NCBI GenBank assembly: GCA_018402565.1
Contig: JAGYIQ010000009.1
Span: forward strand, 1-64,000
Length of the DNA stretch: 64,000 bases
Direction of reading: 5' to 3'
Source of the DNA: Pirellulaceae bacterium
GTDB lineage: Bacteria; Planctomycetota; Planctomycetia; Pirellulales; Pirellulaceae
Position 1 is the stretch's first letter. Every line of letters begins with the position of its first letter. Below are positions 1 to 64,000 of this stretch, in pieces. The notes below the pieces were generated by a model. It was not told the origin of the DNA. It saw only the letters and a program-made list of their open reading frames with translations, and made no database searches. The position numbers and the translations under genes are program-made.

Positions 1-98
1 TAGTGGTTAGTGGTTAGCTGTTAGCTGTTAGCTGTTAGCTGTGAGTGGTTAGCTGTGAGTGGTTAGCTGTTAGCTGTGAGTGGTGAGTGGTGAGTGGT
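1..98. repeat. Heptanucleotide tandem array
   Basis: Fourteen consecutive 7-bp units run from the first base. They are a mixture of tagtggt, tagctgt and gagtggt, all in one register. The array lies beyond the 3' end of the S9 peptidase gene and continues off the left edge of the window. It has the form of the short tandemly repeated heptamer (STRR) sequences known from cyanobacteria. No gene is seen in positions 1-219. Confidence 0.9.
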
Positions 99-219
99 GA
101 TCCATGAGTTTCGTGGTTCCCTGCGCCGTGTGGTCACGCCAGACAACCACGCCAGACAAACACTAAAGTGGAACCAGCGGGGTGAGACGGGCGTCTCACC
201 CCGGTCCGCTGGCGAGTCG

Positions 220-2883
220 TTACTCCCGCGTCATAATCATCTGACTATTGCCCATCTGCGGCAATGTTCTCTGCCAGCGGACGACTCGGTTGGTGGCCGT
301 GTCCAGCCAAAACTGGGTGATGTCGGCTGGGCTTTCGAGGTTGACCAAGTCGATGCGGAGGCGTTGCCCCGCTTCGGTATCCTCCAACCCGACCACGCTC
401 AAGCGGCAGGGATGCACTTTGCCCTCATCCAGATTGGCCACATTGACCACCCATTGGCTGCCCGGTTCGCGTGGCAGGCTGCTGACCAGGAAGGTGACTG
501 CCGGTCCAGCACAAAGCAGTGCGCCTTGGTAGGTCATTTCGGAGGATTCGATCTGGCCATCCATGTCAATCGTGCACTGGATGTTTCCGTCGGCGAACTC
601 GGCGGTCAGGACGCGCGGGCTTTGGGCGGTGCGACGAGACCGCGGTTGCAGGGCGTCGGAGTACACCGCTTCGTCCATGATTTCGCCAAAGGGGGAGCGG
701 ATGCGATTGGCGATACTCCAGCCGTCGTCCTGGCGCGAGACGCGGATCTCGGAGTCCATCTTGATGCGGTTGCCATCGGGCAGCTCAAGCGTGATTTGCC
801 ACGTCTCGACACCGGCCTGGATCTGCAGGTCGAGCGGGGGAAGGGCGGGGTCCACGGGCACGGCGGCGGCCGGCGTGTAGGTGACATCTTGGATGTCGAC
901 ACGCAGTTCCTCCAAGCGATTGGCGACTTCTTCGGGCATCTCGGCTTGGAAGCGCCCAGCCAGTTTCTCGGCCAAGAAGCGTTCGACTTCAGCGTACATG
1001 GCCATGCGATTGACCGGTTTGGCGAAGCCGTGACCTTCATCATCCGCCAAGATGTAGCTGACATCATGGCCGCGATCGCGGAGCGCGATAACGATCTGAT
1101 CGGCTTCCGCTTGTTTCACGCGGGGGTCGTTGGCGCCCTGGATGATTAGCAACGGTCGCTGGATGCGTTCGGCCTGAAACAGTGGGCTGGCTTGACGAAT
1201 CAGGGCCTCGCCTTCCGGTGTCCGCGGATCACCGACCATGCCGTAAAGGAACGCGCGAGCGGCCTCCCAATACGGCGGCACGGAGTCCAGCAAGGTGAAC
1301 AAGTTGCTGGGGCCGACGATGTCGACCCCGCAGGCGTACAGTTCGGGAGTGAAGGCCAAACCGGCCAAGGTCGCATAGCCACCGTAGCTGCCGCCCATGA
1401 TCGCGACGCGCTGCGGATCGGCGATCCCTTGCTCGATTAGGTGCTTGACGCCCCAAGTGATATCGTCCTGCATCAACTTGCCCCACTGCAGGTCGCCGGC
1501 GTTTAGGAACGCTTTGCCGTAGCCACCACTGGCGCGAAAGTTCGGTTGCAGGACCGCGTAACCACGATTCGCCAGGAACTGGACCTCGGGGTTGTAACCC
1601 CAATTGTCGCGGGGGCCTTTGGGGCCGCCGTGGACCAAGACAACGATGGGCAAGTTCCGCGGTTCCCGTCCAGCGGGCACGGTCAGATAGCCGGGAATCT
1701 CCAGCCCATCGCTGCTGGGGTACCGCACCGGTACCATGGGCGCCAAGTGCTCCTCGACGGCCTTCAATTCGGGCCGAGGCGTGTATTGATGAATCAATTC
1801 TTTTGTCTTCGCATCGAAGTACCAAGCCTCGGCCGCGTAGCGATCGCCGGACACTGCCACCAAGAACTTTTGATAATCCAATGTCGAGCTCTGGAAGGCG
1901 ATTTCGCGGCCGGGGAACTGCTCTTGCAAGAACTGGTAGTTGGCAGCCCAATCGGGATTCCGCCAATAGTACCGCGTGCGATCGTCGGTGTAGGACGTGG
2001 AGATAATCTGTCGTGTATTGCGATCCAATTGCAGGCCGCCGAAATCGACGCGACCGTCCGGATCACTTTCCACCAACTCCAGGACCAAGGTGCTGGGGTT
2101 CATCTTGAACAGTGTGGAGAGGTTCAGGTCGCCTTTGTTCGTATCCAAATAGAACGCCTCGTTGGTGGCGTCCCAGCCCACGACGGTGGCACTCTCGGTG
2201 ACAGACGTCTCGTAAATCGGAGTCAGCGTCTCGCCGTCTTTTCGCAGCAGGACCGTGTTCCCCTGCTCGTCCGTCCGGCTGAGTAGTCGCAGGTTGTCGT
2301 CCCAATCAAATTCATAACCGGTGATGCGGTCGTTGTTCTCATACAGCAAGGTCAACTGGCCCGAGGCGATGTCCAATTGGTAGAGATCGTGCCAGGCCTT
2401 GTCGCGATCGTTCAGGGCGACCCACATGCGATTGGGGTCTCGCTGACTGACATGCATGATTTGGGCCGTCACGTCCTCGCGTGGGGTCAGGTTCCGCGAG
2501 GCGGGCACTTGGCTGGCCGGCAGCGGACTGGCGTTCGGATCCACCGCAAACACGTTGATGTTCTCGTCGCCGTCTTTATCCTTGACGTACAGCAAGTAGC
2601 GGCCGTCTTCCGTCCAGGCGTACCCGTAGAGCGGTCGCGCCGAGTCGGTCAGTGGCCGCGCTTCCTCGAAGGGCTGATCGAAGGCCTTGACCCACAGGTT
2701 CATGATGCCATTGTAAGGCTTCATGAACGAGATCCACTTGCCGTCGGGACTGAGTTGCCCACCCGAGATTTGCGGATTACCGAAAAATAACTCGCGATCC
2801 AACAAAGGCGTGTCTTGCCCGCGTGTGGTGGTCGCCGATACTATCAACATGAGTAAGCTCGTCAAGAAAATGGGTAGTTTCAT
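220..2883 (-). CDS. Secreted S9-family (prolyl oligopeptidase-like) serine peptidase
   Basis: An 887-residue protein that should cleave short peptides outside the cytoplasm. Residues 1-22 form a signal peptide ending near TTRGQ. A beta-propeller region with WD40/TolB-like motifs spans roughly residues 30-390, and an alpha/beta hydrolase catalytic domain spans roughly 400-640. The nucleophile lies in GGSYGGYA (Ser about 499), the acid in GANDPR (Asp about 586) and the His in DEGHGF (about 618), so the triad is intact and in family order. About 240 residues follow the catalytic domain, which is longer than usual for S9 enzymes; this tail is predicted beta-rich and I do not recognise it. It stands alone, with 158 bp to the imuB-like gene upstream. 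Confidence 0.93.
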
Positions 2884-3041
2884 CTCGCGTGGGTCTCTGT
2901 GAGGGGGCGATGGACTGCAAGCAGTTCAGGCCGAAGCCATGAACCTGGCAAGCGGACCCAGCCTGGTCACGAGCGGTTTCAGAAAAATCACCGCTATTCG
3001 GATATTCTCGAGGGATTGTAGCCACTGACAAGGTGACGGTC

Positions 3042-4679
3042 TCAGGCGAAATCGCCTTGCAGCCACCAACGTCCCGTACCAATTTCTTGGAAAATCCAAA
3101 ATCGTTCGCCGGTCTCGGTTTGCACACGAAAATAGTCGCGTCGTTCCCAGCGTCCCTCCCACCATTGGGACTCGATCCGCTCCGGTCCGACCGCCTGTTG
3201 GACTCGTTGGCTGTTACCGGGCAGTGACAAAACGGCGGGCACCCAAGCCGTCGTCCCTGGCAACTGAAACTTTTGGGCGGCGGGGTTGGCCAGCGGCCGA
3301 GGGGGGTGGTACAACCGCGTGGGTCGCTCGAGCAGGCCGTGGGGTTGGGTCGTGGTTTGTCGCCCGCGCGGCTTGGCGGATGTTTGTCGCCGGACTTGGA
3401 CTCGCGGGACAAAACCTCGTTCGGGCAACGCCTGCGGCACCCAACGCTTTTGCAGGACGTGGTCGGCCCCCAACCGCGCGGCGAGTCGATCGAGGAGCGT
3501 GGCGCGGTGACGCAAGCGGGTGTCCGCACTGTCGGCAAACAGCCACTGTTGCTGCGGTTTGTCGGTGGCGATCAATGGGATCAGGACGTGCACGGCTTTG
3601 ACCTCGGCGGGCAGTTGCACTCGTTCCCACTGCAACTGCAAGAGGGACTGCAGGTAGTCGCTGTCCTGAATCGGTTGGACCAATCGCAGTGAAAAGTGCA
3701 GCGGCGGTCGATCGGCGACGAACCATTGGCACTCCAGCGACATCACGCCACTCTGCAGTGCGGAGATTCGCGGGAGCAACTCGGCCAACAAGTCGCGAAC
3801 GTGATGCTGCAGGACTTCGACGTCGGTCGTCGGGTACTCCAGATTCCGCCAGCTATGAAAGGTGGTCTCTGCCGCGCAGACTTGGATTTTCTCTTTGCTC
3901 TCCCCGGCCATTTCTGCCAACCGCCAGTTCAATTCCGAGCCGAAGCGGGCGGGCAGGCTGTCGGCCGGCAATTGCCACACCTGCTCGATCCGCTCGATGC
4001 CCAAATCCGCAAATTTTTGGCAGGTGTCCGCGTCCACTCGCAGCGCGGCGATTGGCAATTGGCCGATCGCCGCCTGTTGGGCCGCGCCCGTGATCGCGGC
4101 CAAAGCGGCCTGAGCGGAGGGACCAGGGCCGCCACGCACCAGCGAATCGGGCAGGGCCGTCAGGTCGCCGTAGACGGCCAAAGCCCAGGCGGCAGCCCAG
4201 TGATCCGCAATCACGCCGCGGACCTCATAACCGAGGGACTGGCAGTAGTCGGCGACCTGTTCCAGCAAGCCGGCCTCGCCGCCGAAGAATTTGTGGGTCT
4301 TGCCGATGTCCAACAACAGCGTGTCAAGAAACGGGCGATGGGGATTGGCGGGGCGGAGGCCGCAGTACGGCGTGAACCGCTGGCACTGGACCGCCAACTG
4401 CTCGAGTGCCGCCACGTCGCCCTCCGGGTCGATCGCCTGCACGTACCCGGAAAATTGGCGTTTGGCCTCCATCAAGGGCATCCCTAGCTGGATGCCTTGC
4501 TCTCGCGCCAGCTCATTGCAGGCCCACACGCAGCGGGCTTGGCGACCGGACTTGCCGTAGAGCACGATGGGCTGCTGCCGCAGTTCCGGCTGTTCATGAC
4601 AGAGCCGCTGCATGGGCCACTGGGGCAGGTGCAGGCAGAGGATACGTTCGACGAGCGGGTGGGGCGAGTTCCGGTTCAT
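3042..4679 (-). CDS. imuB: ImuB-like Y-family DNA polymerase homologue
   Basis: A 545-residue protein related to Y-family translesion polymerases, of the ImuB type that in other bacteria acts as a non-catalytic adaptor between the beta clamp, ImuA and DnaE2. The N-terminus reads RILCLHLPQWPMQRL, where true polymerases have an acidic DxD-type metal site, so it is probably catalytically dead. The C-terminal part ends in the conserved ERFWIFQE and WWLQGDFA type tail. I chose the ATG at 4679 because it overlaps the stop of imuA as ATGA, which implies translational coupling. A longer reading to 4811 would run deep into imuA. No dnaE2 is in the window. Confidence 0.88.
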   Translation of the reverse strand: MNRNSPHPLVERILCLHLPQWPMQRLCHEQPELRQQPIVLYGKSGRQARCVWACNELAREQGIQLGMPLMEAKRQFSGYVQAIDPEGDVAALEQLAVQCQRFTPYCGLRPANPHRPFLDTLLLDIGKTHKFFGGEAGLLEQVADYCQSLGYEVRGVIADHWAAAWALAVYGDLTALPDSLVRGGPGPSAQAALAAITGAAQQAAIGQLPIAALRVDADTCQKFADLGIERIEQVWQLPADSLPARFGSELNWRLAEMAGESKEKIQVCAAETTFHSWRNLEYPTTDVEVLQHHVRDLLAELLPRISALQSGVMSLECQWFVADRPPLHFSLRLVQPIQDSDYLQSLLQLQWERVQLPAEVKAVHVLIPLIATDKPQQQWLFADSADTRLRHRATLLDRLAARLGADHVLQKRWVPQALPERGFVPRVQVRRQTSAKPRGRQTTTQPHGLLERPTRLYHPPRPLANPAAQKFQLPGTTAWVPAVLSLPGNSQRVQQAVGPERIESQWWEGRWERRDYFRVQTETGERFWIFQEIGTGRWWLQGDFA

Positions 4680-5662
4680 GAGCCGCGTCTCGCTGCGGAA
4701 CGTTGTTCGTGCGGAGCCGTCGATCGCTGCCCGGTCGGAGCATTCGTTGGCAGGGCGGCTGTGGGCGTGCCCGCAGCAGCCGAGTCGCTGGCGCCGGGCT
4801 TGGTGAACCACGGGTCGCTGGGGCGCGGCAGGCGTTGTTGCAGGAACACCGAGGGGACGCCGGGCTCCAAAGGGTCGTGGTGGTTGTGGATTTCCAGTTG
4901 CAGCGGGGGGCGTTCGAACCGCCCCACACCACGCTGGGCCACGACTTGCACGATCCAGTTTTCGGCACTGCCGGGCCAGTTTTCAGCACTGCTGGGCCAG
5001 TTTTCGGCACTGTTTGGTACCGCGTCGGCGACTCGAGGATGGCTGACCAACCAGTGAGAATGGGGGTTGGGGCGGACTTCCAATTGCAGCGTCGCCCAAG
5101 TCGGATGCCCCAGGACCTTGGCCGGTCGCTGCAGCAGTCCCACCGTCTGGCCACGCTCGGCTGCCAATTGCCAGCGTCGCTGGTAGCGTTTATCCAGCTT
5201 ATCGATGGCGGTCCAGACAGCCGCCACGGCGCGATCGGCCAACGCTTGCTCCAAGGCCCACAGGTGGTCCTCTTCCGATTGGGGGTGGACAAACAGGACA
5301 TTCTCCAGGTCCACGCCCAGTGATAAAAGTAGGGCCGGGTAAAAGGTCTGCTGGCGATCGATAATCACCAACAGGCCATCGTCGCCGCAGACGGCTCGCG
5401 CCAAGATCATCGCCAGAGCCGTCGCACCGGAGCCGCGACCTGAGGCGATCAGCTCCACGGTTTGGCCGCGGACCAGCCCACCTTGCGGGAACCAGTCGTC
5501 AAAGGCGGGGCAGCCCGTCGACAGACCCTCGATCGCGCTGCCGGAGGTGATGGATGCCAAGCCCGCAACACCAGCCGATTGGAGTTGTTTCTGCAACGCT
5601 TGCAGGCGCTGCTCGCGGCTGGCGGTCACTGTTTCACTCTCACTTGGTTTCGGGCCACTCAT
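4676..5662 (-). CDS. imuA: ImuA-like RecA-fold protein
   Basis: A 328-residue RecA-like protein, first gene of a two-gene lesion-bypass cassette with imuB. The N-terminal helix (to about residue 35) is followed by a RecA-fold core with FDDWFPQGGLVRGQTVEL. The loop GRGSGATA sits where Walker A should be but lacks the Lys, so ATP binding is uncertain. LLVIIDRQQTFYP resembles the RecA strand region. Three SAENWP-type repeats occur near residues 215-235, encoded by a 21-bp tandem repeat. In other bacteria imuA is LexA-controlled; I could not identify a clear SOS box in the 430-bp divergent gap upstream, so regulation is open. Confidence 0.85.
   Translation of the reverse strand: MSGPKPSESETVTASREQRLQALQKQLQSAGVAGLASITSGSAIEGLSTGCPAFDDWFPQGGLVRGQTVELIASGRGSGATALAMILARAVCGDDGLLVIIDRQQTFYPALLLSLGVDLENVLFVHPQSEEDHLWALEQALADRAVAAVWTAIDKLDKRYQRRWQLAAERGQTVGLLQRPAKVLGHPTWATLQLEVRPNPHSHWLVSHPRVADAVPNSAENWPSSAENWPGSAENWIVQVVAQRGVGRFERPPLQLEIHNHHDPLEPGVPSVFLQQRLPRPSDPWFTKPGASDSAAAGTPTAALPTNAPTGQRSTAPHEQRSAARRGS
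4955..5017. repeat. In-frame 21-bp tandem repeat inside imuA
   Basis: Three 21-bp units starting ccagttttcggcactg lie head to tail at 4955, 4976 and 4997. They keep the imuA frame and encode three copies of a seven-residue SAENWP-containing motif. The nucleotide identity is high, so the expansion looks recent. Confidence 0.9.
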
Positions 5663-5694
5663 TGGCTAGTCCCTGTTGGTTCGGTGTTCCTAGG

Positions 5695-5777
5695 GTGTGG
5701 TAGAGGGGGCAGGAGTCAATTGCCGGAACGGCCCTGCGGGTACTGTGCGCAGTTGACTTCTGACCCCATCACCACAC
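5695..5777. repeat. REP/MITE-like inverted repeat, copy 1 (imperfect)
   Basis: An 83-bp element with imperfect inverted arms. It opens with gtgtggtagaggggg and closes with gaccccatcaccacac, with caatt/agttg at the inner arm ends. It has the same layout and loop words (ccggaacggccctgcggg) as the element at 31492-31575. It lies in the 430-bp gap between the divergent imuA and BNR-protein genes; I see no gene in the rest of that gap (5663-6092). Confidence 0.85.
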
Positions 5778-6092
5778 CTCAATGTAACACGGGGCGAGCG
5801 GCGTCACAATCAAATTTCGCGAATGCTCACGACCTGCCGCAAAGAACCGGCACCGATCGAGGACCACCCACCGAGGACGGCTGCTAAAATTCAGCCAGCG
5901 GAAAAGTCTAGCCAACCGCCCGGGGAGCAATTAGGGTGGGACGACTGGCCAGCCCTGCGGTCACCCGAGCTGGGACGCAGACCGGTCGCTACACGATCAC
6001 TGGCCCCGATCACTGGCCCCGATTACTGGCCCCGATTTTCTGGGAGCTTGAACCTCCCCGAGACCCGCCCTGGACCCACGAGAATCTTCACG

Positions 6093-9000
6093 ATGCCCAC
6101 AAATAACCTGGATCAAGTGACTGTCCCGATCGCCGCTTGGGGCGCTGCCCGCACCGAGCGACGGCACCCAGACCCGCGGGTGGATGCTGGCGACCTGGGA
6201 AGTGGCCGGCCGAGCCGTGGCGGTTACCGACCGGCCTGGGTCAAACGCGGCCTTGTCAGCTTGGCGCTGAGCAGCCTGGCGTGGCTGCTTTCCAGTCCTG
6301 CGACCGGGTGGGCTCAAGACTCGGATCAACCGGCGGACGAGGCGCCCGGGTTGAACTCGGGTTTGGTCTCGCCGTTGGCGTTTCGCAACATCGGCCCGGC
6401 ACTGATGTCGGGTCGCATCGGCGACATCGTGGTCGATCCGCAGCAACCCTCCACTTGGTACGTGGCCGCTTCGTCGGGTGGTGTGTGGAAGACCGAGAAC
6501 CGCGGCGTGACGTGGCAACCCATTTTTGATCAATACGGTTCTTATTCGATTGGCTGCTTGGCCCTGGACCCGCAGGATCGCTTCACGCTCTGGGTTGGCA
6601 CCGGCGAGAACAACTCGCAGCGAAGTGTGGGTTACGGCGACGGCCTCTACAAGTCGATCGACGGCGGTCGATCGTTCACCAAGATGGGCCTGGGTGATAG
6701 CCAGCACATTGGAAAAATAATCGTACATCCCACCAATTCACAGGTTGTGTACGTCGCTGCGCAAGGTCCACTCTGGAGCGATGGCGGCGATCGCGGCTTG
6801 TATCGCACCAGCGACGGGGGCCAAACCTGGGACAAGATCTTGGACATCAGTCCGCAGACCGGCATCAATGAAGTTCACTTCGACCCCCAAAATCCCGAGA
6901 TCCTCTATGCCTCGTCCTATCAACGCCGCCGCCACACGTGGGTGCTGATCAATGGGGGTCCCGAGTCGACGATCTACAAGTCCACGGATGGTGGGGACAC
7001 ATGGCGGAAGATCAATCGCGGCCTACCTGGCGGCGATTTGGGACGCATCGGTCTGGCCGTCTCGCCGATCAATCCCGAAGTCGTCTACGCGGTGGTCGAG
7101 GCGACGGGTGACAGCAGCGGCTTCTATCGCAGTGCCGATCGCGGCGAATCGTGGCAGCGGATGAGCAATTACGTCTCCGGCAGCCCGCAGTATTACCAAG
7201 AAATCGTCGCCTGCCCGCACCAACTGGATCGCATTTACTCACTCGATACGTACATGATGGTCAGCGAAGACGGTGGCCGCAATTTTCAACGTCTGGGGGA
7301 AGCCGATAAACATGTCGACAACCACGCCATGGTGATCGATCCACAGGACCCCAACCACCTGTTGATCGGTTGTGACGGCGGAGTCTATGAAACGTGGGAC
7401 CGCGGTGCGACCTACGACTTCAAAGCCAACTTGCCCATCACGCAGTTTTACAAGGTCGCTGTGTCCAACGAGCGGCCGTTCTACTACGTCTACGGCGGTA
7501 CTCAGGATAACGCGACGCAAGGCGGACCCTCGCGGACCACCAATTCACATGGCATTCGCAACAGCGACTGGTTTATCACCGTTTTTGGCGATGGCTTCGG
7601 ACCTGCAGTGGACCCCACCGACCCCGACACGATCTATTCGCAGTGGCAGTACGGTGGCTTGGTCCGCTTCGATCGTCGCTCGGGTGAAACCGTCGACATC
7701 AAGCCGCAAGAGGCGGCCGATGGGCCACCGCTCCGCTGGAATTGGGACTCCCCGCTGTTGATCTCGCCGCACCAGCCGCAGCGGATCTACTACGGCTCGC
7801 AAATCCTGTTTCGCAGCGACGATCGCGGGGATTCTTGGACGCCGATCAGTGGCGATCTGAGCCGCGGCCTCGATCGCAACCAACTCAAGGTCATGGGCAA
7901 GGTCTGGGGCGTGGACGCAGTGGCCAAAAATAGCTCGACATCCTTGTACGGCAATCTGGTCGCCCTGGCCGAGTCGCCGTTGGTCGCCGATCGATTGATC
8001 ACCGGTAGCGACGATGGGCTGGTGCAAATCACTTCCGATGGCGGACAAACTTGGAAGTCCATCGATCGGTTCGGCAACTTGGACGTGCCCGAGTACGGCT
8101 ACATCAACGACATCGAGGCCGACCACTTTGACGCCAACACACTCTATGTCGCCATCAACAATCACAAGCGCGGCGACTTTCGACCTTATTTGGTCAAGTC
8201 GACCGATCTGGGTGAGACCTGGACGGACATCACGGGCAACCTGCCCGCTCGTGGCAGCGTCTACAGCATCCGCCAGGACCACGTGAAGCCGGAGTTGCTG
8301 TTCTGCGGCACGGAATTCGGTTGCTTCTTTACCGTTGACGGCGGTCGCAAGTGGATCCAGCTCAAGAGCGGGTTGCCCACGATCGCCATTCGCGACATCA
8401 AGATCCAGCGTCAGCAGAACGACTTGGTCTTGGGTTCGTTCGGTCGCGGAATCTTGATCCTGGATGACTATTCTCCGCTACGCGAATTATCGGTCGACCT
8501 GCTGAAGACGGACCACGTGTTCCCCATCAAGACTGGGCAAATGTACCGCGAGGTTTCGCCCTTGGCCCTTAGCGGCAAGGCCTTTCAAGGAGCCAACTTC
8601 TTCACGGCACCCAATCCCGCTTACGGTGTGACGTTCACCTTCCATTTTCAGTCTGCCCTGCAGACTGAAAAGCAGAAGCGTCAACAGGCCGATGCCAAAC
8701 GCCACGCCGCGGGACAAGACGTGCCCTACCCCACTTGGGAGGCGCTCAAGGCCGAAGATCGCGAGAGCCCGCCGCAACGCTGGTTGACCATTCGCGATAC
8801 GGCCGGCCAAGTCGTGCGTCGGCAGCCCGTCAGCACCGGCCAAGGTCTGGTGCGGACCACTTGGGATTACCGCTACGCGGGTCTGGGAAGCGGACGTCGC
8901 GGTGGTAATGGTCCATTGGCCGCGCCCGGTCAGTACACTGTGGAAGTGGAGCAACGCGTGGGCGACGAGATCATCGCCGTGATTCCGCCCACTTCGTTTG

Positions 9001-9506
9001 ATATCGAACCGATCAACTTCGCCGATCTGACGGCCCAGCAGCGTCAGGAAGTGATCGACTTCTGTCGTCAGGCGGGGCAGTTGGCCAACACCGTGCAAGC
9101 GGCCAGCCAACTCATCGCCACAGCCCGCGGTCAATTGACGGAGCTCGAGGGTCTGACCGCCACCGCTCCGCAAGTCGATCCGGCCCTGTGGAATGAAGTC
9201 CGCAACTTGCAGCTTCGCTTGCTGGACCTGGAGGAAAAACTGACCGGTGACCCGACGCGGCCGCGGCGAAACGAAGACGCCCTGCCCGGTCTGCAAGGCC
9301 GCCTGCAAACGGCCTTGGGTGGCGCTCTCAACAGCACGACTGGACCGACCACCACGCATCGCCAACAGTACGACATCGCCGCCGGGCAATTCGCCGAACT
9401 GGAGAGCCAGCTGCGACCACTGTTGGAGCGTCAGGTGCCCAAACTGCTGCGGCAATTCGATGAAGCCGGCGCACCCTGGACCAGCGGCCGCGGGCTACCG
9501 AAGTAA
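6093..9506 (+). CDS. Large secreted BNR/sortilin-like repeat protein
   Basis: An 1137-residue exported protein of the glycosyl-hydrolase-like BNR repeat family; enzymatic activity cannot be inferred. From the ATG at 6093 there is a long N-region and then a hydrophobic segment (about residues 47-74) ending in TGWAQ, a signal peptide or anchor. The mature part starts with FRNIGPALMSGRIGDI, the family hallmark, and carries several Asp-box motifs (TSDGGQTWDKI, STDGGDTWRKI, SADRGESW, TSDGGQTWKSI, STDLGETW, TVDGGRKW) that mark beta-propeller blades up to about residue 790. The last 250 residues are helical and probably coiled. A reading from 5823 is open but adds about 90 low-complexity residues. 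A GTG at 6180 is an alternative start closer to the signal peptide. Confidence 0.88.
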   Translation: MPTNNLDQVTVPIAAWGAARTERRHPDPRVDAGDLGSGRPSRGGYRPAWVKRGLVSLALSSLAWLLSSPATGWAQDSDQPADEAPGLNSGLVSPLAFRNIGPALMSGRIGDIVVDPQQPSTWYVAASSGGVWKTENRGVTWQPIFDQYGSYSIGCLALDPQDRFTLWVGTGENNSQRSVGYGDGLYKSIDGGRSFTKMGLGDSQHIGKIIVHPTNSQVVYVAAQGPLWSDGGDRGLYRTSDGGQTWDKILDISPQTGINEVHFDPQNPEILYASSYQRRRHTWVLINGGPESTIYKSTDGGDTWRKINRGLPGGDLGRIGLAVSPINPEVVYAVVEATGDSSGFYRSADRGESWQRMSNYVSGSPQYYQEIVACPHQLDRIYSLDTYMMVSEDGGRNFQRLGEADKHVDNHAMVIDPQDPNHLLIGCDGGVYETWDRGATYDFKANLPITQFYKVAVSNERPFYYVYGGTQDNATQGGPSRTTNSHGIRNSDWFITVFGDGFGPAVDPTDPDTIYSQWQYGGLVRFDRRSGETVDIKPQEAADGPPLRWNWDSPLLISPHQPQRIYYGSQILFRSDDRGDSWTPISGDLSRGLDRNQLKVMGKVWGVDAVAKNSSTSLYGNLVALAESPLVADRLITGSDDGLVQITSDGGQTWKSIDRFGNLDVPEYGYINDIEADHFDANTLYVAINNHKRGDFRPYLVKSTDLGETWTDITGNLPARGSVYSIRQDHVKPELLFCGTEFGCFFTVDGGRKWIQLKSGLPTIAIRDIKIQRQQNDLVLGSFGRGILILDDYSPLRELSVDLLKTDHVFPIKTGQMYREVSPLALSGKAFQGANFFTAPNPAYGVTFTFHFQSALQTEKQKRQQADAKRHAAGQDVPYPTWEALKAEDRESPPQRWLTIRDTAGQVVRRQPVSTGQGLVRTTWDYRYAGLGSGRRGGNGPLAAPGQYTVEVEQRVGDEIIAVIPPTSFDIEPINFADLTAQQRQEVIDFCRQAGQLANTVQAASQLIATARGQLTELEGLTATAPQVDPALWNEVRNLQLRLLDLEEKLTGDPTRPRRNEDALPGLQGRLQTALGGALNSTTGPTTTHRQQYDIAAGQFAELESQLRPLLERQVPKLLRQFDEAGAPWTSGRGLPK

Positions 9507-9612
9507 GCGCGCGACGGGATTTAGCCGCGGCGATTCACGAAATATTCCAGCGTAACCGGGTCACCCGCCATTCCTGGCAGGGGCGGTGCGCCCGCTTGGC
9601 GGAGCCATTCGC

Positions 9613-10446
9613 CTATTCCACGAGTTCCGCCAACATAAAGTCCCGCAGCAACAAAATCGTGGCAATCATGCCCACGGGGATCGTCCAGTACGCAAACCAA
9701 TGCAGGCGGCCTTGGTTGATAAACCGCGACAACAGACTCAACGCGATCCAGCCCACGACGAAGGCCACCGCGGCCCCGACCGCCAACATCGCCGGCGGCG
9801 TGGTGGAGCCGCGCTCGATCACGTCCTTCAGCTCCAGCGTCATGGCCCCGCCAATCGCTGGGATGGCCAACAAGAAACTGAAGGTGGCAGCTGCTTGGCT
9901 GCGGAGACCCAACAGGATGCCCGCGAAGATCGTCGATCCGCTGCGAGAAATCCCCGGCAACAGCGCGAAGGACTGGAAGCAGCCGATGAGGAAGGCTTGC
10001 CCATAGCTCAACGTTTGATAGTCACGCAGGGATTCTTCGTCGCCCTGCCGCTGTCGCAGCATGGGAATACTCAGCATCAACAGCCCCGTGATCGGCAGCA
10101 TCAAGCCCGCCGTCAGCGCCGCCGGGAAGCCGTCCATCAAGTTGAAGCCCAGCCACTCCGGGGCGATCTTCTTCAGGAAGATGCCCAGGACACCCGCCGG
10201 GATCGTGCCCACGATCAACAGTGGGATCACGCGGCGATCCTCCTGTAGCAAGGCCCAGATCCGCCGGTGATAGAAACAGAGAATCGACAGCAGTGTGCCG
10301 CCGTGCAACACAATGCTCAATTCGTCCTGGCCCTCCGACAGGCCCAGGAAATACGCCCCCAATGCCAAATGCCCCGACGAACTGATCGGCAGGAACTCGG
10401 CGATGCCTTGGACAACCGCCAGAATCAAAAGTCCGATCCAATCCAT
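9613..10446 (-). CDS. uppP: Undecaprenyl-diphosphatase UppP (BacA)
   Basis: A 277-residue polytopic membrane protein that dephosphorylates undecaprenyl pyrophosphate to recycle the lipid carrier for cell-wall and surface polysaccharide synthesis; the family confers bacitracin resistance. It contains the two family motifs, EFLPISSSGHL near the N-terminus and GISRSGSTI in the second half, and seven to eight hydrophobic segments. The start is the ATG at 10446 (MDWIGLLILAVVQG), which fits the family; the open frame continues upstream to 10587 but that part is not conserved-looking. It is convergent with the BNR gene. Confidence 0.96.
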   Translation of the reverse strand: MDWIGLLILAVVQGIAEFLPISSSGHLALGAYFLGLSEGQDELSIVLHGGTLLSILCFYHRRIWALLQEDRRVIPLLIVGTIPAGVLGIFLKKIAPEWLGFNLMDGFPAALTAGLMLPITGLLMLSIPMLRQRQGDEESLRDYQTLSYGQAFLIGCFQSFALLPGISRSGSTIFAGILLGLRSQAAATFSFLLAIPAIGGAMTLELKDVIERGSTTPPAMLAVGAAVAFVVGWIALSLLSRFINQGRLHWFAYWTIPVGMIATILLLRDFMLAELVE

Positions 10447-10823
10447 GAGACGTTCCCTATGAAAACTTGACCCGCGGCGAGCTGCCCGCGGCGAACAACC
10501 CAGCCAATTCGGTGATCTATGGCGACGCAGCCGCCCTTGTGCACTCGCCAGGGACCCCTGCTCATCCCTTCGGCAAATTGAGCCCAAAGCGGCCAGTAAC
10601 CTGCCGCGGATCGGGCCGCCTGCAACGCCGGGGACACGGCCCCGTCGCGGGCCCGCGAACAGCTATTGTGATTGGCAAAATCGACAAAACGTGGTCCAAT
10701 GCCCGCCGAACCAGGCAAGAATTCGCATGTGGGGCGCGTTTCCTGCCGATTTTCCCGATCAGGGGACTGGCTGACTAGCCCTGTCCTCCGCCGCTCTCAC
10801 GCCGTTCCCAACCGCAGACGCCC
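10447..10823. other. Gene-free divergent gap uppP/serA
   Basis: This 377-bp stretch separates two divergently transcribed genes and should hold both promoters. I see no repeat array, no RNA gene and no confident promoter motif in it. Confidence 0.6.
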
Positions 10824-12080
10824 ATGTCATCGACCCTTGCCCCCAGCGCCGCCGAAAAACCCACCTCCGTCGACCGCAGCAAGATCAAGTTTTTGTTGCT
10901 GGAGGGGATCCACGAATCGGCCGTCAAGACCTTGCGAGCGGCCGGGTACCAGAACTTGCAACTGCACGCCACTGCCCTCGAGGGCCAACCGCTGCTGGAG
11001 GCCATCCAGGACGCCTCGTTTGTCGGCATTCGCTCGCGAACCCAACTGACCGCCGATGTCTTGGCCGCCGCGGATCGCTTGTTGGCCGTGGGTTGTTTCT
11101 GCATCGGCACCAACCAAGTCGATCTGGATGCCGCCAAGTGGCGTGGCGTGCCGGTCTTCAACGCGCCCTACTCCAACACCCGCAGCGTGGCCGAATTGGT
11201 CATCGCCCAGTCGATCTTGCTGCTCCGTCGCGTGCCCGAACGCAACGCGCTCTGTCACTTGGGGCAGTGGGACAAGACCGCCGAACGCTCCTACGAACTC
11301 CGCGGCAAGACCTTGGGCATCGTCGGCTACGGCAACATCGGCACCCAACTGAGTGTCATGGCCGAGGCCATGGGCATGCGCGTCCTGTTCTGCGACGTCG
11401 TCACCAAGTTGCCGTTGGGCAATGCCCAGCAAGTGGACATGGACCAAGTCCTCTCTCAAGCCGACGTGGTCAGTTTGCATGTGCCGGAGACCGCAGAGAC
11501 CATCGATATGATCGGCCAACGCGAATTGCAGATGATGAAAAACGATGCGGTGCTGATCAACGCCTCCCGCGGCCAGGTGGTCGATATCGACGCCCTGGTC
11601 GCCGTGCTGGACAGCGGCTCGCTGTTGGGTGCCGCCATCGATGTGTTTCCGCTGGAGCCCAAGTCCGGTCGAGAAGAATTTGTCTCGCCCCTCCGCCGCT
11701 TCCACAACGTCATCCTCACCCCACACATCGGCGGCAGCACCGTCGAGGCCCAAGCCAACATCGGCGTGGAAGTGGCAGAAAAGCTGATCCGCTACTGCGA
11801 CAATGGCACGACCGTCTCCAGTGTCAACTTTCCCGAAGTCTCCCTGCCGGCGTACCCCAGCAAGCATCGCTTGTTGCATTTGCATGAAAATCGACCGGGC
11901 ATCCTCTCCGCCATCAACCAAACGCTGTCCGAACTCAAGATCAACATCAGCGGCCAATACCTGCAAACCTTCGGTGAACTGGGTTACGTCGTGGTCGATA
12001 TCGATGCCCAGTACTCCGAGCGGGCACTGATGAAAATTCGCGAAATCCCCGGCACGATTCGCTGCCGCGTCTTGTGGTAA
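10824..12080 (+). CDS. serA: D-3-phosphoglycerate dehydrogenase
   Basis: A 418-residue NAD-dependent enzyme that oxidises 3-phosphoglycerate in the first step of serine synthesis. The length and layout match the E. coli type: a substrate domain, a Rossmann fold with GIVGYGNIGTQ, the catalytic region INASRGQVVD with DVFPLEP and the His in TPHIGGST, then a C-terminal ACT domain (about residues 345-418, HENRPGILSAINQTL) that usually mediates serine feedback. A leading tail of about 18 residues is poorly conserved. The stop lies 8 bp before the preferred proB ATG, so the two genes are probably cotranscribed. Confidence 0.96.
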   Translation: MSSTLAPSAAEKPTSVDRSKIKFLLLEGIHESAVKTLRAAGYQNLQLHATALEGQPLLEAIQDASFVGIRSRTQLTADVLAAADRLLAVGCFCIGTNQVDLDAAKWRGVPVFNAPYSNTRSVAELVIAQSILLLRRVPERNALCHLGQWDKTAERSYELRGKTLGIVGYGNIGTQLSVMAEAMGMRVLFCDVVTKLPLGNAQQVDMDQVLSQADVVSLHVPETAETIDMIGQRELQMMKNDAVLINASRGQVVDIDALVAVLDSGSLLGAAIDVFPLEPKSGREEFVSPLRRFHNVILTPHIGGSTVEAQANIGVEVAEKLIRYCDNGTTVSSVNFPEVSLPAYPSKHRLLHLHENRPGILSAINQTLSELKINISGQYLQTFGELGYVVVDIDAQYSERALMKIREIPGTIRCRVLW

Positions 12081-12088
12081 AGCGACCC

Positions 12089-13252
12089 ATGCGGATTGTC
12101 GTCAAGTTGGGGACCAGCGTCCTGACCGGTGGCACCCGGCGACTCCAACGAGCCGTCATGGTCGAATTGGCTCGGCAGGTCCAACAGCTCCGTGCCGACG
12201 GTCATCAAGTGATCTTGGTCTCCTCGGGCGCGATCGCCGCTGGACGCGAACAATTCAGCCGCCGCGAAACGGGCTCCGCCCAGGCCAACCCCCCCAGCCA
12301 TTCAGCGGCCAGCCCCGCGCACGCGTCGAGTAAATCGCTGGAGAGCCTGATCGACAAGCAGGTGTTGGCCGCTGTCGGCCAAGTGCACCTGATGTCGGTC
12401 TGGCAGTCTTTGTTCGAAATTCATGGTATTTTGGTGGCTCAGCTGCTGCTGACACGAGCGGACCTGGAGCATCGTGAACGGTTTCTCAATGCGCGCGATG
12501 CTTTGTTAGGACTGTTGGCGGCCGATATTGTGCCGATTATCAACGAAAACGACGCCGTGGCGACGGCGGAAATCAAAGTGGGTGACAATGACAACCTCTC
12601 CGCTCGCGTGGCGCTGTTGGCCAGCGCCGACCTGCTGATCATGCTGACCGATCAACCGGGCCTGATGACCGCCGATCCGACGCGCGACCCCACGGCCACA
12701 CTGCTGACCGAGATCGACACGATCGACCAACGTTTGCAGGCCATCGCCGGCGGCAGCGTCAGCGGATTGGGCACCGGTGGCATGGCCACCAAATTGCAAG
12801 CGGCCCAAATCGCTCGGCAGAGTGCGGTCGATGTGATTATTGCCGGCATCAGACAAGCCGATGTCCTGCCGGCTCTGGTCGCCCAACGAGGATTGGGGAC
12901 GCGGATCCGCGCGGTCGGCAGCCGCTTGGAGAGCCGCAAACGCTGGCTGCTGTCCGGTCCACCGCCCCAAGGTCGCTTGGAACTCGACGAAGGCGCTTGC
13001 CACGCCCTGCACGATCAGAAAAAGAGTCTCCTGGCCGCCGGCATCACCGCACTCAGCGGTGATTTTCAACGAGGTGACGCCGTCCGCTTGGTCAACCCCC
13101 AAGGCCACCCGATCGGCGTGGGACTGGTCCGCTACGCATCCGACGAATTGCAGCAAATCAGCGGCCGCCACAGCGACGACATCCCCCAACTGCTGGGCTA
13201 CAGCGTCGGTGGAGTCGTCGTGCATCGCGACGAATTGATCGTCTTCGCCTGA
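12089..13252 (+). CDS. proB: Glutamate 5-kinase
   Basis: A 387-residue kinase that phosphorylates glutamate in the first step of proline synthesis. The amino-acid-kinase domain has VVKLGTSVLTGG, SSGAIAAGR and INENDAVATAE; a C-terminal PUA domain starts near residue 290 (GRLELDEGACHAL). The ATG at 12089 gives MRIVVKLGTSVL, the family's normal start; a GTG at 12074 would overlap the serA stop and is also possible. No proA is adjacent. A linker of about 30 residues (residues 60-85, rich in Ala and Ser) is an insertion compared with E. coli ProB. Confidence 0.95.
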   Translation: MRIVVKLGTSVLTGGTRRLQRAVMVELARQVQQLRADGHQVILVSSGAIAAGREQFSRRETGSAQANPPSHSAASPAHASSKSLESLIDKQVLAAVGQVHLMSVWQSLFEIHGILVAQLLLTRADLEHRERFLNARDALLGLLAADIVPIINENDAVATAEIKVGDNDNLSARVALLASADLLIMLTDQPGLMTADPTRDPTATLLTEIDTIDQRLQAIAGGSVSGLGTGGMATKLQAAQIARQSAVDVIIAGIRQADVLPALVAQRGLGTRIRAVGSRLESRKRWLLSGPPPQGRLELDEGACHALHDQKKSLLAAGITALSGDFQRGDAVRLVNPQGHPIGVGLVRYASDELQQISGRHSDDIPQLLGYSVGGVVVHRDELIVFA

Positions 13253-13464
13253 ACCACACCGATCCCAAAATAAAATGTTGACAAAGCACTAGTTTGCCCC
13301 GAGAACCAGCCGACTTGCGGAATGCACCAGCCCCGCGGATGACCTCCCACCCGTGAACGGTTACGAAAAATCAACCCGCCCTCAAGCGTTTCGATTGACG
13401 CAGGAACGTCGTGGTTTTGCGGGACTTCCTTGAGTCGAGCGGCAACACATTACACAGCCAATCG

Positions 13465-15633
13465 TCAAGTCGAAATAAACTCGGTCCCCCGACGAGTGGC
13501 TCGGAGGGTCAGTCCCACCAAGACGATTCCCACCAGCGGCAGACTCCACAACAGGACCCACTCGGCGTCCCGCCGACTACTGGCGACATAGGCCACCGGA
13601 TCCAGAACTCTCAGCGTGGCCGCTCGTTCTGGATGTTCCAGTCGCACGACCGCGGGAAACGCCGCTGCCGCCAGTGGCCCCATCGCTCGCAATCTGGCCA
13701 GCGCACCTGAAACGATTTGCGGGTCCGTGGATTCCAACGCCTGCTGCAGGACCGGTAACGCTGCCCGTCGCCCGTCGCCCAAACCATCGAACAATTCGCC
13801 CGCCAACGCCGGAAACTCGGGGTCCGCAGCCAACCACTTGGCCACCGCCACCGCTCCCGCATCGGGTACCTCCGAGATCGCCCGCCGCGCCAGGACCACT
13901 TGGAGCGATTGGGGGCCCGTCCAGGCCGCAGGGGGTCGACCGCCGTGTTGCCTGAGCCATTCGATGGCGTCGCCCAGCGTCGTCTGCTGCAAGTTCTCCG
14001 CATATTGCGTGGCAAGCCGTTGCTCCAATCGTTCCAGGATCACCTGCCGCGTTCTCACATCGGGTTCGGCCAAGGCCGCCGCCAAGAGGGCTTCCGTCAC
14101 CGCGAGCGTCTCGGGGAAGCCTCGCTGCAGCAGCTCGGCGGCCAATTGGCGGATCTCCACACTTGGCCCCCGCCGCAGCAGCTCCAACAGTACTTCGGGA
14201 GGCTGGTCCGCTGGCCAACCGATTTCCGTCAAAGCCAGCAATGCCAGGCCGATGTCGTCCGGCGTGTTCTGCCGCCGATCCAAGCTCGCCAACAATATGG
14301 GAACGGACGCTGGGCTATCCACACCCACGCGATGCAACGCCAAAGCCGACTCGATGCGGACCTCCGTCGCGACACTTTGCAGTCCACGCTCCAAGATCGC
14401 TGCCGCCGGTTGACCCGCGGCGCGGAGGTTGCCCAGTTTCCGCACCAAACGCCACGAGTCCGGCAAGTCGATGGCTGGCACCAAGATTCCGACTCGATTC
14501 GGTCGCTTGCCACCGAGTTCTTCGACCAGCAGGTCGACCACCAAGGGGTCGCCGATCGCCTCCAAGGCCTCCACACACCAGCGGTTGATCGTGTCGAAGT
14601 TGTAGGAGGTCTCGCGCCAGCGGTCCGGATCATTGGCCGCTCGAATGGCATCTGCCGCGGCGACCCGATCGAGGGGCTCGATGGCCACGATCGCCTGCAA
14701 CGCCTCGTGCAAAGCCAAGTTGACGCGCTCCTGGGCGATGGCCCGCAGCAACCACGGCGCCAAGTCGGATGCCGCCGGGCCCAAGCGACGGATGGCTCGA
14801 AAGAGTGCCACGCGCTGCGAGAAATGCGAGTCGGCGGCCAGGGCCTCGGCCAGTTCCTCGCCCAGCGGCTCGACGGCGGCGGGGCCCCATTGATAGAGGG
14901 CTCGCTCCAAAGTCCCGGGGAACTCGCGGCGGCGGTACTTGAGTAAACAGGCCACTGCCACTTCCCGCGACGACGCCTCATCCAGTCGCTCGGCGGCGAG
15001 CAGCAACGGCGGTGGGTTGGTCTCCCCCGCGAGGCTCGGGTAGGGTCGATCGGCCCAGGCCCCATAGCCGCCCAACCAGCCGACCACCCGACTCGCTCGC
15101 CAGGCATCCGCGTCCTGGTCCAGGTCCTGCTGCTGCAGGAGACGCTGCAAGGCTTGAACTTGTTCCGCGGCGGAGAATTGTTGGAACCGCTGCGAGGCCG
15201 GCGCGAATCCCATCACGGCCGCCAACGCCAACTCCTCGCTCGCCCGCCCCTCGCCCCTCGCCAAGCCATACGCGGCGTACCAAGCCAAGTCGGCCTGGAG
15301 TGTCTGGGCGTCCGCGTCCACAAACAATTTGGCCGACGGTTGGACCAGTGTCGCTTCCCGTGTTGCTTCGTCTGTATCGGCCAGCAGCAGCCGCCGAAGT
15401 TCCGCCCTCAAGGGATCGTTCTTGTCGAGGCCCATGGCGGCGCGTTCGCCCAATCGTTGGGCCTGCGCCCGTTGAACGATCGAGTTCGTCGCGGTTGGGT
15501 TGGTAATGTAAGTCCCGTGCCGAGCCAATAAAGCGGGCCCTTGAGTCCAGGCGAACAGGCCATAGCCCAAGGAGAAAGCGAGCGTCAAAAACGCCAACCA
15601 AGAGAGCCAGCCCGATCGGCGAGAATCTATCAC
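13465..15633 (-). CDS. Membrane-anchored HEAT-repeat protein
   Basis: About 722 residues. A transmembrane segment (WLSWLAFLTLAFSLGYGLFAW) follows a short charged N-terminus, and a second one (VLLWSLPLVGIVLVGLTL) lies near the C-terminus. Between them is an alpha-helical, Ala/Leu-rich region of HEAT/armadillo-type repeats (for example RLGPAASDLAPWLLRAI), which normally form a protein-binding solenoid. I chose the GTG at 15633, preceded by AGGA at about 9 bp, over a TTG at 15744 that puts 37 extra residues before the anchor. It is divergent from the ygiQ-like gene. Function unknown. Confidence 0.75.
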   Translation of the reverse strand: MIDSRRSGWLSWLAFLTLAFSLGYGLFAWTQGPALLARHGTYITNPTATNSIVQRAQAQRLGERAAMGLDKNDPLRAELRRLLLADTDEATREATLVQPSAKLFVDADAQTLQADLAWYAAYGLARGEGRASEELALAAVMGFAPASQRFQQFSAAEQVQALQRLLQQQDLDQDADAWRASRVVGWLGGYGAWADRPYPSLAGETNPPPLLLAAERLDEASSREVAVACLLKYRRREFPGTLERALYQWGPAAVEPLGEELAEALAADSHFSQRVALFRAIRRLGPAASDLAPWLLRAIAQERVNLALHEALQAIVAIEPLDRVAAADAIRAANDPDRWRETSYNFDTINRWCVEALEAIGDPLVVDLLVEELGGKRPNRVGILVPAIDLPDSWRLVRKLGNLRAAGQPAAAILERGLQSVATEVRIESALALHRVGVDSPASVPILLASLDRRQNTPDDIGLALLALTEIGWPADQPPEVLLELLRRGPSVEIRQLAAELLQRGFPETLAVTEALLAAALAEPDVRTRQVILERLEQRLATQYAENLQQTTLGDAIEWLRQHGGRPPAAWTGPQSLQVVLARRAISEVPDAGAVAVAKWLAADPEFPALAGELFDGLGDGRRAALPVLQQALESTDPQIVSGALARLRAMGPLAAAAFPAVVRLEHPERAATLRVLDPVAYVASSRRDAEWVLLWSLPLVGIVLVGLTLRATRRGTEFIST

Positions 15634-15884
15634 GGTTATCCGTCCTGCCCTCTCAATTCGACTGCTGTCACGCTCGGGGCTCCGCTGCCCTGGCTGTACG
15701 TTAAACCGGTTCCGCGCATCCACCAACCAACCGCTGGAGTCCAACGTTGCACAATGCTGACTCCAGGCGAGAATCCGTCGTGAGGCCCCGACTGGCGTAT
15801 TTTAACGACTTCGTCCCTTTGGCGTGACCACCTCGGACAAAATGGGGCGAATTCCCGTTGAGTATCTGGGGAATTGCGGACACA

Positions 15885-18389
15885 ATGGAGCGCCCGCGGT
15901 CCCTCGGCACTCGTTCCCACGATAAAACCATGATCAAACCACTGCCCACGCTTCCTCTGATCGGCAACCCTGGACCCAGCACCCCTGCTGGAGGCAGCTC
16001 GCCCGCGAGCCTGGGCGGGGGAGCGATGTCGGCTGGTAACTCGGCCCCTACCGCCGCACGAGCACCGTACTCGACGCCCAACGACCCGAATTGGGTGGAC
16101 TACGTCAGCCAACTGCCCCCGATCGGCCCGCTGCCGCCCATCGCCGCGCGACGCCCCTTGCCGATGAGCTGGAAGGAGGTCAAGGAACACGGTTGGACCG
16201 AGGTCGACGTGGTGATCGTGACCGGCGACGCGTACATCGATCACGCCAGCTTCGCCATGGCGATCCTGGGCCGCGTCCTGCAAGCCGCTGGCTACCGCGT
16301 CGCGATCCTCAGCCAGCCCGATTGGCACTCCTGCGAGCCCTGGAAGACCTTCGGCCGGCCGCGACTGTACTTCGCCATCAGCGCCGGCAACATGGACTCG
16401 ATGATCAACCATTACACCGCCAGCCGGAAGGTCCGCAACAGCGATGCCTACTCGCCCGGCGGCCGCATCGGACTCCGACCCGACCGAGCCACCCTGCCAT
16501 ACTGCCAACGCGCCCGCGAAGCTTACAAGGACGTCCCGGTGATCGCCGGCGGGGTGGAAGCCAGTCTCCGCCGCGTGGCCCACTACGATTATTGGAGCGA
16601 CAAGGTCCGCCGCTCGATCTTGCTGGACAGCAAAGCCGATCTGGTCGCTTACGGCATGGGCGAAAACTCCATTCTGGAGATCACCCACCGCTTGGCTCAA
16701 GGCCAAACCGCCAAAGAACTTCGCGACATGCGGGGTGTGGCCTACTGTTTGGGAGCCAGCGAGACGCCGCCAGCCGACGCGTTGGTCCTGCCCAGCTACG
16801 AGGAGATCTGCGAGAGCAAGGAAAAGTTCGCCCTGGCGACCAAGCTGCTGCACAACGAGACCAATCCGTTCAACGCCCGGACCTTGGTCCAGTACCACGA
16901 TCGCCAGGCAGTGGTCGTCAACCCACCGCAGTTTCCCATCCCGCAAATCGCCATGGATCGGATCTACGATCTGCCCTACACGCGACAACAGCACCCGATC
17001 TACAAAGAACCCGTCCCCGCCTTCGACATGATCAAGGACTCGGTCACGATCATGCGTGGCTGTTTCGGTGGATGCACGTTCTGTTCGATCACCGCCCATC
17101 AAGGTCGCATCATCCAGTCGCGCAGCGAGGAGTCGATCTTGAGCGAAGTCAAGCAGATCGCCGAGTCGCCCAAGTTCAAAGGCACCATTTCGGACATCGG
17201 TGGCCCCACCGCCAACATGTACCAGATGCGTTGCACGCGTCCCGAGGTCGAGGCCAAGTGCCGGCGGCAATCCTGCGTGCATCCTTCGATTTGCAAGTTA
17301 TTGGGCACCGACCACGGCCCAATTATTCAATTGATGAAAAAAAGCCGCGAAATCGATGGCATCAAGAAAGTGAATGTCGCCAGTGGCATCCGCATGGACT
17401 TGGCGCGACTCAGCCCGGAGTACCTGCACGAATTGGCCGCTCATCACGTCGGCGGGCAGTTGAAGGTCGCACCGGAACACACCAGCGACACGGTGCTGAA
17501 CCTGATGCGGAAGCCCGACAATATCGATTTCGAGGACTTTACCAACAAGTTCAAAGAAGAGAGCCGCAAGGTCGGCAAGAAACAACGCATCATCCCCTAC
17601 TACATCGCCAGTCATCCGGGATCGGACATCAACGCGATGATCGAATTGGCCCTGTTCCTCAAGCGGACCGGCTATCGACCCGATCAGGTGCAAGACTTTA
17701 TCCCCGCACCGTTGGACGTGGCCACCGCCATGTACTACACCGGCATGGATCCGTTTACGATGAAGCCCGTCTACGTGGCCAAACGCATCCGCGAACGCAA
17801 GATGCAGCGGGCCTTGATGCAATTCTTTAAACCAGAAAATTACTTCGACGTCCGCGAGGCCCTACTGTCGGTCGGACGCAAGGACCTGATCGGCAACGGC
17901 TGCGATTGTTTGATCCCCGCCACTCCGCCGCGCGAAGCGATTATCAAACGACGCAAATCGGCTGGCAAACAGTTCGGCGATTTTGTCCACCAAATCGATG
18001 CCAAACAGCCCGCTGGGAAGTCGCCCGCGGGCCAGCAGAGCACCGGCAAACGGAACTCGCGGTTCCAGCCCGGCACGGGCTACCGCCCCGAACGCAAGTC
18101 GACCAAAACAACTGGGCCCAACGACAAACCCGCGGGACCAGTCGCCGAGGGGGCGACGCCGAATCGTCAACGACCGGCCGGTCCACGACCCAGTGACCAA
18201 AGATCCAGTGGTCCTCGACCTGGTGGGCAGAGATCGGGTGGGCAGAGATCGGGTGGTGCGAGATCGGGTGGTCCGCGACCGCCGGGAGGGAACCCGAGTC
18301 ACGGTCCAGGCACAGGTGGCAAACCAACGAGTCGCTCGCAGGGCCCCGGTGGTCCGCAGAACCAGAAGGCTCGGCCCAAATCCCCATGA
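15885..18389 (+). CDS. YgiQ-family radical SAM protein
   Basis: About 834 residues of the YgiQ (UPF0313) family of radical SAM enzymes, whose substrate is not firmly known. The family signature LPMSWKEV..HGW and VTGDAYIDHASF lies near residues 75-120. The 4Fe-4S cluster motif is in MRGCFGGCTFCSI (about residues 385-400, CxxxCxxC), and GGVEASLRRVAHYDYWSD is conserved. A low-complexity Gly/Arg/Pro/Gln tail of about 120 residues with repeated GGQRSGG units follows the catalytic part, partly from a 15-bp repeat. The ATG at 15885 has GGGGA upstream; an ATG at 15930 is an alternative. The stop overlaps the rsmH start as ATGA. Confidence 0.92.
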   Translation: MERPRSLGTRSHDKTMIKPLPTLPLIGNPGPSTPAGGSSPASLGGGAMSAGNSAPTAARAPYSTPNDPNWVDYVSQLPPIGPLPPIAARRPLPMSWKEVKEHGWTEVDVVIVTGDAYIDHASFAMAILGRVLQAAGYRVAILSQPDWHSCEPWKTFGRPRLYFAISAGNMDSMINHYTASRKVRNSDAYSPGGRIGLRPDRATLPYCQRAREAYKDVPVIAGGVEASLRRVAHYDYWSDKVRRSILLDSKADLVAYGMGENSILEITHRLAQGQTAKELRDMRGVAYCLGASETPPADALVLPSYEEICESKEKFALATKLLHNETNPFNARTLVQYHDRQAVVVNPPQFPIPQIAMDRIYDLPYTRQQHPIYKEPVPAFDMIKDSVTIMRGCFGGCTFCSITAHQGRIIQSRSEESILSEVKQIAESPKFKGTISDIGGPTANMYQMRCTRPEVEAKCRRQSCVHPSICKLLGTDHGPIIQLMKKSREIDGIKKVNVASGIRMDLARLSPEYLHELAAHHVGGQLKVAPEHTSDTVLNLMRKPDNIDFEDFTNKFKEESRKVGKKQRIIPYYIASHPGSDINAMIELALFLKRTGYRPDQVQDFIPAPLDVATAMYYTGMDPFTMKPVYVAKRIRERKMQRALMQFFKPENYFDVREALLSVGRKDLIGNGCDCLIPATPPREAIIKRRKSAGKQFGDFVHQIDAKQPAGKSPAGQQSTGKRNSRFQPGTGYRPERKSTKTTGPNDKPAGPVAEGATPNRQRPAGPRPSDQRSSGPRPGGQRSGGQRSGGARSGGPRPPGGNPSHGPGTGGKPTSRSQGPGGPQNQKARPKSP

Positions 18390-19438
18390 CCTCTCAAGTT
18401 GATTTCGACCCCGAGTCGCCCCGCGACGAACGATCTTCCGACACCGCTGCGTCGGGTTCCACCGTGGCCGCTGCCGAGGGCAATGACGACGACACGACTG
18501 ACCGCGCTGCCGGTGAGCCGCCGGCTGCTGGCTCGCCCGCCACCATCCATATTCCGGTCATGCAACGAGAAGTGGTCGCCGCCATGGACGCGCGGCCGGG
18601 CGCGGTCTTGGTCGATGGCACTCTGGGCGGTGGTGGCCATACGCGAATGTTGGCACCTTTGGTCTTGCCGGGCGGACAGGTCATCGCCGTCGATCGCGAT
18701 GCATCGGCTGTCGCGCGGACTTTGGAAACGGTCCGTGATCTGCCGGTGCAGGCCTTCGCGGCGAACTATGCCGATATCCCGGAAGTCCTCGAGCATTGCG
18801 GGATCCCGTTGGTTGACGGCATCCTGTTGGACTTGGGACTGAGTAGCGACCAATTGGCCGATCGCGAGCGTGGCTTCAGTTACCAAAGTGACGGCGAGTT
18901 GGACTTGCGGTTCGACACCAGTACCGGGCAACCGGCGTGGTTGTTGGTGCAGAAACTCAGTGAAGTGCATCTGGCGGATCTGATCTATCAATACGGCGAG
19001 GAACGCCTCAGCCGCCGCATTGCGCGGCGAATTGTGGCCGAGCGGCAACGCGTCCCCATTCGCTCGGCTTTGCAATTGGCGACCTTGGTCCGCCAATGCG
19101 TGCCGCGGTCCAAGAACCACTCGATTGACCCCGCCACTCGAACGTTCCAAGCCCTGCGAATCGCTGTGAACGAGGAGCTGAAGTGGTTGGAGGTCGCACT
19201 GCGCCGCCTGCCCGCGTGTTTGAAGCCAGGCGGCAAGTTGGTCATCATCAGTTTCCACTCGCTGGAGGATCGCTTGGTCAAGAACGCCTTCCGCGACGAT
19301 CCTCGCCTGGACGTCGTCACGCGCAAGCCCCTGCGGCCGTTGGACGATGAAATCGACGAGAACTTCCGCGCTCGCAGCAGCCGCCTCCGTGTCGCCCAGC
19401 GTAACGACCGGGCAGCGGATGATATCTACGTCCGCTGA
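18386..19438 (+). CDS. rsmH: 16S rRNA m4C1402 methyltransferase
   Basis: A 350-residue SAM-dependent enzyme that N4-methylates C1402 of 16S rRNA. It has IPVMQREVVAAMD, the SAM loop VDGTLGGGGHT, the acidic motif DRDASAV, and ILLDLGLSSDQL, with the C-terminal ISFHSLEDRLVK motif. The N-terminal 50 residues are an acidic Ser/Asp/Thr-rich extension not found in shorter homologues. Its ATG overlaps the ygiQ-like stop (ATGA), so translation is coupled. It is not beside a dcw/mra cell-division cluster, where rsmH (mraW) usually lies. A heptamer array begins directly after the stop codon. Confidence 0.96.
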   Translation: MTSQVDFDPESPRDERSSDTAASGSTVAAAEGNDDDTTDRAAGEPPAAGSPATIHIPVMQREVVAAMDARPGAVLVDGTLGGGGHTRMLAPLVLPGGQVIAVDRDASAVARTLETVRDLPVQAFAANYADIPEVLEHCGIPLVDGILLDLGLSSDQLADRERGFSYQSDGELDLRFDTSTGQPAWLLVQKLSEVHLADLIYQYGEERLSRRIARRIVAERQRVPIRSALQLATLVRQCVPRSKNHSIDPATRTFQALRIAVNEELKWLEVALRRLPACLKPGGKLVIISFHSLEDRLVKNAFRDDPRLDVVTRKPLRPLDDEIDENFRARSSRLRVAQRNDRAADDIYVR

Positions 19439-19840
19439 GGGCGTAGGGCGTAGGGCGTAGGATAGCAAGCCTTGCAATCGTGCTCGTGCTCGTGCTCGTA
19501 ATCGTAATCGAACACAGCACGAGTGCAGCGAGAAAGGTTCTTAGTTCTCAGTTCTCAGTTCTTAGTTCTTAGTTCTTGGTTCTATGTCTTAGTTCTTGGG
19601 TGCTCAGTTCACCGCCCCAACCCAGCGCCCTACGCCCTTCGTTTCTGCCGCCTGCCGTGCTGGATTCGATTACGATTACGACCACGAGCCAGACGATTGC
19701 GGGAACGTACTATCAAGCAAACGGCCGGTAGCATGCCCGCGGCGCAGCCGCATCCGTGTTCATCTTGTCTTCAAATCCAATCACCTCCGCCCCTAATCCA
19801 TCCGTGTAAATTCGTGTCCATCCGTGGCTTCTGTCTTCCA
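19439..19840. repeat. Cluster of heptamer, hexamer and decamer short tandem repeats
   Basis: Directly after the rsmH stop come gtagggc heptamers (19439-19465), then hexamers of the form gtgctc/gtaatc (19480-19512), then heptamers agttctc/agttctt (19536-19611), then an inverse-orientation ccctacg remnant (19622-19638), hexamers cgatta (19668-19690), and a 10-bp-periodic stretch of atccgtgtaa-like units (19797-19835). No reading frame here looks coding. Confidence 0.8.
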
Positions 19841-19904
19841 AGCCTTGTCCTTCAAACGCCACGCTATCCCTCACCGCAACGCCTCCCAATCTTTCTGGCT
19901 CTAC

Positions 19905-20345
19905 ATAACGCTCGGTACTTGTGTCGGCCCTTCGGGCCTCATGAGCTTCTAGAACATCGGGCCCACCCACCGGTGGCTCACGCCACCGGCAAGGGTTGTG
20001 CCGGCCCTCCGGGCCTGGGGGCACCCCGCTCCAAAAGGGCCTCTTTTGGCAGAGATTATCTGCCAAGAACCAAGAACAAACCCAGCCCCGTTGATCACAT
20101 CCTTCCCCTTGCCAAAACAAAGAACCAAGAACCAGGAACCAAGAACCGTTTCTTCTCTTTCTGCCCAAAATCTTTTTGCCTCCATTGCCCCCATTTCAAT
20201 GTTCACTCTTCTAACTTCACTCTTCCTCCGCCCCAATCTAGCTCCCCACCCGCAGAGGGCTGCTGGGCTACTGATCGGGCGCGGAGGGCCGGCACAATGC
20301 GCGACCTGATTCGAAGGCAGAAAAATTTGGGGCAGAAAGATTTAA
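19905..20345. repeat. Modular dispersed repeat, two oppositely oriented pieces
   Basis: This gene-free stretch carries several words of the element found at 35 kb and 38.8-40.2 kb. On the minus strand: ggcccggagggccggcac (about 19997-20020) and a second GGCCC hairpin at 19925-19942. On the plus strand: ggagggccggcacaatg (about 20284-20300) followed by ggcagaaaaat/ggggcagaaagat (20316-20341). A small heptamer array of aagaacc units lies at 20066-20147, and cagagggctgctgg (20255-20269) recurs at 29.2 kb. Confidence 0.7.
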
Positions 20346-20482
20346 GACCGGAATTCACAGATGGTATCGCAACAACAATAGAAATGTCTTTTTGGTAGTG
20401 AAATTACGTTTGTTTTATTATTGAAAAACAGATTGCACCGCCGAGGGGAATTCCGCAGAAAATACCTCGCGCGACGCAGCGA

Positions 20483-21478
20483 GAGCATCTGGTGAGTTGG
20501 CGCTGCGGGGAGTTTTATCGTCAGGCGGGGTTTTGCCATGGGGCATTCCGCCTGAAGGCGGGACTACAAGCGGGGCCAACTCGGCGCTGAACGAGAGCAT
20601 CTGGTGAGTTGGCGCTGCGGGGAGTTTTATCGTTAGGCGGGGTTTTGCCATGGCGCATTCCGCCTGAAGGCGGGACTACAAGCGGGGCCAACTCGGCGCG
20701 GAACGAGAGCATCTGGTGAGTTGGCGCTGCGGGGAGTTTTATCGTTAGGCGGGGCTTTTGCCATATGCACTTCCGCCCGAAGGCGGGACTACAAGCGGGC
20801 CAACTCGGCGCGGAACGAGAGCATCTGGCGAGTTGGCGCTGCGGGGCGTTTTATCTTTAGGCGGCGTTTTGCCATGGGGCATTCCGCCTGAAGGCGGGAC
20901 TACAAGCGGGACCAACTCGGCGCTGAACGAGAGCATCTGGTGAGTTGGCGCTGCGGAGCGTTTTATCTTTAGGCGGGGTTTTTCCAAAGGCATTCCGCCT
21001 GAAGGCGGGACTACAAGCGGGGCCAACTCGGCGCGGAACGAGAGCATCTGGCGAGTTGGCGCTGCGGGGAGTTTTATCGTTAGGCGGGGTTTTGCCATGG
21101 CGCATTCCGCCTGAAGGCGGGACTACAAGCGGGGCCAACTCGGCGCGGAACGAGAGCATCTGGTGAGTAGGCGCTGCGGGGAGTTTTATCGTCAGGCGAG
21201 GTTTTGCCATGGGGCATTCCGCCTGAAGGCGGGACTACAAGCGGGGCCACCTCGGCGCGGAACGAGAGCATCTGGCGAGTTGACGCTGCGGGGCGTTTTA
21301 TCTTCAGGCGGGGTTTTGCCATGGCGCATTCCGCCTGAAGGCGGGACTACAAGCGGGGCCAACTCGGCGCTGAACGAGAGCATCTGGTGAGTTGGCGCTG
21401 CGGGGAGTTTTATCGTCAGGCGGCGTTTTTCCATGGCGCATTCCGCCTGAAGGCGGGACTACAAGCGGGGCCAACTCG
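20483..21478. repeat. 112-bp tandem array, nine copies
   Basis: The word gagcatctgg recurs at 20483, 20595, 20707, 20819, 20931, 21042, 21154, 21266 and 21378, giving a period of 112 bp (111 once). The last copy is cut short near 21478. Each unit contains the hairpin CCGCCT-GA-AGGCGG followed by gactacaagcggg, and a second imperfect pairing ggcgg..tgcc / ggca..ccgcc. Since 112 is not a multiple of 3, protein-like readings through the array drift through all frames and are not genes. It sits between the convergent genes rsmH and the NagB-LmbE gene. Confidence 0.95.
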
Positions 21479-21533
21479 CGAGAACACGGGATCCAATCGC
21501 ACGTTTACGGGAGCACTTGGCCCGGTCTCGTCC

Positions 21534-23462
21534 TTACTCGCCTTTCCACTTAACAAAGCCTTCAATGGCTTGGTACTGGGCCAAACCCAAACGATCGTAC
21601 ATGCTGGCGGTGGCGGCGTTGCGGGCCTCGGCTCGCTGCCAGAACTCGCGGGCATCCGAGCCCGGGAACAGGGCACGGTCTTTCTGCGATTCGTGCTTGA
21701 AGATGGCCTCGCGTTTGCGATCCACTTCCTGCGGACTCAGCGGCACGGCCATCTCGATTTCGTGGGCTGGCCATTCCTGCCAGGCCCCGCGGTACAGCCA
21801 TACTTCGCATTGGCTCCACCAATCGTCCGATTGGCACACGCGACACGCGCGGAACAGGATCTCCAGACAGGTGCGATGCGTGCCGTGAGGATCACTCAAG
21901 TCGCCCGCGGCATAGATCTGGTGCGGCTTGACCTCGCGGAGCAAGTTAACTGTCAGATTCACGTCCTCGTCGCTGATCGGCTTCTTGCGGACCACTCCCG
22001 TCTCGTAAAACGGCAGGTCCTGGAAGTGCAACCGCTCATCCGGCACGCCGCAGACCTTGGCACCAAACGCCGCCTCGCCGCGGCGGATCAGGCCCTTCAA
22101 TTGTTGCAACTCGGGAATGTCCGTCTGACCCGCCCCTTTCTGCTTGAGGAACTCGGAGATCCGCTGCGTGACTTGGTGCACCGCGTCGCTGGGGACCCCA
22201 AAAATATCGCAGAAGTCGGCGGCAAATTTGGCAAACCGCCAAGCATCGTCGTCGAATACCGCAATGTTGCCCGACGTCTGGTAGGCAATGTGTACCTCGT
22301 GGCCCTGGTCGGCCAACCGAGTCAACGTGCCACCCATCGAAATGACGTCATCGTCCGGGTGCGGTGAGAAGACCACCACGCGTTTGGGGAAGGTCACGCC
22401 GGGCGTGTTGGGCTTGCCGGCCGGCCAACCGGTGATCGTATTCTGCAATTGGCGGAAGACCTGCAAGTTGATCTCGTAGGCCGAACCGTATTCAGCCAAC
22501 AAGTCTTGCAAGTGATGCTCGTTGTAATCGGCATCCTTGAGCATCAGTACCGGGCGGCCGACCAGCTGCGACAGCCAAATGACCGCGCGGCGGACCATGG
22601 TCTTGTCCCAGCGAACTTCGCCCAAGACCCACGGCGTCTGCACTTCGGTCAAAGCCGCCGCGGCCGCTTGATCCAACAGAAAGGTCGTCTGCGGGTGGTT
22701 CTGCAAGAAGGTCGCCGGCACTTGCGGCGACATCTCGCCCTCGATCGTGCGAGCGACAATCTTGGCCTTGCCCTCGCCAAACGCCAGAATAATGATCCGC
22801 CGAGCTTGCAAGATCGTGCCCACCCCCATCGTGATGGCTCGTCGCGGCACGTTCTCCACCCCAAAGAAATCGCTGGCGGCGTCGATTCGTGTCATGCCAT
22901 CCAAGGTAATCAAACGCGTCTTGGACTCGGTGCCCGATCCCGGCTCATTGAAGCCGATGTGACCCGTGCGACCGATGCCCAACAACTGCAAGTCAATCCC
23001 GCCCGCTTGCGCGATCCGCTGCTCGTATTGCTGGCAGTAGTCCGCCACCTGTTCCGGAGCAATCGTGCCGTCCGGGATGTGGATCTGCTCCCGCGGGATA
23101 TCGATGTGCGAAAACAAATGCTCGTGCATGAAGCGGTGGTAACTCTGCAGGCAATCCGCTTGCATGGGAAAGTACTCGTCCAAATTGAACGTGATCACGT
23201 TGGCAAACGACAGGCCCTCCTCCCGATGCATGCGGACCAATTGCGCGTAGACGTCCACCGGCGTGGAGCCGGTCGCCAGTCCCAACACGCAGCTGCGCCC
23301 CTCCACCGCTCGTTGGCGTATCAAGTCCGCAATCGTCCGCGCGACTCGGTAACTGGTCTGCCGCGATTCCGCGTAGATCTCGTACGGGATTCGAACCGGA
23401 CCGCCTACGGTTTGTTGAGCGATCGGCGGTGCAGAAAAATCGATGGGGGCGGCATTGGTCAT
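21534..23462 (-). CDS. NagB-like glucosamine-6-phosphate deaminase fused to a PIG-L/LmbE deacetylase domain
   Basis: A 642-residue two-domain protein. Residues 20-280 are a NagB/sugar-isomerase domain with LGLATGSTPVDVY, FNLDEYF and GIGRTGHIGFNEPG. Typical NagB has Asp where this has Thr in GIGxDGHI, a residue tied to ring opening/catalysis, so the deaminase chemistry may differ. Residues about 365-600 are a PIG-L/LmbE domain with the zinc motif SPHPDDDVISMGG and a later GTHRTC. Such fusions suggest a combined route from N-acetylglucosamine-type substrates (deacetylation, deamination). The ATG at 23462 is preferred over a TTG at 23477. It is the last gene of a minus-strand run. Confidence 0.9.
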   Translation of the reverse strand: MTNAAPIDFSAPPIAQQTVGGPVRIPYEIYAESRQTSYRVARTIADLIRQRAVEGRSCVLGLATGSTPVDVYAQLVRMHREEGLSFANVITFNLDEYFPMQADCLQSYHRFMHEHLFSHIDIPREQIHIPDGTIAPEQVADYCQQYEQRIAQAGGIDLQLLGIGRTGHIGFNEPGSGTESKTRLITLDGMTRIDAASDFFGVENVPRRAITMGVGTILQARRIIILAFGEGKAKIVARTIEGEMSPQVPATFLQNHPQTTFLLDQAAAAALTEVQTPWVLGEVRWDKTMVRRAVIWLSQLVGRPVLMLKDADYNEHHLQDLLAEYGSAYEINLQVFRQLQNTITGWPAGKPNTPGVTFPKRVVVFSPHPDDDVISMGGTLTRLADQGHEVHIAYQTSGNIAVFDDDAWRFAKFAADFCDIFGVPSDAVHQVTQRISEFLKQKGAGQTDIPELQQLKGLIRRGEAAFGAKVCGVPDERLHFQDLPFYETGVVRKKPISDEDVNLTVNLLREVKPHQIYAAGDLSDPHGTHRTCLEILFRACRVCQSDDWWSQCEVWLYRGAWQEWPAHEIEMAVPLSPQEVDRKREAIFKHESQKDRALFPGSDAREFWQRAEARNAATASMYDRLGLAQYQAIEGFVKWKGE

Positions 23463-23624
23463 GGCGGGATCTTTCAAAACAAGTGACCGTTCACGGGTGC
23501 TCGAAGTTGCTCCTCCGCCTCCAGCCTATCGCTTGAAGCATTCCGCGGCGCAAAAGTCGACACACCCGCTCCGAATTCTTGACGATTATCGCCCCGCGTG
23601 TCAAGGACGCCACGGCCAGACCAC

Positions 23625-25436
23625 TTACAGCCACGGCCAGACCTGGTACAGCCACGGCCAGAGCGCGTACAACCACGGATGGACCCATGGGTTGGTGCCC
23701 GCCACCAGGGCCGAAGCGGCACTCAAGAGGAGCAATAACCACGCCAGGCCCAACGCCCAGGGGCGACGGCGAATTGAATCGATCGCAGGTACCAGAGCCA
23801 CCAACCACAGAGGCGACAACCAGAACAACCAACGCAGGGCACTGGCTTGGCCGCCGTAGTTCCGATCCAACAGCGGCCGCGACAGGTAGAACCCGATCAC
23901 GACCAACGATAACGCCACCACGGCAAGCACCGCCCCGCGCACGACGTGACGATTCGGGCCGGACGCCGAGGGAGACCGCCAAGCGAGCCAGGCCCCCCAG
24001 ACGCTCAAGAGCCACAGGGGCGTCAAGCTAAAATAACCGTGATGACCGATCAAGCAATGGAACGCGTACCAAACGAGCGAGGACTCGCCGGCGTCGATCC
24101 CGCCGCGTCGATGGTCGTGCCAATAACTCCCGGGGTAATCGTACCAATTCGCCCACGCGCGGATCTCGATTTGCTCGCTGCCATGCGGCTTCACGACCGC
24201 CAACGCTCGCCATTGGTCGCTCCGGGCTGGCCCCATGACGTAATCGCGAATCACCCAACGCTGGGCGACCCAACCGGGCAACGGGTACTGATTGTCCTCG
24301 ATCAAAGTAAACGGTCCCAACTGCAGGCCCAGGCGACTGGACTGCCGATTCAACTGCCGCCGCATCTCGATCGGCATCTGCCCTGGTTGCAAGTCCTCCG
24401 CAAAGGCTTCGTCGACCATCAACAAAACAGGCCCATCGCTGCGAAAACTGTACGGCATTCTCAGCGTCCGGTGGGCGATAATGTTCGTGCCGAAGTAGGC
24501 CAAGGCGACGACCAACAGAGCCGGCAACATCCACCGCCAGGCCCGTTCGCGGCTGAGTCCAAAACCCGCTATCACGACCATCAGGGTCCAGGCCAGGGCG
24601 GGCAACTCGTTGGCCGCTGCCAATCCGCCGCTCGCGCCCAGGACGATCCACCACCCGCTGCGTTGGGGGTGACGCCACAGGGCCACCAGGGCGAATAGAC
24701 TCCAATAGACCGCCATGACCGCGAAGTGATGATTGTTGAGCGTCACGGCAAAGGTCGTGACGTGCGTCCCCCAACAGGCCGCCGCAAACGTGAAGAAGCG
24801 ACTCACTTCTGACACCCCTGGCCAACGGTCCAGAAACCAGGCGAACACGCCCAAAGTGATCGTCAACGGCAGGATCTGGCACACGAGGAGCAGGCCGCGG
24901 ATCGAGGGGAAGAGGTTGGTGTTGAAGTCCAGCCACCCGAGCCGCTGGCCGGCGGCATACACACCCGCCACCGCCGTGGCCAACAACGGCGGTTTACTGG
25001 AGTACTCTCGCAGGCGACCATCGGCCCCCTCGTGTACGACCTTGTCGATCGTGTTCCAATGACGCGACTCGATGGGGTCATGCGTGTAGCGGTCGATCTC
25101 GTATCCGCCCGTCTCGACCAAAGCTCGTACGGTCACCCAGCGACTCCGGTCGTTGGCACTCAGCATCGGGCTGGTTTCGTTCCCAACTTTTCGCTCGGTC
25201 CAACCCAGTCGCACGGTCATCGAGGCAAACGCCGAAACCAACAATAAGGTGTAGACCAAACACCGCAACGGCCAGGCGACACGGGTGTCCGTCGACGTGA
25301 GATCGACCGCATCGGTCGGCTGTGATTCTTCCAATTCGCCACTCCTGGTAACCGGGCCAATGGCCCTCGTCAGCCCCGCCGCCCGCTGCGTCCTGATCCC
25401 ACCCCGTCCAGACCGATGCCAACGACAGCCGAACAC
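23625..25436 (-). CDS. Polytopic membrane protein of unknown function
   Basis: A 603-residue protein with about ten hydrophobic segments (for example VYTLLLVSAFASMTVRLGW, LLLVCQILPLTITLGVFAWF, MLPALLVVALAYFGTNIIA) and a large non-membrane loop between them (about residues 310-440). The layout with an early acidic loop and many helices is reminiscent of family-39-type glycosyltransferases, but I do not see a secure signature. The C-terminus has tandem WPWL/WLYALWPWLYQV units, encoded by a 21-bp repeat at about 23624-23680. The only start I can support is GTG 25436, 32 bp after the HAD gene. Confidence 0.75.
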   Translation of the reverse strand: MFGCRWHRSGRGGIRTQRAAGLTRAIGPVTRSGELEESQPTDAVDLTSTDTRVAWPLRCLVYTLLLVSAFASMTVRLGWTERKVGNETSPMLSANDRSRWVTVRALVETGGYEIDRYTHDPIESRHWNTIDKVVHEGADGRLREYSSKPPLLATAVAGVYAAGQRLGWLDFNTNLFPSIRGLLLVCQILPLTITLGVFAWFLDRWPGVSEVSRFFTFAAACWGTHVTTFAVTLNNHHFAVMAVYWSLFALVALWRHPQRSGWWIVLGASGGLAAANELPALAWTLMVVIAGFGLSRERAWRWMLPALLVVALAYFGTNIIAHRTLRMPYSFRSDGPVLLMVDEAFAEDLQPGQMPIEMRRQLNRQSSRLGLQLGPFTLIEDNQYPLPGWVAQRWVIRDYVMGPARSDQWRALAVVKPHGSEQIEIRAWANWYDYPGSYWHDHRRGGIDAGESSLVWYAFHCLIGHHGYFSLTPLWLLSVWGAWLAWRSPSASGPNRHVVRGAVLAVVALSLVVIGFYLSRPLLDRNYGGQASALRWLFWLSPLWLVALVPAIDSIRRRPWALGLAWLLLLLSAASALVAGTNPWVHPWLYALWPWLYQVWPWL

Positions 25437-25468
25437 GGAACGACGCTGGGATGCGATTTTGTGGGCCG

Positions 25469-26092
25469 TTAATAGCGGAAGTGGATCTCGCGACGACGCA
25501 AATCAGCGGCCAAGGCGGGGACCGAGGTGAACAGGACAGCATCGACTCCCGCCGCTCGCGCCCCTTCAACGTTCTCTAACAAATCGTCCACAAAAAACAG
25601 TTCTTTCGTGTCGCTGTCGGCTTTCTCGGCCGCCCGCTGGTAGATCGCCTCGTCCGGCTTGGTCGCGTTCTCGCAGAAACTGAGCACCTGGACTTCGAAC
25701 AGCCAATTCAACAACGAAAACTGCTGCGTGGCGACCTGCCAATGGGCGTCGCAGGTATTGGACAATAACCCGATTCGGTAGCCGGCCGACTTCAATCCGA
25801 CTAGCAGAGGGACGATGGGAGCATTGAGCCAGAAGATATTGCCGAGGGCCGCCACGGCCGCCGACCGCTGGAGCGCACCTCCAAACCGCCGATTGAGCTG
25901 CGTCAACAAATCGTCCGTGCTCAACTGGCCACGTTCATACGGCAGGTGCACCTCGGGCGAGAACAGAAACGCCTGGACTTCGTCCACGGGTGCCGCCAAA
26001 GCATCGGCCACCTGCTGGCACATCCGCGCGTGACTGAAGTGCAGGATGACTTTACCCAGATCAAAGTAGAGAAATTCGGGTCGACGGTACAT
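25469..26092 (-). CDS. HAD-superfamily hydrolase
   Basis: A 207-residue HAD subfamily IA-type phosphatase-like protein. Motif I is YFDLGKVI with the nucleophile Asp near residue 11; the second Asp of the usual DxD is a Gly, as in many FDLGGVL-type members. Motif II is LLSNTCDAHW, motif III the Lys in ENATKPDEAIY, and motif IV FFVDDLLENVEGA. A helical cap lies between motifs I and II. The ATG at 26092 starts 11 bp after the stop of the thioredoxin-fold gene, preferred over a TTG at 26122 that would overlap it. The substrate is unknown. Confidence 0.88.
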   Translation of the reverse strand: MYRRPEFLYFDLGKVILHFSHARMCQQVADALAAPVDEVQAFLFSPEVHLPYERGQLSTDDLLTQLNRRFGGALQRSAAVAALGNIFWLNAPIVPLLVGLKSAGYRIGLLSNTCDAHWQVATQQFSLLNWLFEVQVLSFCENATKPDEAIYQRAAEKADSDTKELFFVDDLLENVEGARAAGVDAVLFTSVPALAADLRRREIHFRY

Positions 26093-26103
26093 CGGTGTTG
26101 TTC

Positions 26104-26838
26104 TTACTCCATTCCCAACCAACGAGACAACCAGGACTTCTTCTGGCCCTCGGTCGCCAGCGGTGCGATGGGTTGCCCGACGACCAAGCCAAACCGAGAC
26201 ATGGGGACCTGCGGGTACCCGTTCGGGTCGACGCCCACCCCCCAGCCACCGGACCCGCTACTGGGCCCGCCAAAACCAGCGGACCCACCAATACCACCGA
26301 GTCCACCAAAACCAGTGGGTCCGCCGACAGGCGCACCGAATCCGGCGGAGGGCAACCACGCCTGGCCAGTCTCACCACTGGGCAGCCCGCCACCGCTTCC
26401 GGACATCCCCGCGGGACCGTAATAGCCAGCTCCAGCCGCATCGTGTGGCCGCAGCATGGCACCGCCCTGCGCGAAGGACTCGTCGTTGGCCACCTGGCAG
26501 GCTTGCAACAGTCGCTGCACATGTCCTACCAGCCGGTTCTTGGAGTAGCCGACTTTGACATCGATAACTTGATTGCGAAACACAAAGATGACGGTCGGGA
26601 CCTGGACGATCCCGAGCCATTGGCAGAGTTCCGCGTTCTCAATCGGGCCGACTTGGACGCGGCCCAATGCCACGCCCTCGCCGACCGCCTGATGGACTTC
26701 ATCAAAGACCTCGAACATCCCCGGATCCAACGGGTTCCACTCGGCCCAAAAATGGACCAAGGCCAGCCGTTGGCTGTGCTGCTGCACAAAACTTTCGAAC
26801 TGCGAACCAGTCAACTGCCAGGGTATGTCGAGATCCAT
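26104..26838 (-). CDS. Thioredoxin-fold protein without the CxxC redox site
   Basis: A 244-residue protein. Residues 1-115 align with the thioredoxin fold: ALVHFWAEWNPLDP occupies the place of FWAxWCGPC, so both active-site cysteines are missing, while the cis-Pro motif VQVPTVIFVFRN is kept. The rest is a Gly/Ser/Pro-rich linker with repeated FGG/GGxGG units and a short C-terminal helix with LATEGQKKSWLSRWLG. No signal peptide is seen, so it is probably cytoplasmic and acts as a binding or chaperone module rather than a reductase. It lies 8 bp after the Gfo/Idh/MocA gene and 11 bp before the HAD gene. Confidence 0.82.
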   Translation of the reverse strand: MDLDIPWQLTGSQFESFVQQHSQRLALVHFWAEWNPLDPGMFEVFDEVHQAVGEGVALGRVQVGPIENAELCQWLGIVQVPTVIFVFRNQVIDVKVGYSKNRLVGHVQRLLQACQVANDESFAQGGAMLRPHDAAGAGYYGPAGMSGSGGGLPSGETGQAWLPSAGFGAPVGGPTGFGGLGGIGGSAGFGGPSSGSGGWGVGVDPNGYPQVPMSRFGLVVGQPIAPLATEGQKKSWLSRWLGME

Positions 26839-26846
26839 CGGGAATC

Positions 26847-28205
26847 CTAGGTGCCAATCTTCTTGCCAGGAGCGCCGGGCATGGCGATCAGGCCGGGGTC
26901 CACGTCACCAAACTCGTAGGTTTGCGGCCCGAGGACCGTGGTGTCCGCCAACAACTGCTCGCGTGTGATCTCTTGACCCGTGTAGCAGGCTTCACGACCC
27001 ATGATGGCCATCAACGTCGAGTTGGTCATGTAGACGCCATCGTTGATCGGATTGCCTTCACGGATACTCTTGTACAGCGCTTCGTGCTCCAACACGTACA
27101 TGCTGGGGGTACGACCACGATACCGCCAGGTCTCACCCTCCGAATCGATCGTGCCACGGAGGATCTTGGCATTGCCCTTGCTGCCCAAGATGTAATCGTC
27201 AACATCGTTGGCACAGCCCGCCATCTGCCGTGTGAAAGTAAAGGCCTTAACCCCATTCTCCCACTCGAAGGTGCAGGCGAAGTGATCGTAGACGTTGCCC
27301 CATTTCTCCTCGGTCCGGACTTGCCGTCCGCCCATGCCCACGCACTTCAGCGGGACTTCATCATTGTTCAGCCACAAGGCCTTGTCCAAGCTGTGAATGT
27401 GTTGTTCGGCGATATGGTCGCCACTCAACCAAGTGAAGTACAACCAGTTCTGCATCTGGTACTCCATCTCGGACCACTCAGGTTGACGCCCGCGGTGCCA
27501 CAGCGTGCCGGTCAAGTAGTTTTCCTGAATCGCAACAATATCACCAATAGCACCATCTTGGATCCGCTGGATTACCTCGCGGACCTTCAGGTCATAACGC
27601 CAACACAGACCCGAGACGACCGCCAGCGACTTTTCCTTGGCTTCGCGACAGGCGGCCAAAACGCGTTGGCAACCGGGCACGTCGACAGCCACGGGCTTCT
27701 CGCAGAACACGTGCTTGCCCGCCGCAATCGCGGCCTCCATGTGCTGGGGGCGGAAGTGCGGGGTCGTGCAGAGCAACACCACATCGACATCCGAGGCCAT
27801 GACCTGCTTGTAGGCATCAAATCCGTGGAACTGGTTCTCGGCCGGTACCTTGACCCGGTCGGGGAAGGCCTTCTCCAGCGACTCCAAGCAGCTGGGCAAA
27901 CGGTCCGGGAACAAATCGGCCAACACGGTGATCTGCGTGTAGGGATCGGCATTCAAGGCATCATGAGCGGCGCCGGTGCCACGACCGCCGCAACCGATCA
28001 AACCGACCTTGAGAATGTCGTTGCCGGAGCGATGCACACCAGGCATGGCGGCTTGGGCTCCGCCGCCTAGCCACAAGCCCGCACCCAAAGTGGCCGAGCC
28101 CGCCACGAGGGACTGGCCTAAGAATTGACGACGGTCAGCGCCGGAGACCTGCGAGTCAACGGAATTCGGTTGGCCTGTGGCATTGCGTGAAGATTTTTGG
28201 CTCAT
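26847..28205 (-). CDS. Tat-exported Gfo/Idh/MocA family oxidoreductase
   Basis: A 452-residue NAD(P)-dependent sugar dehydrogenase-like protein. A twin-arginine signal (DRRQFLGQSLVAGS) lies near residues 25-50, followed by AQAAMPG. The Rossmann fold begins with LKVGLIGCGGRGTGA, and the family EKP motif is in FCEKPVAVDVPGC. The C-terminal part contains the alpha/beta sheet domain. Periplasmic Tat-exported members with unknown sugar substrates are abundant in planctomycetes. I chose ATG 28205 over a GTG at 28217. It is the first gene of a probable operon that continues through the thioredoxin-fold, HAD and membrane genes. Confidence 0.93.
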   Translation of the reverse strand: MSQKSSRNATGQPNSVDSQVSGADRRQFLGQSLVAGSATLGAGLWLGGGAQAAMPGVHRSGNDILKVGLIGCGGRGTGAAHDALNADPYTQITVLADLFPDRLPSCLESLEKAFPDRVKVPAENQFHGFDAYKQVMASDVDVVLLCTTPHFRPQHMEAAIAAGKHVFCEKPVAVDVPGCQRVLAACREAKEKSLAVVSGLCWRYDLKVREVIQRIQDGAIGDIVAIQENYLTGTLWHRGRQPEWSEMEYQMQNWLYFTWLSGDHIAEQHIHSLDKALWLNNDEVPLKCVGMGGRQVRTEEKWGNVYDHFACTFEWENGVKAFTFTRQMAGCANDVDDYILGSKGNAKILRGTIDSEGETWRYRGRTPSMYVLEHEALYKSIREGNPINDGVYMTNSTLMAIMGREACYTGQEITREQLLADTTVLGPQTYEFGDVDPGLIAMPGAPGKKIGT

Positions 28206-28269
28206 GTTCGTTGGCACCTATCGAGGAAGGGTGAGTCGGGAGGGAGAGGGAAAACGGCGGGGCGGAAAA

Positions 28270-28535
28270 CGGGCTTGTTGATTTTTCCCAGCCAAGCATG
28301 CAAAACTGCCGCCCGAATCAAGGGAGTCATGCCGACACACGACGTTTCCGTCTGAATCGAAACACCTAAGGGCTTGTTGATTTTTCCAGAATTGCTCGCG
28401 AATTCGCTGCCCAATTCAAGAAATTCGGGCGAAAACTCGAGGTTTTCGCCTCAATCGAAATGCTTGACGCATTCCGCTCCGGAAAAATCAACAAGCCCTT
28501 GGCGCATTCCGCTACGGAACAACCAACAAGCCCTA
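28270..28535. repeat. Inverted and direct copies of a 17-20-bp motif
   Basis: The word gggcttgttgatttttcc occurs on the plus strand at 28271 and 28370 and as its complement (ggaaaaatcaacaagccc) at 28481-28498. A diverged copy (ggaacaaccaacaagccc) is at 28517-28534. Two copies are preceded by gcattccgct-c/a-cgga, a short word resembling the core of the 112-bp array. Convergent copies can pair into hairpins. No gene lies between 28206 and 28613. Confidence 0.85.
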
Positions 28536-28613
28536 ACGAGTTTCCGGGAGTTAAAGTATCATTGACCGCCCAGGCCGGTGCAAGACCACCGGGGCAGGGG
28601 GGTCCGCCGCGTT

Positions 28614-28994
28614 TCAGAGACCCATGTTGCCCAGCAACATGCCCAGCCGATTCAACAGTGCGGCGGTCTCGGGGTAGTCCACGCTGAACTGCTCGGCCAG
28701 TTCCTGCAACGTGTGCGGCGAGTCGTCAACGCTTGCGACCTCTTCGGGCGAATGGGCGGTGCTGCCGTCTGAGGCCGTCCCCCCAACCGCCCCAGTGGTT
28801 GCCGCGGCCGTTGCGACCGGCGCCACCAAGTCCCCGTCGCCACGTCGTTGGTCCTGCAGCACCCGCTGCACGTCCACCACCACCTGCTCGAGGGATTGGA
28901 TCAAACGCGGATCCAACTTCTGATGCGTGGCGACCACTTGGCTGAGCTCCTGATGCAGTGCCGCCAATTCTTCTCCCAGTCGTTCCGACTCCAT
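28614..28994 (-). CDS. DUF4404-like small helical protein
   Basis: A 126-residue protein that resembles the DUF4404 family, which has no known function. Residues 1-50 form an amphipathic helix (LGEELAALHQELSQ...LDPRLIQSLEQVVVDVQRVL); a variable Ala/Thr/Gly-rich linker follows, and the last 35 residues (LQELAEQFSVDYPETAALLNRLGMLLGNMGL) contain the conserved C-terminal motif. The ATG at 28994 is preceded by AAGAAGGA about 8 bp upstream, which decides the start over a longer open frame to 29171. Confidence 0.8.
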   Translation of the reverse strand: MESERLGEELAALHQELSQVVATHQKLDPRLIQSLEQVVVDVQRVLQDQRRGDGDLVAPVATAAATTGAVGGTASDGSTAHSPEEVASVDDSPHTLQELAEQFSVDYPETAALLNRLGMLLGNMGL

Positions 28995-29089
28995 TGCCGA
29001 ATCCTTCTTTGTCCGAATAAAAACGCCCCAAGATCTCAGTTCACTATCCCCACGGACCCCAAGAACCGCGGCTCCAACCGTGTCTACCG

Positions 29090-29311
29090 GTGGTGGACGG
29101 CTACGGCAAGGGTCCTGTCGGCCCAACGGGCCGGCGGAGCAATTGGGTTCGGGCCGAGCTGCTGGTGGCAACGTTGGTGAACCTCAACGACTCCGGTCCT
29201 TCCCAAACTCGGCATCGACCGCCATCTAGCGTCAAACCAGCAGAGGGCTGCTGGTGTACACCCCGACCGCCATCTAGGGTCAAACCAGCAGAGGGCTGCT
29301 GGTCTACATCC
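29090..29311. repeat. Modular dispersed repeat (minus orientation) and a 48-bp tandem duplication
   Basis: Positions 29110-29215 read, on the minus strand, in the same order as 38775-38865: a gggaaggaccgga-like word, gaggttcaccaacgttgcc, cgaacccaattgct, ggcccgttgggccgaca. Next comes a 48-bp unit repeated twice (29216-29263 and 29264-29311), each with the hairpin CCAGCA-gagggc-TGCTGG. The tandem reads open in some frames but has no start context; no gene is supported between 28995 and 29443. Confidence 0.75.
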
Positions 29312-29443
29312 CGCCCCCGCGTCAACCCGCCCCAGGCGATGTCTCTGGTAAGCGATCGGCAAACCGGTTATTCTGGGCGGGTGGTCGGCGTGATCACGTG
29401 GATCCAGACCGCGGCTTGATTATAAACGAATGCACAGGCGCTC

Positions 29444-30460
29444 ATGAGTACTGTCACGAAGAAATCGTCGAAAACTTCCTCGCAGGCCTACGACGCTTCA
29501 TTGGACGAGTTGATCGAAAAGGACTCGGTGGTCACCCAGCGAGGTCGTCTGCCCAAGCCAGAGAAGGTGGATAAGGACAGTCGCATCTTGTGGGAGTACG
29601 TGATTCCGGTCGTGGTGATGCACCTGTTGATCCCGCTGGCATTTCTGCCCTACTTTTTCTCCTGGTGGGGCGTCTTGTTCATGCCGATCGGCAATTACAT
29701 CTTCACCTCGCTGGGCATCGGGGCTGGGTACCATCGCCTGTTGACCCACCGCGGCTTCACATGCCCGCGCTGGTTGGAGTACACACTGAGCACCTTGGGC
29801 GTCTGCAGCTTGCAGGACTCGCCGGCTCGCTGGGTGTTGGTGCATCGCGTGCATCACCAACACAGCGACCACCAACCGGACCCGCATACACCGCGAGTCA
29901 GTTGCTTTTGGGCGCACATGGGTTGGTTGTTTATCGACAATCGCGAACTGAGTACCGCGGCGGCTTATGACAAGTACGTCCGCGACTTGATGCGGGACGG
30001 CTACTATCGCTGGTTGCAGCGCGGCATCAATTGGGTTTTAGTCTACGTCTACCATGCCATCGCCATCGTTGCGGTGGGTGCCGCCGTGGGCTGGTTGTGG
30101 ACGGGCACGACGGCCGGCACCCTGCAGACGGCCGGGCAATTTGCCATGTGGGGCGTGGTCATGCGAACCGTATTCACTTGGCATGTGACCTGGGGGATCA
30201 ACTCGTTTTCACACATGTGGGGCTACCGCAACTACCAGACCCGCGAGGACTCGCGGAACAATTGGCTGTTCGCGCTCTTGACCAACGGCGAGGGCTGGCA
30301 CAACAATCACCACGCCGATCCGCGGTCCGCCCAGCACGGTCACCGCTGGTGGGAGATCGACTTGACCTACCTCTCCTTGCTGGCCTTGGAGAAAGTCGGC
30401 CTGGTCAAAGACTTGGTCCGCCCGAACCATTCCGCCTTGGAGCGGAAGTCAGTCGCCTGA
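29444..30460 (+). CDS. Membrane fatty acid (acyl-CoA type) desaturase
   Basis: A 338-residue di-iron membrane enzyme that introduces a double bond into fatty acyl chains, of the delta-9 stearoyl-CoA desaturase type. The three histidine boxes are present in order: [19 protein letters not shown] and [13 protein letters not shown]. Hydrophobic segments flank the first box ([20 protein letters not shown]) and lie between boxes two and three. The C-terminus has [22 protein letters not shown], typical of the family. The N-terminal 35 residues are charged and variable. It is a single gene with 92 bp to the next. Confidence 0.95.
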
Positions 30461-30496
30461 GCGGGCTGTGACCTGAGCGGGCTGTGACCTGAGCCC
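30456..30496. repeat. 16-bp tandem repeat spanning the desaturase stop codon
   Basis: The unit cctgagcgggctgtga is repeated at 30456 and 30472, followed by a partial third copy. The first copy contains the desaturase stop codon (TGA, 30458-30460), so the duplication begins inside the gene end. Confidence 0.85.
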
Positions 30497-30552
30497 TATC
30501 AGTACCGTCCCGCGCCCCCCGCAACGCTCGCTCGCTCGTGAGGAAGCTCGCC

Positions 30553-31467
30553 ATGACCGAACCCTTGAATCGCCGTCGCTTTATTTCTCGTTCTGCTCAG
30601 GGTGCCGCGGTGGCGGCCACTTTGGCGGGTTCTTTGGGAGCTCGGTTGCAGGCCGCCGACCAGGCGACGGGCGAAGTGGCTGCCCAGATCAACCACTCCG
30701 TCTGCAAGTGGTGCTACTCAGGCGTGTCGCTGGAGGAGCTGTGCCGCGCGGGCAAAGAGTTCGGCCTGCAATCGGTCGAGTTGTTGCAGCCGGAGGAAAT
30801 CGCCACCCTGCGTCAGTTCGATCTGACGTGCGCCATGATCTCCAACCCCACTGCCAAGGCGGACGATGGCAAGACCGTGGGCGGCATCACCTTGGCGTGG
30901 AACCGCCCGCAGTACCACGGCGTGTTGGTCGAGGCCTACAAGGCCCAGATCAAGAAGTGCGCCGATGTGGGCATGACCAACTTGATCTGCTTCTCCGGCA
31001 ATCGCGACGGCATGGACGACCAGGAAGGCCTGGAGAACTGCGCCGCCGGTTTGAAGCAGATCCTGCCGTACGCGGCCCAGATGGGCGTGACCCTGACCAT
31101 GGAACTGCTCAACAGCAAAGTCGACCACGGCGACTACATGTGCGATCGCACGCCCTGGGGCGCTGCCCTCTGCGAGCGCCTAGACGCGGACAACTTCAAA
31201 TTGCTGTACGACATCTACCACATGCAAATCATGGAGGGGGATGTGATCGCTACGATTCGCCAGTACCACCAGTGGATCAGTCACTTTCACACGGGCGGTG
31301 TGCCGGGCCGGAACGAAATTGACGAAACTCAGGAACTATTCTACCCTGCCATCATGCGAGCGATTGTCGCCACGGGTTACACCGGGTTTGTCGGTCAAGA
31401 GTTCATCCCCAAACGGGCCGATAAACTGGAGTCGCTCAAGCAGGGGGTCACCATCTGCACCGTCTAA
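30553..31467 (+). CDS. Tat-exported sugar phosphate isomerase/epimerase-like (hydroxypyruvate isomerase-type) TIM barrel
   Basis: A 304-residue AP-endonuclease-2-fold TIM barrel protein. The twin-arginine leader is LNRRRFISRSAQGAAVAATL followed by RLQAAD. The barrel carries ELLNSKVDH, LLYDIYHMQIMEGD, SHFHTGGVPGRNEID and GFVGQEFIP, the usual metal ligands (Glu, Asp, His, Glu) of hydroxypyruvate isomerase-like members. The ATG at 30553 has AGGAAG 7 bp upstream; a GTG at 30538 is less likely. Exported homologues are common in planctomycetes next to sugar oxidoreductases, but the substrate is not known. Confidence 0.9.
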   Translation: MTEPLNRRRFISRSAQGAAVAATLAGSLGARLQAADQATGEVAAQINHSVCKWCYSGVSLEELCRAGKEFGLQSVELLQPEEIATLRQFDLTCAMISNPTAKADDGKTVGGITLAWNRPQYHGVLVEAYKAQIKKCADVGMTNLICFSGNRDGMDDQEGLENCAAGLKQILPYAAQMGVTLTMELLNSKVDHGDYMCDRTPWGAALCERLDADNFKLLYDIYHMQIMEGDVIATIRQYHQWISHFHTGGVPGRNEIDETQELFYPAIMRAIVATGYTGFVGQEFIPKRADKLESLKQGVTICTV

Positions 31468-31471
31468 CTGC

Positions 31472-31639
31472 GTGTGGTAAAGGGGTCAGGCGTGTGGTAA
31501 AGGGGTCAGGCGTCAATTGTGCGAAGCACCCGCAGGCACCGTTCCGGCAATTGACGCCTGACCCCTTTACCACACCGTCAATTGTGCGAAGCACCCGCAG
31601 GGCCGTTCCGGCAATTGACGCCTGACCCCTTTACCGCAC
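31472..31639. repeat. REP/MITE-like perfect inverted repeat, copy 2, with a partial tandem copy
   Basis: A perfect inverted repeat with 28-bp arms at 31492-31519 and 31548-31575 and a 28-nt loop. The left arm begins gtgtggtaaaggggtcagg and the right arm ends cctgacccctttaccacac. A 20-bp duplication of the outer left arm precedes it (31472), and a second loop plus right arm follows (31576-31639). The loop contains gaagcacccgcagg and ccgttccgg, as in the copy at 5695-5777. It lies between the isomerase-like and threonine synthase genes and would fold into a very stable RNA hairpin, so it may also act on transcript ends. Confidence 0.95.
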
Positions 31640-31667
31640 CGCGCTGCACCGTCTAGGAGTTGAACGC

Positions 31668-33053
31668 ATGTCGGCCCCCACCACCGCTGAACCGGCCCAA
31701 TCCAAGGAACAATCGGGCACCCAGTTTCGTTGTTTTGGCGGCTGCCCCGGGCGGCACTCGGTGTTCGAAGTCCTCTACACGTGTCCCACCTGCGGCGGTC
31801 TGCTGGAGGTGGAACACCCGCTCGAGCCCCTGCGGCAACGCAACCCCTACAAATGGCAATCGTTGTTCGACTCGCGCTCCAGCACCACGACTTGGCCGTA
31901 TGGCAGCGGCGTGTGGGGGCTGCGGGAATGGGTCATCCCGGAACTGCGTGACGAGAACATCGTCAGCATGTGCGAGGGGAACACGAACTTGTTCTGGGCC
32001 GATCGACTGGGGCAACAATTGGGGGTACCCGACCTGTGGATCAAGCTGTGCGGCAACAGCCACACCGGCAGCTTTAAAGATCTGGGCATGACCGTTCTGG
32101 TCAGCGTGGTCAAACAAATGATGGCCCGAGGCAGCTCAGTGCGAGCGGTGGCCTGTGCCAGCACGGGGGACACGAGTGCGGCCTTGGCTGCTTACGCCGC
32201 CTACGCGGGCATCCCGGCCATTATCTTTCTGCCGGCTGGCAAAGTCAGCACCGCCCAATTGATTCAACCGGTGGCCAACGGCGCGCGTGTCTTGGCGTTG
32301 GACACGGACTTCGATGGCTGCATGAAGATCGTGCAAGAAGTGACCGCCGACCAATCGATTTACCTGGCCAATTCCATGAATAGCCTGCGGATCGAGGGCC
32401 AGAAGACCGTGGGTATCGAGATCATTCGCCAATTCGATTGGGAAGTGCCGGATTGGATCGTGATCCCGGTGGGTAACTTGGGCAACATCAGCGCCTTGCA
32501 CAAGGGCTTCCGCCTGATGATGGACCTGGGACTGATCACACGTATGCCGCGACTGGTGGCCGCTCAAGCCCAGTCGGCCAACCCGTTCTATCGCGCCTTT
32601 CAAGCCGGCTTTAGCAACAAGGTGTCCGTGACTGCGCAAGACACGTTGGCCAATGCCATTCGCATCGGCGATCCCGTGTCGTACCAAAAAGCCGTCCTGG
32701 CGATCCAAGAGAGCGATGGGATCGTGGAACAGGCGTCGGAAGAGGAACTGACCGAAGCCGCAGCACGAGCCGATCTGACGGGCATGATGTGCTGCCCACA
32801 CACCGGCGTGGCCCTAGCCGTGCTGCAAAAGCTGATCCAACGCGGCGAGATCCAACGGCATCATCGGACCGTGGTCATCAGCACCGCGCACGGATTAAAG
32901 TTTACAGATTTTAAGGTCGGTTACCACCAAAAGACCTTGCAGCAGATCGCTTGTCGCCACGCCAATCCACCGGTGTATTTGCCCGCCGATGCCAGTGCCG
33001 TGCGCGACAACATCGATCAATGGCTGGATGGCCAAGCACAGCGTCAAAGCTAA
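31668..33053 (+). CDS. thrC: Threonine synthase
   Basis: A 461-residue PLP enzyme converting O-phosphohomoserine to threonine. The N-terminus has a Cys motif (RCFGGCPG...YTCPTCGG) resembling the zinc-ribbon-like start of the longer threonine synthase class. The PLP Lys is in [14 protein letters not shown], and the glycine-rich phosphate loop is [36 protein letters not shown] is conserved. Downstream, 48 bp separate it from the convergent LamG-like gene. It is close to, but not in an operon with, other amino acid genes. Confidence 0.93.
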
Positions 33054-33100
33054 TCGAACCACGGAAAACCCCGAGTAACATTGGTCGTTTCAGCGGTCAT

Positions 33101-34300
33101 TCACTGTCCGATGGGACCGATGTACTGTTTGGCGATCACGACCTGGTCGAACCAGACGATGTTCTGTTCGTGCTGGGTCCAGCGGTCGGTGACGTAACTC
33201 TCCAGCGTGAAGGCGTTGGCCCACAGGTCGCCGGAAGTCCGCCAGGGGATCTCGATCCAGTGCCCGACCAATTGGCCGTCGATCCAGAAGGCCTGTTCGC
33301 CATCGGCTTGGCCGGGCGTGTTGTGCTTGAGCATCATTTCCACACAGATCCAGCGGTCCGTTTCGATCAGCGGTTGGTCGGCTGGGCGAAACGCGTTGCC
33401 CCAAAACTTCCCATCGGGACTGGGTTCCATCTGGTACCAATAGCTGTAGAAATTCCACTTGCCCGGCGGGCGCAAACGCCCCCAATCCCCAAAGGGTTCG
33501 ATGGCCGTCGAGAACCGCTCGTCGCCTTGCGGTCGGATGCCCGCTCCACCGAAGCCACTCCAAGCGTCGCGGCCCCGCAACGCTTTGTTGGCTCGCAGGG
33601 TACAGAAGTGGTGCACATAATCGCAGTTTTTGTCAAAACGCACATAAAAGCGAATATACACGGCATCGGTGGGCTGGAACCATTGGGTCAAGCCGCCGCC
33701 CGTGTTCTGACTCAGCGTCGCGGTGACTTGCAGAGCAGCGTTGTCCCCCCCGAGCCCCTCGAGGGGCAGGTCGACGCGCCGCAGGACGGCCCCTTCCGGA
33801 TCGCGAACCTCCCCCCAACGGGACTGGTAGTCCTCGGCCGAGAAGTCCTCGAACAAGATCACGGCCGAGTCCTCCGCCAGGCCTCGATCGCCAGGATACT
33901 TAGCGGCCAGGCCCAACCCGGAAGGCAAGCGTGCCTCGGCCGCCACGTTCCGCTGGCCGTCCACGTCCGCTCCCGCTCCCAAGCGGGGCGTGGCCGCGGT
34001 CGGCGGCGCGGTCGCATCTTGAGCGCCTAGCCACGCGGGGCGACACACGATCAGCAGCCCGATGGCCGCCAGGCAGCAGAAAAACGCCCCAGCACCTGGC
34101 CGACGAGCTGCATTCGTTGGGCCCGCTGCCCCGCATCGGGCCAAATCGGCCCATCCAGCCGGAGTAGTTAAAACCGCCGGGGCAGACAAAACCGCCGGGG
34201 CAATTGAAACCGCCGGAGCAATAAAAACCGCCGGAGCAATTAGACCTGCGTGGTTCGTTGCGAGAACTGGCGATTGGGTCGCTGGATCCGAGTGGCTCAT
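33101..34300 (-). CDS. Secreted LamG/polysaccharide lyase-like protein
   Basis: A 399-residue exported protein. A hydrophobic segment (AFFCCLAAIGLLIVCRPAWLGAQ) at about residues 70-95 is the signal or anchor, unusually far from the start. Residues about 135-399 form a concanavalin-like beta-sandwich with VILFEDFSAEDYQSRW, YIRFYVRFDKNCDYVHHF, GNAFRPADQPLIETDRWICVEMMLKHN and IVWFDQVVIAKQYIGP, as in planctomycete proteins related to polysaccharide lyases. Catalytic residues are not evident. The ATG at 34300 has AGGAG 8 bp upstream, which favours it over GTG 34318. The N-terminal tail carries tandem APAV repeats from an 18-bp DNA repeat. Confidence 0.75.
   Translation of the reverse strand: MSHSDPATQSPVLATNHAGLIAPAVFIAPAVSIAPAVLSAPAVLTTPAGWADLARCGAAGPTNAARRPGAGAFFCCLAAIGLLIVCRPAWLGAQDATAPPTAATPRLGAGADVDGQRNVAAEARLPSGLGLAAKYPGDRGLAEDSAVILFEDFSAEDYQSRWGEVRDPEGAVLRRVDLPLEGLGGDNAALQVTATLSQNTGGGLTQWFQPTDAVYIRFYVRFDKNCDYVHHFCTLRANKALRGRDAWSGFGGAGIRPQGDERFSTAIEPFGDWGRLRPPGKWNFYSYWYQMEPSPDGKFWGNAFRPADQPLIETDRWICVEMMLKHNTPGQADGEQAFWIDGQLVGHWIEIPWRTSGDLWANAFTLESYVTDRWTQHEQNIVWFDQVVIAKQYIGPIGQ
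34170..34241. repeat. In-frame 18-bp tandem repeat (APAV repeats)
   Basis: Four 18-bp units of the form aaaaccgccggggcaatt at 34170, 34188, 34206 and 34224 lie inside the LamG-like gene and encode IAPAV-type hexapeptides before the signal segment. Near identity indicates recent expansion. Confidence 0.9.
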
Positions 34301-34339
34301 CCCATCACTCCTGGCCACCGCAGCGGGCGGCGTTTGAGA

Positions 34340-34789
34340 TCATTCTGACTCTTGGCAGGCCGAGCAGCTGCCTTTGAGCAGCACCTCGGTGACCTTGCCC
34401 ACTTTTTTCAGCTCGCGGTTTTCCTTGGTGATCGGCCGCATATCGAGCGGCTCCAGGCAGGTGATTTCACCGCAGTCCAGGCAGAGAAAATGCGGGTGCG
34501 CGTCCGCCCCCAGATGAGTGCTCGACACACGTTCGTACCGCCAGACGTGGTCGCCCAGCTCCATGCGCCGCAGCAACCCAGCCTCGGTCATATCATTCAA
34601 GGCTCGGAAAATGGTGGAAGCATCCGAGCCCTGCGAGGTCAATTGTTCGACCAATTCGGCGTGGGTCCGCGGCCGAGCCTCACCGCAGACCGACTGCAGC
34701 ACAGCGATGCGGCCCGGGGTAGCCCGCAGCCCGACGCCCCGAATCAATTCGCGAGCTTCGTCGGTCGTCAAGGTCTGCGGCTGGTTCAT
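34340..34789 (-). CDS. Fur-family metal-responsive transcriptional regulator
   Basis: A 149-residue regulator with the Fur-family layout. An N-terminal winged helix (RATPGRIAVLQSV ... DASTIFRALNDMTEAGLLRR) binds DNA, and the C-terminal part holds metal ligands: HLGADAHPHFLCLDCGEITCLEP and a final CSACQ. Two CxxC pairs indicate a structural zinc. The pattern does not tell Fur from Zur or PerR. The ATG at 34789 gives the expected N-terminus; an upstream open frame to 34891 is unlikely. It is divergent from mnmG across 814 bp of repeats. Confidence 0.9.
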   Translation of the reverse strand: MNQPQTLTTDEARELIRGVGLRATPGRIAVLQSVCGEARPRTHAELVEQLTSQGSDASTIFRALNDMTEAGLLRRMELGDHVWRYERVSSTHLGADAHPHFLCLDCGEITCLEPLDMRPITKENRELKKVGKVTEVLLKGSCSACQESE

Positions 34790-34964
34790 CGGTAGTGATC
34801 TTCGCTCAGGAAACAGGTCATCGATTCTGTTGGCTTGGCGGGGCAGCCGCCAGCGACCCAGCATGCCCGAAAGGGTCCGTCCCGGGCACAAATCGCTGGA
34901 TTTACTATAACTCGAACCCGCAGCAAATGCAATTCATTGTCGCTTGGGCGGCCCCCGGGAGGGG

Positions 34965-35440
34965 AGGAGGCGTAGGGTAGCGGCAGGGCGTAGGGTTTGG
35001 CCGTGGGGCGTTGAGGGAGGGGTGATGGGGCTTTTTTGCCGATGCCAAGGGACTGGGAAAGACCCGGAGCCGGGTGAGGCTCACCAACGTTGCCTACCAA
35101 GCCGAGAAACAGCCCCCAGGCCCACGGAGGACCGCGCCCAGGCCCGGCAGGAAGCCAAGGCACAGAACATGGCGGGCAGAAAGATGGCGGAGAAGGATGC
35201 TTGGTGCAGAAGATGGGGACGGTGCTTCGGTGCTTGCGTGCTTGGTGCTTGGTGCTTGGTGCTTGCGTGCTTGGTGCTTGGCGCCTGGTGCTTGGTGCTT
35301 GGTTGGCAAGACACGATCGTTGATCCAACAAGAACTTTGTCGCCATCTGCCCCCGCCCCATGAGCAATCGCCCCCAGGCCCGGAGGGCCGGCACAAGACA
35401 TGGCAGGGTGAATAGGCAGAAAAGTTTTGGGCAGAAAGAT
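34965..35440. repeat. Modular dispersed repeat with heptamer arrays
   Basis: In order: gtagggt/gtagggc heptamer remnants (34971-35010), ggggcttttttgccg and gggaaagacccggagccg (35026-35070), ctcaccaacgttgcc (35080-35096), cccccaggcccacgga (35112-35130), a heptamer array of gcttggt units (35219-35305), then cccccaggcccggaggg (35370-35386), gcacaagacatggcaggg (35391-35410) and aaaagttttgggcagaaag (35420-35440). The order matches the copies at 29.1 and 38.8 kb. It fills most of the Fur/mnmG gap (34790-35603). Confidence 0.8.
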
Positions 35441-35603
35441 GGGGAGCCCGCCGTTGGACTCGGACTCAGCGCAGCGTCTCTCGCGCCCCTTCCATCGCGA
35501 GGCGGGCGACAAGCCAGCACTTCAATTGCGGCGGGGCTGTGCTAGAATCCTAGCGATTGTAGGGATCCGGCTCAGATTTCACACCCATTTTCCACCAGCG
35601 ACC

Positions 35604-37433
35604 ATGGCGAACGGCAAACAATACGATTGCATCTACGACTACGACGTCATCGTCGTCGGGGCGGGGCATGCTGGCACGGAAGCGGCCATGGCGGCCGCTC
35701 GGGTCGGGGCTCGGTGCGTTCTGTTGACGGCCAACTTGGACACGGTGGGCCAGATGAGCTGCAACCCGGCCATCGGGGGCGTGGCCAAGGGCCATATGGT
35801 GCGCGAAATCGATGCCCTGGGTGGCATCATGGGCTTGGCCATCGATCGCACCGGACTGCAGTTCCGCATGCTCAACAGCAGCAAAGGTCCTGCGATGCAC
35901 TCGCCTCGGGCCCAAGCCGACAAAAAGCTCTACCAGCGGGAAATCAAGCGATTGGTCGAATCGTGCCCGAACGTCGATCCTCGGCAAGAAATGGTACTGG
36001 ATCTGATCACCGAAGAGGTCGACCAGCGGACTCGAGTGGTTGGGGTGGAAGTGCAGGGCGGGGCGTTGTACCGCGCCCCGGCGATCGTATTGACGACGGG
36101 CACTTTCCTGCAGGCCGTCATGCACACGGGGGAAGCCAAGACGGCAGGCGGTCGAGCGGGCGAGGGGACCACGGCGGGGATCAGCGGTGCGCTGCATCGA
36201 CTGGGGTTCGCCGTCCAACGCTTCAAGACCGGCACCCCCGCGCGACTCAATGGTCGCACGATCGATTATTCGCAAACCGATCGCCAACCGGGAGACGAGC
36301 AGCCGCAACCGTTCTCGTTCCTGCATGATCGCATCGACGTGCAACAGTTGCCCTGTTGGATCACTCATACCAACGATGCCGTCCACGACCTGATTCGCCG
36401 CAACTTGCATCGATCGCCCATGTTCAGCGGCCAGATCTCGTCGAGCGGCCCGCGTTACTGCCCCTCGATCGAGGACAAAGTGGTCCGTTTCGCTGACAAG
36501 ACCTCGCATCAACTGTACTTGGAACCAGAGGGATTCGAGACGACGGAAATCTACGTCAACGGGATTTCGACCAGTCTCCCGAGGGATGTGCAAGATGCGA
36601 TGATCCGTTTGATTCCGGGGCTGCAACACGCACAGATCATGCGTTACGGCTACGCGGTTGAATACGATTATTGCCCGCCCGATCAACTCTGGCCGACCCT
36701 GGAGAGCAAGCGGGTCGCCGGGCTGTATTTCGCTGGGCAGATCAACGGCACGACCGGCTACGAAGAGGCCGCGGCCCAAGGCCTGTTGGCGGGTGCCAAC
36801 GCCGCCTTGCAACTGGCCAGCAAACCCGGCTTGGTCTTGGATCGCGATGCCGCCTACATGGGCGTCTTGATTGACGACTTGGTCACCCGGAGTGTGGACG
36901 AGCCCTACCGGATGTTCACCAGCCGCGCGGAGTATCGCCTGTTGTTGCGGCAAGACAATGCGGACCGACGCTTGACGCAATTGGGATACGAGGCTGGCTT
37001 GGTCGATCAGACGCGCTACGATCGCTTGGTGGCCAAAGAACAAGCCATCGCGTCCGCCGTAAAACTGCTGCGAGAGAATCGGCATCAGGACCAGTCGCTG
37101 GAGAAACTCATGCGGCGTCCGGAGACCACGTGGGAGTTCCTCTGCGAGGTGCTACCGGACTTGCGAGCGTTCTCGCCCGAGGTCGCTCAGTCGGTCACGT
37201 TCGACATCAAATACGCGGGCTACGTGGTTCGACAGGCGGTGGCCATCGAAAGGCAGCGTCGTTTGAGCGACAAGCGGATCCCCACCGATCTGGACTTCAC
37301 CCAACTGGGGCACCTCCGCGCCGAGGCCAAAGAAAAGCTGACGCGGATTCGACCGGCCAACTTGGATCAAGCCAGTCGCATCAGTGGGATCACGCCGGCG
37401 GATATTGCGGTTCTAATGATGCATCTAAAGTAG
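35604..37433 (+). CDS. mnmG: tRNA uridine-5-carboxymethylaminomethyl modification enzyme MnmG
   Basis: A 609-residue FAD-dependent enzyme that with MnmE modifies the wobble uridine of several tRNAs. The FAD dinucleotide-binding motif [21 protein letters not shown] starts near residue 11. [15 protein letters not shown], the Cys-containing [25 protein letters not shown] and [17 protein letters not shown] are family signatures, as is the [15 protein letters not shown] motif. The frame is open upstream to 35427, but homologues start near MANGKQYDC at 35604. The 3' end overlaps the convergent histidine kinase by 44 bp. Confidence 0.97.
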
Positions 37434-38328
37434 CTGGTAGGCGGACCTCGAAGGTGGTGCCATGTTTCGCGTCACTCTTGAGTACACGCACTTGACCACG
37501 CAGTCGGTGCGCGATGGTGCGGACCAGGTACAAGCCCAGGCCCGTGCCCTTCTTTCGCCGTTCCAACTCGCTTTCCAACCGCACGAACCGATTGAAAATG
37601 CGGGCTCGATCGCGGAGTGCGATGCCGGCCCCATTGTCTTGGATCAACAACTGCAGTTGCTGGCGGGGCGCGACATACTTGGCGGTGATTTGCACCACCG
37701 GTGGGTTACCGCCGTACTTGACCGCGTTGCTCAAGAGGTTGCCCAGCATCAACCGCAACTCGCTCTCGGGGGCTCGGACCACCGAATGGTCGCACAGCAC
37801 TTCAAACGTGGCGCTCGGCTCGCGTTCGCGAAAGTCCTCGACCAACGACTCCAACAACGCGTCCACTCGAATTTCAGTCACCTGTTCTTGATTGATCGGT
37901 TGGTCCAGGCGAGCGGCCGACAGGACCTGGTTGATCATCGTGTCCAAACGGTTTGCATCGGACAACATCAGGCGATAAAACGTGCCGCGTTCCTCCTCGG
38001 ATAGATCTTGGGCATGGAGCGTCTGCAACGCCAGTTTCAAGGAGGCGATCGGCGTTTTTAGCTCGTGCGTGACCGCATCGATAAAGTTGGCTTGTCGGGC
38101 TGTGGAGTTGATGACTTTGATGGACAAGACCAAATAGGTGATGATGCCGATCAAAACCAGGAGGAAGCAGATGGCGCCGACCGTCAACAGGATCCAATAC
38201 AAGTGCGGCGAGGGATCCTGGATCGCCCAAAAGACATTGAGCAAGACCCAGCCCGTGGTCAAGAGCAAGACCAAGACGATCAGCACGACCCCCAGGGTGA
38301 TCGGCAATTTCAGCGAACGGCGTTCCAT
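37390..38328 (-). CDS. Membrane sensor histidine kinase (orphan)
   Basis: A 312-residue two-component kinase. Two transmembrane segments ([21 protein letters not shown] and [23 protein letters not shown]) enclose a very short extracytoplasmic loop of about 15-20 residues, so it may sense membrane state or a partner rather than a large ligand. The H-box is [15 protein letters not shown] (phospho-acceptor His about residue 83), followed by the N-box [11 protein letters not shown], the G1 motif DNGAGI and GTGLGLYLV. The start ATG 38328 (MERRSLKLP) is preferred over 38412. No response regulator gene is adjacent. It overlaps mnmG convergently by 44 bp. Confidence 0.92.
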
Positions 38329-38530
38329 GATCAAGGTAAGGCAGACAGGGTGAAAAGGTGAGGGAAAGGAGCCATCCAGCAGCCGACGCTCTGCCAGCCG
38401 CTCGGGGGCCATTTTACTCCGGTCATTCAGCCAGGGAACTAGCCGTCCGCCAGCTTAACAGAACGCTGCAGCATTCGTCCTGCTCGCACTCGTAGTTGAA
38501 ATACAGTCCTGGGGGCGGAAGAAGGCTTGC

Positions 38531-38745
38531 GGGCGTAGGGCGAAGGGCGAAGGGCGTAGGGCGTAGGGCGAAGGGCGTAGGGCGAAGGGCGAAGGGCGGA
38601 GGGCGAAGGGCGGAGGGCGAAGGGCGAAGGGCGAAGGGCGAAGGGCGTAGGGCGTAGGGCGTAGGGCGAAGGGCGAAGGGCGTAGGGTTGGGGCGAAGGG
38701 CGAAGGGCGTAGGGCGAAGGGCGGAGGGCGTAGGGTTGGGGCGTT
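38531..38745. repeat. Long heptamer array (gtagggc/gaagggc/ggagggc)
   Basis: About thirty units of a 7-bp repeat, gtagggc with gaagggc and ggagggc variants, interrupted by two gttggggc octamers. It lies in the gap upstream of the histidine kinase and merges at its right end with the modular element (gcgttgag..cgatggggctttt). The variants are distributed irregularly. Confidence 0.95.
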
Positions 38746-38765
38746 GAGAGGCGATGGGGCTTTTG

Positions 38766-40345
38766 CGACGCCAAGGTTGGGAAAGAATCGGAGCCGTCGA
38801 GATTCACCAACGTAGCCAAAAATTGCCCCGCTCGAACCCAGTTGCTCCCAGGCCCTGAGGGCGTGCACAAGGACGTGGCGGGAAGAAAAGGCAGAAAGAT
38901 TCTGGGCAGAAAAATGGGGGAGCGTCAACTGACGCTCGTATGGGAACCCACCACAAATGCGATTCGAGTACGAGTACGAGTACCGCTGCGCTGAGTACAA
39001 GGCACCCACTACGCCCCACGCTCTACGCCCTACGCCCTACGCCCTATCGTTGGAAACACCGAGAGCCACAGACGATAACCAATGTGGCCCCCATCTGCCC
39101 CGCTCGAACCCACTTGCCCCCAGGCCCGGAGGGCCGACACAAGGACGTGGCGGGAAGGCAAGGCAGAAAATTTTTGGGCAGAAAAATGGGGGAAAGGTGC
39201 TTGGTTCTGGGTGCATTTTTTGGTCCTGCTCGTGCTTTTTTTGGTCCTGCTCGTGCTCGTGATCGTAATCGTAATCGAATACAGCACGGCTGAAGCGAGT
39301 GCGGTTCTTGACTCTCGGCGCCTTCATTTTTTATTTTTTATTACTCATTTTTCATTACTCATTCTTTAACTCTCAATTCTCAGAGCCAAACTAGTTTCCA
39401 AGCCAAACTTCTAGCATAAAGAACACCTCGCCCCATCTGCCCCGCTCGAACCCAATCGCCCCCAGGCCCGGAGGGCCGACACAAGGCATGGCGGGAAGAA
39501 AGGGCAGAAAAATTTTGGGCAGAAAAATGGGGGAGCGCCAACTGGCGATCGTATGGGAACCCACCACAAATGCAATTCGAGTACGAGTACGAGTACGAGT
39601 ACGAGTACGAATACCGCTGCGCTGAGTACAAAGCACCCACTACGCTCTACGCCCTACGCCCTATCGTTGGAAACGCCGAGAGCCACAGACGATCACCAAC
39701 GTGGCCCCCATCTGCCCCGCTCGAACCGAATCGCCCCAGGCCCGGACGGCCGACACAAGAACGTGGCGGGAAGAAAAGGCAGAAAAATTTTGGGCAGAAA
39801 AATTGGGGAAAGGTGCTTGGTTCTTGGTGCTTTTTTTGGTCCTGCTCGTGCTTTTTTTGGTCGTGATCGTGATCGTGCTCGTAATCCTAATCGAACACAG
39901 CCCGAGTGAAGCGAGTGCGGTTCTTGACTCTTGGTGCCTTCACTTTGCAATTTTTATTACTCATTTTTCATTACTCATTCTTTAACTCGCAATTCTCAGA
40001 GCCAAACTAGTTTCCAAGCCAAACTTCTAGCATACAGAACACCTCGCCCCAAGCTGCCCGCTCGAACCCAATCGCCCCCAGGCCCGGAGGGCCGACACAA
40101 AAACGCGGCTGGAAGGCAAGGCAGAAAAATTTTGGGCAAAAAAATGGGGAGCGCCAACTGACCCTCGTATGGGAACCCACCACAAATGCAATTCGAGTAC
40201 GAGTACGAGTACCGCTGCGCTGAGTACAAGGCACCCACTACGCCCCACGCCCCACGCCCTACGCTCTACGCCCTACGCCCTACGCCCTACGCCCTACGCT
40301 CTACGCCCTACGCTCTACGCTCTACGCTCTACGCTCTTCACCCTC
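38766..40345. repeat. 615-bp composite tandem array of the modular element (B-A-B-A-B)
   Basis: The word gctcgaaccc marks five copies at about 38830, 39100, 39442, 39719 and 40060. Copies 1, 3 and 5 (type B) continue with gccaactg..cgtatgggaacccacc (tatggg at 38939, 39552, 40169, spacing 613 and 617 bp), then gagtac hexamers and a ctacgcc heptamer array. Copies 2 and 4 (type A) continue with a ggtgcttggttct stretch and hexamers such as gtgctcgtaatc. All five share aggcccggagggccgacac (or close) and gcagaaaaattttgggcag. No gene is supported between 38329 and 40425. Confidence 0.9.
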
Positions 40346-40425
40346 GCGGCGGCGCGGGGCATTCGCTAGGATTGTGGCTGGAGTAGGGGGGGCGGTGGGG
40401 GGAAACTGTCGAGTGGGAGGGAAGC

Positions 40426-41334
40426 GTGAGCCAAGCGGGGTCGTCGCACCGAAATTATCACGATTGTCATTGGGTGCAGGTAGCCACCTGCGACGGCCTG
40501 CGTTTGGACGGGTTGTTGCATGACGAGACTTGGGACGCGGGAGAAAAAGTCACGCGGCGGGAGCGGACCGTGGTGTTATTGTTCCATGGGGCTGGGGCGA
40601 ATTTTTATGGTCCCTCGTTGATCAACCGCGTGGGGACGCATCTGTTTCGAGCCGGTTGGCCAGTTCTGCGTGTCAACAACCGCGGCCACGACGGCTGGCA
40701 TGTGGCCTTTCGGGGCGGCAAGATGACGCAGATGGGGGCGGCATTTGAGCGGATGGAGGAGTCCGTCTGGGACGTGCAGGCCTGGCTGGGGTGGCTGCAA
40801 CGCAACGGCTACTCCCGCGTGATCCTGGCCGGACATAGCCTCGGGGCCTTCAAGTTGGTGCATGCCCTGGCTCAGGCCCCCGACGCCTGTTCGGGGGTGT
40901 TGGCGGCGGTGGCGATCAGTCCGCCGTGCCTGTCTCAATCCCTGTTTTCGGCCGCGGCCCAGGGCGAATTGTTTCGCCGCACGGTGGCTCAGTGCCAGGA
41001 ATGGGAGGCGGCCGGGCGGGGCCAGGAGGTATTCGCTGCCCAGTACCCATTCCCGATGTTGATCTCGGCGGGCTGTTATCTGAACAAGTACGCTTCGGGT
41101 GAACGCTTCAACTTCACGCACTGGCATGAGAGGCTGTCGCCTCCCGTTCTGTGGGTCTATGGCGGTGGTGAGTTGGCCTCGCACGAAGCGTTGGCGCGAG
41201 GCATCGAGGGCCTGGAGCGGTCCCTACCTGCGAGTCAGCAATTGGTGACGATCCCGGAGGCAGATCACTTCTTCACGGGATGGTCCCGCGAGGTCTGCGT
41301 GGCTGTCGAGCAATGGTTGGAGAAGTATCGCTAA
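40426..41334 (+). CDS. Alpha/beta hydrolase
   Basis: A 302-residue cytoplasmic alpha/beta hydrolase. The nucleophile elbow is AGHSLGAFK (Ser about residue 137), the oxyanion region LLFHGAGANFYG, and the likely catalytic His is in EADHFFTGW near the C-terminus; the acid is probably in YGGGELASHEA or nearby. The start is a GTG with GGGAGGGAAG just upstream. The stop overlaps the ABC ATPase start as TAATG, so it belongs to the importer operon. The substrate is not predictable; a role in processing an imported compound is an inference. Confidence 0.85.
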   Translation: MSQAGSSHRNYHDCHWVQVATCDGLRLDGLLHDETWDAGEKVTRRERTVVLLFHGAGANFYGPSLINRVGTHLFRAGWPVLRVNNRGHDGWHVAFRGGKMTQMGAAFERMEESVWDVQAWLGWLQRNGYSRVILAGHSLGAFKLVHALAQAPDACSGVLAAVAISPPCLSQSLFSAAAQGELFRRTVAQCQEWEAAGRGQEVFAAQYPFPMLISAGCYLNKYASGERFNFTHWHERLSPPVLWVYGGGELASHEALARGIEGLERSLPASQQLVTIPEADHFFTGWSREVCVAVEQWLEKYR

Positions 41335-42239
41335 TGCAGAGCCCTCGGCCGATTGATTCCCCTGCCTCCGTGCCCGCGGACGGTGCTCATGCCAACCCAG
41401 CGGCAATTGTGGCGCGGAACCTGCACAAGAGCTACGGCGACCAGACCGTACTGCGACGCATTGGTCTGGAGATCCCTCAGGGCCAGTTCGTGTGTTTTTT
41501 GGGAGCCAGCGGTTGCGGCAAGTCCACGCTCTTGAGATTGTTGGCGGGGCTGGAAACGCCCGACGACGGTGCCGCTCCTAACGGGGTGAGGCCAGCTGCG
41601 ATGGGGTCTGGTGGGGTGGGGTCACTTGGGGCGGATGAACCCTCCGACTTGCGACTGGAGTCGCCCGGAACCGAGGTCGGCGGGCCGCGGTTGGGCTTTG
41701 TCTTCCAACAAGCGAATCTGCTGCCGTGGCGGACGGTCTATCGAAACATTGAATTGCCTTTGCGTTTGCAGGGTGTGACGGCGGCCCAGCGGCGGGCGGC
41801 GGTAACGCGGGCCTTGGCCCAGGTGGGACTCAACGAGCGGGACGGCGAGAAGTGGCCGCGAATGCTGTCGGGGGGGATGCAGATGCGCGCCAGTCTGGCG
41901 CGGGCCTTGGTGACGGCCCCCCAGATCATGTTGCTGGACGAGCCGTTCTCGGCGTTGGACGAAGTGCTCCGCCAGCGTCTGGGTGAAGAGCTGCGCCAGT
42001 GGCACCAACAACTCGGTTGGACCACCGTCTTTGTGACCCATCATGTCTCCGAGGCGGTGTTTTTGGCCGATCGGATTCTGCTGTTCCGCAGCCTGGCTCA
42101 AGCACCCGAGGCCGAATCGTTGGTGGCGGATTTGCCGATCCAATTCAATCAACCACGGCAAGCGGAACTGCGTGAGAGTCGCGAATATGTGGAGACCGTG
42201 ATCCAGGTGACCAAACGACTGCGAGAGGTGCAAGCGTGA
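41334..42239 (+). CDS. ABC importer ATPase, nitrate/sulfonate/taurine type
   Basis: A 301-residue ATP-binding subunit of the SsuB/TauB class. Walker A is GASGCGKSTLLR, the Q-loop FVFQQANLLPWRTV, the signature LSGGMQMRASLARAL, and Walker B IMLLDEPFSALDE with the switch His in FVTHHVSEAV. Between Walker A and the Q-loop there is an inserted Gly/Ser/Pro-rich stretch of about 35 residues not usual in the family. The ATG at 41334 overlaps the hydrolase stop by one base; the permease GTG overlaps its stop by four bases. Confidence 0.92.
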   Translation: MQSPRPIDSPASVPADGAHANPAAIVARNLHKSYGDQTVLRRIGLEIPQGQFVCFLGASGCGKSTLLRLLAGLETPDDGAAPNGVRPAAMGSGGVGSLGADEPSDLRLESPGTEVGGPRLGFVFQQANLLPWRTVYRNIELPLRLQGVTAAQRRAAVTRALAQVGLNERDGEKWPRMLSGGMQMRASLARALVTAPQIMLLDEPFSALDEVLRQRLGEELRQWHQQLGWTTVFVTHHVSEAVFLADRILLFRSLAQAPEAESLVADLPIQFNQPRQAELRESREYVETVIQVTKRLREVQA

Positions 42240-43048
42240 CACAAACAGCTCGCTCGACAACGCGAGGACGCGTACCGGCGCCCGCTTCGCGAATCCTGGC
42301 GGTATTGGGTCCGATCCTGGTCCTGTGCGCCGTGCTGGTCGGATGGCAGGCCCTGGTGTGGTTGCGTGACATTCCAAAATTTATTTTGCCGGGCCCCTTG
42401 GAAATCCTTCGATCGGTGCAAGCCGATGGCGCTCGGTTGCAGGCGGCCACGTGGCGGACGGTGGCGGAAGCCGGCAGCGGCTTGGGTGTCAGCCTACTGG
42501 TGGGCTTCCTACTGGCCAGTCTCCTCAGTCAGGCGAAATGGATCCGGGCCAGCTTCATGCCCTACGTTTTGATCTTTCAAACCGTGCCGATCATTGGCGT
42601 CGCGCCGCTGCTGATCACCTGGTTTGGCAATACCTTCAGTACCGTCGTTTTGATTTCGTCGTTTATCAGCATTTTCCCGGTCATCAGCAACACGACCACA
42701 GGCTTGATCTCTGTCGACGCTGCGCATTTGGATCTGTTTCGGCTCAACCGCGCGACACGGTGGCAGATCTATTGGTACTTACAAGTTCCAACGTCCCTGC
42801 CGCTGTTCGCGGCCGGGGCCAGGATCGCGGCCGCCGCTTCGGTATTGGGCGCTTGCGTGGGAGACTATTTTGTCGGCTCAGGCCAGCAGGAAGGACTGGG
42901 GTTCTTAGTGTTCCAAGCCAAGGACCGCGATGCAGGCTTGATGTTTGCCACACTACTTGTTTTGACCATTATTGGATTTCTTTTCTTTTCCCTGACGACT
43001 GCGATTTGCCGCGTTGCGTTGCTGCGTTGGGAAGACCAACGACTGTAG
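42236..43048 (+). CDS. ABC importer permease, SsuC/TauC type
   Basis: A 270-residue membrane subunit with about six transmembrane helices and the binding-protein-dependent transport (EAA) region (WQIYWYLQVPTSLPLFAAGARIAAAASVLGACVGDYF). FILPGPLEILRSVQADG near residue 45 is typical for nitrate/sulfonate/pyrimidine importers. The start is GTG 42236, overlapping the ATPase stop. No substrate-binding protein gene is found on either side, so the periplasmic partner must be encoded elsewhere. Confidence 0.92.
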   Translation: MTQTARSTTRGRVPAPASRILAVLGPILVLCAVLVGWQALVWLRDIPKFILPGPLEILRSVQADGARLQAATWRTVAEAGSGLGVSLLVGFLLASLLSQAKWIRASFMPYVLIFQTVPIIGVAPLLITWFGNTFSTVVLISSFISIFPVISNTTTGLISVDAAHLDLFRLNRATRWQIYWYLQVPTSLPLFAAGARIAAAASVLGACVGDYFVGSGQQEGLGFLVFQAKDRDAGLMFATLLVLTIIGFLFFSLTTAICRVALLRWEDQRL

Positions 43049-43148
43049 TGAAGACCACTCCCACGCGAGTGCCGAGAACACCGATCGAGCGGCGAACAAG
43101 AGCCCCGAAACAGCGGTTACGTGAGGGGGTATAAACGGGTTGTCAAGA

Positions 43149-43184
43149 CCCCAAAATCCAGCAAATCGGGGGCGTTTTTTTTTT
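43149..43184 (+). terminator. Possible weak terminator after the ABC operon
   Basis: A short CCCC/GGGG stem (43149-43152 with 43168-43171) with a loop of about 15 nt is followed by a run of ten T (43175-43184). The T-run is clear, the stem weak. It lies about 100 bp after the permease stop. The rest of the 407-bp gap (43049-43455) shows no gene or array. Confidence 0.3.
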
Positions 43185-43455
43185 CGTCAGACCGGCTTGT
43201 TACCCTAGGTTGACAATCGATTGGGAAAGGTCAGAATGACTCGCGATGCTGTGAAGCCATTCACGACATCGCCAGGTGACAGGAGGTTGCTTGACCGAGG
43301 TTCCTGTGATGCCAATGAGTGGCTGTACGTGGGTTGATTGGACTCGATTCTCGTAGTTTTTGGAACGTTGGTATGGAGAGTGTTGACGTAGGAGTGAGTC
43401 TTTCGGCAACGAGGAGCAAGAGGCTCCCGCTCTTTCATTTTGAAACTCGTGCAAC

Positions 43456-44349
43456 TTGACCATTGAAGACTTTAAGAGACGCCCAAACCCTGTGTGCTCC
43501 CCGAGCGATAAGACAGTCGGAGATAAGATAGGCGGAGATAAGATAGGCGGAGACAAGATAGGCGAACACGCCGCGTTATTGGCCTTTGGCGCGAATCTGG
43601 GGGATCCCACACAGGCTTGGACCGAGGCTCTGGAGCGATTAGCGCAGCGTGGTGTTAGGATAACAGCCACCAGTGGCCTGCGTGAGACGGCTCCGGTGGG
43701 CGGGCCCGCGGGCCAAGCCACGTTTCTCAATGCGGCCATGACCGTCGCGACCTCACTTTCCGCTGAGGCCCTCGTGGAGCAGTTATTGGCGGTCGAACGG
43801 GAAGTCGGCCGCGTGCGTCAGACTCGGTGGGGCCCGCGTCTGATCGATTTGGATCTGCTCCTCTACGACGACTTGGTCAGCGTTGCCCCCAATTGCGTCG
43901 TGCCACATCCCCGGATGACTTTTCGCCGCTTCATGCTGGATCCGGCCTGCGAGGTGGCGGCCGAGTGGCGGCATCCGCTGACGGACTGCTCGCTGCGCGA
44001 ATTGCAAGTGCAACTGCACCGAGCGACGCGGTGCGTTCTGCTCTCCCATGAGGTAACGGAGCGTGCAGCCGACGGTGGGGTTTCCCAACCGAGTGGCTCG
44101 TGGGGAGCGGATCAGGCGTCAGCCCTATTGGCCGTTACGGATTGTCTCCACCAGACCGGCTGGGAGCTAACCTGCCAGGATTCTCCACCGGAGTGTCCAA
44201 CGAGTGAGTTGCCGCGTCTGACGTTGTTGGTGACGACCGGCCTGCACCCCCCGGTAGGACAGGTGCGGGGGCCGTATCTTTGCTTGCCACTGGCCGAACC
44301 GCAGACCTGGGTGACGGAGATCCAGGCGGCATTGCAGGCGATGGACTGA
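43456..44349 (+). CDS. folK: HPPK-type folate synthesis kinase with N- and C-terminal extensions
   Basis: A 297-residue protein containing 6-hydroxymethyl-7,8-dihydropterin pyrophosphokinase, which transfers pyrophosphate from ATP in folate synthesis. The core (residues about 38-170) has AFGANLGDP, FLNAAMTVATSL and RWGPRLIDLDLLLYDD, with PHPRMTFRRFMLDPA. Typical HPPK ends near residue 160; here about 125 residues follow, of unknown fold. Before the core, residues 19-36 contain GDKIG repeated three times, encoded by a 15-bp tandem repeat. The proposed start is TTG 43456; the first strong HPPK residue is near 43570, so a later start is possible. Confidence 0.85.
   Translation: MTIEDFKRRPNPVCSPSDKTVGDKIGGDKIGGDKIGEHAALLAFGANLGDPTQAWTEALERLAQRGVRITATSGLRETAPVGGPAGQATFLNAAMTVATSLSAEALVEQLLAVEREVGRVRQTRWGPRLIDLDLLLYDDLVSVAPNCVVPHPRMTFRRFMLDPACEVAAEWRHPLTDCSLRELQVQLHRATRCVLLSHEVTERAADGGVSQPSGSWGADQASALLAVTDCLHQTGWELTCQDSPPECPTSELPRLTLLVTTGLHPPVGQVRGPYLCLPLAEPQTWVTEIQAALQAMD
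43519..43563. repeat. In-frame 15-bp tandem repeat in folK
   Basis: Three units of ggagataagataggc at 43519, 43534 and 43549 (third with one substitution) encode GDKIG repeats ahead of the HPPK core. A diverged fourth copy may precede them. Confidence 0.9.
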
Positions 44350-44536
44350 GCCGGTCGGCGGCATGGGCGGGTAGGATCCGGGGCGGCGACGCGAGTTATG
44401 TTTCAGGAGTGCAACGGGGCCCGGTCGACCGTAGCCCTTGGCCGTGGTTTAAGATATCCTGGCGAAGTGGCAGAAGACCGGCCGCCAACCGTTTCCGCGG
44501 CCGGGTCATAGTCCCTTCCAAAGGCAAGATGTCGGC

Positions 44537-47053
44537 GTGGCGGTCAACTCATTCAATCAACTGCAGGGTCTGGCGCCGGAGCGGCTGCGGCGGCGCAACG
44601 TCGGTTGGCTCGCCTGCTGCCTCGGTGTTTTGGCGTGGACCTCCTCGGGTGGCGGGCAGTCGGTCTCGATCGCGCACGCCGCACCGCGGGTTCTGACAAC
44701 TCCACCTTCCGCGGCAGCACAAACTCCCGCGGCAGCACAAACTTCCGCGGCAGCAAAAACTTCCGTAGCGGCCCAAAGCGAGTCGCCCGCGGAGGCTCGA
44801 TCGTTGGAGCCGCAGGTCGGAATTGCTGGCCATGTGCGACTGGGGTGCTGGACGGAAGTCCGGGTCCGCTGCCAGGCCCCACCCCCCGACGCGAAACTGG
44901 TGATTCGCGCCCCCGATTCGGACGGGAACACCGTCGAGTATCGCTGGGGATTGCCCCAGGCCTCGCTGGTCCCTGAGGGCTCGGTGGGTCCCGCGGGCTC
45001 GGTGGGTCCCGCGGGCTCGGCGGGCTCGGCGTCAACTTACTTGGGTCTGTTTCGGTTGGGGCGCCAGAACGGCACGATTGAGATTGCGATCGAGACGTCT
45101 GCCGGGGAGACTTGGGCGGAAGTGCGACTGTCGGGCGAGACGAACCCCGAGTTGACGATCCATGCTGCCAATGATCGGCTGTGGCTGTACTTGGGCCCAG
45201 AATTGGAACTGGGCCGAGCCCTGGGGTGGTCGGTGTCGGACAAACAAGCGGGGGCTCACCGATTGATCTCGTTGAGCTCCACCGAGCCGCTGCCACTGAC
45301 GGTTTGGGGTTGGGACAGCATCGAGCGGATGGTGGGTTGTACGGACGGCCAAACATGGCCACAGACCTTGTCGGAGGAGCAACTGGCGGCCTGTCAGCAA
45401 TGGTTGGTCGGGGGTGGTCGCTTGTCGTTGGCTCTGCGAGATTCCTGGTCGTCGCTGTTCGGTTCGGGTGGCCCGCTGAGTCGGCTCCTGCCGGACTTGG
45501 TGGCCAACAGCGGCTCGACGACGGACAGTTCACAGATCGAGCTATTGGTGACGTCGCGGAGTCAATTGATCTCCGATCCGAAGACCCAGAGCCTGCCGTT
45601 CCTGTGGTTTGACACGAACCGCGAGCGAGCGGTATTGATGGTCGAGAGCAAGCCGGTCTTGGAGCGGCGTAGCTGTGGGTTAGGCCAGATCGACCTTTTG
45701 GGCTTTGACCCCACGCATCCACTGATGGCGGCTTGGCCCTCGCGGGGAGCACTCTTGACCAAGTGGTTGGATTACAGACGGCCCGAAGCGCCACGACTTT
45801 CGACGGCCTATGGCTATAGCGATGTGACCGGTCGGATGCGGTCGGCGCTGGAACAATTTTCGCGGGTGCATGTGATCAGCTTCACGGCCGTGGCCCTGAT
45901 CATTCTGGGGTTTATCGCCCTACTGATCGGCGACTACTTCATTTTGAAACGGGTCATCGGCAACATGCAATGGGCGTGGCTGACGCTGCCCATCTATTGC
46001 TTGTTGGCGTGTCTGGCGACCTGGAGCTTGTTCCGCTCGGCGAAGCCCACGGAATTCCAATTGAACCAAGCGGAGTTGATCGATATCGATGCGACTGGCG
46101 GCTACGCGGGGTTGCTGTCAAACGCTCAGCCAGCGGGGCAGGGCGGCGTCGATGCGACGGATGCGGTGCCCGGAACAACGGCGGGGGACACCAGTGGGGG
46201 ACCACCCGTCTTGGTCACGGGACGTTTGTGGGCTTCCCTGTACAGCCCGGCGGCGGAAAACTTGAGTTTGGGGATCGATCGCGTCGACCAACTCCCGCTG
46301 TCGTTGGACGAACGTTCGCTCGGCTGGCTGGGCTTGCCCGGCGCGGGCCTGGGTGGCATGCAGTCGGAAAATAAGTTGATCGGTTCCGCGGGTACCTACG
46401 AGGTGGCTGGTCAGTGGGAAAGGAACCCGGCCGCGGGGCGATCGCTGTTGCAGACGCAGGTGGCGGGCATGCCGTTTTTCTTTGCCTCCAGTCGCGTGTT
46501 GACGGGCGGTTGGTCCGCGACCCTGCCTCCGCTGCGTTCGACCCTGCGACGTCAGGCGGGTCGGGATCGCCTGACGGGCACGTTGACGAACCCCTTGCCA
46601 GTGGAACTCACGGACTGCTTTGTCGTTTACGCCAACTGGGGTTATCGACTCAGTCGGCCGTTGGGCCCAGGCGACACGATTGATTTGGACATTGGCAAGA
46701 ACCAGGCCAAGCCCGAGTCGTTTGAAGACTGGCTGCGTCGGCCGAATGCGAATGTCGACGATCTATTTCGCATTTTGGAGATGCTGACCTATCACGAGCA
46801 ATCGGGCGGGGCGTCGCAAACACGTTTGTTACCGGGCTACCAAGGGCGGATCGACCTGAGTCACCTCAGCCGGTTGGACCGCGCGGTACTGATCGGTCGC
46901 CACGAGGGTTCCTTTACGCGCCTGAAAGTTCAAGGATCGAACGATTCGAATCCCGACGCTGCGATGCCGCGGAACGTTGAACAAGATCGCCAGGCGACAC
47001 TATTCCGCATCGTGTTCCCCGTGCAGGCGGAAGACGGGGCCCCCAACGACTAG
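44537..47053 (+). CDS. Large membrane protein of unknown function next to an ABC ATPase
   Basis: An 838-residue protein. Residues 23-48 are a signal or anchor (VGWLACCLGVLAWTSSGGG). A Ser/Ala/Thr-rich linker with 18-bp-encoded repeats follows. The central extracytoplasmic part contains EEQLAACQQWLVGGGRLSLALRDSW, a glutamine-amidotransferase-like motif pattern seen in ABC-associated proteins. Two transmembrane helices lie near residues 450-510 (ALIILGFIALLIGDYFILKRV and WLTLPIYCLLACLATWSLF), then a C-terminal beta-rich domain. The start is GTG 44537. The ABC ATPase begins 113 bp downstream, so joint function with an ABC-2-type exporter is inferred from context. Confidence 0.72.
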   Translation: MAVNSFNQLQGLAPERLRRRNVGWLACCLGVLAWTSSGGGQSVSIAHAAPRVLTTPPSAAAQTPAAAQTSAAAKTSVAAQSESPAEARSLEPQVGIAGHVRLGCWTEVRVRCQAPPPDAKLVIRAPDSDGNTVEYRWGLPQASLVPEGSVGPAGSVGPAGSAGSASTYLGLFRLGRQNGTIEIAIETSAGETWAEVRLSGETNPELTIHAANDRLWLYLGPELELGRALGWSVSDKQAGAHRLISLSSTEPLPLTVWGWDSIERMVGCTDGQTWPQTLSEEQLAACQQWLVGGGRLSLALRDSWSSLFGSGGPLSRLLPDLVANSGSTTDSSQIELLVTSRSQLISDPKTQSLPFLWFDTNRERAVLMVESKPVLERRSCGLGQIDLLGFDPTHPLMAAWPSRGALLTKWLDYRRPEAPRLSTAYGYSDVTGRMRSALEQFSRVHVISFTAVALIILGFIALLIGDYFILKRVIGNMQWAWLTLPIYCLLACLATWSLFRSAKPTEFQLNQAELIDIDATGGYAGLLSNAQPAGQGGVDATDAVPGTTAGDTSGGPPVLVTGRLWASLYSPAAENLSLGIDRVDQLPLSLDERSLGWLGLPGAGLGGMQSENKLIGSAGTYEVAGQWERNPAAGRSLLQTQVAGMPFFFASSRVLTGGWSATLPPLRSTLRRQAGRDRLTGTLTNPLPVELTDCFVVYANWGYRLSRPLGPGDTIDLDIGKNQAKPESFEDWLRRPNANVDDLFRILEMLTYHEQSGGASQTRLLPGYQGRIDLSHLSRLDRAVLIGRHEGSFTRLKVQGSNDSNPDAAMPRNVEQDRQATLFRIVFPVQAEDGAPND
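44709..44780. repeat. In-frame 18-bp tandem repeat in the 838-residue membrane protein gene
   Basis: Four units of ccgcggcagcacaaactc and variants at 44709, 44727, 44745 and 44763, encoding AAAQT-like repeats in the linker after the signal segment. A second 18-bp duplication lies at about 44970-45006 in the same gene. Confidence 0.85.
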
Positions 47054-47166
47054 TGCTGCAGCGAGTGACGCCGCGGAGCGGCCGAAGTGGGATCGCGAGC
47101 CCAAGTCGGTTTGGTTCGTGTGCCCATAAACCATCCAACCGTTAGAGTGTGTCCAAGGAAACCTAG

Positions 47167-48099
47167 ATGATTCGTGTCGACAAGTTAACCAAGAAGTTCG
47201 GCGACTTCTACGCGATCCAAAACGTCTGCCTGGAGTTGGACAAAGGGGACCTATTTGGCTTCATCGGTCCCAACGGGGCGGGCAAGACCACCACGATGCG
47301 GATCATCGCGACGCTATCCGAACCCACGTCGGGTGAAGCTTATGTGTGTGGCCACTCCGTCTACAACAGCCCCAAAGAGATTCGTCGCTTGGTGGGCTAC
47401 ATGCCCGACTTTTTCGGCGTCTACGACGACATGAAGGTCATCGAGTACCTGGAGTTTTTCGCCGCCGCCTATCGACTCCACGGAGCGGCGCGCAGGGCTC
47501 GCTGCGAAGAGATGCTGGAGGTCGTCGACCTGGTGTTCAAACGCGACGCGTATGCCAACACACTCTCCCGCGGCCAGACCCAACGACTCGGTTTAGCCAG
47601 AACCCTGCTGCACGACCCCCAGGTCCTGTTGTTGGACGAACCACTCAGCGGCCTGGACCCTCGAGCTCGGATCGAGATGCGGAACCTGCTGCGGCGTCTG
47701 GGGCAGATGGGCAAAACGGTGATCGTCTCCAGTCACATTTTGCCGGAGTTGGCCGACATCTGTAACAAAGTCGGGATCATCAATCGCGGGGTACTGGAGG
47801 TGAACGCCAGTGTCGCGGAAGTGATGCGTCAGGTGCGAGATCGCGTGGTCGTGCGAATTGCCGTCAAGGATCAGCTACCCACCGCCAAACAATTGGTGGA
47901 GGAGGCGGATTTTGTCGAGTCAGTGAGCTTGGGTGACGGACGTTTGGTCGTGACGCTCAAGGAGCATGAGACCGACTACAGCTCCTTGGCCAATCGCTTG
48001 ATCGCCGCCGGCTTGGAGCTGACCCAATTCGCTGAGGAGGAAACCAACCTCGAGTCGGCGTTCATGGCCTTGACCAAAGGCTCGGGGACAAAAATCTAG
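47167..48099 (+). CDS. ABC-2-type transporter ATPase
   Basis: A 310-residue ATP-binding protein of the exporter (CcmA/DrrA/GldA-like) class. Walker A is GPNGAGKTTTMR, the Q-loop VGYMPDFFGVYDDM, the signature TLSRGQTQRLGLARTLL (SRGQ instead of SGGQ), and Walker B VLLLDEPLSGLDPRAR with the switch His in SSHILPEL. The C-terminal 90 residues are the usual accessory domain. AAGGA lies 9 bp upstream of the ATG. No ABC-2 permease gene is adjacent; the large membrane protein upstream may be a partner. A heptamer array starts just after the stop. Confidence 0.92.
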   Translation: MIRVDKLTKKFGDFYAIQNVCLELDKGDLFGFIGPNGAGKTTTMRIIATLSEPTSGEAYVCGHSVYNSPKEIRRLVGYMPDFFGVYDDMKVIEYLEFFAAAYRLHGAARRARCEEMLEVVDLVFKRDAYANTLSRGQTQRLGLARTLLHDPQVLLLDEPLSGLDPRARIEMRNLLRRLGQMGKTVIVSSHILPELADICNKVGIINRGVLEVNASVAEVMRQVRDRVVVRIAVKDQLPTAKQLVEEADFVESVSLGDGRLVVTLKEHETDYSSLANRLIAAGLELTQFAEEETNLESAFMALTKGSGTKI

Positions 48100-48103
48100 T
48101 GCA

Positions 48104-48614
48104 GGCGTAGGGCGTAGGGTTGGGGCGTAGGGTTGGGGCGTAGGGTTGGGGCGTAGGGTTGGGGCGTAGGGCGTAGGGCGTAGGGTTGGGGCGTTGAGGG
48201 GCAACGGGGCGGGATGAAGGCTGAGGGCACAAAGGCAGGGGAGAAGAAGACGGGACGGCAGAAAAATTTTGGGCAGAAAAATTGGGGTGGGGGAAAATTG
48301 TTGTGGTTTGTGGTTGGAGGTTGGAGGCTGGAGGCTGGAGGTTTGAGGTTTGAGGTTTGAGGTTTGAGGTTTGTGATTTGTGATTTGTGATTTGTGATTT
48401 GTGATTTGTGATTTGAGATTTGAGATTTGTGATTGTTTGCCAGCACGGATCCTCGGCTGGGCGAGGCCTTCCCCAAACATTGCCCGTCGGAACCCAAACG
48501 CTCCCAGGCCCGACACGGCCTGAGCCGGTGGCGTCGGCGACCGGTCGGGTGCCTACGTTCTACGTTCTACGTTCTACGCTCTACGCTCTACGCTCTACGC
48601 CCTACGCCCTACGC
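48104..48614. repeat. Heptamer arrays of three sequence types plus a dispersed-element fragment
   Basis: Between the convergent ABC ATPase and DUF1501 genes: gtagggc/gttgggg units (48104-48192), the words gcagaaaaattttgggcag and aaaaattgggg (about 48259-48291), a 130-bp heptamer array of ggaggtt, tgaggtt and tgtgatt units (48305-48435), a fragment with cggaacccaaac and ctcccaggcccgac (48488-48515), and a ctacgtt/ctacgct/ctacgcc array (48552-48614). All arrays keep 7-bp registers although their sequences differ. Confidence 0.9.
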
Positions 48615-48619
48615 TGTCC

Positions 48620-50146
48620 TCACTGCAGCAGTTCGCGCACGACCTTCGCGGGTTCGACGCCCGTCAATCGTTGGTCCAAGCCTTGGTGTTTGATCGTGAA
48701 CCGCTCGTGTTCAAACCCCAGCAGATTCAGGATGGTGGCGTGGAAGTCGTGCACGGACAGCGGGTCCTTGACCACGTTATACGAAAAGTCGTCGGTCTCG
48801 CCGTAGATCGTCCCGCCTTTGGCGCCGCCGCCGGCCATCCACATCGTCGTACAACGCGGATGGTGATCGCGACCGTAGTTGGATTTGGAGAGGCCGCCCT
48901 GCGAGTAGATCGTACGGCCGAATTCCCCGCCCCAAATCACGAGGGTCTCGTCCAGCATTCCTCGGGCCTTGAGATCCTGGATCAAACCCCAGCAAGCTTG
49001 GTCCACGTCGCGACATTGGTCGGGCAACCGCCCCGCCACGTTGCCGTGGGTGTCCCAATTGTTGTGATAAATCTGCACGAAGCGGACACCCCGTTCGACC
49101 AACCTGCGAGCCATCAAAGCGGTGTTGGCAAACGTGCCTGGCCGCCGCGCTGCCTCGCCGTACATTTCGAACACGTGATCCGGTTCCGACGCCAAGTCCG
49201 TTAGCTCCGGCACACTGGACTGCATGCGATACGCCAACTCGTATTGCTGGATGCGGGTGCGGATCTCCGGATCCAGCAAGTGTTCGTACTGCAGCTCGTT
49301 CAGCTGCTTGATGCCATCCAAGGTGTGACGCCGGATCTCGGGCGGCACACCGGGCGGGTTGTTGATGTACAGGATCGGGTCGCCCTGCGAGCGGAAGCTG
49401 ACCCCAGCGTGTTCGCCGGGCAGGAAGCCAGAGGACCACAACCGTGCGGAGATGGCTTGGACTTGTTCGGTGTTGGTCGGATTGGCCACCATCACGACAA
49501 ATGACGGCAGATCTTGGTTCAAAGACCCCAACCCGTAACTGGCCCAGGCCCCCAAACACGGCCGACCCGTGACTTGGTTACCGGTCTGCATGAAGGTGAT
49601 CGCCGGTTCATGGTTGATCGCATCGGTGTGGACACTCCGCATAAAGCAGACGTCGTCGACCATCTTCGACATGTAGGGCAGCAGTTCGCTGACCCACATG
49701 CCACATTGGCCGTGCTGTTGGAATTTGAACATCGAGGGAGCGATGGGAAACCGAGCCTGGCCGCTGGTCATGGTCGTCAAACGTTGACCGTCGCGGATCG
49801 ACTCGGGCAGGTCCTTGTCGTACCATTCGTTCATCGCCGGTTTGTAATCGTACAGATCCATTTGCGGCGGTCCGCCCACCATATGCAGGTAGATAACCTG
49901 TTTCGCTCGTGGGGCAAAATGCGGGCCGATCGCACCCGTGCCATCCAACGACCCAGCAGCGGCCGAACTTGCCTGTGCTGCCTGCGCCAGAGCCGCGGTG
50001 CCGCCCACCGCGGCAGTGCCCAGCAGGCTCTGCAGCGCCGCCCAGCCCAGCGCATTGCCGCCACGGCCCAAAAAGTAACGCCGCGTCTCCTGTTGAATGT
50101 ACTGCGACTGCCGATCATTTGCTGAATGATTCATCTCATTTTCCAT
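48620..50146 (-). CDS. DUF1501 protein, Tat-exported
   Basis: A 508-residue protein of the DUF1501 family, related to sulfatase/alkaline-phosphatase-fold proteins and expanded in planctomycetes. The N-terminal twin-arginine leader is ETRRYFLGRGGNALGW, followed by a hydrophobic stretch. PRAKQVIYLHMVGGPPQMDLYDYK, RSVHTDAINHEPAITFMQTG, LVIWGGEFGRTIYSQ and GRDHHPRCTTMW are family motifs. It follows the PSD1-type gene by 70 bp and is almost certainly cotranscribed with it. Their joint role is not known; binding or processing of sulfated polymers has been suggested for such pairs. Confidence 0.94.
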   Translation of the reverse strand: MENEMNHSANDRQSQYIQQETRRYFLGRGGNALGWAALQSLLGTAAVGGTAALAQAAQASSAAAGSLDGTGAIGPHFAPRAKQVIYLHMVGGPPQMDLYDYKPAMNEWYDKDLPESIRDGQRLTTMTSGQARFPIAPSMFKFQQHGQCGMWVSELLPYMSKMVDDVCFMRSVHTDAINHEPAITFMQTGNQVTGRPCLGAWASYGLGSLNQDLPSFVVMVANPTNTEQVQAISARLWSSGFLPGEHAGVSFRSQGDPILYINNPPGVPPEIRRHTLDGIKQLNELQYEHLLDPEIRTRIQQYELAYRMQSSVPELTDLASEPDHVFEMYGEAARRPGTFANTALMARRLVERGVRFVQIYHNNWDTHGNVAGRLPDQCRDVDQACWGLIQDLKARGMLDETLVIWGGEFGRTIYSQGGLSKSNYGRDHHPRCTTMWMAGGGAKGGTIYGETDDFSYNVVKDPLSVHDFHATILNLLGFEHERFTIKHQGLDQRLTGVEPAKVVRELLQ

Positions 50147-50162
50147 TTATACAATTTGTTTG

Positions 50163-50207
50163 TATTGCGTGTTGCTGTATTAAGTGTTGCTGTATTGCGT
50201 GTTGCTG
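50163..50207. repeat. 15-bp tandem repeat between PSD1 and DUF1501 genes
   Basis: Three units of tattgcgtgttgctg at 50163, 50178 and 50193 (middle copy with two changes) fill most of the 70-bp spacer of the operon. Confidence 0.9.
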
Positions 50208-50216
50208 ACGGACCGA

Positions 50217-53200
50217 CTACTTATTGACCACTTCATCCAAGTTCAACAGTTGGTTGATCAACAAGGTCCAGGCGGCCAAGCGGTCGGGATCGATGTCCGT
50301 CGGCACGGGCGTCTCACCCACGGCGATCAAGGCCTTCGCGTCCTCGGGGTGGGCTTGGTAGTAGTCCTGCAAGTGTTGCAACGAACGCAGCAAGACTTCC
50401 GATTCGGCAGCGACCAGCGGTCGGCACAGGACCCGCCAAGCGGCGGCGTCCAGGGCTGCTTGGTCCGGCGACACGGCGGCCGCGGCCGAGCCAGCGTCTG
50501 CCGTGGGTTCGCGCCAACCGACCGCGCCATCGCGTTGCAGGATCTGGGTCGCCAAGTACCGAGCGGCCTCGATCATTTGCGGATCATTCAAAGTCGCCAG
50601 TGCCTGTAGGGGAGTGTTGGTGCGTTCCCGACGGACCGTACAGCCCTCGCGACTCGGGGCGTTAAAGATATCCATCGAGGCCGGCGGCGCGGAGCGTTTC
50701 CACAGGGTGTACATGCTGCGGCGATACAAACCAGCCCCTTGGTCTTGCCGGTAATCGCGAGTATTCGAACCGATCATGGCCACCGCCTCCCACACGCCGG
50801 GCGGTTGGTAAGGCCGGACGCTGGGGCCGCCCACTTCCGGTACCAAGATCCCACTGGCGGCCAACGCGTAATCGCGGATCATCTCGGCGTCCATCCGGAA
50901 GCGCGGACCGCGTGACAGCCAGGCGTTGTCGACGTCGATCTCCAACTTCTCGGCACTCACCTGAGCACTCTGGCGGTACGTAGAACTCAAGAACAGTCGC
51001 TTGAAGAAGCGTTGCACATCCCAGTCATCTTCGCGGAACTCGACGGCCAAATAGTCCAGCAACTCGGGGTGGGTGGGCAGCGTTCCCGTCAGCCCAAAGT
51101 CGCCGCTGGTGGCGACCAAACCTTGCCCGAACACACTTTGCCAGAATTGATTGACGGTCACTCGCGTGGTCAACGGGTGTTCATCCGACACCAACCATCG
51201 AGCCAATCCCAAGCGATTCTGAGGCCCATCCTCGGGTAGCGCCGGCAGCATCGCGGGGGTGTTGGCCGTAACCTGTTCCCGCCGCTGGTCGTACTCGCCG
51301 CGGAACAGCACGTAAGCCGTTGGGGTCTGATCCAGACGTTCGTTCATCACATGAGCCAATGTACCGCGGCCACGGATTTCAGCCTGTTCTTTCTCCAACG
51401 CCGCCACCTTCGCAGCCATGGCGGGATATTCTGCATCCAACTGGGTCAAATAGCGATTCAACGCCAACTCGCGCAGCTCGTCGGACAGTGGCGGCACATC
51501 GCCCGCTGGGGGATTGGCCAGGGCCGTCCGCAACTGCTCCAGCCGATTGCGTTGAGCCAGGGCCATGACCGAGGGAGCCTCCAGCCCGCGAGTGTAGAGT
51601 CGCACGTCATCCAGCGCCAATTGGCTCATCGTCCCGGTCCCATGCCGCTTGAACAGAACAACATCCAAGTCGTTGCGCATTGTCTCGGTCAGCCGATCGT
51701 TGCTCGTCACCGTCGGCACGGCGGCGCCGTTCACGTAGATCCGCACCCCAGCCGCCTTCCGCGAGCCATCGTAGGTCACGGTGACGTGTTGCCACTGATC
51801 AGAAGGGACGGGATCTCGTGTCACGACCTTCAGGGCATTGTCAGGCCACGAGTGAATCAAGTGCATACCGACGCGGCCGCCTTCGCCCCACAAGTCCCAG
51901 CCGCGATAGCCATCGCCATCGAACATCTTGGACAACAATGCTCCGCTGTTCTGGTTGCCGCTGAAGCGAATCCAGGCGGCCAGGGTAAACGGTTGGTCGC
52001 CTTCGAGATCGCCAACGCCCGCGAACTGCGGTGGTGTCGTGAACCGATCGGCTCGCAACGCCCAGGGGTGCTGGCCATCGACATCGGCCACGCTTTGCAC
52101 GGACAGCTGTTGCGGTTGGGGACCGGTCCATGGCAGCTGAGACTCGATGGGACCGGTGGGCACGTGCCACTGCAGCCCGTCGTTCAAGCCAGCATCAGGA
52201 TCACCCAATAACTGTTGAGTGGCTTCCGGTTGGCGCAACCAGGCATCCAAGCCGGTTGATACGGTTTGGCGCCGTTGATCGCGAGCTTGCTTCGCCTCGT
52301 TCAGCTCCCGATTGACGTCCTCCCAGCGTTGCCGTTCGGGCTTGCGGGGGACAAACACGGTGGGTGGCGTTTCCGGAATATTCCCGTCCATCACGGACTG
52401 GGTCGTATTATTGAAAAAAGCAGACAATTGATAAAACTCGGCCTGACTGACGGGATCGAACTTATGATCGTGACAGGCCGCGCAGCCCACGGTCAGACCC
52501 ATCCAGGTTTGCGCGGTCGTCTCGGTGCGATCGATCGCGTATAGGACGCGGTACTCTTCCTCGATCACGCCGCCCTCGTTGGTCGTGATGTTGCAGCGAT
52601 TGAACCCGGAGGCGATCTGCTGATCCAAGGTTGGGTTGGGCAGCAAGTCGCCGGCCAACTGTTCGATCGTGAATTGGTCGAACGGCATGTTCTGGTTGAA
52701 GGCATCGATCACCCAGTCGCGATACGCCCAGATCTCGCGGTAGTTATCGAAGTGAATGCCGTGCGTGTCGGCGTAGCGAGCCAGGTCCAACCAATAGCGG
52801 CCGCGGTGTTCACCCCAGGCGGGTGTGGCCATCCACTTATCGATCAAGGCCTCGTAGGCCGCGGGCGATGGGTCGCGGAGGAACGACTGGACGTCCTCGG
52901 GGGAGGGCGGCAGACCCGTGATGTCCAGGGACAGGCGACGGATTAGCGTGGCGGGATCAGCCGGCGGGTTGGGTTGCAGGCTCCGTTGCTCCAAGCGAGC
53001 CAACACAAACCGATCCAAGTCGTTGGTGGGCCACTCCTGGTTCTGAGTCTGCGGGACCGGTGGCTTGACGGGTGCGGCAAAGGCCCAATGAGCTTCGTAG
53101 ACCGCGCCCTCTTGGATCCACGCCCGCAGGATTTCTCGCTCTCGGTCGGTCAGCGACTTGTGCGAGGAAACCGGCGGCATCAGGGCGGAATCGTCGGCAG

Positions 53201-53486
53201 CCAGATTGATCCGCACGATCATCTCGCTGGCGGCCGGATCACGTGGCACGATCGCGCCACCGGCCACGGCTGCCTCAAATTGATCCAACCGCAGGTCGGC
53301 CGCTCGCGTGTTGGCGTCGGCACCGTGACAAGCAAAACACTTGTCGGCCAAGATCGGCTGGATATCCCGCGCGTAGCGGATCGTAGCCTCGGATTCGGGC
53401 TCTTGAGCAAAGACCGAAACGGTCCCCCAACACGCGATTAGGAAAGAGGAAGCCAACCACCAGACACCATAACTTGGTCGCATCAT
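50217..53486 (-). CDS. DUF1549/DUF1553 (PSD1) protein with cytochrome-type CxxCH
   Basis: A 1089-residue exported planctomycete protein. Residues 1-28 form a signal peptide (VWWLASSFLIACWGTVSVFA). A PSCyt1-type domain follows with DKCFACHGADANTRAADLRLD, containing CxxCH for possible haem binding. The DUF1549 domain (about residues 130-350) has RRLSLDITGLPPSPEDV and RYWLDLARYADTHG, with GCAACHDHKFDP. A LamG-like beta-sandwich spans about 430-640, and the DUF1553 domain (about 700-1030) has RLGLARWLVSDEHPLTTRVTVN. I chose ATG 53486 over a TTG at 53495. It is the first gene of a pair with DUF1501. Confidence 0.95.
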   Translation of the reverse strand: MMRPSYGVWWLASSFLIACWGTVSVFAQEPESEATIRYARDIQPILADKCFACHGADANTRAADLRLDQFEAAVAGGAIVPRDPAASEMIVRINLAADDSALMPPVSSHKSLTDREREILRAWIQEGAVYEAHWAFAAPVKPPVPQTQNQEWPTNDLDRFVLARLEQRSLQPNPPADPATLIRRLSLDITGLPPSPEDVQSFLRDPSPAAYEALIDKWMATPAWGEHRGRYWLDLARYADTHGIHFDNYREIWAYRDWVIDAFNQNMPFDQFTIEQLAGDLLPNPTLDQQIASGFNRCNITTNEGGVIEEEYRVLYAIDRTETTAQTWMGLTVGCAACHDHKFDPVSQAEFYQLSAFFNNTTQSVMDGNIPETPPTVFVPRKPERQRWEDVNRELNEAKQARDQRRQTVSTGLDAWLRQPEATQQLLGDPDAGLNDGLQWHVPTGPIESQLPWTGPQPQQLSVQSVADVDGQHPWALRADRFTTPPQFAGVGDLEGDQPFTLAAWIRFSGNQNSGALLSKMFDGDGYRGWDLWGEGGRVGMHLIHSWPDNALKVVTRDPVPSDQWQHVTVTYDGSRKAAGVRIYVNGAAVPTVTSNDRLTETMRNDLDVVLFKRHGTGTMSQLALDDVRLYTRGLEAPSVMALAQRNRLEQLRTALANPPAGDVPPLSDELRELALNRYLTQLDAEYPAMAAKVAALEKEQAEIRGRGTLAHVMNERLDQTPTAYVLFRGEYDQRREQVTANTPAMLPALPEDGPQNRLGLARWLVSDEHPLTTRVTVNQFWQSVFGQGLVATSGDFGLTGTLPTHPELLDYLAVEFREDDWDVQRFFKRLFLSSTYRQSAQVSAEKLEIDVDNAWLSRGPRFRMDAEMIRDYALAASGILVPEVGGPSVRPYQPPGVWEAVAMIGSNTRDYRQDQGAGLYRRSMYTLWKRSAPPASMDIFNAPSREGCTVRRERTNTPLQALATLNDPQMIEAARYLATQILQRDGAVGWREPTADAGSAAAAVSPDQAALDAAAWRVLCRPLVAAESEVLLRSLQHLQDYYQAHPEDAKALIAVGETPVPTDIDPDRLAAWTLLINQLLNLDEVVNK

Positions 53487-53554
53487 CGTTCGCAATTCTT
53501 ATCTATGAATCAGGCAGGCTAGGCAGCACGGCGACGTGGCCGCAGTCCTGTCCA

Positions 53555-53654
53555 TGGGGTGGGAACCCGGGGCGGGAACCCGTGCGGGAACCAGGGGCTT
53601 ACCGGGGCGTAAACCAGGGGCCTTAACTCGGGGCATTAACTCGGGGCGGGAGCC
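53555..53654. repeat. 13-bp-periodic G-rich repeat
   Basis: About seven units of the form ggggc followed by 8 variable bases (ggggcgggaaccc, ggggcgtaaacca, ggggccttaactc, ggggcattaactc) run head to tail. The array lies in the 513-bp divergent gap between PSD1 and the DUF3239 gene (53487-53999); nothing else is recognisable there except a T-rich stretch at 53960-53970. Confidence 0.75.
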
Positions 53655-53999
53655 GACAACGACTCGGTCGTCGCGACTTGTATCGGTATTATAGCTGGCC
53701 GCTGCTCTCCGGGGAAGACTTATCGCCCGCGGTGGTCGCCCCCAGGCCCCTAAGTTGGCCGTAGCGGCGGCGAACTGGGCCGTACCCCACCCGGTTGCTA
53801 GCGCGACCCGCCATTATCCTCCCGAAGTGCGGCAGTTTGACGCTATGGGGACTCGGCTTCCCGGGGGTGGTTCCCCCCCCAACTCATCCGTGAAACCAAC
53901 CGATTGCTCATCACTTGCCATCGTGTCGCATAAGAACTCGTTGTGTTTCGTTTCCGAGTTTTTTTTCATCCTTTTAGCTTTGACGAAAGAGACTGTACG

Positions 54000-54512
54000 A
54001 TGTCTGCGAACGAGCGTGACTTCCATGCCTCCAACCCTGCCAACTTTCGTTTGGATGCTCTGCATTACTACAAGTACGACATGCTTAGCGACAAGGGCTG
54101 GCAGTTTTATCTGTACATCGTACTGCTGCCCGCGTTGGTGATCGCGGTGTTGGGGTACTACCTGGTTTGTGCTTGGGTCTTGATGCTGCTGCCACTTTGG
54201 CTGCTTTGGCGTGGCCACGCGGTGAACAATCGACATGCCCGCGAAGGAAACGTTTGTCCAGCAAAAGTCGTGTCCATCAATCCTGATTTGGTGGCCATGT
54301 CGACGAACTTGTCCTACGTGGCCGACAAGAATTTCCCGGTGATTCACTTGGAGTTGGCCAGCTTTCGCTTGTTCGCTGGTGAACCTGTCCGCTTGGGCGA
54401 ACGTCTGGCTATGGTGTCGTCCTATGATCATGGGCGAATTCAGGGACAATTACGAGCCGATCGAGGGCAAGTTTTATGGTCTGTGGTATTGCCGCCCCGG
54501 TCCGTGGTATGA
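54000..54512 (+). CDS. DUF3239-like membrane protein, probably frameshifted at the C-terminus
   Basis: A 170-residue reading with MSANERDFHASNPANFRLDA, a hydrophobic pair of helices (FYLYIVLLPALVIAVLGYYLV and AWVLMLLPLWLLWRGHA) and then AKVVSINPDLVAMSTNLS, all resembling DUF3239 proteins. After about position 54425 the frame turns to rare codons (cga, tta, gta) and ends at a TGA at 54510-54512. Frames +1 (to 54560) and +2 (to 54643) instead give protein-like readings, see the following entry. I therefore think the last 30 residues are out of frame. Upstream ATG 53943 would add an unlikely hydrophobic leader. Confidence 0.65.
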   Translation: MSANERDFHASNPANFRLDALHYYKYDMLSDKGWQFYLYIVLLPALVIAVLGYYLVCAWVLMLLPLWLLWRGHAVNNRHAREGNVCPAKVVSINPDLVAMSTNLSYVADKNFPVIHLELASFRLFAGEPVRLGERLAMVSSYDHGRIQGQLRADRGQVLWSVVLPPRSVV

Positions 54513-54643
54513 CTCGCAACGCTCAGACGATCCAACGGACGCTGGATAGTATTAGCGAGGAGTCCTGGCGGGACTTGGACCACGGTCTGAAACAAATCCC
54601 CCAGCCACCCCAACCGGGTACTTACCCGTACGAGGAAGCTTAG
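54509..54643 (+). pseudogene. Out-of-frame C-terminal remnant of the DUF3239-like gene
   Basis: A 44-residue frame reading MTRNAQTIQRTLDSISEES and then WRDLDHGLKQIPQPPQPGTY ends at the TAG 54641-54643. It looks like the conserved C-terminus expected of DUF3239 proteins (helix, then KQxPxP..GxYP). Its ATG overlaps the stop of the preceding frame as ATGA, so it might instead be a coupled mini-gene. An intermediate frame (54436-54560) reads EFRDNYEPIEGKFYGLWY with genome-typical codons. Two small indels would join the pieces; whether they are mutations or assembly errors cannot be told here. Confidence 0.5.
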
Positions 54644-54664
54644 GCCACTGACGAGACGCAAAAC

Positions 54665-55744
54665 ATGGACACGAACCCGGAACGACCGAGTGCTCAACCG
54701 CACGACGATGAGGTTGTGATTGACGGATCGTGGGGCGAGGGGGGTGGCCAGATCATCCGTTCGGCTTTGGCGTTGTCTTTGGTCACGGGGCGGCCGCTGC
54801 GGATGACTCGGATCCGCGCGGGCCGCCAGAAGCCGGGCTTGCTGCGGCAGCACTTGACCGGTGTGCGTGCCGCGGCGGAAGTCGGACGCGCCGCCCTCGA
54901 CGGCGATGCGTTGGGCAGTGGTGACCTACGTTTTGCTCCGTCCGAAATCGTCGCCGGCCATTATCGTTGGGACATTGGCAGCGCTGGAAGTACCACGTTG
55001 GTTGCGCAAACGGTTCTGCCCGCCCTGCTGTTCGCCGACCGCGTGTCCCAGTTGACGATCGTCGGCGGTACCCATAACTCCATGGCGCCACCGTTCGACT
55101 TTTTGCACGCCGCCTATTTACCACTGCTGGGGCGTTTGGGTCCGCGTGTGGAAGCCAACCTGCAGCAGTACGGATTTTATCCGGCAGGCGGTGGCCAATT
55201 GACACTGACCGTCCATCCGAGCCCTCTGCGCGGCTACGACCTATTGGAGCGTGGTACGTTGCTGGGGCGGAGCGCCGAGGCGGTCGTGGCGAACCTGCCC
55301 TTGGAGATTGCTCAGCGCGAGTTGGACACGGTCCGCCGCCGATTGGACTGGGATGGGACCGCGACCCTACACCCGCGTCAAGTGCCTGGCCCGGGTCCTG
55401 GCAATGCGGTGATGATCCGCTACGACTTCCAGCACGTGAGTGAGGTGTTTACCGGTTTCGGCCAACGCGGGGTGAGTGCCGAACGGGTGGCAGCGAACGC
55501 CGTGCGGGACGCGAGAAATTATCTGCGGACCGACGCGGTGTTGGGCGAGTACCTGACCGACCAGTGGCTCTTGCTACTGGCCTTGGCTGTGTGGCAAACG
55601 GGCCAAGCCCACTCGTTTAGCTGTGTGCCCTTATCGAGCCACTCGACGACCCATTTGCGGATCATTGAGCAGTTCCTCGGGGTGACCTGTACCAGCGACT
55701 CACGCGACGACGGGAGCTTGGTCGTGACGCTCTCGACGAACTAG
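54665..55744 (+). CDS. rtcA: RNA 3'-terminal phosphate cyclase
   Basis: A 359-residue enzyme that converts RNA 3'-phosphate to a 2',3'-cyclic phosphate with ATP. It has the family start DGSWGEGGGQIIRSALALS, the signature region FDIGSAGSTT-like WDIGSAGSTTLVAQ, THNSMAPPFDF and FYPAGGGQ; the likely nucleophilic His is in LSSHSTTHLRIIEQF near the C-terminus. A leading acidic tail of 15 residues precedes the core. No rtcB or rtcR is in the window. A degraded copy of its last 20 bp and following 70 bp reappears at 57461-57550. Confidence 0.95.
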   Translation: MDTNPERPSAQPHDDEVVIDGSWGEGGGQIIRSALALSLVTGRPLRMTRIRAGRQKPGLLRQHLTGVRAAAEVGRAALDGDALGSGDLRFAPSEIVAGHYRWDIGSAGSTTLVAQTVLPALLFADRVSQLTIVGGTHNSMAPPFDFLHAAYLPLLGRLGPRVEANLQQYGFYPAGGGQLTLTVHPSPLRGYDLLERGTLLGRSAEAVVANLPLEIAQRELDTVRRRLDWDGTATLHPRQVPGPGPGNAVMIRYDFQHVSEVFTGFGQRGVSAERVAANAVRDARNYLRTDAVLGEYLTDQWLLLLALAVWQTGQAHSFSCVPLSSHSTTHLRIIEQFLGVTCTSDSRDDGSLVVTLSTN

Positions 55745-55750
55745 ATTTTC

Positions 55751-57550
55751 CGTAATCCTTCACGCCCCGTAGGATGTCGTGCAGCAAGTCGGGCTAACTA
55801 GATGATTGCTGGTGTGTAGTGTCGATTAGTGTTTTGTCCACTACTATTTATGGCTAACGATCGATCAATCGTCGGAGGAAGGGGGAAGGGGAACACTAAT
55901 CTTCGCTGATCTGCGCTGATCTGCGATCGGGAGACCTTTGCACAGGCAAGGCAGGTGGGAACGCTTGTCAAGCATGTGTTTCGCGTTTTGGATTAGCGTC
56001 GATTAGTGTCGATTAGTGTTCCGCCCACGAACATAAATGACTAACGATCGATCAATCGTCGGAGATTGGGGGAGGGGGAACACTAATCTTCGCTGATCTC
56101 CGCTGATCTGCGATCGGGAGACCTTTGCACAGGCCCGGCAGGTGGGATTGCTTGTCAAGCATGTGCTTTGCGTTTTGGATTAGCGTGGATTAGTGTCGAT
56201 TAGTGTTCCGCCTACGAACATAAATGACTAACGATCGATCAATCGTCGGAGGAAGGGGGAAGGGGAACACTAATCTTCGCTGATCTCCGCTGATCTGCGA
56301 TCGGGAGACCTTTGCACAGGCAAGGCAGGTGGGAACGCTTTTCAATTTTGCGTTGAGGATTTTGCGTTAGCGTCGATTAGTGTCGATTAGTGTTCCTTTT
56401 TACCGCAATCAATGGCTAACGATCAATCAATCGTCGGAGATTGGGGGGGGAAGGGGAACACTAATCTTCGCTGATCTCCGCTGATCTGCGATCGGGAGAC
56501 CTTTGCACAGGCAAGGCAGGTGGGAATGCTTGTCAAGCATGTGTTTTGCGTTTTGGATTAGCGTCGATTAGTGTCGATTAGTGTTCCTGCCTACCGAACA
56601 TCAATGGCTAACGATCAATCAATCGTCGGAGATTGGGGGGGATGAAGAACACTAATCTTCGCTGATCTCCGCTGATCTGCGATCGGGAGACCTTTGCACA
56701 GGCCCGGCAGGTGGGATTGCTTGTCAAGCATGTGTTTTGCGTTTTGGATTAGCGTCGATTAGTGTCGATTAGTGTTCCTTTTTACCGCATATCAATGGCT
56801 AACGATCAATCAATCGTCGGAGATTGGGGGATGAAGAACACTAATCTTCGCTGATCTCCGCTGATCTGCGATCGGGAGACCTTTGCACAGGCAAGGCAGG
56901 TGGGAATGCTTGTCAAGCATGTGTTTTGCGTTTTGGATTAGCGTGGATTAGTGTCGATTAGTGTTCCGCCCACGAACATAAATGACCAACGATCGATTTT
57001 TGGAGCTCGGGGGGATGAAGAACACTAATCTCCGCTGATCTCCGCTGATCTGCGATCGGGAGACCTTTGCACAGGCAAGGCAGGTGGGATTGCTTGTCAA
57101 GCATGTGTTTTGCGTTTTGTATTAGCGTCGATTAGTGTCGATTAGTGTTCCGCTCACGAACATTAATGCCTAACGATCGATCGATCTCTGGAGGTCGGGA
57201 AAAAGGGGAACACTAATCTTCGCTGATCTCCGCTGATCTGCGATCGGGAGACCTTTGCACAGGCCCGGCAGGTGGGATTGCTTGTCAAGCATGTGCTTTG
57301 CGTTTTGGATTAGCGTCGATTAGTGTAGATTAGTGTTCCTTTTTACCGCAATCAATGGCTAACGATCAATCAATCGTCGGAGATTGGGGGAGGGGAACAC
57401 TAATCTTCGCTGATCTCCGCTGATCTGCGATCGGGAGACCTTTGCACAGGCCCGGCAGGTGTGCTCGTAGACGAATTAGTTCTGTATCCGTTCACGCCGC
57501 ATAGGGTGTCATGCAGTAAGTCGGGCTAACTAGATGATTACTTGTGTATC
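55751..57550. repeat. 188-bp tandem array, nine copies, flanked by 69-bp direct repeats
   Basis: The word gatcgggagacctttgcac recurs at 55925, 56112, 56299, 56490, 56681, 56870, 57054, 57242 and 57429 (period 184-191 bp). Each unit has a perfect inverted pair attagtgttcc / ggaacactaat about 55 bp apart, extended by three diverged decamers gattagcgtc on each side into imperfect arms of about 32 bp, with cgatcaatcaatcg in the loop and gcttgtcaagc as a small hairpin. Flanks: 55751-55819 and 57482-57550 are direct repeats (aagtcgggctaactagatga in both). No gene is supported inside. Confidence 0.95.
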
Positions 57551-57636
57551 GGAGCGGCTGGTAAATAACCCAAGCTTAACCCACAAACGATCGACTTGCG
57601 AGGGTGCACCATCCCCGAGGCTTACGTCTTCTTGTA

Positions 57637-58299
57637 CTCCCCCCTCTGCGGTGTTCCTCTCGCGTCCGGCGAAGAATTTTAACCGCAATCGATGGGACGG
57701 ACGCAGAGGAAGACAGCGGTTACTTGGTATTCTCTGCGTACTTCCTTCCTCTGCGGTGTTCCTCCTTCGGGCCGGCAGAAAGTTTGAACCGCGAGAGATG
57801 GGAAGGACGCAGAGGAAGACAGCGGTTGCCGGGTATTCTCTGCGTACTTTCCTCCTCTGCGGTTCCTTTTCTTCGGGCCAGCAGAAAGATTTGAACCGCG
57901 AGAGATGGGAAGGACGCAGAGGAAGACAGCGGTTGCCCGGTATTCTCTGCGTACTTCCCTCCTCTGCGGTGTTTCTCCTTCGGGCCGGCAGAAAGTTTGA
58001 ACCGCGAGAGATGGGAAGGACGCAGAGGAAGACAGCGGCTGCCCGGTATTCTCTGCGTACTTCCCCCCTCTGCGGTGTTCCTCCTTCGGGCCGGCAGAAA
58101 GTTTGAACCGCGAGAGATGGGAAGGACGCAGAGGAAGATAGCGGTTGCTCGGTATTCTCTGCGTACTTCCCTCCTCTGCGGTGTTCCTCCTTCGGGCCGG
58201 CAGAAAGTTTGAACCGCGAGAGATGGGAAGGACGCAGAGGAAGACAGCGGCTGCCCGGTATTCTCTGCGTACTTCCCTCCTCTGCGGTGTTTCTGCCAA
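57637..58299. repeat. 106-bp tandem array, six copies
   Basis: The word attctctgcgtactt recurs at 57729, 57835, 57942, 58048, 58154 and 58260 (period 106-107 bp). Each unit is an imperfect inverted repeat: accgcgagagatgggaagg..acgcagag pairs with ctctgcgtacttccc..ctctgcggt, arms about 26 bp, loop about 24 nt; then a second hairpin ccttcgggccggc. A 299-residue open reading on the minus strand crosses all copies; it is the three frames of one unit in rotation and not a gene. Confidence 0.95.
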
Positions 58300-58318
58300 A
58301 CAATAAAGCGAGTGCATT

Positions 58319-58424
58319 TCGATTACGATTTCGCTTTCGCTTTCGAGCGCGAGTACGAGTACGAGTACCGCTGAAGCTGAGTACGAGGACGAGGACGAGT
58401 ACGAGTACGAGTACGACGGCTACG
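58319..58424. repeat. Hexamer array (cgNNNN units)
   Basis: Units cgatta, cgattt, cgcttt, cgagcg and cgagta repeat in one 6-bp register, then after a short interruption gacgag/gagtac units. The same gagtac hexamers occur in the composite array at 38964, 39577 and 40193. A further 30-bp copy of the 112-bp array core (gcattccgcctggaggcggg) lies at 58477-58506, just before the decarboxylase 3' end. Confidence 0.85.
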
Positions 58425-58531
58425 GTCATGAGCCGGTCGTTGCGAAACGCCGTGAATAGTTACACCTATGCTTGCTGCATTCCGCCTGGAGGCGGGACTA
58501 CAAGCGACGCCGCCTAGTGACGAAGGGAGAA

Positions 58532-59938
58532 CTATTGCATTGTGACAGCTGATTCTTGGATCGCTTGTAGGGCGGTGGCCACATCGTCCCAAGTCGTCTC
58601 GAAGTGACCAATCGAAAAGCGAATCACAAATTGGCCAGCGTGGGTGGTCTGTGTCAAATACGTCCGGCCGTCACGGTTGATCCGCTCCAGCAATTCGCGG
58701 GTGGCGACGTCCGGATCGCTCGCGGGCGGGACGTAGCGGAACGTGAACAAGGAGAGTCGCGGGGCCGTGACGACCTGGAAATGCGGGAACGCCTGGAGTT
58801 GTTCGGCGGCTTGCTCCGCCCAGTGAACATGATTGCGAATCCGCGCCCGCAGGCCCTCGAGACCGTAGGCTCGGAGCAGGAACCATAACTTGAGGGCCCG
58901 GAAGCGGCGTCCCAGAGGGATGGTCCATTCGGAGTAATTCGTGATTTCTTCCGCATCCAGCGTTTGCAAGTAATGCGGGCGAATGGCCAACGTGCGGACT
59001 TGATCGGCCGGTTGGCGGAGGAACTGCACCGAGCAGTCGAAATTCGCACCCAGCCATTTGTGGGGATTGAACACCACGCTATCCGCCAGTTCAATGCCGC
59101 GCCAGATCTCGCGGAATTCCGGGCAGACCATGGCCGATCCCGCCCAGGCCGCGTCGACGTGGGAATAGAGCGAATGACGGCGAGCGACCGCCAAGATCTC
59201 GTGCAATCGATCGGAGGCTCCGATCGAGGTTCCGCCGATGCAACCGATCACGCCAGCCGGCAGGTACCCGGCCGCTCGGTCTTGTTCGATCGCCTCCTCC
59301 AACCGATCGGCTCGCATGGCCCAATCCCCGTCGGTGGGGACCTTGACCAGGTTATTCTGGCCGATGCCCGCCAGGCGAATGGCCTTGTCGATCGACGAGT
59401 GGGTTTGATCGGAGGCGTAGATCCGCAAGATCGGGGCGCCCGAGAGGCCCTCGGTCAATCCGCGCCACTCGAGGGCTCGCTCCCGCATGGTCAGTACCGC
59501 CGACAAGGTGGCGGAGGTGGCCGTGTCTTGCAGGACGCCGCGCCAACCCGCGGGCAGGTCCAGGGCCTGGCGGAGCCAATCGATCATGACCGTCTCCAGC
59601 TCGGTGGCGGCCGGCGAGGTCTGCCACAACATGCACTGGGCGGAGAGCACATTGGCCACTTGTTCGGCCAGAATCGAGGCCGGAGCCGCGTTGGAGGGAA
59701 AGTAGGCAAAGAACCGCGGGTGCTGCCAATGGGTCATGGCGTCCGGGATCAGACGCTCGAAGTCCGCAAAGATCGTCTCCATCGACTCGGGTTGCTCCGG
59801 TGGAGCCACGGGCAGCTGGGCCGCGACCGAACCCGGCTGGACCGTCGGCCGAACCGGGCGGCCCCGCAGCGTGGCGTAATAATTGTGGGCCCAAGCCGCC
59901 ACTTTGGCCGTCCACGGTACCAGATCTTCGTACTTCAC
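58532..59938 (-). CDS. PLP-dependent aromatic amino acid decarboxylase-like protein
   Basis: A 468-residue group II decarboxylase of the aromatic-L-amino-acid/tyrosine decarboxylase type. It starts with the family N-terminus (VPWTAKVAAWAHNYYATLRGRPV), has HPRFFAYFPSNAAPASILAEQ, the His and Asp of the PLP pocket in YSHVDAAWAGSAM, and the PLP Lys in VVFNPHKWLGANFDCSV. The substrate cannot be fixed from sequence. The start is GTG 59938. It stands alone, convergent with rtcA across the two large arrays. Confidence 0.93.
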   Translation of the reverse strand: MKYEDLVPWTAKVAAWAHNYYATLRGRPVRPTVQPGSVAAQLPVAPPEQPESMETIFADFERLIPDAMTHWQHPRFFAYFPSNAAPASILAEQVANVLSAQCMLWQTSPAATELETVMIDWLRQALDLPAGWRGVLQDTATSATLSAVLTMRERALEWRGLTEGLSGAPILRIYASDQTHSSIDKAIRLAGIGQNNLVKVPTDGDWAMRADRLEEAIEQDRAAGYLPAGVIGCIGGTSIGASDRLHEILAVARRHSLYSHVDAAWAGSAMVCPEFREIWRGIELADSVVFNPHKWLGANFDCSVQFLRQPADQVRTLAIRPHYLQTLDAEEITNYSEWTIPLGRRFRALKLWFLLRAYGLEGLRARIRNHVHWAEQAAEQLQAFPHFQVVTAPRLSLFTFRYVPPASDPDVATRELLERINRDGRTYLTQTTHAGQFVIRFSIGHFETTWDDVATALQAIQESAVTMQ

Positions 59939-60240
59939 CGTCTATCGTTCCCTTCGATCGCTCGCTGCCCACCCAGCCCCGTCCACCCAGTCACCAATTG
60001 CCCAGTCACCAATTGCCCAGTCTTGTGCGCCCAGTCCAGCGGTCCTAGCTTCCCGCGCCATTCGCCACGGGGTGTAGGGTAAGATGGGAGTCGCGGGGCG
60101 GCAATCCCAGCCGCCACACGGCGGGTGCGGCGATGGCGGCGGCCGAGCAAAAAAATCTAACGATTTTTTCGCGCAAACTTGCGTCGCTTCTACGACTTCT
60201 CATTGTATCGGGTAGTGGACTCCAGCAGCGAAAGTCAGCG
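59939..60240. other. Divergent gap with a 15-bp tandem repeat
   Basis: Between the decarboxylase and sigma factor starts. It holds two units of cccagtcaccaattg (59986-60000, 60001-60015) and a partial third. I see no other feature, though both promoters should lie here. Confidence 0.7.
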
Positions 60241-60867
60241 ATGGGCGACGGCGAGTCCCCGAACAACGAACGGTCACCGAGACAGCCGACCAACGGTTCC
60301 GCTTGGAGCTTGGAGCACGTGCTGCAACAGCGGCCGTGGATGTTGACCGTGCTCAGGACTCGGACGGGCGGATGTTGGGACGTGGCCGAGGACCTCTGGT
60401 CGATGTTGGTGGCGGACCTGATCGAGCGGCCGGATTCATTGGGTCAGGTCGAACAACTTGGGCCTTGGCTCTATCGATTGGGTTGTCGTCGCGCTGCCGA
60501 CTGGCATCGCCAACAGCGTCGCAGTGCCGGCGGTCAAGCCCTCGAGTCGCTCGTGGATGAGTTCGCGGAGCCGCCGACGACGCGGGAGCTGCCACCGCTT
60601 GAGGCCTTGTTGGCGGGCGAGCGACAGGCCGACATGCAGCAAATCATCGGGCAGTTACCGGCCGAGGACCAAGAGGTGTTGTACCTCAAGTACCAGCACC
60701 ATTGGGATTATCGACGCATCGCCGAGTACCTCGGGGTGTCGCTCAGCCAAGTGACCCATCGACTGCGGCTGGCGCGAGGACGCTTGAAACTGGCCTTGCT
60801 CCGCTCGCCCTTGGCCGACGACTATGCGACCACCTTCCAATGGGAAGCCAAAGGACACGAACCATGA
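60241..60867 (+). CDS. ECF-type RNA polymerase sigma factor
   Basis: A 208-residue sigma-70 family regulator of the extracytoplasmic function type. Region 2 covers about residues 18-90 (WMLTVLRTRTGGCWDVAEDLWSML, GPWLYRLGCRRAADWHRQQ) and region 4 about 135-190 (LPAEDQEVLYLKYQHHWDYRRIAEYLGVS, a helix-turn-helix; RLRLARGRLKLALL). The ATG at 60241 gives MGDGES; an open frame extends to 60133. Its stop overlaps the next gene as ATGA, and the following gene encodes a single-pass membrane protein, as in sigma/anti-sigma pairs. Confidence 0.9.
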   Translation: MGDGESPNNERSPRQPTNGSAWSLEHVLQQRPWMLTVLRTRTGGCWDVAEDLWSMLVADLIERPDSLGQVEQLGPWLYRLGCRRAADWHRQQRRSAGGQALESLVDEFAEPPTTRELPPLEALLAGERQADMQQIIGQLPAEDQEVLYLKYQHHWDYRRIAEYLGVSLSQVTHRLRLARGRLKLALLRSPLADDYATTFQWEAKGHEP

Positions 60868-61853
60868 GTCACGAACCAGAACCGCAAGCCGACCCCTTCG
60901 ATCGGGAGACCGCTGGACCGAGCAGCCCAGCGCCGCACGCCGACCATTTTGCAGCAGCTTGGGAGACCTTGCCCGCCGTACCCGCCTTGGACGCGACGTC
61001 CTGCGAGCTCTGGTTGGAGCTTCTGGCGGACAATGAACTGGACTCCGCTAAGCGCAATGAGTTGTTATGCTATTTGGAGCATCATTCAGAGAACTGGCGG
61101 GCCTGCGCCTTGGCCTTCTGGGATCGCCAATGCCTGGAGAGAGCGTTGGGTGCTGAGCCGGCCAGGAACCCAGAGCGTGACTGGCGAGCGGACTTCTCGC
61201 ATGGCTCGGTTGGAAACTTAGGCCAGGATTTGGCCACGGATTTGGCAGAAAGCTCTGCTGGGGATTTGGCCGTTGCGTTGGCCAGTGTTGCGGCGGAGCG
61301 TTCCGGCGCGACGGGTTCAGGGACAACGGCGGGCGATCGGGAGCAGCGGCCAAAGCAGCTCCGCAAGGCGCGGACTCGCGTCGGTTGGGGCTCGGCGATG
61401 AGCTGGGCCGGCACCGCGGGCCTGGCCCTTGTGACCGTGGCCCTCGTGACACTGGGTGCCCTCTTGGCGGTGGGGGCTAGCGGTTGGGGGGCTTTGAGCG
61501 AGTCCCAGGCAGCGCGGATGGCGTTGACGGAGCGATTGGCTCTTACCCAAGCCCACGTCCAGGAGTTGCAGGAGGAGTTGAGCGCTGAGCGAACGGTGTT
61601 CCGGTCCCTGCGAGGCGTGTTTCCGGATCAGCCTTGTTTGATTGAAATCGAGAGCACGGCGGATCGGGTGGTGTATTTGACCGACGGTCAAGTCTCGGAG
61701 GACTTGGTGCGGGGATTGTTGTCGTTGGGGCACGTGGAGGTGCGACCGTATCGTCCGGTGGTGGAGACCTCGCTGTGGCGTTCGCTGGTTCGGCCGGTTG
61801 TGGCGATCGAAGTTGCCAAGGATTCGACTCAGTATTTTCCAGGAGATCTGTAA
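60864..61853 (+). CDS. Probable membrane anti-sigma factor
   Basis: A 329-residue protein. Residues 1-175 are cytoplasmic and acidic, with a helical part (CELWLELLADNELDSAKRNELLCYLEHHSENWRACALAFWD) that resembles a zinc-less anti-sigma domain. One transmembrane helix lies at about 177-205 (AGLALVTVALVTLGALLAVGA). The outside part (about 120 residues) has a coiled coil (LTERLALTQAHVQELQEELSAER) and a small beta-rich end. Translational coupling to the sigma gene (ATGA) and topology support the call; there is no clear CxxC or HxxxCxxC zinc motif. Confidence 0.72.
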   Translation: MSHEPEPQADPFDRETAGPSSPAPHADHFAAAWETLPAVPALDATSCELWLELLADNELDSAKRNELLCYLEHHSENWRACALAFWDRQCLERALGAEPARNPERDWRADFSHGSVGNLGQDLATDLAESSAGDLAVALASVAAERSGATGSGTTAGDREQRPKQLRKARTRVGWGSAMSWAGTAGLALVTVALVTLGALLAVGASGWGALSESQAARMALTERLALTQAHVQELQEELSAERTVFRSLRGVFPDQPCLIEIESTADRVVYLTDGQVSEDLVRGLLSLGHVEVRPYRPVVETSLWRSLVRPVVAIEVAKDSTQYFPGDL

Positions 61854-62971
61854 TGGCTCGTCGGTGTTGGACTTGTATCGGGGTGTTGGGTTTGTGGATG
61901 ATTGGAGCGAGTGCTGCGGCGTGGGGACAGGAGCAAACGCCTGCGCCGACCGCAAAATCTTCGTCAGGGGTAAATGACAAGTTGGTCGAGACGTTGACCT
62001 TGGAGCGGCTGCGATTGGAACAACAATTCCAGCAGACCGCCGTGAAGATCCAGTCTCTGGTGAAGGAAATCCGTCGCGTGCAAGAACTGGAGCGTCAGCA
62101 ACTGGGAGCGACCTTGGCTCCCACTCATCCGCGGATGTTGCGTCTGCAACAGGCCCAAGAGAAGTCCGAGCGTGCGATTTTGACGCTGCAAGAATTGGTG
62201 GAGAAAATGAACGCCGCGCAACTTCAGCTAGCCGTGTTTGGTGGAGAATCGGTCCCACCGCAGGACGCACAAAAGCGTATTGAGCTGGCGAAACAAGCCT
62301 ACCAAGCGTTGCTACAGCAGTCCGCATTTGGCAATGAAGTCGAAATGGAGGCGTTGCAGCGACAAGCCCAAGCCCAAACGCAGGCCGAGGTGATGGAGGA
62401 ACGCATGCGCAAAATGGAGGAATACTTGCTAAAGACAAACTTTGCTGCCGTGGAAAAGGCCCGACAGCAAGCCGAAATGAAACGGGCAGCCCAGGTCCTG
62501 AGCGCACTCGAGGAACTCGCTCAGAAGCAGGACGCCAACTCCCAAGTCCAGCCAGGCGGCGAGTCGCCCACTGGCCCGCCTGAGACATCTCAGGACAAAC
62601 CGGAGTCGGCCCCCGGACCGCGACGCGGCCCCAGCAATCCGACCGATCCGCTCGGTTTGATGCAAAACCAGGCCCCACCGGCAATGGTGCGTCCCCTGTA
62701 CCGACCAGGCCCCCAAGCCCTTTCCCCGGAGCAGATGGAGCAGATGAAAGAGCTCATAATGCGGATGCAACAAAAACCGGCCCCGAGAGGCGATATGCGC
62801 CCACTTGGGCAGGGGTCAGCGGAGCAGCTTGCAAAACAACAGCTGCAAGCGCAATCCAACACCACTCCCTCGGCTATCGACAAACGCTTGGAGCAGGTCG
62901 AAGGGCGATTGGAGCGGATCGAGGCCCTGTTGCAACGTTTGGTGCCGGAGTCGCCCCCCAAGCAAGACTAA
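61853..62971 (+). CDS. Secreted coiled-coil protein
   Basis: A 372-residue exported protein with signal peptide MARRCWTCIGVLGLWMIGA..AAWGQ. Residues 35-260 are strongly charged and helical (Glu/Gln/Arg/Leu heptads, for example LEQQFQQTAVKIQSLVKEIRR and KMEEYLLKTNFAAVEKARQ), a long coiled coil. A Pro/Gln-rich linker follows, and a final helix (IDKRLEQVEGRLERIEALLQRL). The ATG overlaps the anti-sigma stop as TAATG. It is likely a periplasmic partner or target of the sigma/anti-sigma pair; no family name known to me. Confidence 0.72.
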   Translation: MARRCWTCIGVLGLWMIGASAAAWGQEQTPAPTAKSSSGVNDKLVETLTLERLRLEQQFQQTAVKIQSLVKEIRRVQELERQQLGATLAPTHPRMLRLQQAQEKSERAILTLQELVEKMNAAQLQLAVFGGESVPPQDAQKRIELAKQAYQALLQQSAFGNEVEMEALQRQAQAQTQAEVMEERMRKMEEYLLKTNFAAVEKARQQAEMKRAAQVLSALEELAQKQDANSQVQPGGESPTGPPETSQDKPESAPGPRRGPSNPTDPLGLMQNQAPPAMVRPLYRPGPQALSPEQMEQMKELIMRMQQKPAPRGDMRPLGQGSAEQLAKQQLQAQSNTTPSAIDKRLEQVEGRLERIEALLQRLVPESPPKQD

Positions 62972-63073
62972 GACTGGGAGTGGAAGCTCTCCGAGTCCGC
63001 CGAGACACCAGCGGGCTGACGGGATACAATTTGACTTGGGGCGCTCACATCACGGCTAAACAGGAATCACGAA

Positions 63074-63985
63074 ATGTCATCACACCATGGGAATGCCTCC
63101 ACCCTCGTTACGGTGCGGTGGGTTGTAATGACGGCCAGTGCGCTTGGCTTGGCCGCCGCCACCTTGCTACCAGCCGCGGCTCTGGCTCAGGAAGTCGCGA
63201 GCAAACCGGTGCAGCAGGACTTCAACCGCGAGTGGTTTGTCGACCGAGCGGAGCAGGACGCCTTTATGGGGGCCTTGAAACAGTCGGCGGCGGGCAATCC
63301 CGAGATGCATGGCAGTGTGATGCTGATCCACGACTTGATCACCGAGCAGCCGCTCGGGGCGACCAGCCAGCGATTCGGCGTGATGTCGTCCGAGATGGGA
63401 CTGTTGGCCAATGAGGACTTTCGTTCGGAATTGGATATCTCTGCCACTCAGTACGCAGAGTTGCAGAAACGGCAAACCGAATGGATGGAGGAACTGCGGC
63501 GGGACCTGTCAGCCGCCGATCGCTCGGACCTCGGGGCTTGGCTACGCGACATGCAGCAGCGACAACAAGCGGCCCAGGTTTCATTGGAGTCGATCCTCTT
63601 GCCCCACCAACAGCGACGGATGCAGCAGGCCCTGTGGGAGCAGCAGTTGCGTCGACGCAGTTTGGCCACGCTACTCAGTGAAGCCCCGTTAAAAGAGACA
63701 CTCGAGGTGTCCGATGACCAGGCCGCGGCGATGTTGGAACTGGAGGCAAAGTTGGAAGAAGAGATCGACGCCGAGGTGACTCGGTTGCGGATCGCGGCTC
63801 GGCGGAGGATCCTGGGCCAATTGAGCCGTGCCCAGCAAGCGGCGGCCGAGCGTCTGTTGGGTCCGGCCCTGGAGTCCGCGCCCGCCAGGAAATCCAACCG
63901 GGAGCGAGCCAAGGAGAAGCCAGCTCCAGCGAAGGGGGCACGCGGGCAAGACGCCGCTGCGATCGACTCGGGTGAGAAAGGCTAA
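63074..63985 (+). CDS. Secreted helical protein, Spy/CpxP-like in style
   Basis: A 303-residue exported protein. A hydrophobic segment (VMTASALGLAAATLLPAAALAQ) near residues 18-40 is the signal peptide. The mature part is helical and has the pattern ELDISATQYAELQKRQTEW and SILLPHQQRRMQQALWEQQ twice with LEVSDDQAAAMLELEAKL, reminiscent of planctomycete Spy/LTXXQ-type periplasmic proteins that respond to misfolding. The basic, Lys/Ala-rich end is probably disordered. It follows the coiled-coil gene by 102 bp and is the fourth gene of the sigma operon. Confidence 0.68.
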   Translation: MSSHHGNASTLVTVRWVVMTASALGLAAATLLPAAALAQEVASKPVQQDFNREWFVDRAEQDAFMGALKQSAAGNPEMHGSVMLIHDLITEQPLGATSQRFGVMSSEMGLLANEDFRSELDISATQYAELQKRQTEWMEELRRDLSAADRSDLGAWLRDMQQRQQAAQVSLESILLPHQQRRMQQALWEQQLRRRSLATLLSEAPLKETLEVSDDQAAAMLELEAKLEEEIDAEVTRLRIAARRRILGQLSRAQQAAAERLLGPALESAPARKSNRERAKEKPAPAKGARGQDAAAIDSGEKG

Positions 63986-64000
63986 AGCTACCAGCAAGAA

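Follow-up and report, generated by a model that had tools for sequence, protein, structure and literature searches.

The tandem array downstream of rtcA

The window, a stretch of 64,000 nucleotides from a Pirellulaceae bacterium, contains rtcA, the gene of RNA 3'-terminal phosphate cyclase (54665-55744; PF01137, 239 bits; PF05189, 54 bits), and a tandem array behind it at 55817-57461, for which TRF gives a period of 187, 8.8 copies, and 88% matches. All features described at this locus are on the plus strand. The array consists of ten copies of a palindromic element without an ORF, eight of them complete and two truncated. It opens with a truncated arm (element 0, 55817-55835), continues with elements 1 to 8 (55890-56022, 56077-56209, 56264-56396, 56455-56587, 56646-56778, 56835-56967, 57019-57151, and 57207-57339), and ends with the first 68 bases of element 9 (57394-57461). 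The complete copies are all 133 bp long with a mean identity of 94.5%, and the spacers between elements measure 51-58 bp with a mean identity of 76.5%. The nine right arms are spaced by 187, 187, 191, 191, 189, 184, 188, and 187 bp. The initial annotation described nine units of 188 bp; the tandem array is real, but its period varies from 184 to 191 and the invariant part is only the 133-bp element.

Each element is ordered as GGAAC, three 10-bp words, a core, three 10-bp words, and GTTCC. Each word combines CRCTRATC with two free bases and spans about one turn of the helix, and we refer to these repeats as decamer elements. Decamer elements start with GGAAC or AGAAC and finish with GTTCC or GTTCT. 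The arm pair GATTAGTGTTCC/GGAACACTAATC and the two further words extending it on each side were found as initially annotated, but the pair is not exact throughout: one base differs in the three copies starting with AGAAC (elements 5 to 7), and the first left arm at the array edge, in element 0, ends with GTTTT instead of GTTCC. When a unit is folded as DNA, it is more stable than 199 of 200 shuffled sequences in one phase (z -3.2); in the other phase, folded for element 2, every one of 200 shuffled sequences is less stable (z -3.9). Neighboring elements are no more similar to each other than distant ones, and no trend is found along the array. A CRISPR-like array can be set aside, as the repeats are the 133-bp elements and the 51-58-bp spacers are 76% alike and thus not unrelated. 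What appeared in the window as an odd satellite becomes a readable element with defined ends.

A second array of palindromic units (6.2 copies of 106 bp by TRF) lies at 57634-58291. By eye, it has a similar architecture with words of a different class, the CGCAGAG type, and one of its units folded as DNA gives a z of -5.3.

The flanks of the array

The sequences on both sides of the array (55748-55815 and 57480-57547) match at 84% of 68 bases, and rtcA, which ends at 55744 with gacgaactag, has a counterpart at 57471-57480 (gacgaattag, 9 of 10 bases identical). From these features, the initial annotation proposed that direct repeats run into the rtcA end and that the array looks like an insertion with a large target duplication or the outcome of unequal recombination. 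The likeness itself holds, but both flanks are copies of a dispersed, MITE-like repeat of 163 bp with inverted ends, here called repeat A, which has at least 52 matches genome-wide (40 of 149 candidates scored). The left copy (55751-55815) is cut off past its first ~65 bases, and the right copy (57484-57628) has an unrecognizable 3' inverted end. Over these 65 bases only, the left copy is 86% like the right one, and it is 89% like copies elsewhere. The resemblance to the rtcA end is a 9-of-10 match just outside repeat A. Among 5000 pairs of 26-mers drawn at random from the window, 0.5% reach its local score (p 0.005), and the match is short and was chosen after the fact. This resemblance may be real, and a small local duplication that carried the last rtcA bases along is compatible with these data.

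Nine other decamer arrays are present at seven loci of the same genome. When the 250-bp sides are compared, eight of the nine lack a direct repeat scoring above 21 bits, versus 78 bits for the array in the window. Arrays without flanking duplication, which the initial annotation had named, for relatives, as evidence against its own reading, thus exist within the genome itself. The remaining array (L032) has a 53-bp match starting exactly at its edges, which may be a left-over part of the unit. In a sensitive search of the seven loci, repeat A was not found at L024, L027, or L030; it gives a 27-base match at L021, occurs on one side at L022, has a 47-base stretch on one side of L036 plus ~20-base matches inside and behind that array, and flanks L032 at distances of 135 bp and 1.4 kb. 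Repeat A is thus often near decamer arrays, yet arrays exist without it. In both congeners, whose RtcA is 68-70% identical, other DNA without an array lies behind rtcA. Taken together, the 84% flank likeness, the rtcA-end match (p 0.005), and the edge match at L032 speak for a large target duplication, but a dispersed family as the source of the flanks and the eight arrays without flank repeats make it very improbable.

Decamer elements elsewhere in the genome and in relatives

The genome has 151 decamer arms (77 + 74), compared with none for the reversed pattern; a strict pattern still finds 118, which are dispersed, and arm pairs are present in both phases. The strong GxxExxY gene of this genome (PF13366, a PD-(D/E)XK family; TIGR04256, 130.6 bits; G000:C169:262832-263173) has a decamer array on either side, the two being 703 bp apart, and the arms closest to it lie at 191 and 128 bp in the same orientation. 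No GxxExxY gene is found beside the array behind rtcA; the closest one known lies on a different contig.

Among 16 ORF-less copies in relatives, nine are 65 bp and three are 55 bp long, the latter having one word fewer. Gene-less cores of other lengths also occur: 89 bp between two-word arms in the genome of the window and about 64 bp in G042. The 16 elements have no target-site duplication (mean 0.25 bases versus 0.21 in shuffled sequences, p 0.48). With terminal inverted repeats, no ORF, and many copies, decamer elements share these properties with MITEs.

GxxExxY genes are flanked by word arms across the order

A PF13366 gene is present in 78 of 146 genomes of the order. Flank-to-flank matches of at least 35 bits were found at 30 of 40 GxxExxY loci, compared with 10 of 503 control windows from the same stretches, and the best flank match is inverted and at least 30 bits at 24 of 40 loci versus 4 of 503 control windows. 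None of 12 rtcA loci has a flank match above 22 bits. An inverted flank match of 26 bits is missing at 12 of 49 loci. Within the genus, there are 16 PF13366 matches; the flanks were read for the nine strongest, and none of the remaining seven appeared in the decamer scan. Decamer elements form one class within a large group of repeats adjoining, and often flanking, GxxExxY (TIGR04256/PF13366) genes.

The class of the word follows the protein tree, with 10 changes versus 22.2 in shuffles (none of 200 as low), and all five GxxExxY genes with decamer words fall into one clade (100/99). Two loci, L168 and L165, break the pattern, and L168 is on a long branch. With a clade cut-off of at least 160 bits, which was chosen with the scores already in view (the next one being 146.5), the two-word decamer motif is present at 12 of 12 decamer-clade loci, seven of them outside the profile, at two of two clade matches in pieces, and at none of the 16 other GxxExxY loci fetched. 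Allowing one substitution, the motif lies within 200 bp on both sides at 11 of 14 clade loci. In these 11, the nearest arms point inward in four, outward in three, and the same way in four, the last group including the gene from the genome of the window. Arms of other words point outward at L080, L086, L166, and L171. By eye, a decamer pair is nested inside arms of another word class at L184, and different GxxExxY copies of one genome have different words.

Of the 78 genomes with PF13366, 33 have three-word decamer arms, compared with 2 of the 68 that lack it (Fisher 4e-9, a value that overstates independence because the genomes are related). In 22 of 35 decamer-bearing genomes, PF13366 is present without a single decamer-clade match of at least 160 bits; two of these (G043 and G088) have the clade protein in pieces, and another (G125) is the second richest with 95 arms. 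Conversely, G141 has a decamer-clade gene but lacks strict three-word arms. At one orthologous site, G121 has arms and gene (L251:9651-10185) and its congener G156 has a bare 65-bp palindrome (L252:11441-11505).

GxxExxY genes were also found on plasmids of Spirochaetota, Bacteroidota, Gemmatimonadota, Fusobacteriota, and Pseudomonadota (eight records). Inverted word arms above 33 bits flank those of Bacteroides finegoldii and Bernardetia, direct flank matches are found in Fusobacteria bacterium and Prevotella, and the other four have no flank match above 27 bits, with one-sided words visible in some. No GxxExxY gene was found in phages at 1e-5, no PDB sequence match at E <= 1, and no match in a PADLOC search. 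In the open-licence literature, GxxExxY is mentioned in passing and no description of its role was found; no paper was found there on TIGR04256, on PDDEXK_3 with repeats, or on four-helix proteins with intervening sequences.

Two other gene families were considered as partners and rejected. The decamer motif is found at 0 of 14 Y1_Tnp (PF01797, RAYT) loci of the genome, and it is missing at 12 of 13 23S-IVP (PF05635) loci and weak at the remaining one (L104). Six of the 13 23S-IVP loci have other flank-to-flank matches above 40 bits, which suggests that small ORFs of the genus generally lie in repeat-rich DNA.

Interpretation and alternatives

We consider it somewhat probable that the array consists of locally amplified elements, without an ORF, that are related to a GxxExxY-linked one, with binding, cutting, and mobility attributed to the nuclease on the basis of sequence association. 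The association makes GxxExxY a candidate mobilizing enzyme of decamer elements and suggests that a small repeat-spreading element of a distinct kind belongs to this protein family. A GxxExxY nuclease, alone or with host enzymes, would recognize the iterated words as double-stranded DNA, and both gene-bearing copies and gene-less palindromes would be spread or maintained by it in trans, akin to the presumed action of RAYT transposases on REP palindromes. One decamer element may have landed in the repeat-rich DNA behind rtcA, where breaks or stalled forks at the palindrome could have led to multiplication of the element plus ~54 bp of neighboring DNA by unequal recombination. Unequal recombination, already proposed in the initial annotation, accounts fairly for the tandem copies, but neighbors are not the more similar ones.

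The same loci allow a homing scenario, in which the palindromes pre-exist, a homing-type GxxExxY nuclease gene inserts at their center, and gene-less copies are unoccupied targets. At L199 and L202 the arms are divided in the way expected of a homing site, the G121/G156 pair resembles an occupied and an unoccupied site, and PD-(D/E)XK homing nucleases such as I-Ssp6803I exist. However, L201 has a whole palindrome on each side of the gene, so there is no split site there; arms in general point in no uniform direction, very few genomes that lack PF13366 have decamer arms (2 of 68), and the gene-less cores differ in length (89 bp, about 64 bp). We regard this scenario as unlikely, and we give similar weight to arms being regulator binding sites (operators, decoys, or chromosome-organizing sites) whose arrays titrate a protein without any mobility. 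The 10-bp pitch, which aligns the three words along the same side of the helix, the variable bases between words, and the much stronger conservation of the element than of the spacer would suit such sites, but the nesting at L184, the different words beside GxxExxY copies of one genome (both by eye), and the dispersal of 118 strict arms in the genome would not. Structured RNAs or transcription terminators are highly unlikely. The units form strong hairpins when folded as DNA, but an Rfam search of 53500-58800 (E <= 1) has no match in the decamer array; its eight matches, all to miRNA models, score below one third of the respective cut-offs, and all lie in the CGCAGAG array. Arm mismatches around the genes also have no G-U bias: at the 37 usable loci of 49, 37 are G-U-compatible versus 58 A-C (p 0.04), slightly opposite to the expectation for a sense-RNA hairpin, which we rejected.

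Beyond the relationship of the array to a GxxExxY-linked element, we put forward a wider proposal, which we hold tentatively and believe a little less than its opposite. GxxExxY proteins, which are small and widespread across several phyla, may act as the enzymes of a distinct class of mobile DNA, with ends of three iterated 8-11-bp words and a clade-specific word, and the gene-less palindromes (55, 65, and 133 bp, single or in arrays) may be its non-autonomous form. This could explain many iterated-word repeats (CACAGAG, CGCAGAG, CACGAAT, and CACTAATC types) in such genomes. If the arms are the substrate of GxxExxY, its role could be tested with a 65-bp synthetic palindrome.

Comparison with known systems

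Homing endonuclease genes and the intervening sequences of 23S rRNA have a small ORF in or beside a hairpin-forming site, with occupied and unoccupied sites, and I-Ssp6803I is a homing nuclease of the PD-(D/E)XK fold. Decamer sites differ in being dispersed palindromes rather than sites in one conserved gene, and whole palindromes may flank the GxxExxY gene (L201). Rpn/YhgA-like recombination-promoting nucleases are PD-(D/E)XK proteins tied to DNA mobility and share both properties with the proposed GxxExxY system, but they belong to another Pfam family, and we know of no iterated-word arms in them. MITEs are short, ORF-less, multi-copy elements with terminal inverted repeats and a longer gene-bearing form. 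Decamer elements resemble them in all these respects; they differ in that 16 elements have no target-site duplication, the ends are iterated words, and the mobilizing enzyme is a putative one.

The REP/RAYT systems (REPtrons and TIRtrons) comprise many short palindromes, a small gene flanked by the same repeat, and dispersed gene-less copies, and some RAYT-like genes have long TIRs on their flanks (PMC3733652). The small GxxExxY gene is likewise flanked by single arms or whole palindromes, and gene-less copies are dispersed. In contrast, GxxExxY is a PD-(D/E)XK protein and RAYT a Y1/HUH transposase, the GxxExxY arms are three iterated 8-11-bp words, the decamer elements have GGAAC/AGAAC and GTTCC/GTTCT ends without a GTAG/CGTC tag, and none of the 14 Y1_Tnp loci in the genome has decamer arms. 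If our proposal is true, GxxExxY would be a second, unrelated type of enzyme doing the job that RAYTs presumably do for REPs.

Structure of the array behind rtcA

The array behind rtcA spans positions 55817-57461, with a period of 187 bp and 8.8 copies (Tandem Repeats Finder). A repeat search within the array finds nine copies of the right arm with spacings of 184-191 bp. The units contain the inverted pair GATTAGTGTTCC and GGAACACTAATC, with three copies differing by one base, and two additional 10-bp words on each side. The initial annotation of tandem units with an arm pair, extra words and alike flanks therefore stands with small corrections: the period varies between 184 and 191 bp instead of being fixed at 188 bp, and the first left arm is truncated, with a changed sequence.

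Two unit phases are possible, one with the arms pointing outward from a 51-58-bp part and the other with the arms pointing inward on the other part, and both fold well as single-stranded DNA. When cut from GGAAC to GTTCC, the eight complete copies each measure exactly 133 bp and have a mean identity of 94.5%, and the DNA between them is 51-58 bp and 76.5% alike. The constant length, together with lone gene-less copies in relatives, suggests that the 133-bp piece is the element and the rest is neighbouring DNA carried along. We note that this phase is a choice, and lone pairs of the opposite phase are also present in the source genome. Mismatches at the two free bases between words leave 2x2 internal loops between successive word pairs. 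Both array ends fall within truncated elements, and within the array an element resembles its neighbours no more closely than it resembles distant copies. The tandem form suggests that recombination or fork repair may have enlarged the array.

The array adds a new member to a repeat family. Allowing up to two mismatches, GGAACACTAATCNNCNCTNATC has 77 forward and 74 reverse matches in the source genome, and the backwards-read pattern has none. Arrays of this genome have periods from 189 to 475 bp and share little with the window array beyond the arms; single arms and single pairs also occur. At one array locus (L027), one unit also holds family-C-like words. A strict search of 40 fetched loci of relatives found 16 lone gene-less copies of the form GGAAC-words-words-GTTCC, including nine of 65 bp and three of 55 bp, in which one arm has one word fewer, and the remainder of 66-71 bp. 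No target-site duplication was found at these gene-less elements.

Flanking repeats

The flanks of the array (55748-55815 and 57480-57547) are 84% alike, and were first read as an rtcA end duplicated around an insertion. With the left flank as query, at least 52 matches were found in the source genome (40 of 149 candidates scored). These define family A, a sharp element that starts with GTAACCGTTCACG, ends with CGTGAACGGTTAC and is 163 bp in most copies, with the ends read from 41 listed copies in fetched loci (L061-L078), including the two in the window. The inverted ends make it MITE-like. Family A also forms its own tandem arrays on other contigs (C2:122853-124115, C180:451484 and C1:1106499), in which units recur every ~170 or ~215 bp. 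In the window, the left copy stops after ~65 bases. Its similarity is 89% to those at C1 and C213:139790 and 86% (65 bases) to the right copy, whose 3' end is unrecognisable. Upstream of A, both sides share gacgaactag/gacgaattag, and an equal score is seen in 0.5% of random window pairs. A direct repeat above 21 bits between the 250-bp flanks is absent in eight of nine other decamer arrays (seven loci), compared with 78 bits for the window array; the remaining one (L032) has a 53-bp match starting at the array edges. Since A is dispersed and most other arrays lack flank repeats, a duplicated target is not needed, and we consider this explanation very unlikely. At the rtcA loci of congeners (68-70% identity), the neighbours are different and the array is absent. 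The single named relative, a Planctomycetaceae MAG whose RtcA is 69% identical, is the basis for calling the source planctomycete-like.

Family A tends to occur in the same intergenic regions as decamer elements, and is often near decamer arrays. It is found on both sides of the L032 array (135 bp and 1.4 kb away), on one side at L022, as a 27-base match at L021, and at L036 as 47 bases next to the array on one side, plus matches of ~20 bases within and behind it. A sensitive search found no A at the array loci L024, L027 and L030.

Directly behind the right A copy, 57634-58291 contains 6.2 copies of a palindromic 106-bp unit with CGCAGAG-type words (fold z of -5.3 for one unit), perhaps the same kind of element with another word class. 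Simple repeats abound in the window. Many arrays with units of 6-7 bp (GGGCGAA, CTACGCC, CGAGTA) are located at 38531-38735, 40238-40334, 48104-48615 and 58350-58416, and 20480-21478 contains 8.9 copies of 112 bp containing GCATTCCGCCTGAAGGCGGGACTACAAGC, with a similar stretch near 58475-58510.

Association with GxxExxY genes

GxxExxY genes might sit between such repeats, an idea that was then tested. The source genome contains two PF13366 matches. The strong one, a 131-aa gene at C169:262832-263173 (TIGR04256, 130.6 bits), has a decamer array on either side of the 703-bp gap in which it lies, with the nearest arms at 191 and 128 bp in the same orientation. As judged by eye, iterated-word repeats with differing words adjoin the nine strongest of the 16 PF13366 loci found in the genus. 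We compared the two 600-bp gene flanks at 40 loci, drawn from 40 genomes of the order. At 30 of 40 loci, the best flank match reached at least 35 bits, versus 10 of 503 control windows from the same stretches, and at 24 of 40 it was inverted with at least 30 bits, versus 4 of 503. An iteration score was passed on at least one side of 30 of 49 loci, which have a double chance with two sides, versus 12 of 294 single windows. For rtcA, four loci were too short to compare, and none of 12 others had a flank match above 22 bits. At the 23S-IVP (PF05635) loci of the genus (L096-L108), 6 of 13 exceed 40 bits, so such repeats are not unique to GxxExxY. Examples of these repeats are the GATC-N-GNC-type units at L103, L105 and L106.

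The word class follows the protein tree. The 49 GxxExxY proteins were labelled by the last letters of their words before the tree was made (24 GAG, 11 AAG, 11 AT and 3 other), and the label changes 10 times on the tree versus 22.2 in shuffles, with 0 of 200 shuffles as low. Exceptions on the AT side are L168 (GAG) and L165 (other). Five decamer-word genes from two families form one clade (100/99 support). A profile of six decamer-clade proteins, in which the P, D, E and K of the PD...ExK motif are invariant, was run over 146 genomes and gave 12 best hits of at least 160 bits, a limit chosen after the scores were known (next hit, 146.5). The two-word decamer motif is present at all 12 loci, five of which are profile members (7/7 independent), at two loci with the hit in two pieces (L221 and L224), and at none of the other 16 fetched loci. 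With one substitution allowed, it lies within 200 bp on both sides at 11 of 14 decamer-clade loci and on one side at three; at L201, a whole palindrome flanks the gene to the left and another to the right.

Of 146 genomes, 35 contain the strict three-word decamer pattern and none contains its reversed control. The decamer pattern is present in 33 of 78 genomes with PF13366 versus 2 of 68 without (p = 4e-9), and in 11 of 12 genomes with a decamer-clade gene of at least 160 bits versus 24 of 134 without; among PF13366-positive genomes, the numbers are 11/12 versus 22/66 (p = 2e-4), and relatedness makes both p values too small. In the 22 decamer-bearing genomes with PF13366 and without such a hit (in two of them it is split into pieces), gene-less repeats may persist after loss of the gene, assemblies may miss it, or other clades may serve the repeats. 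Several tests, which are partly independent, support the tie between the decamer family and GxxExxY.

One site with and without the gene

Two genomes of one genus, G121 (L251) and G156 (L252), are collinear around two genes with motifs that resemble those of GTPases (by eye), with blocks 76% and 73% identical. G121 has GGAAC-words-[GxxExxY, 127 aa]-words-GTTCC at L251:9651-10185, and G156 has a bare 65-bp palindrome at the same site (L252:11441-11505). This pair links the bare palindrome to the form that carries the gene; judging from the sequences, either state may have come first, or two separate events may have occurred. Elsewhere in G121 (L184:508-1030), decamer arms enclose a 122-aa ORF, the whole nested within CACAGAG-type arms. 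The ORF has no Pfam or NCBIfam match, and may be an alternative cargo of such an element.

Possible mechanisms

We prefer an explanation in which the GxxExxY nuclease would keep up or spread the palindromes in trans, and the family may be mobile. A protein reading double-stranded DNA would suit the conserved words, the free bases between them and the pitch near one helical turn. A sense-orientation RNA hairpin is disfavoured: the arm mismatches at 37 usable of 49 loci, 37 G-U-compatible and 58 A-C, give no sign of RNA pairing.

Next after upkeep or spread in trans comes homing, in which the gene inserts into pre-existing palindromes. At the 11 two-sided decamer-clade loci, the nearest arms point inward at four, outward at three and in the same direction at four. 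This mixed orientation speaks against homing, which we now consider unlikely, and in favour of arms that are regulator binding sites where nothing moves, an explanation that has gained from it and is now given the same small chance as homing.

Comparison with known systems

Outside the order, word arms flank the plasmid-borne GxxExxY genes of Bacteroides finegoldii and Bernardetia on either side. On a Sphingomonas parapaucimobilis plasmid (L250:1480-1908), the gene lies between fabD and fabG of a fatty-acid synthesis cluster behind the iterated words CACGCGAAGGCGCGAGGACGCGAAG, which looks like an insertion into an operon. In a search of open-licence literature, GxxExxY was mentioned in passing only. 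No decamers were found at the Y1_Tnp loci of the source genome. The nearest known arrangement is that of REPtrons and TIRtrons (PMC3733652), in which palindromes or TIRs flank a small gene and gene-less copies are dispersed; the decamer/GxxExxY elements differ from them in enzyme type, end structure and tags.
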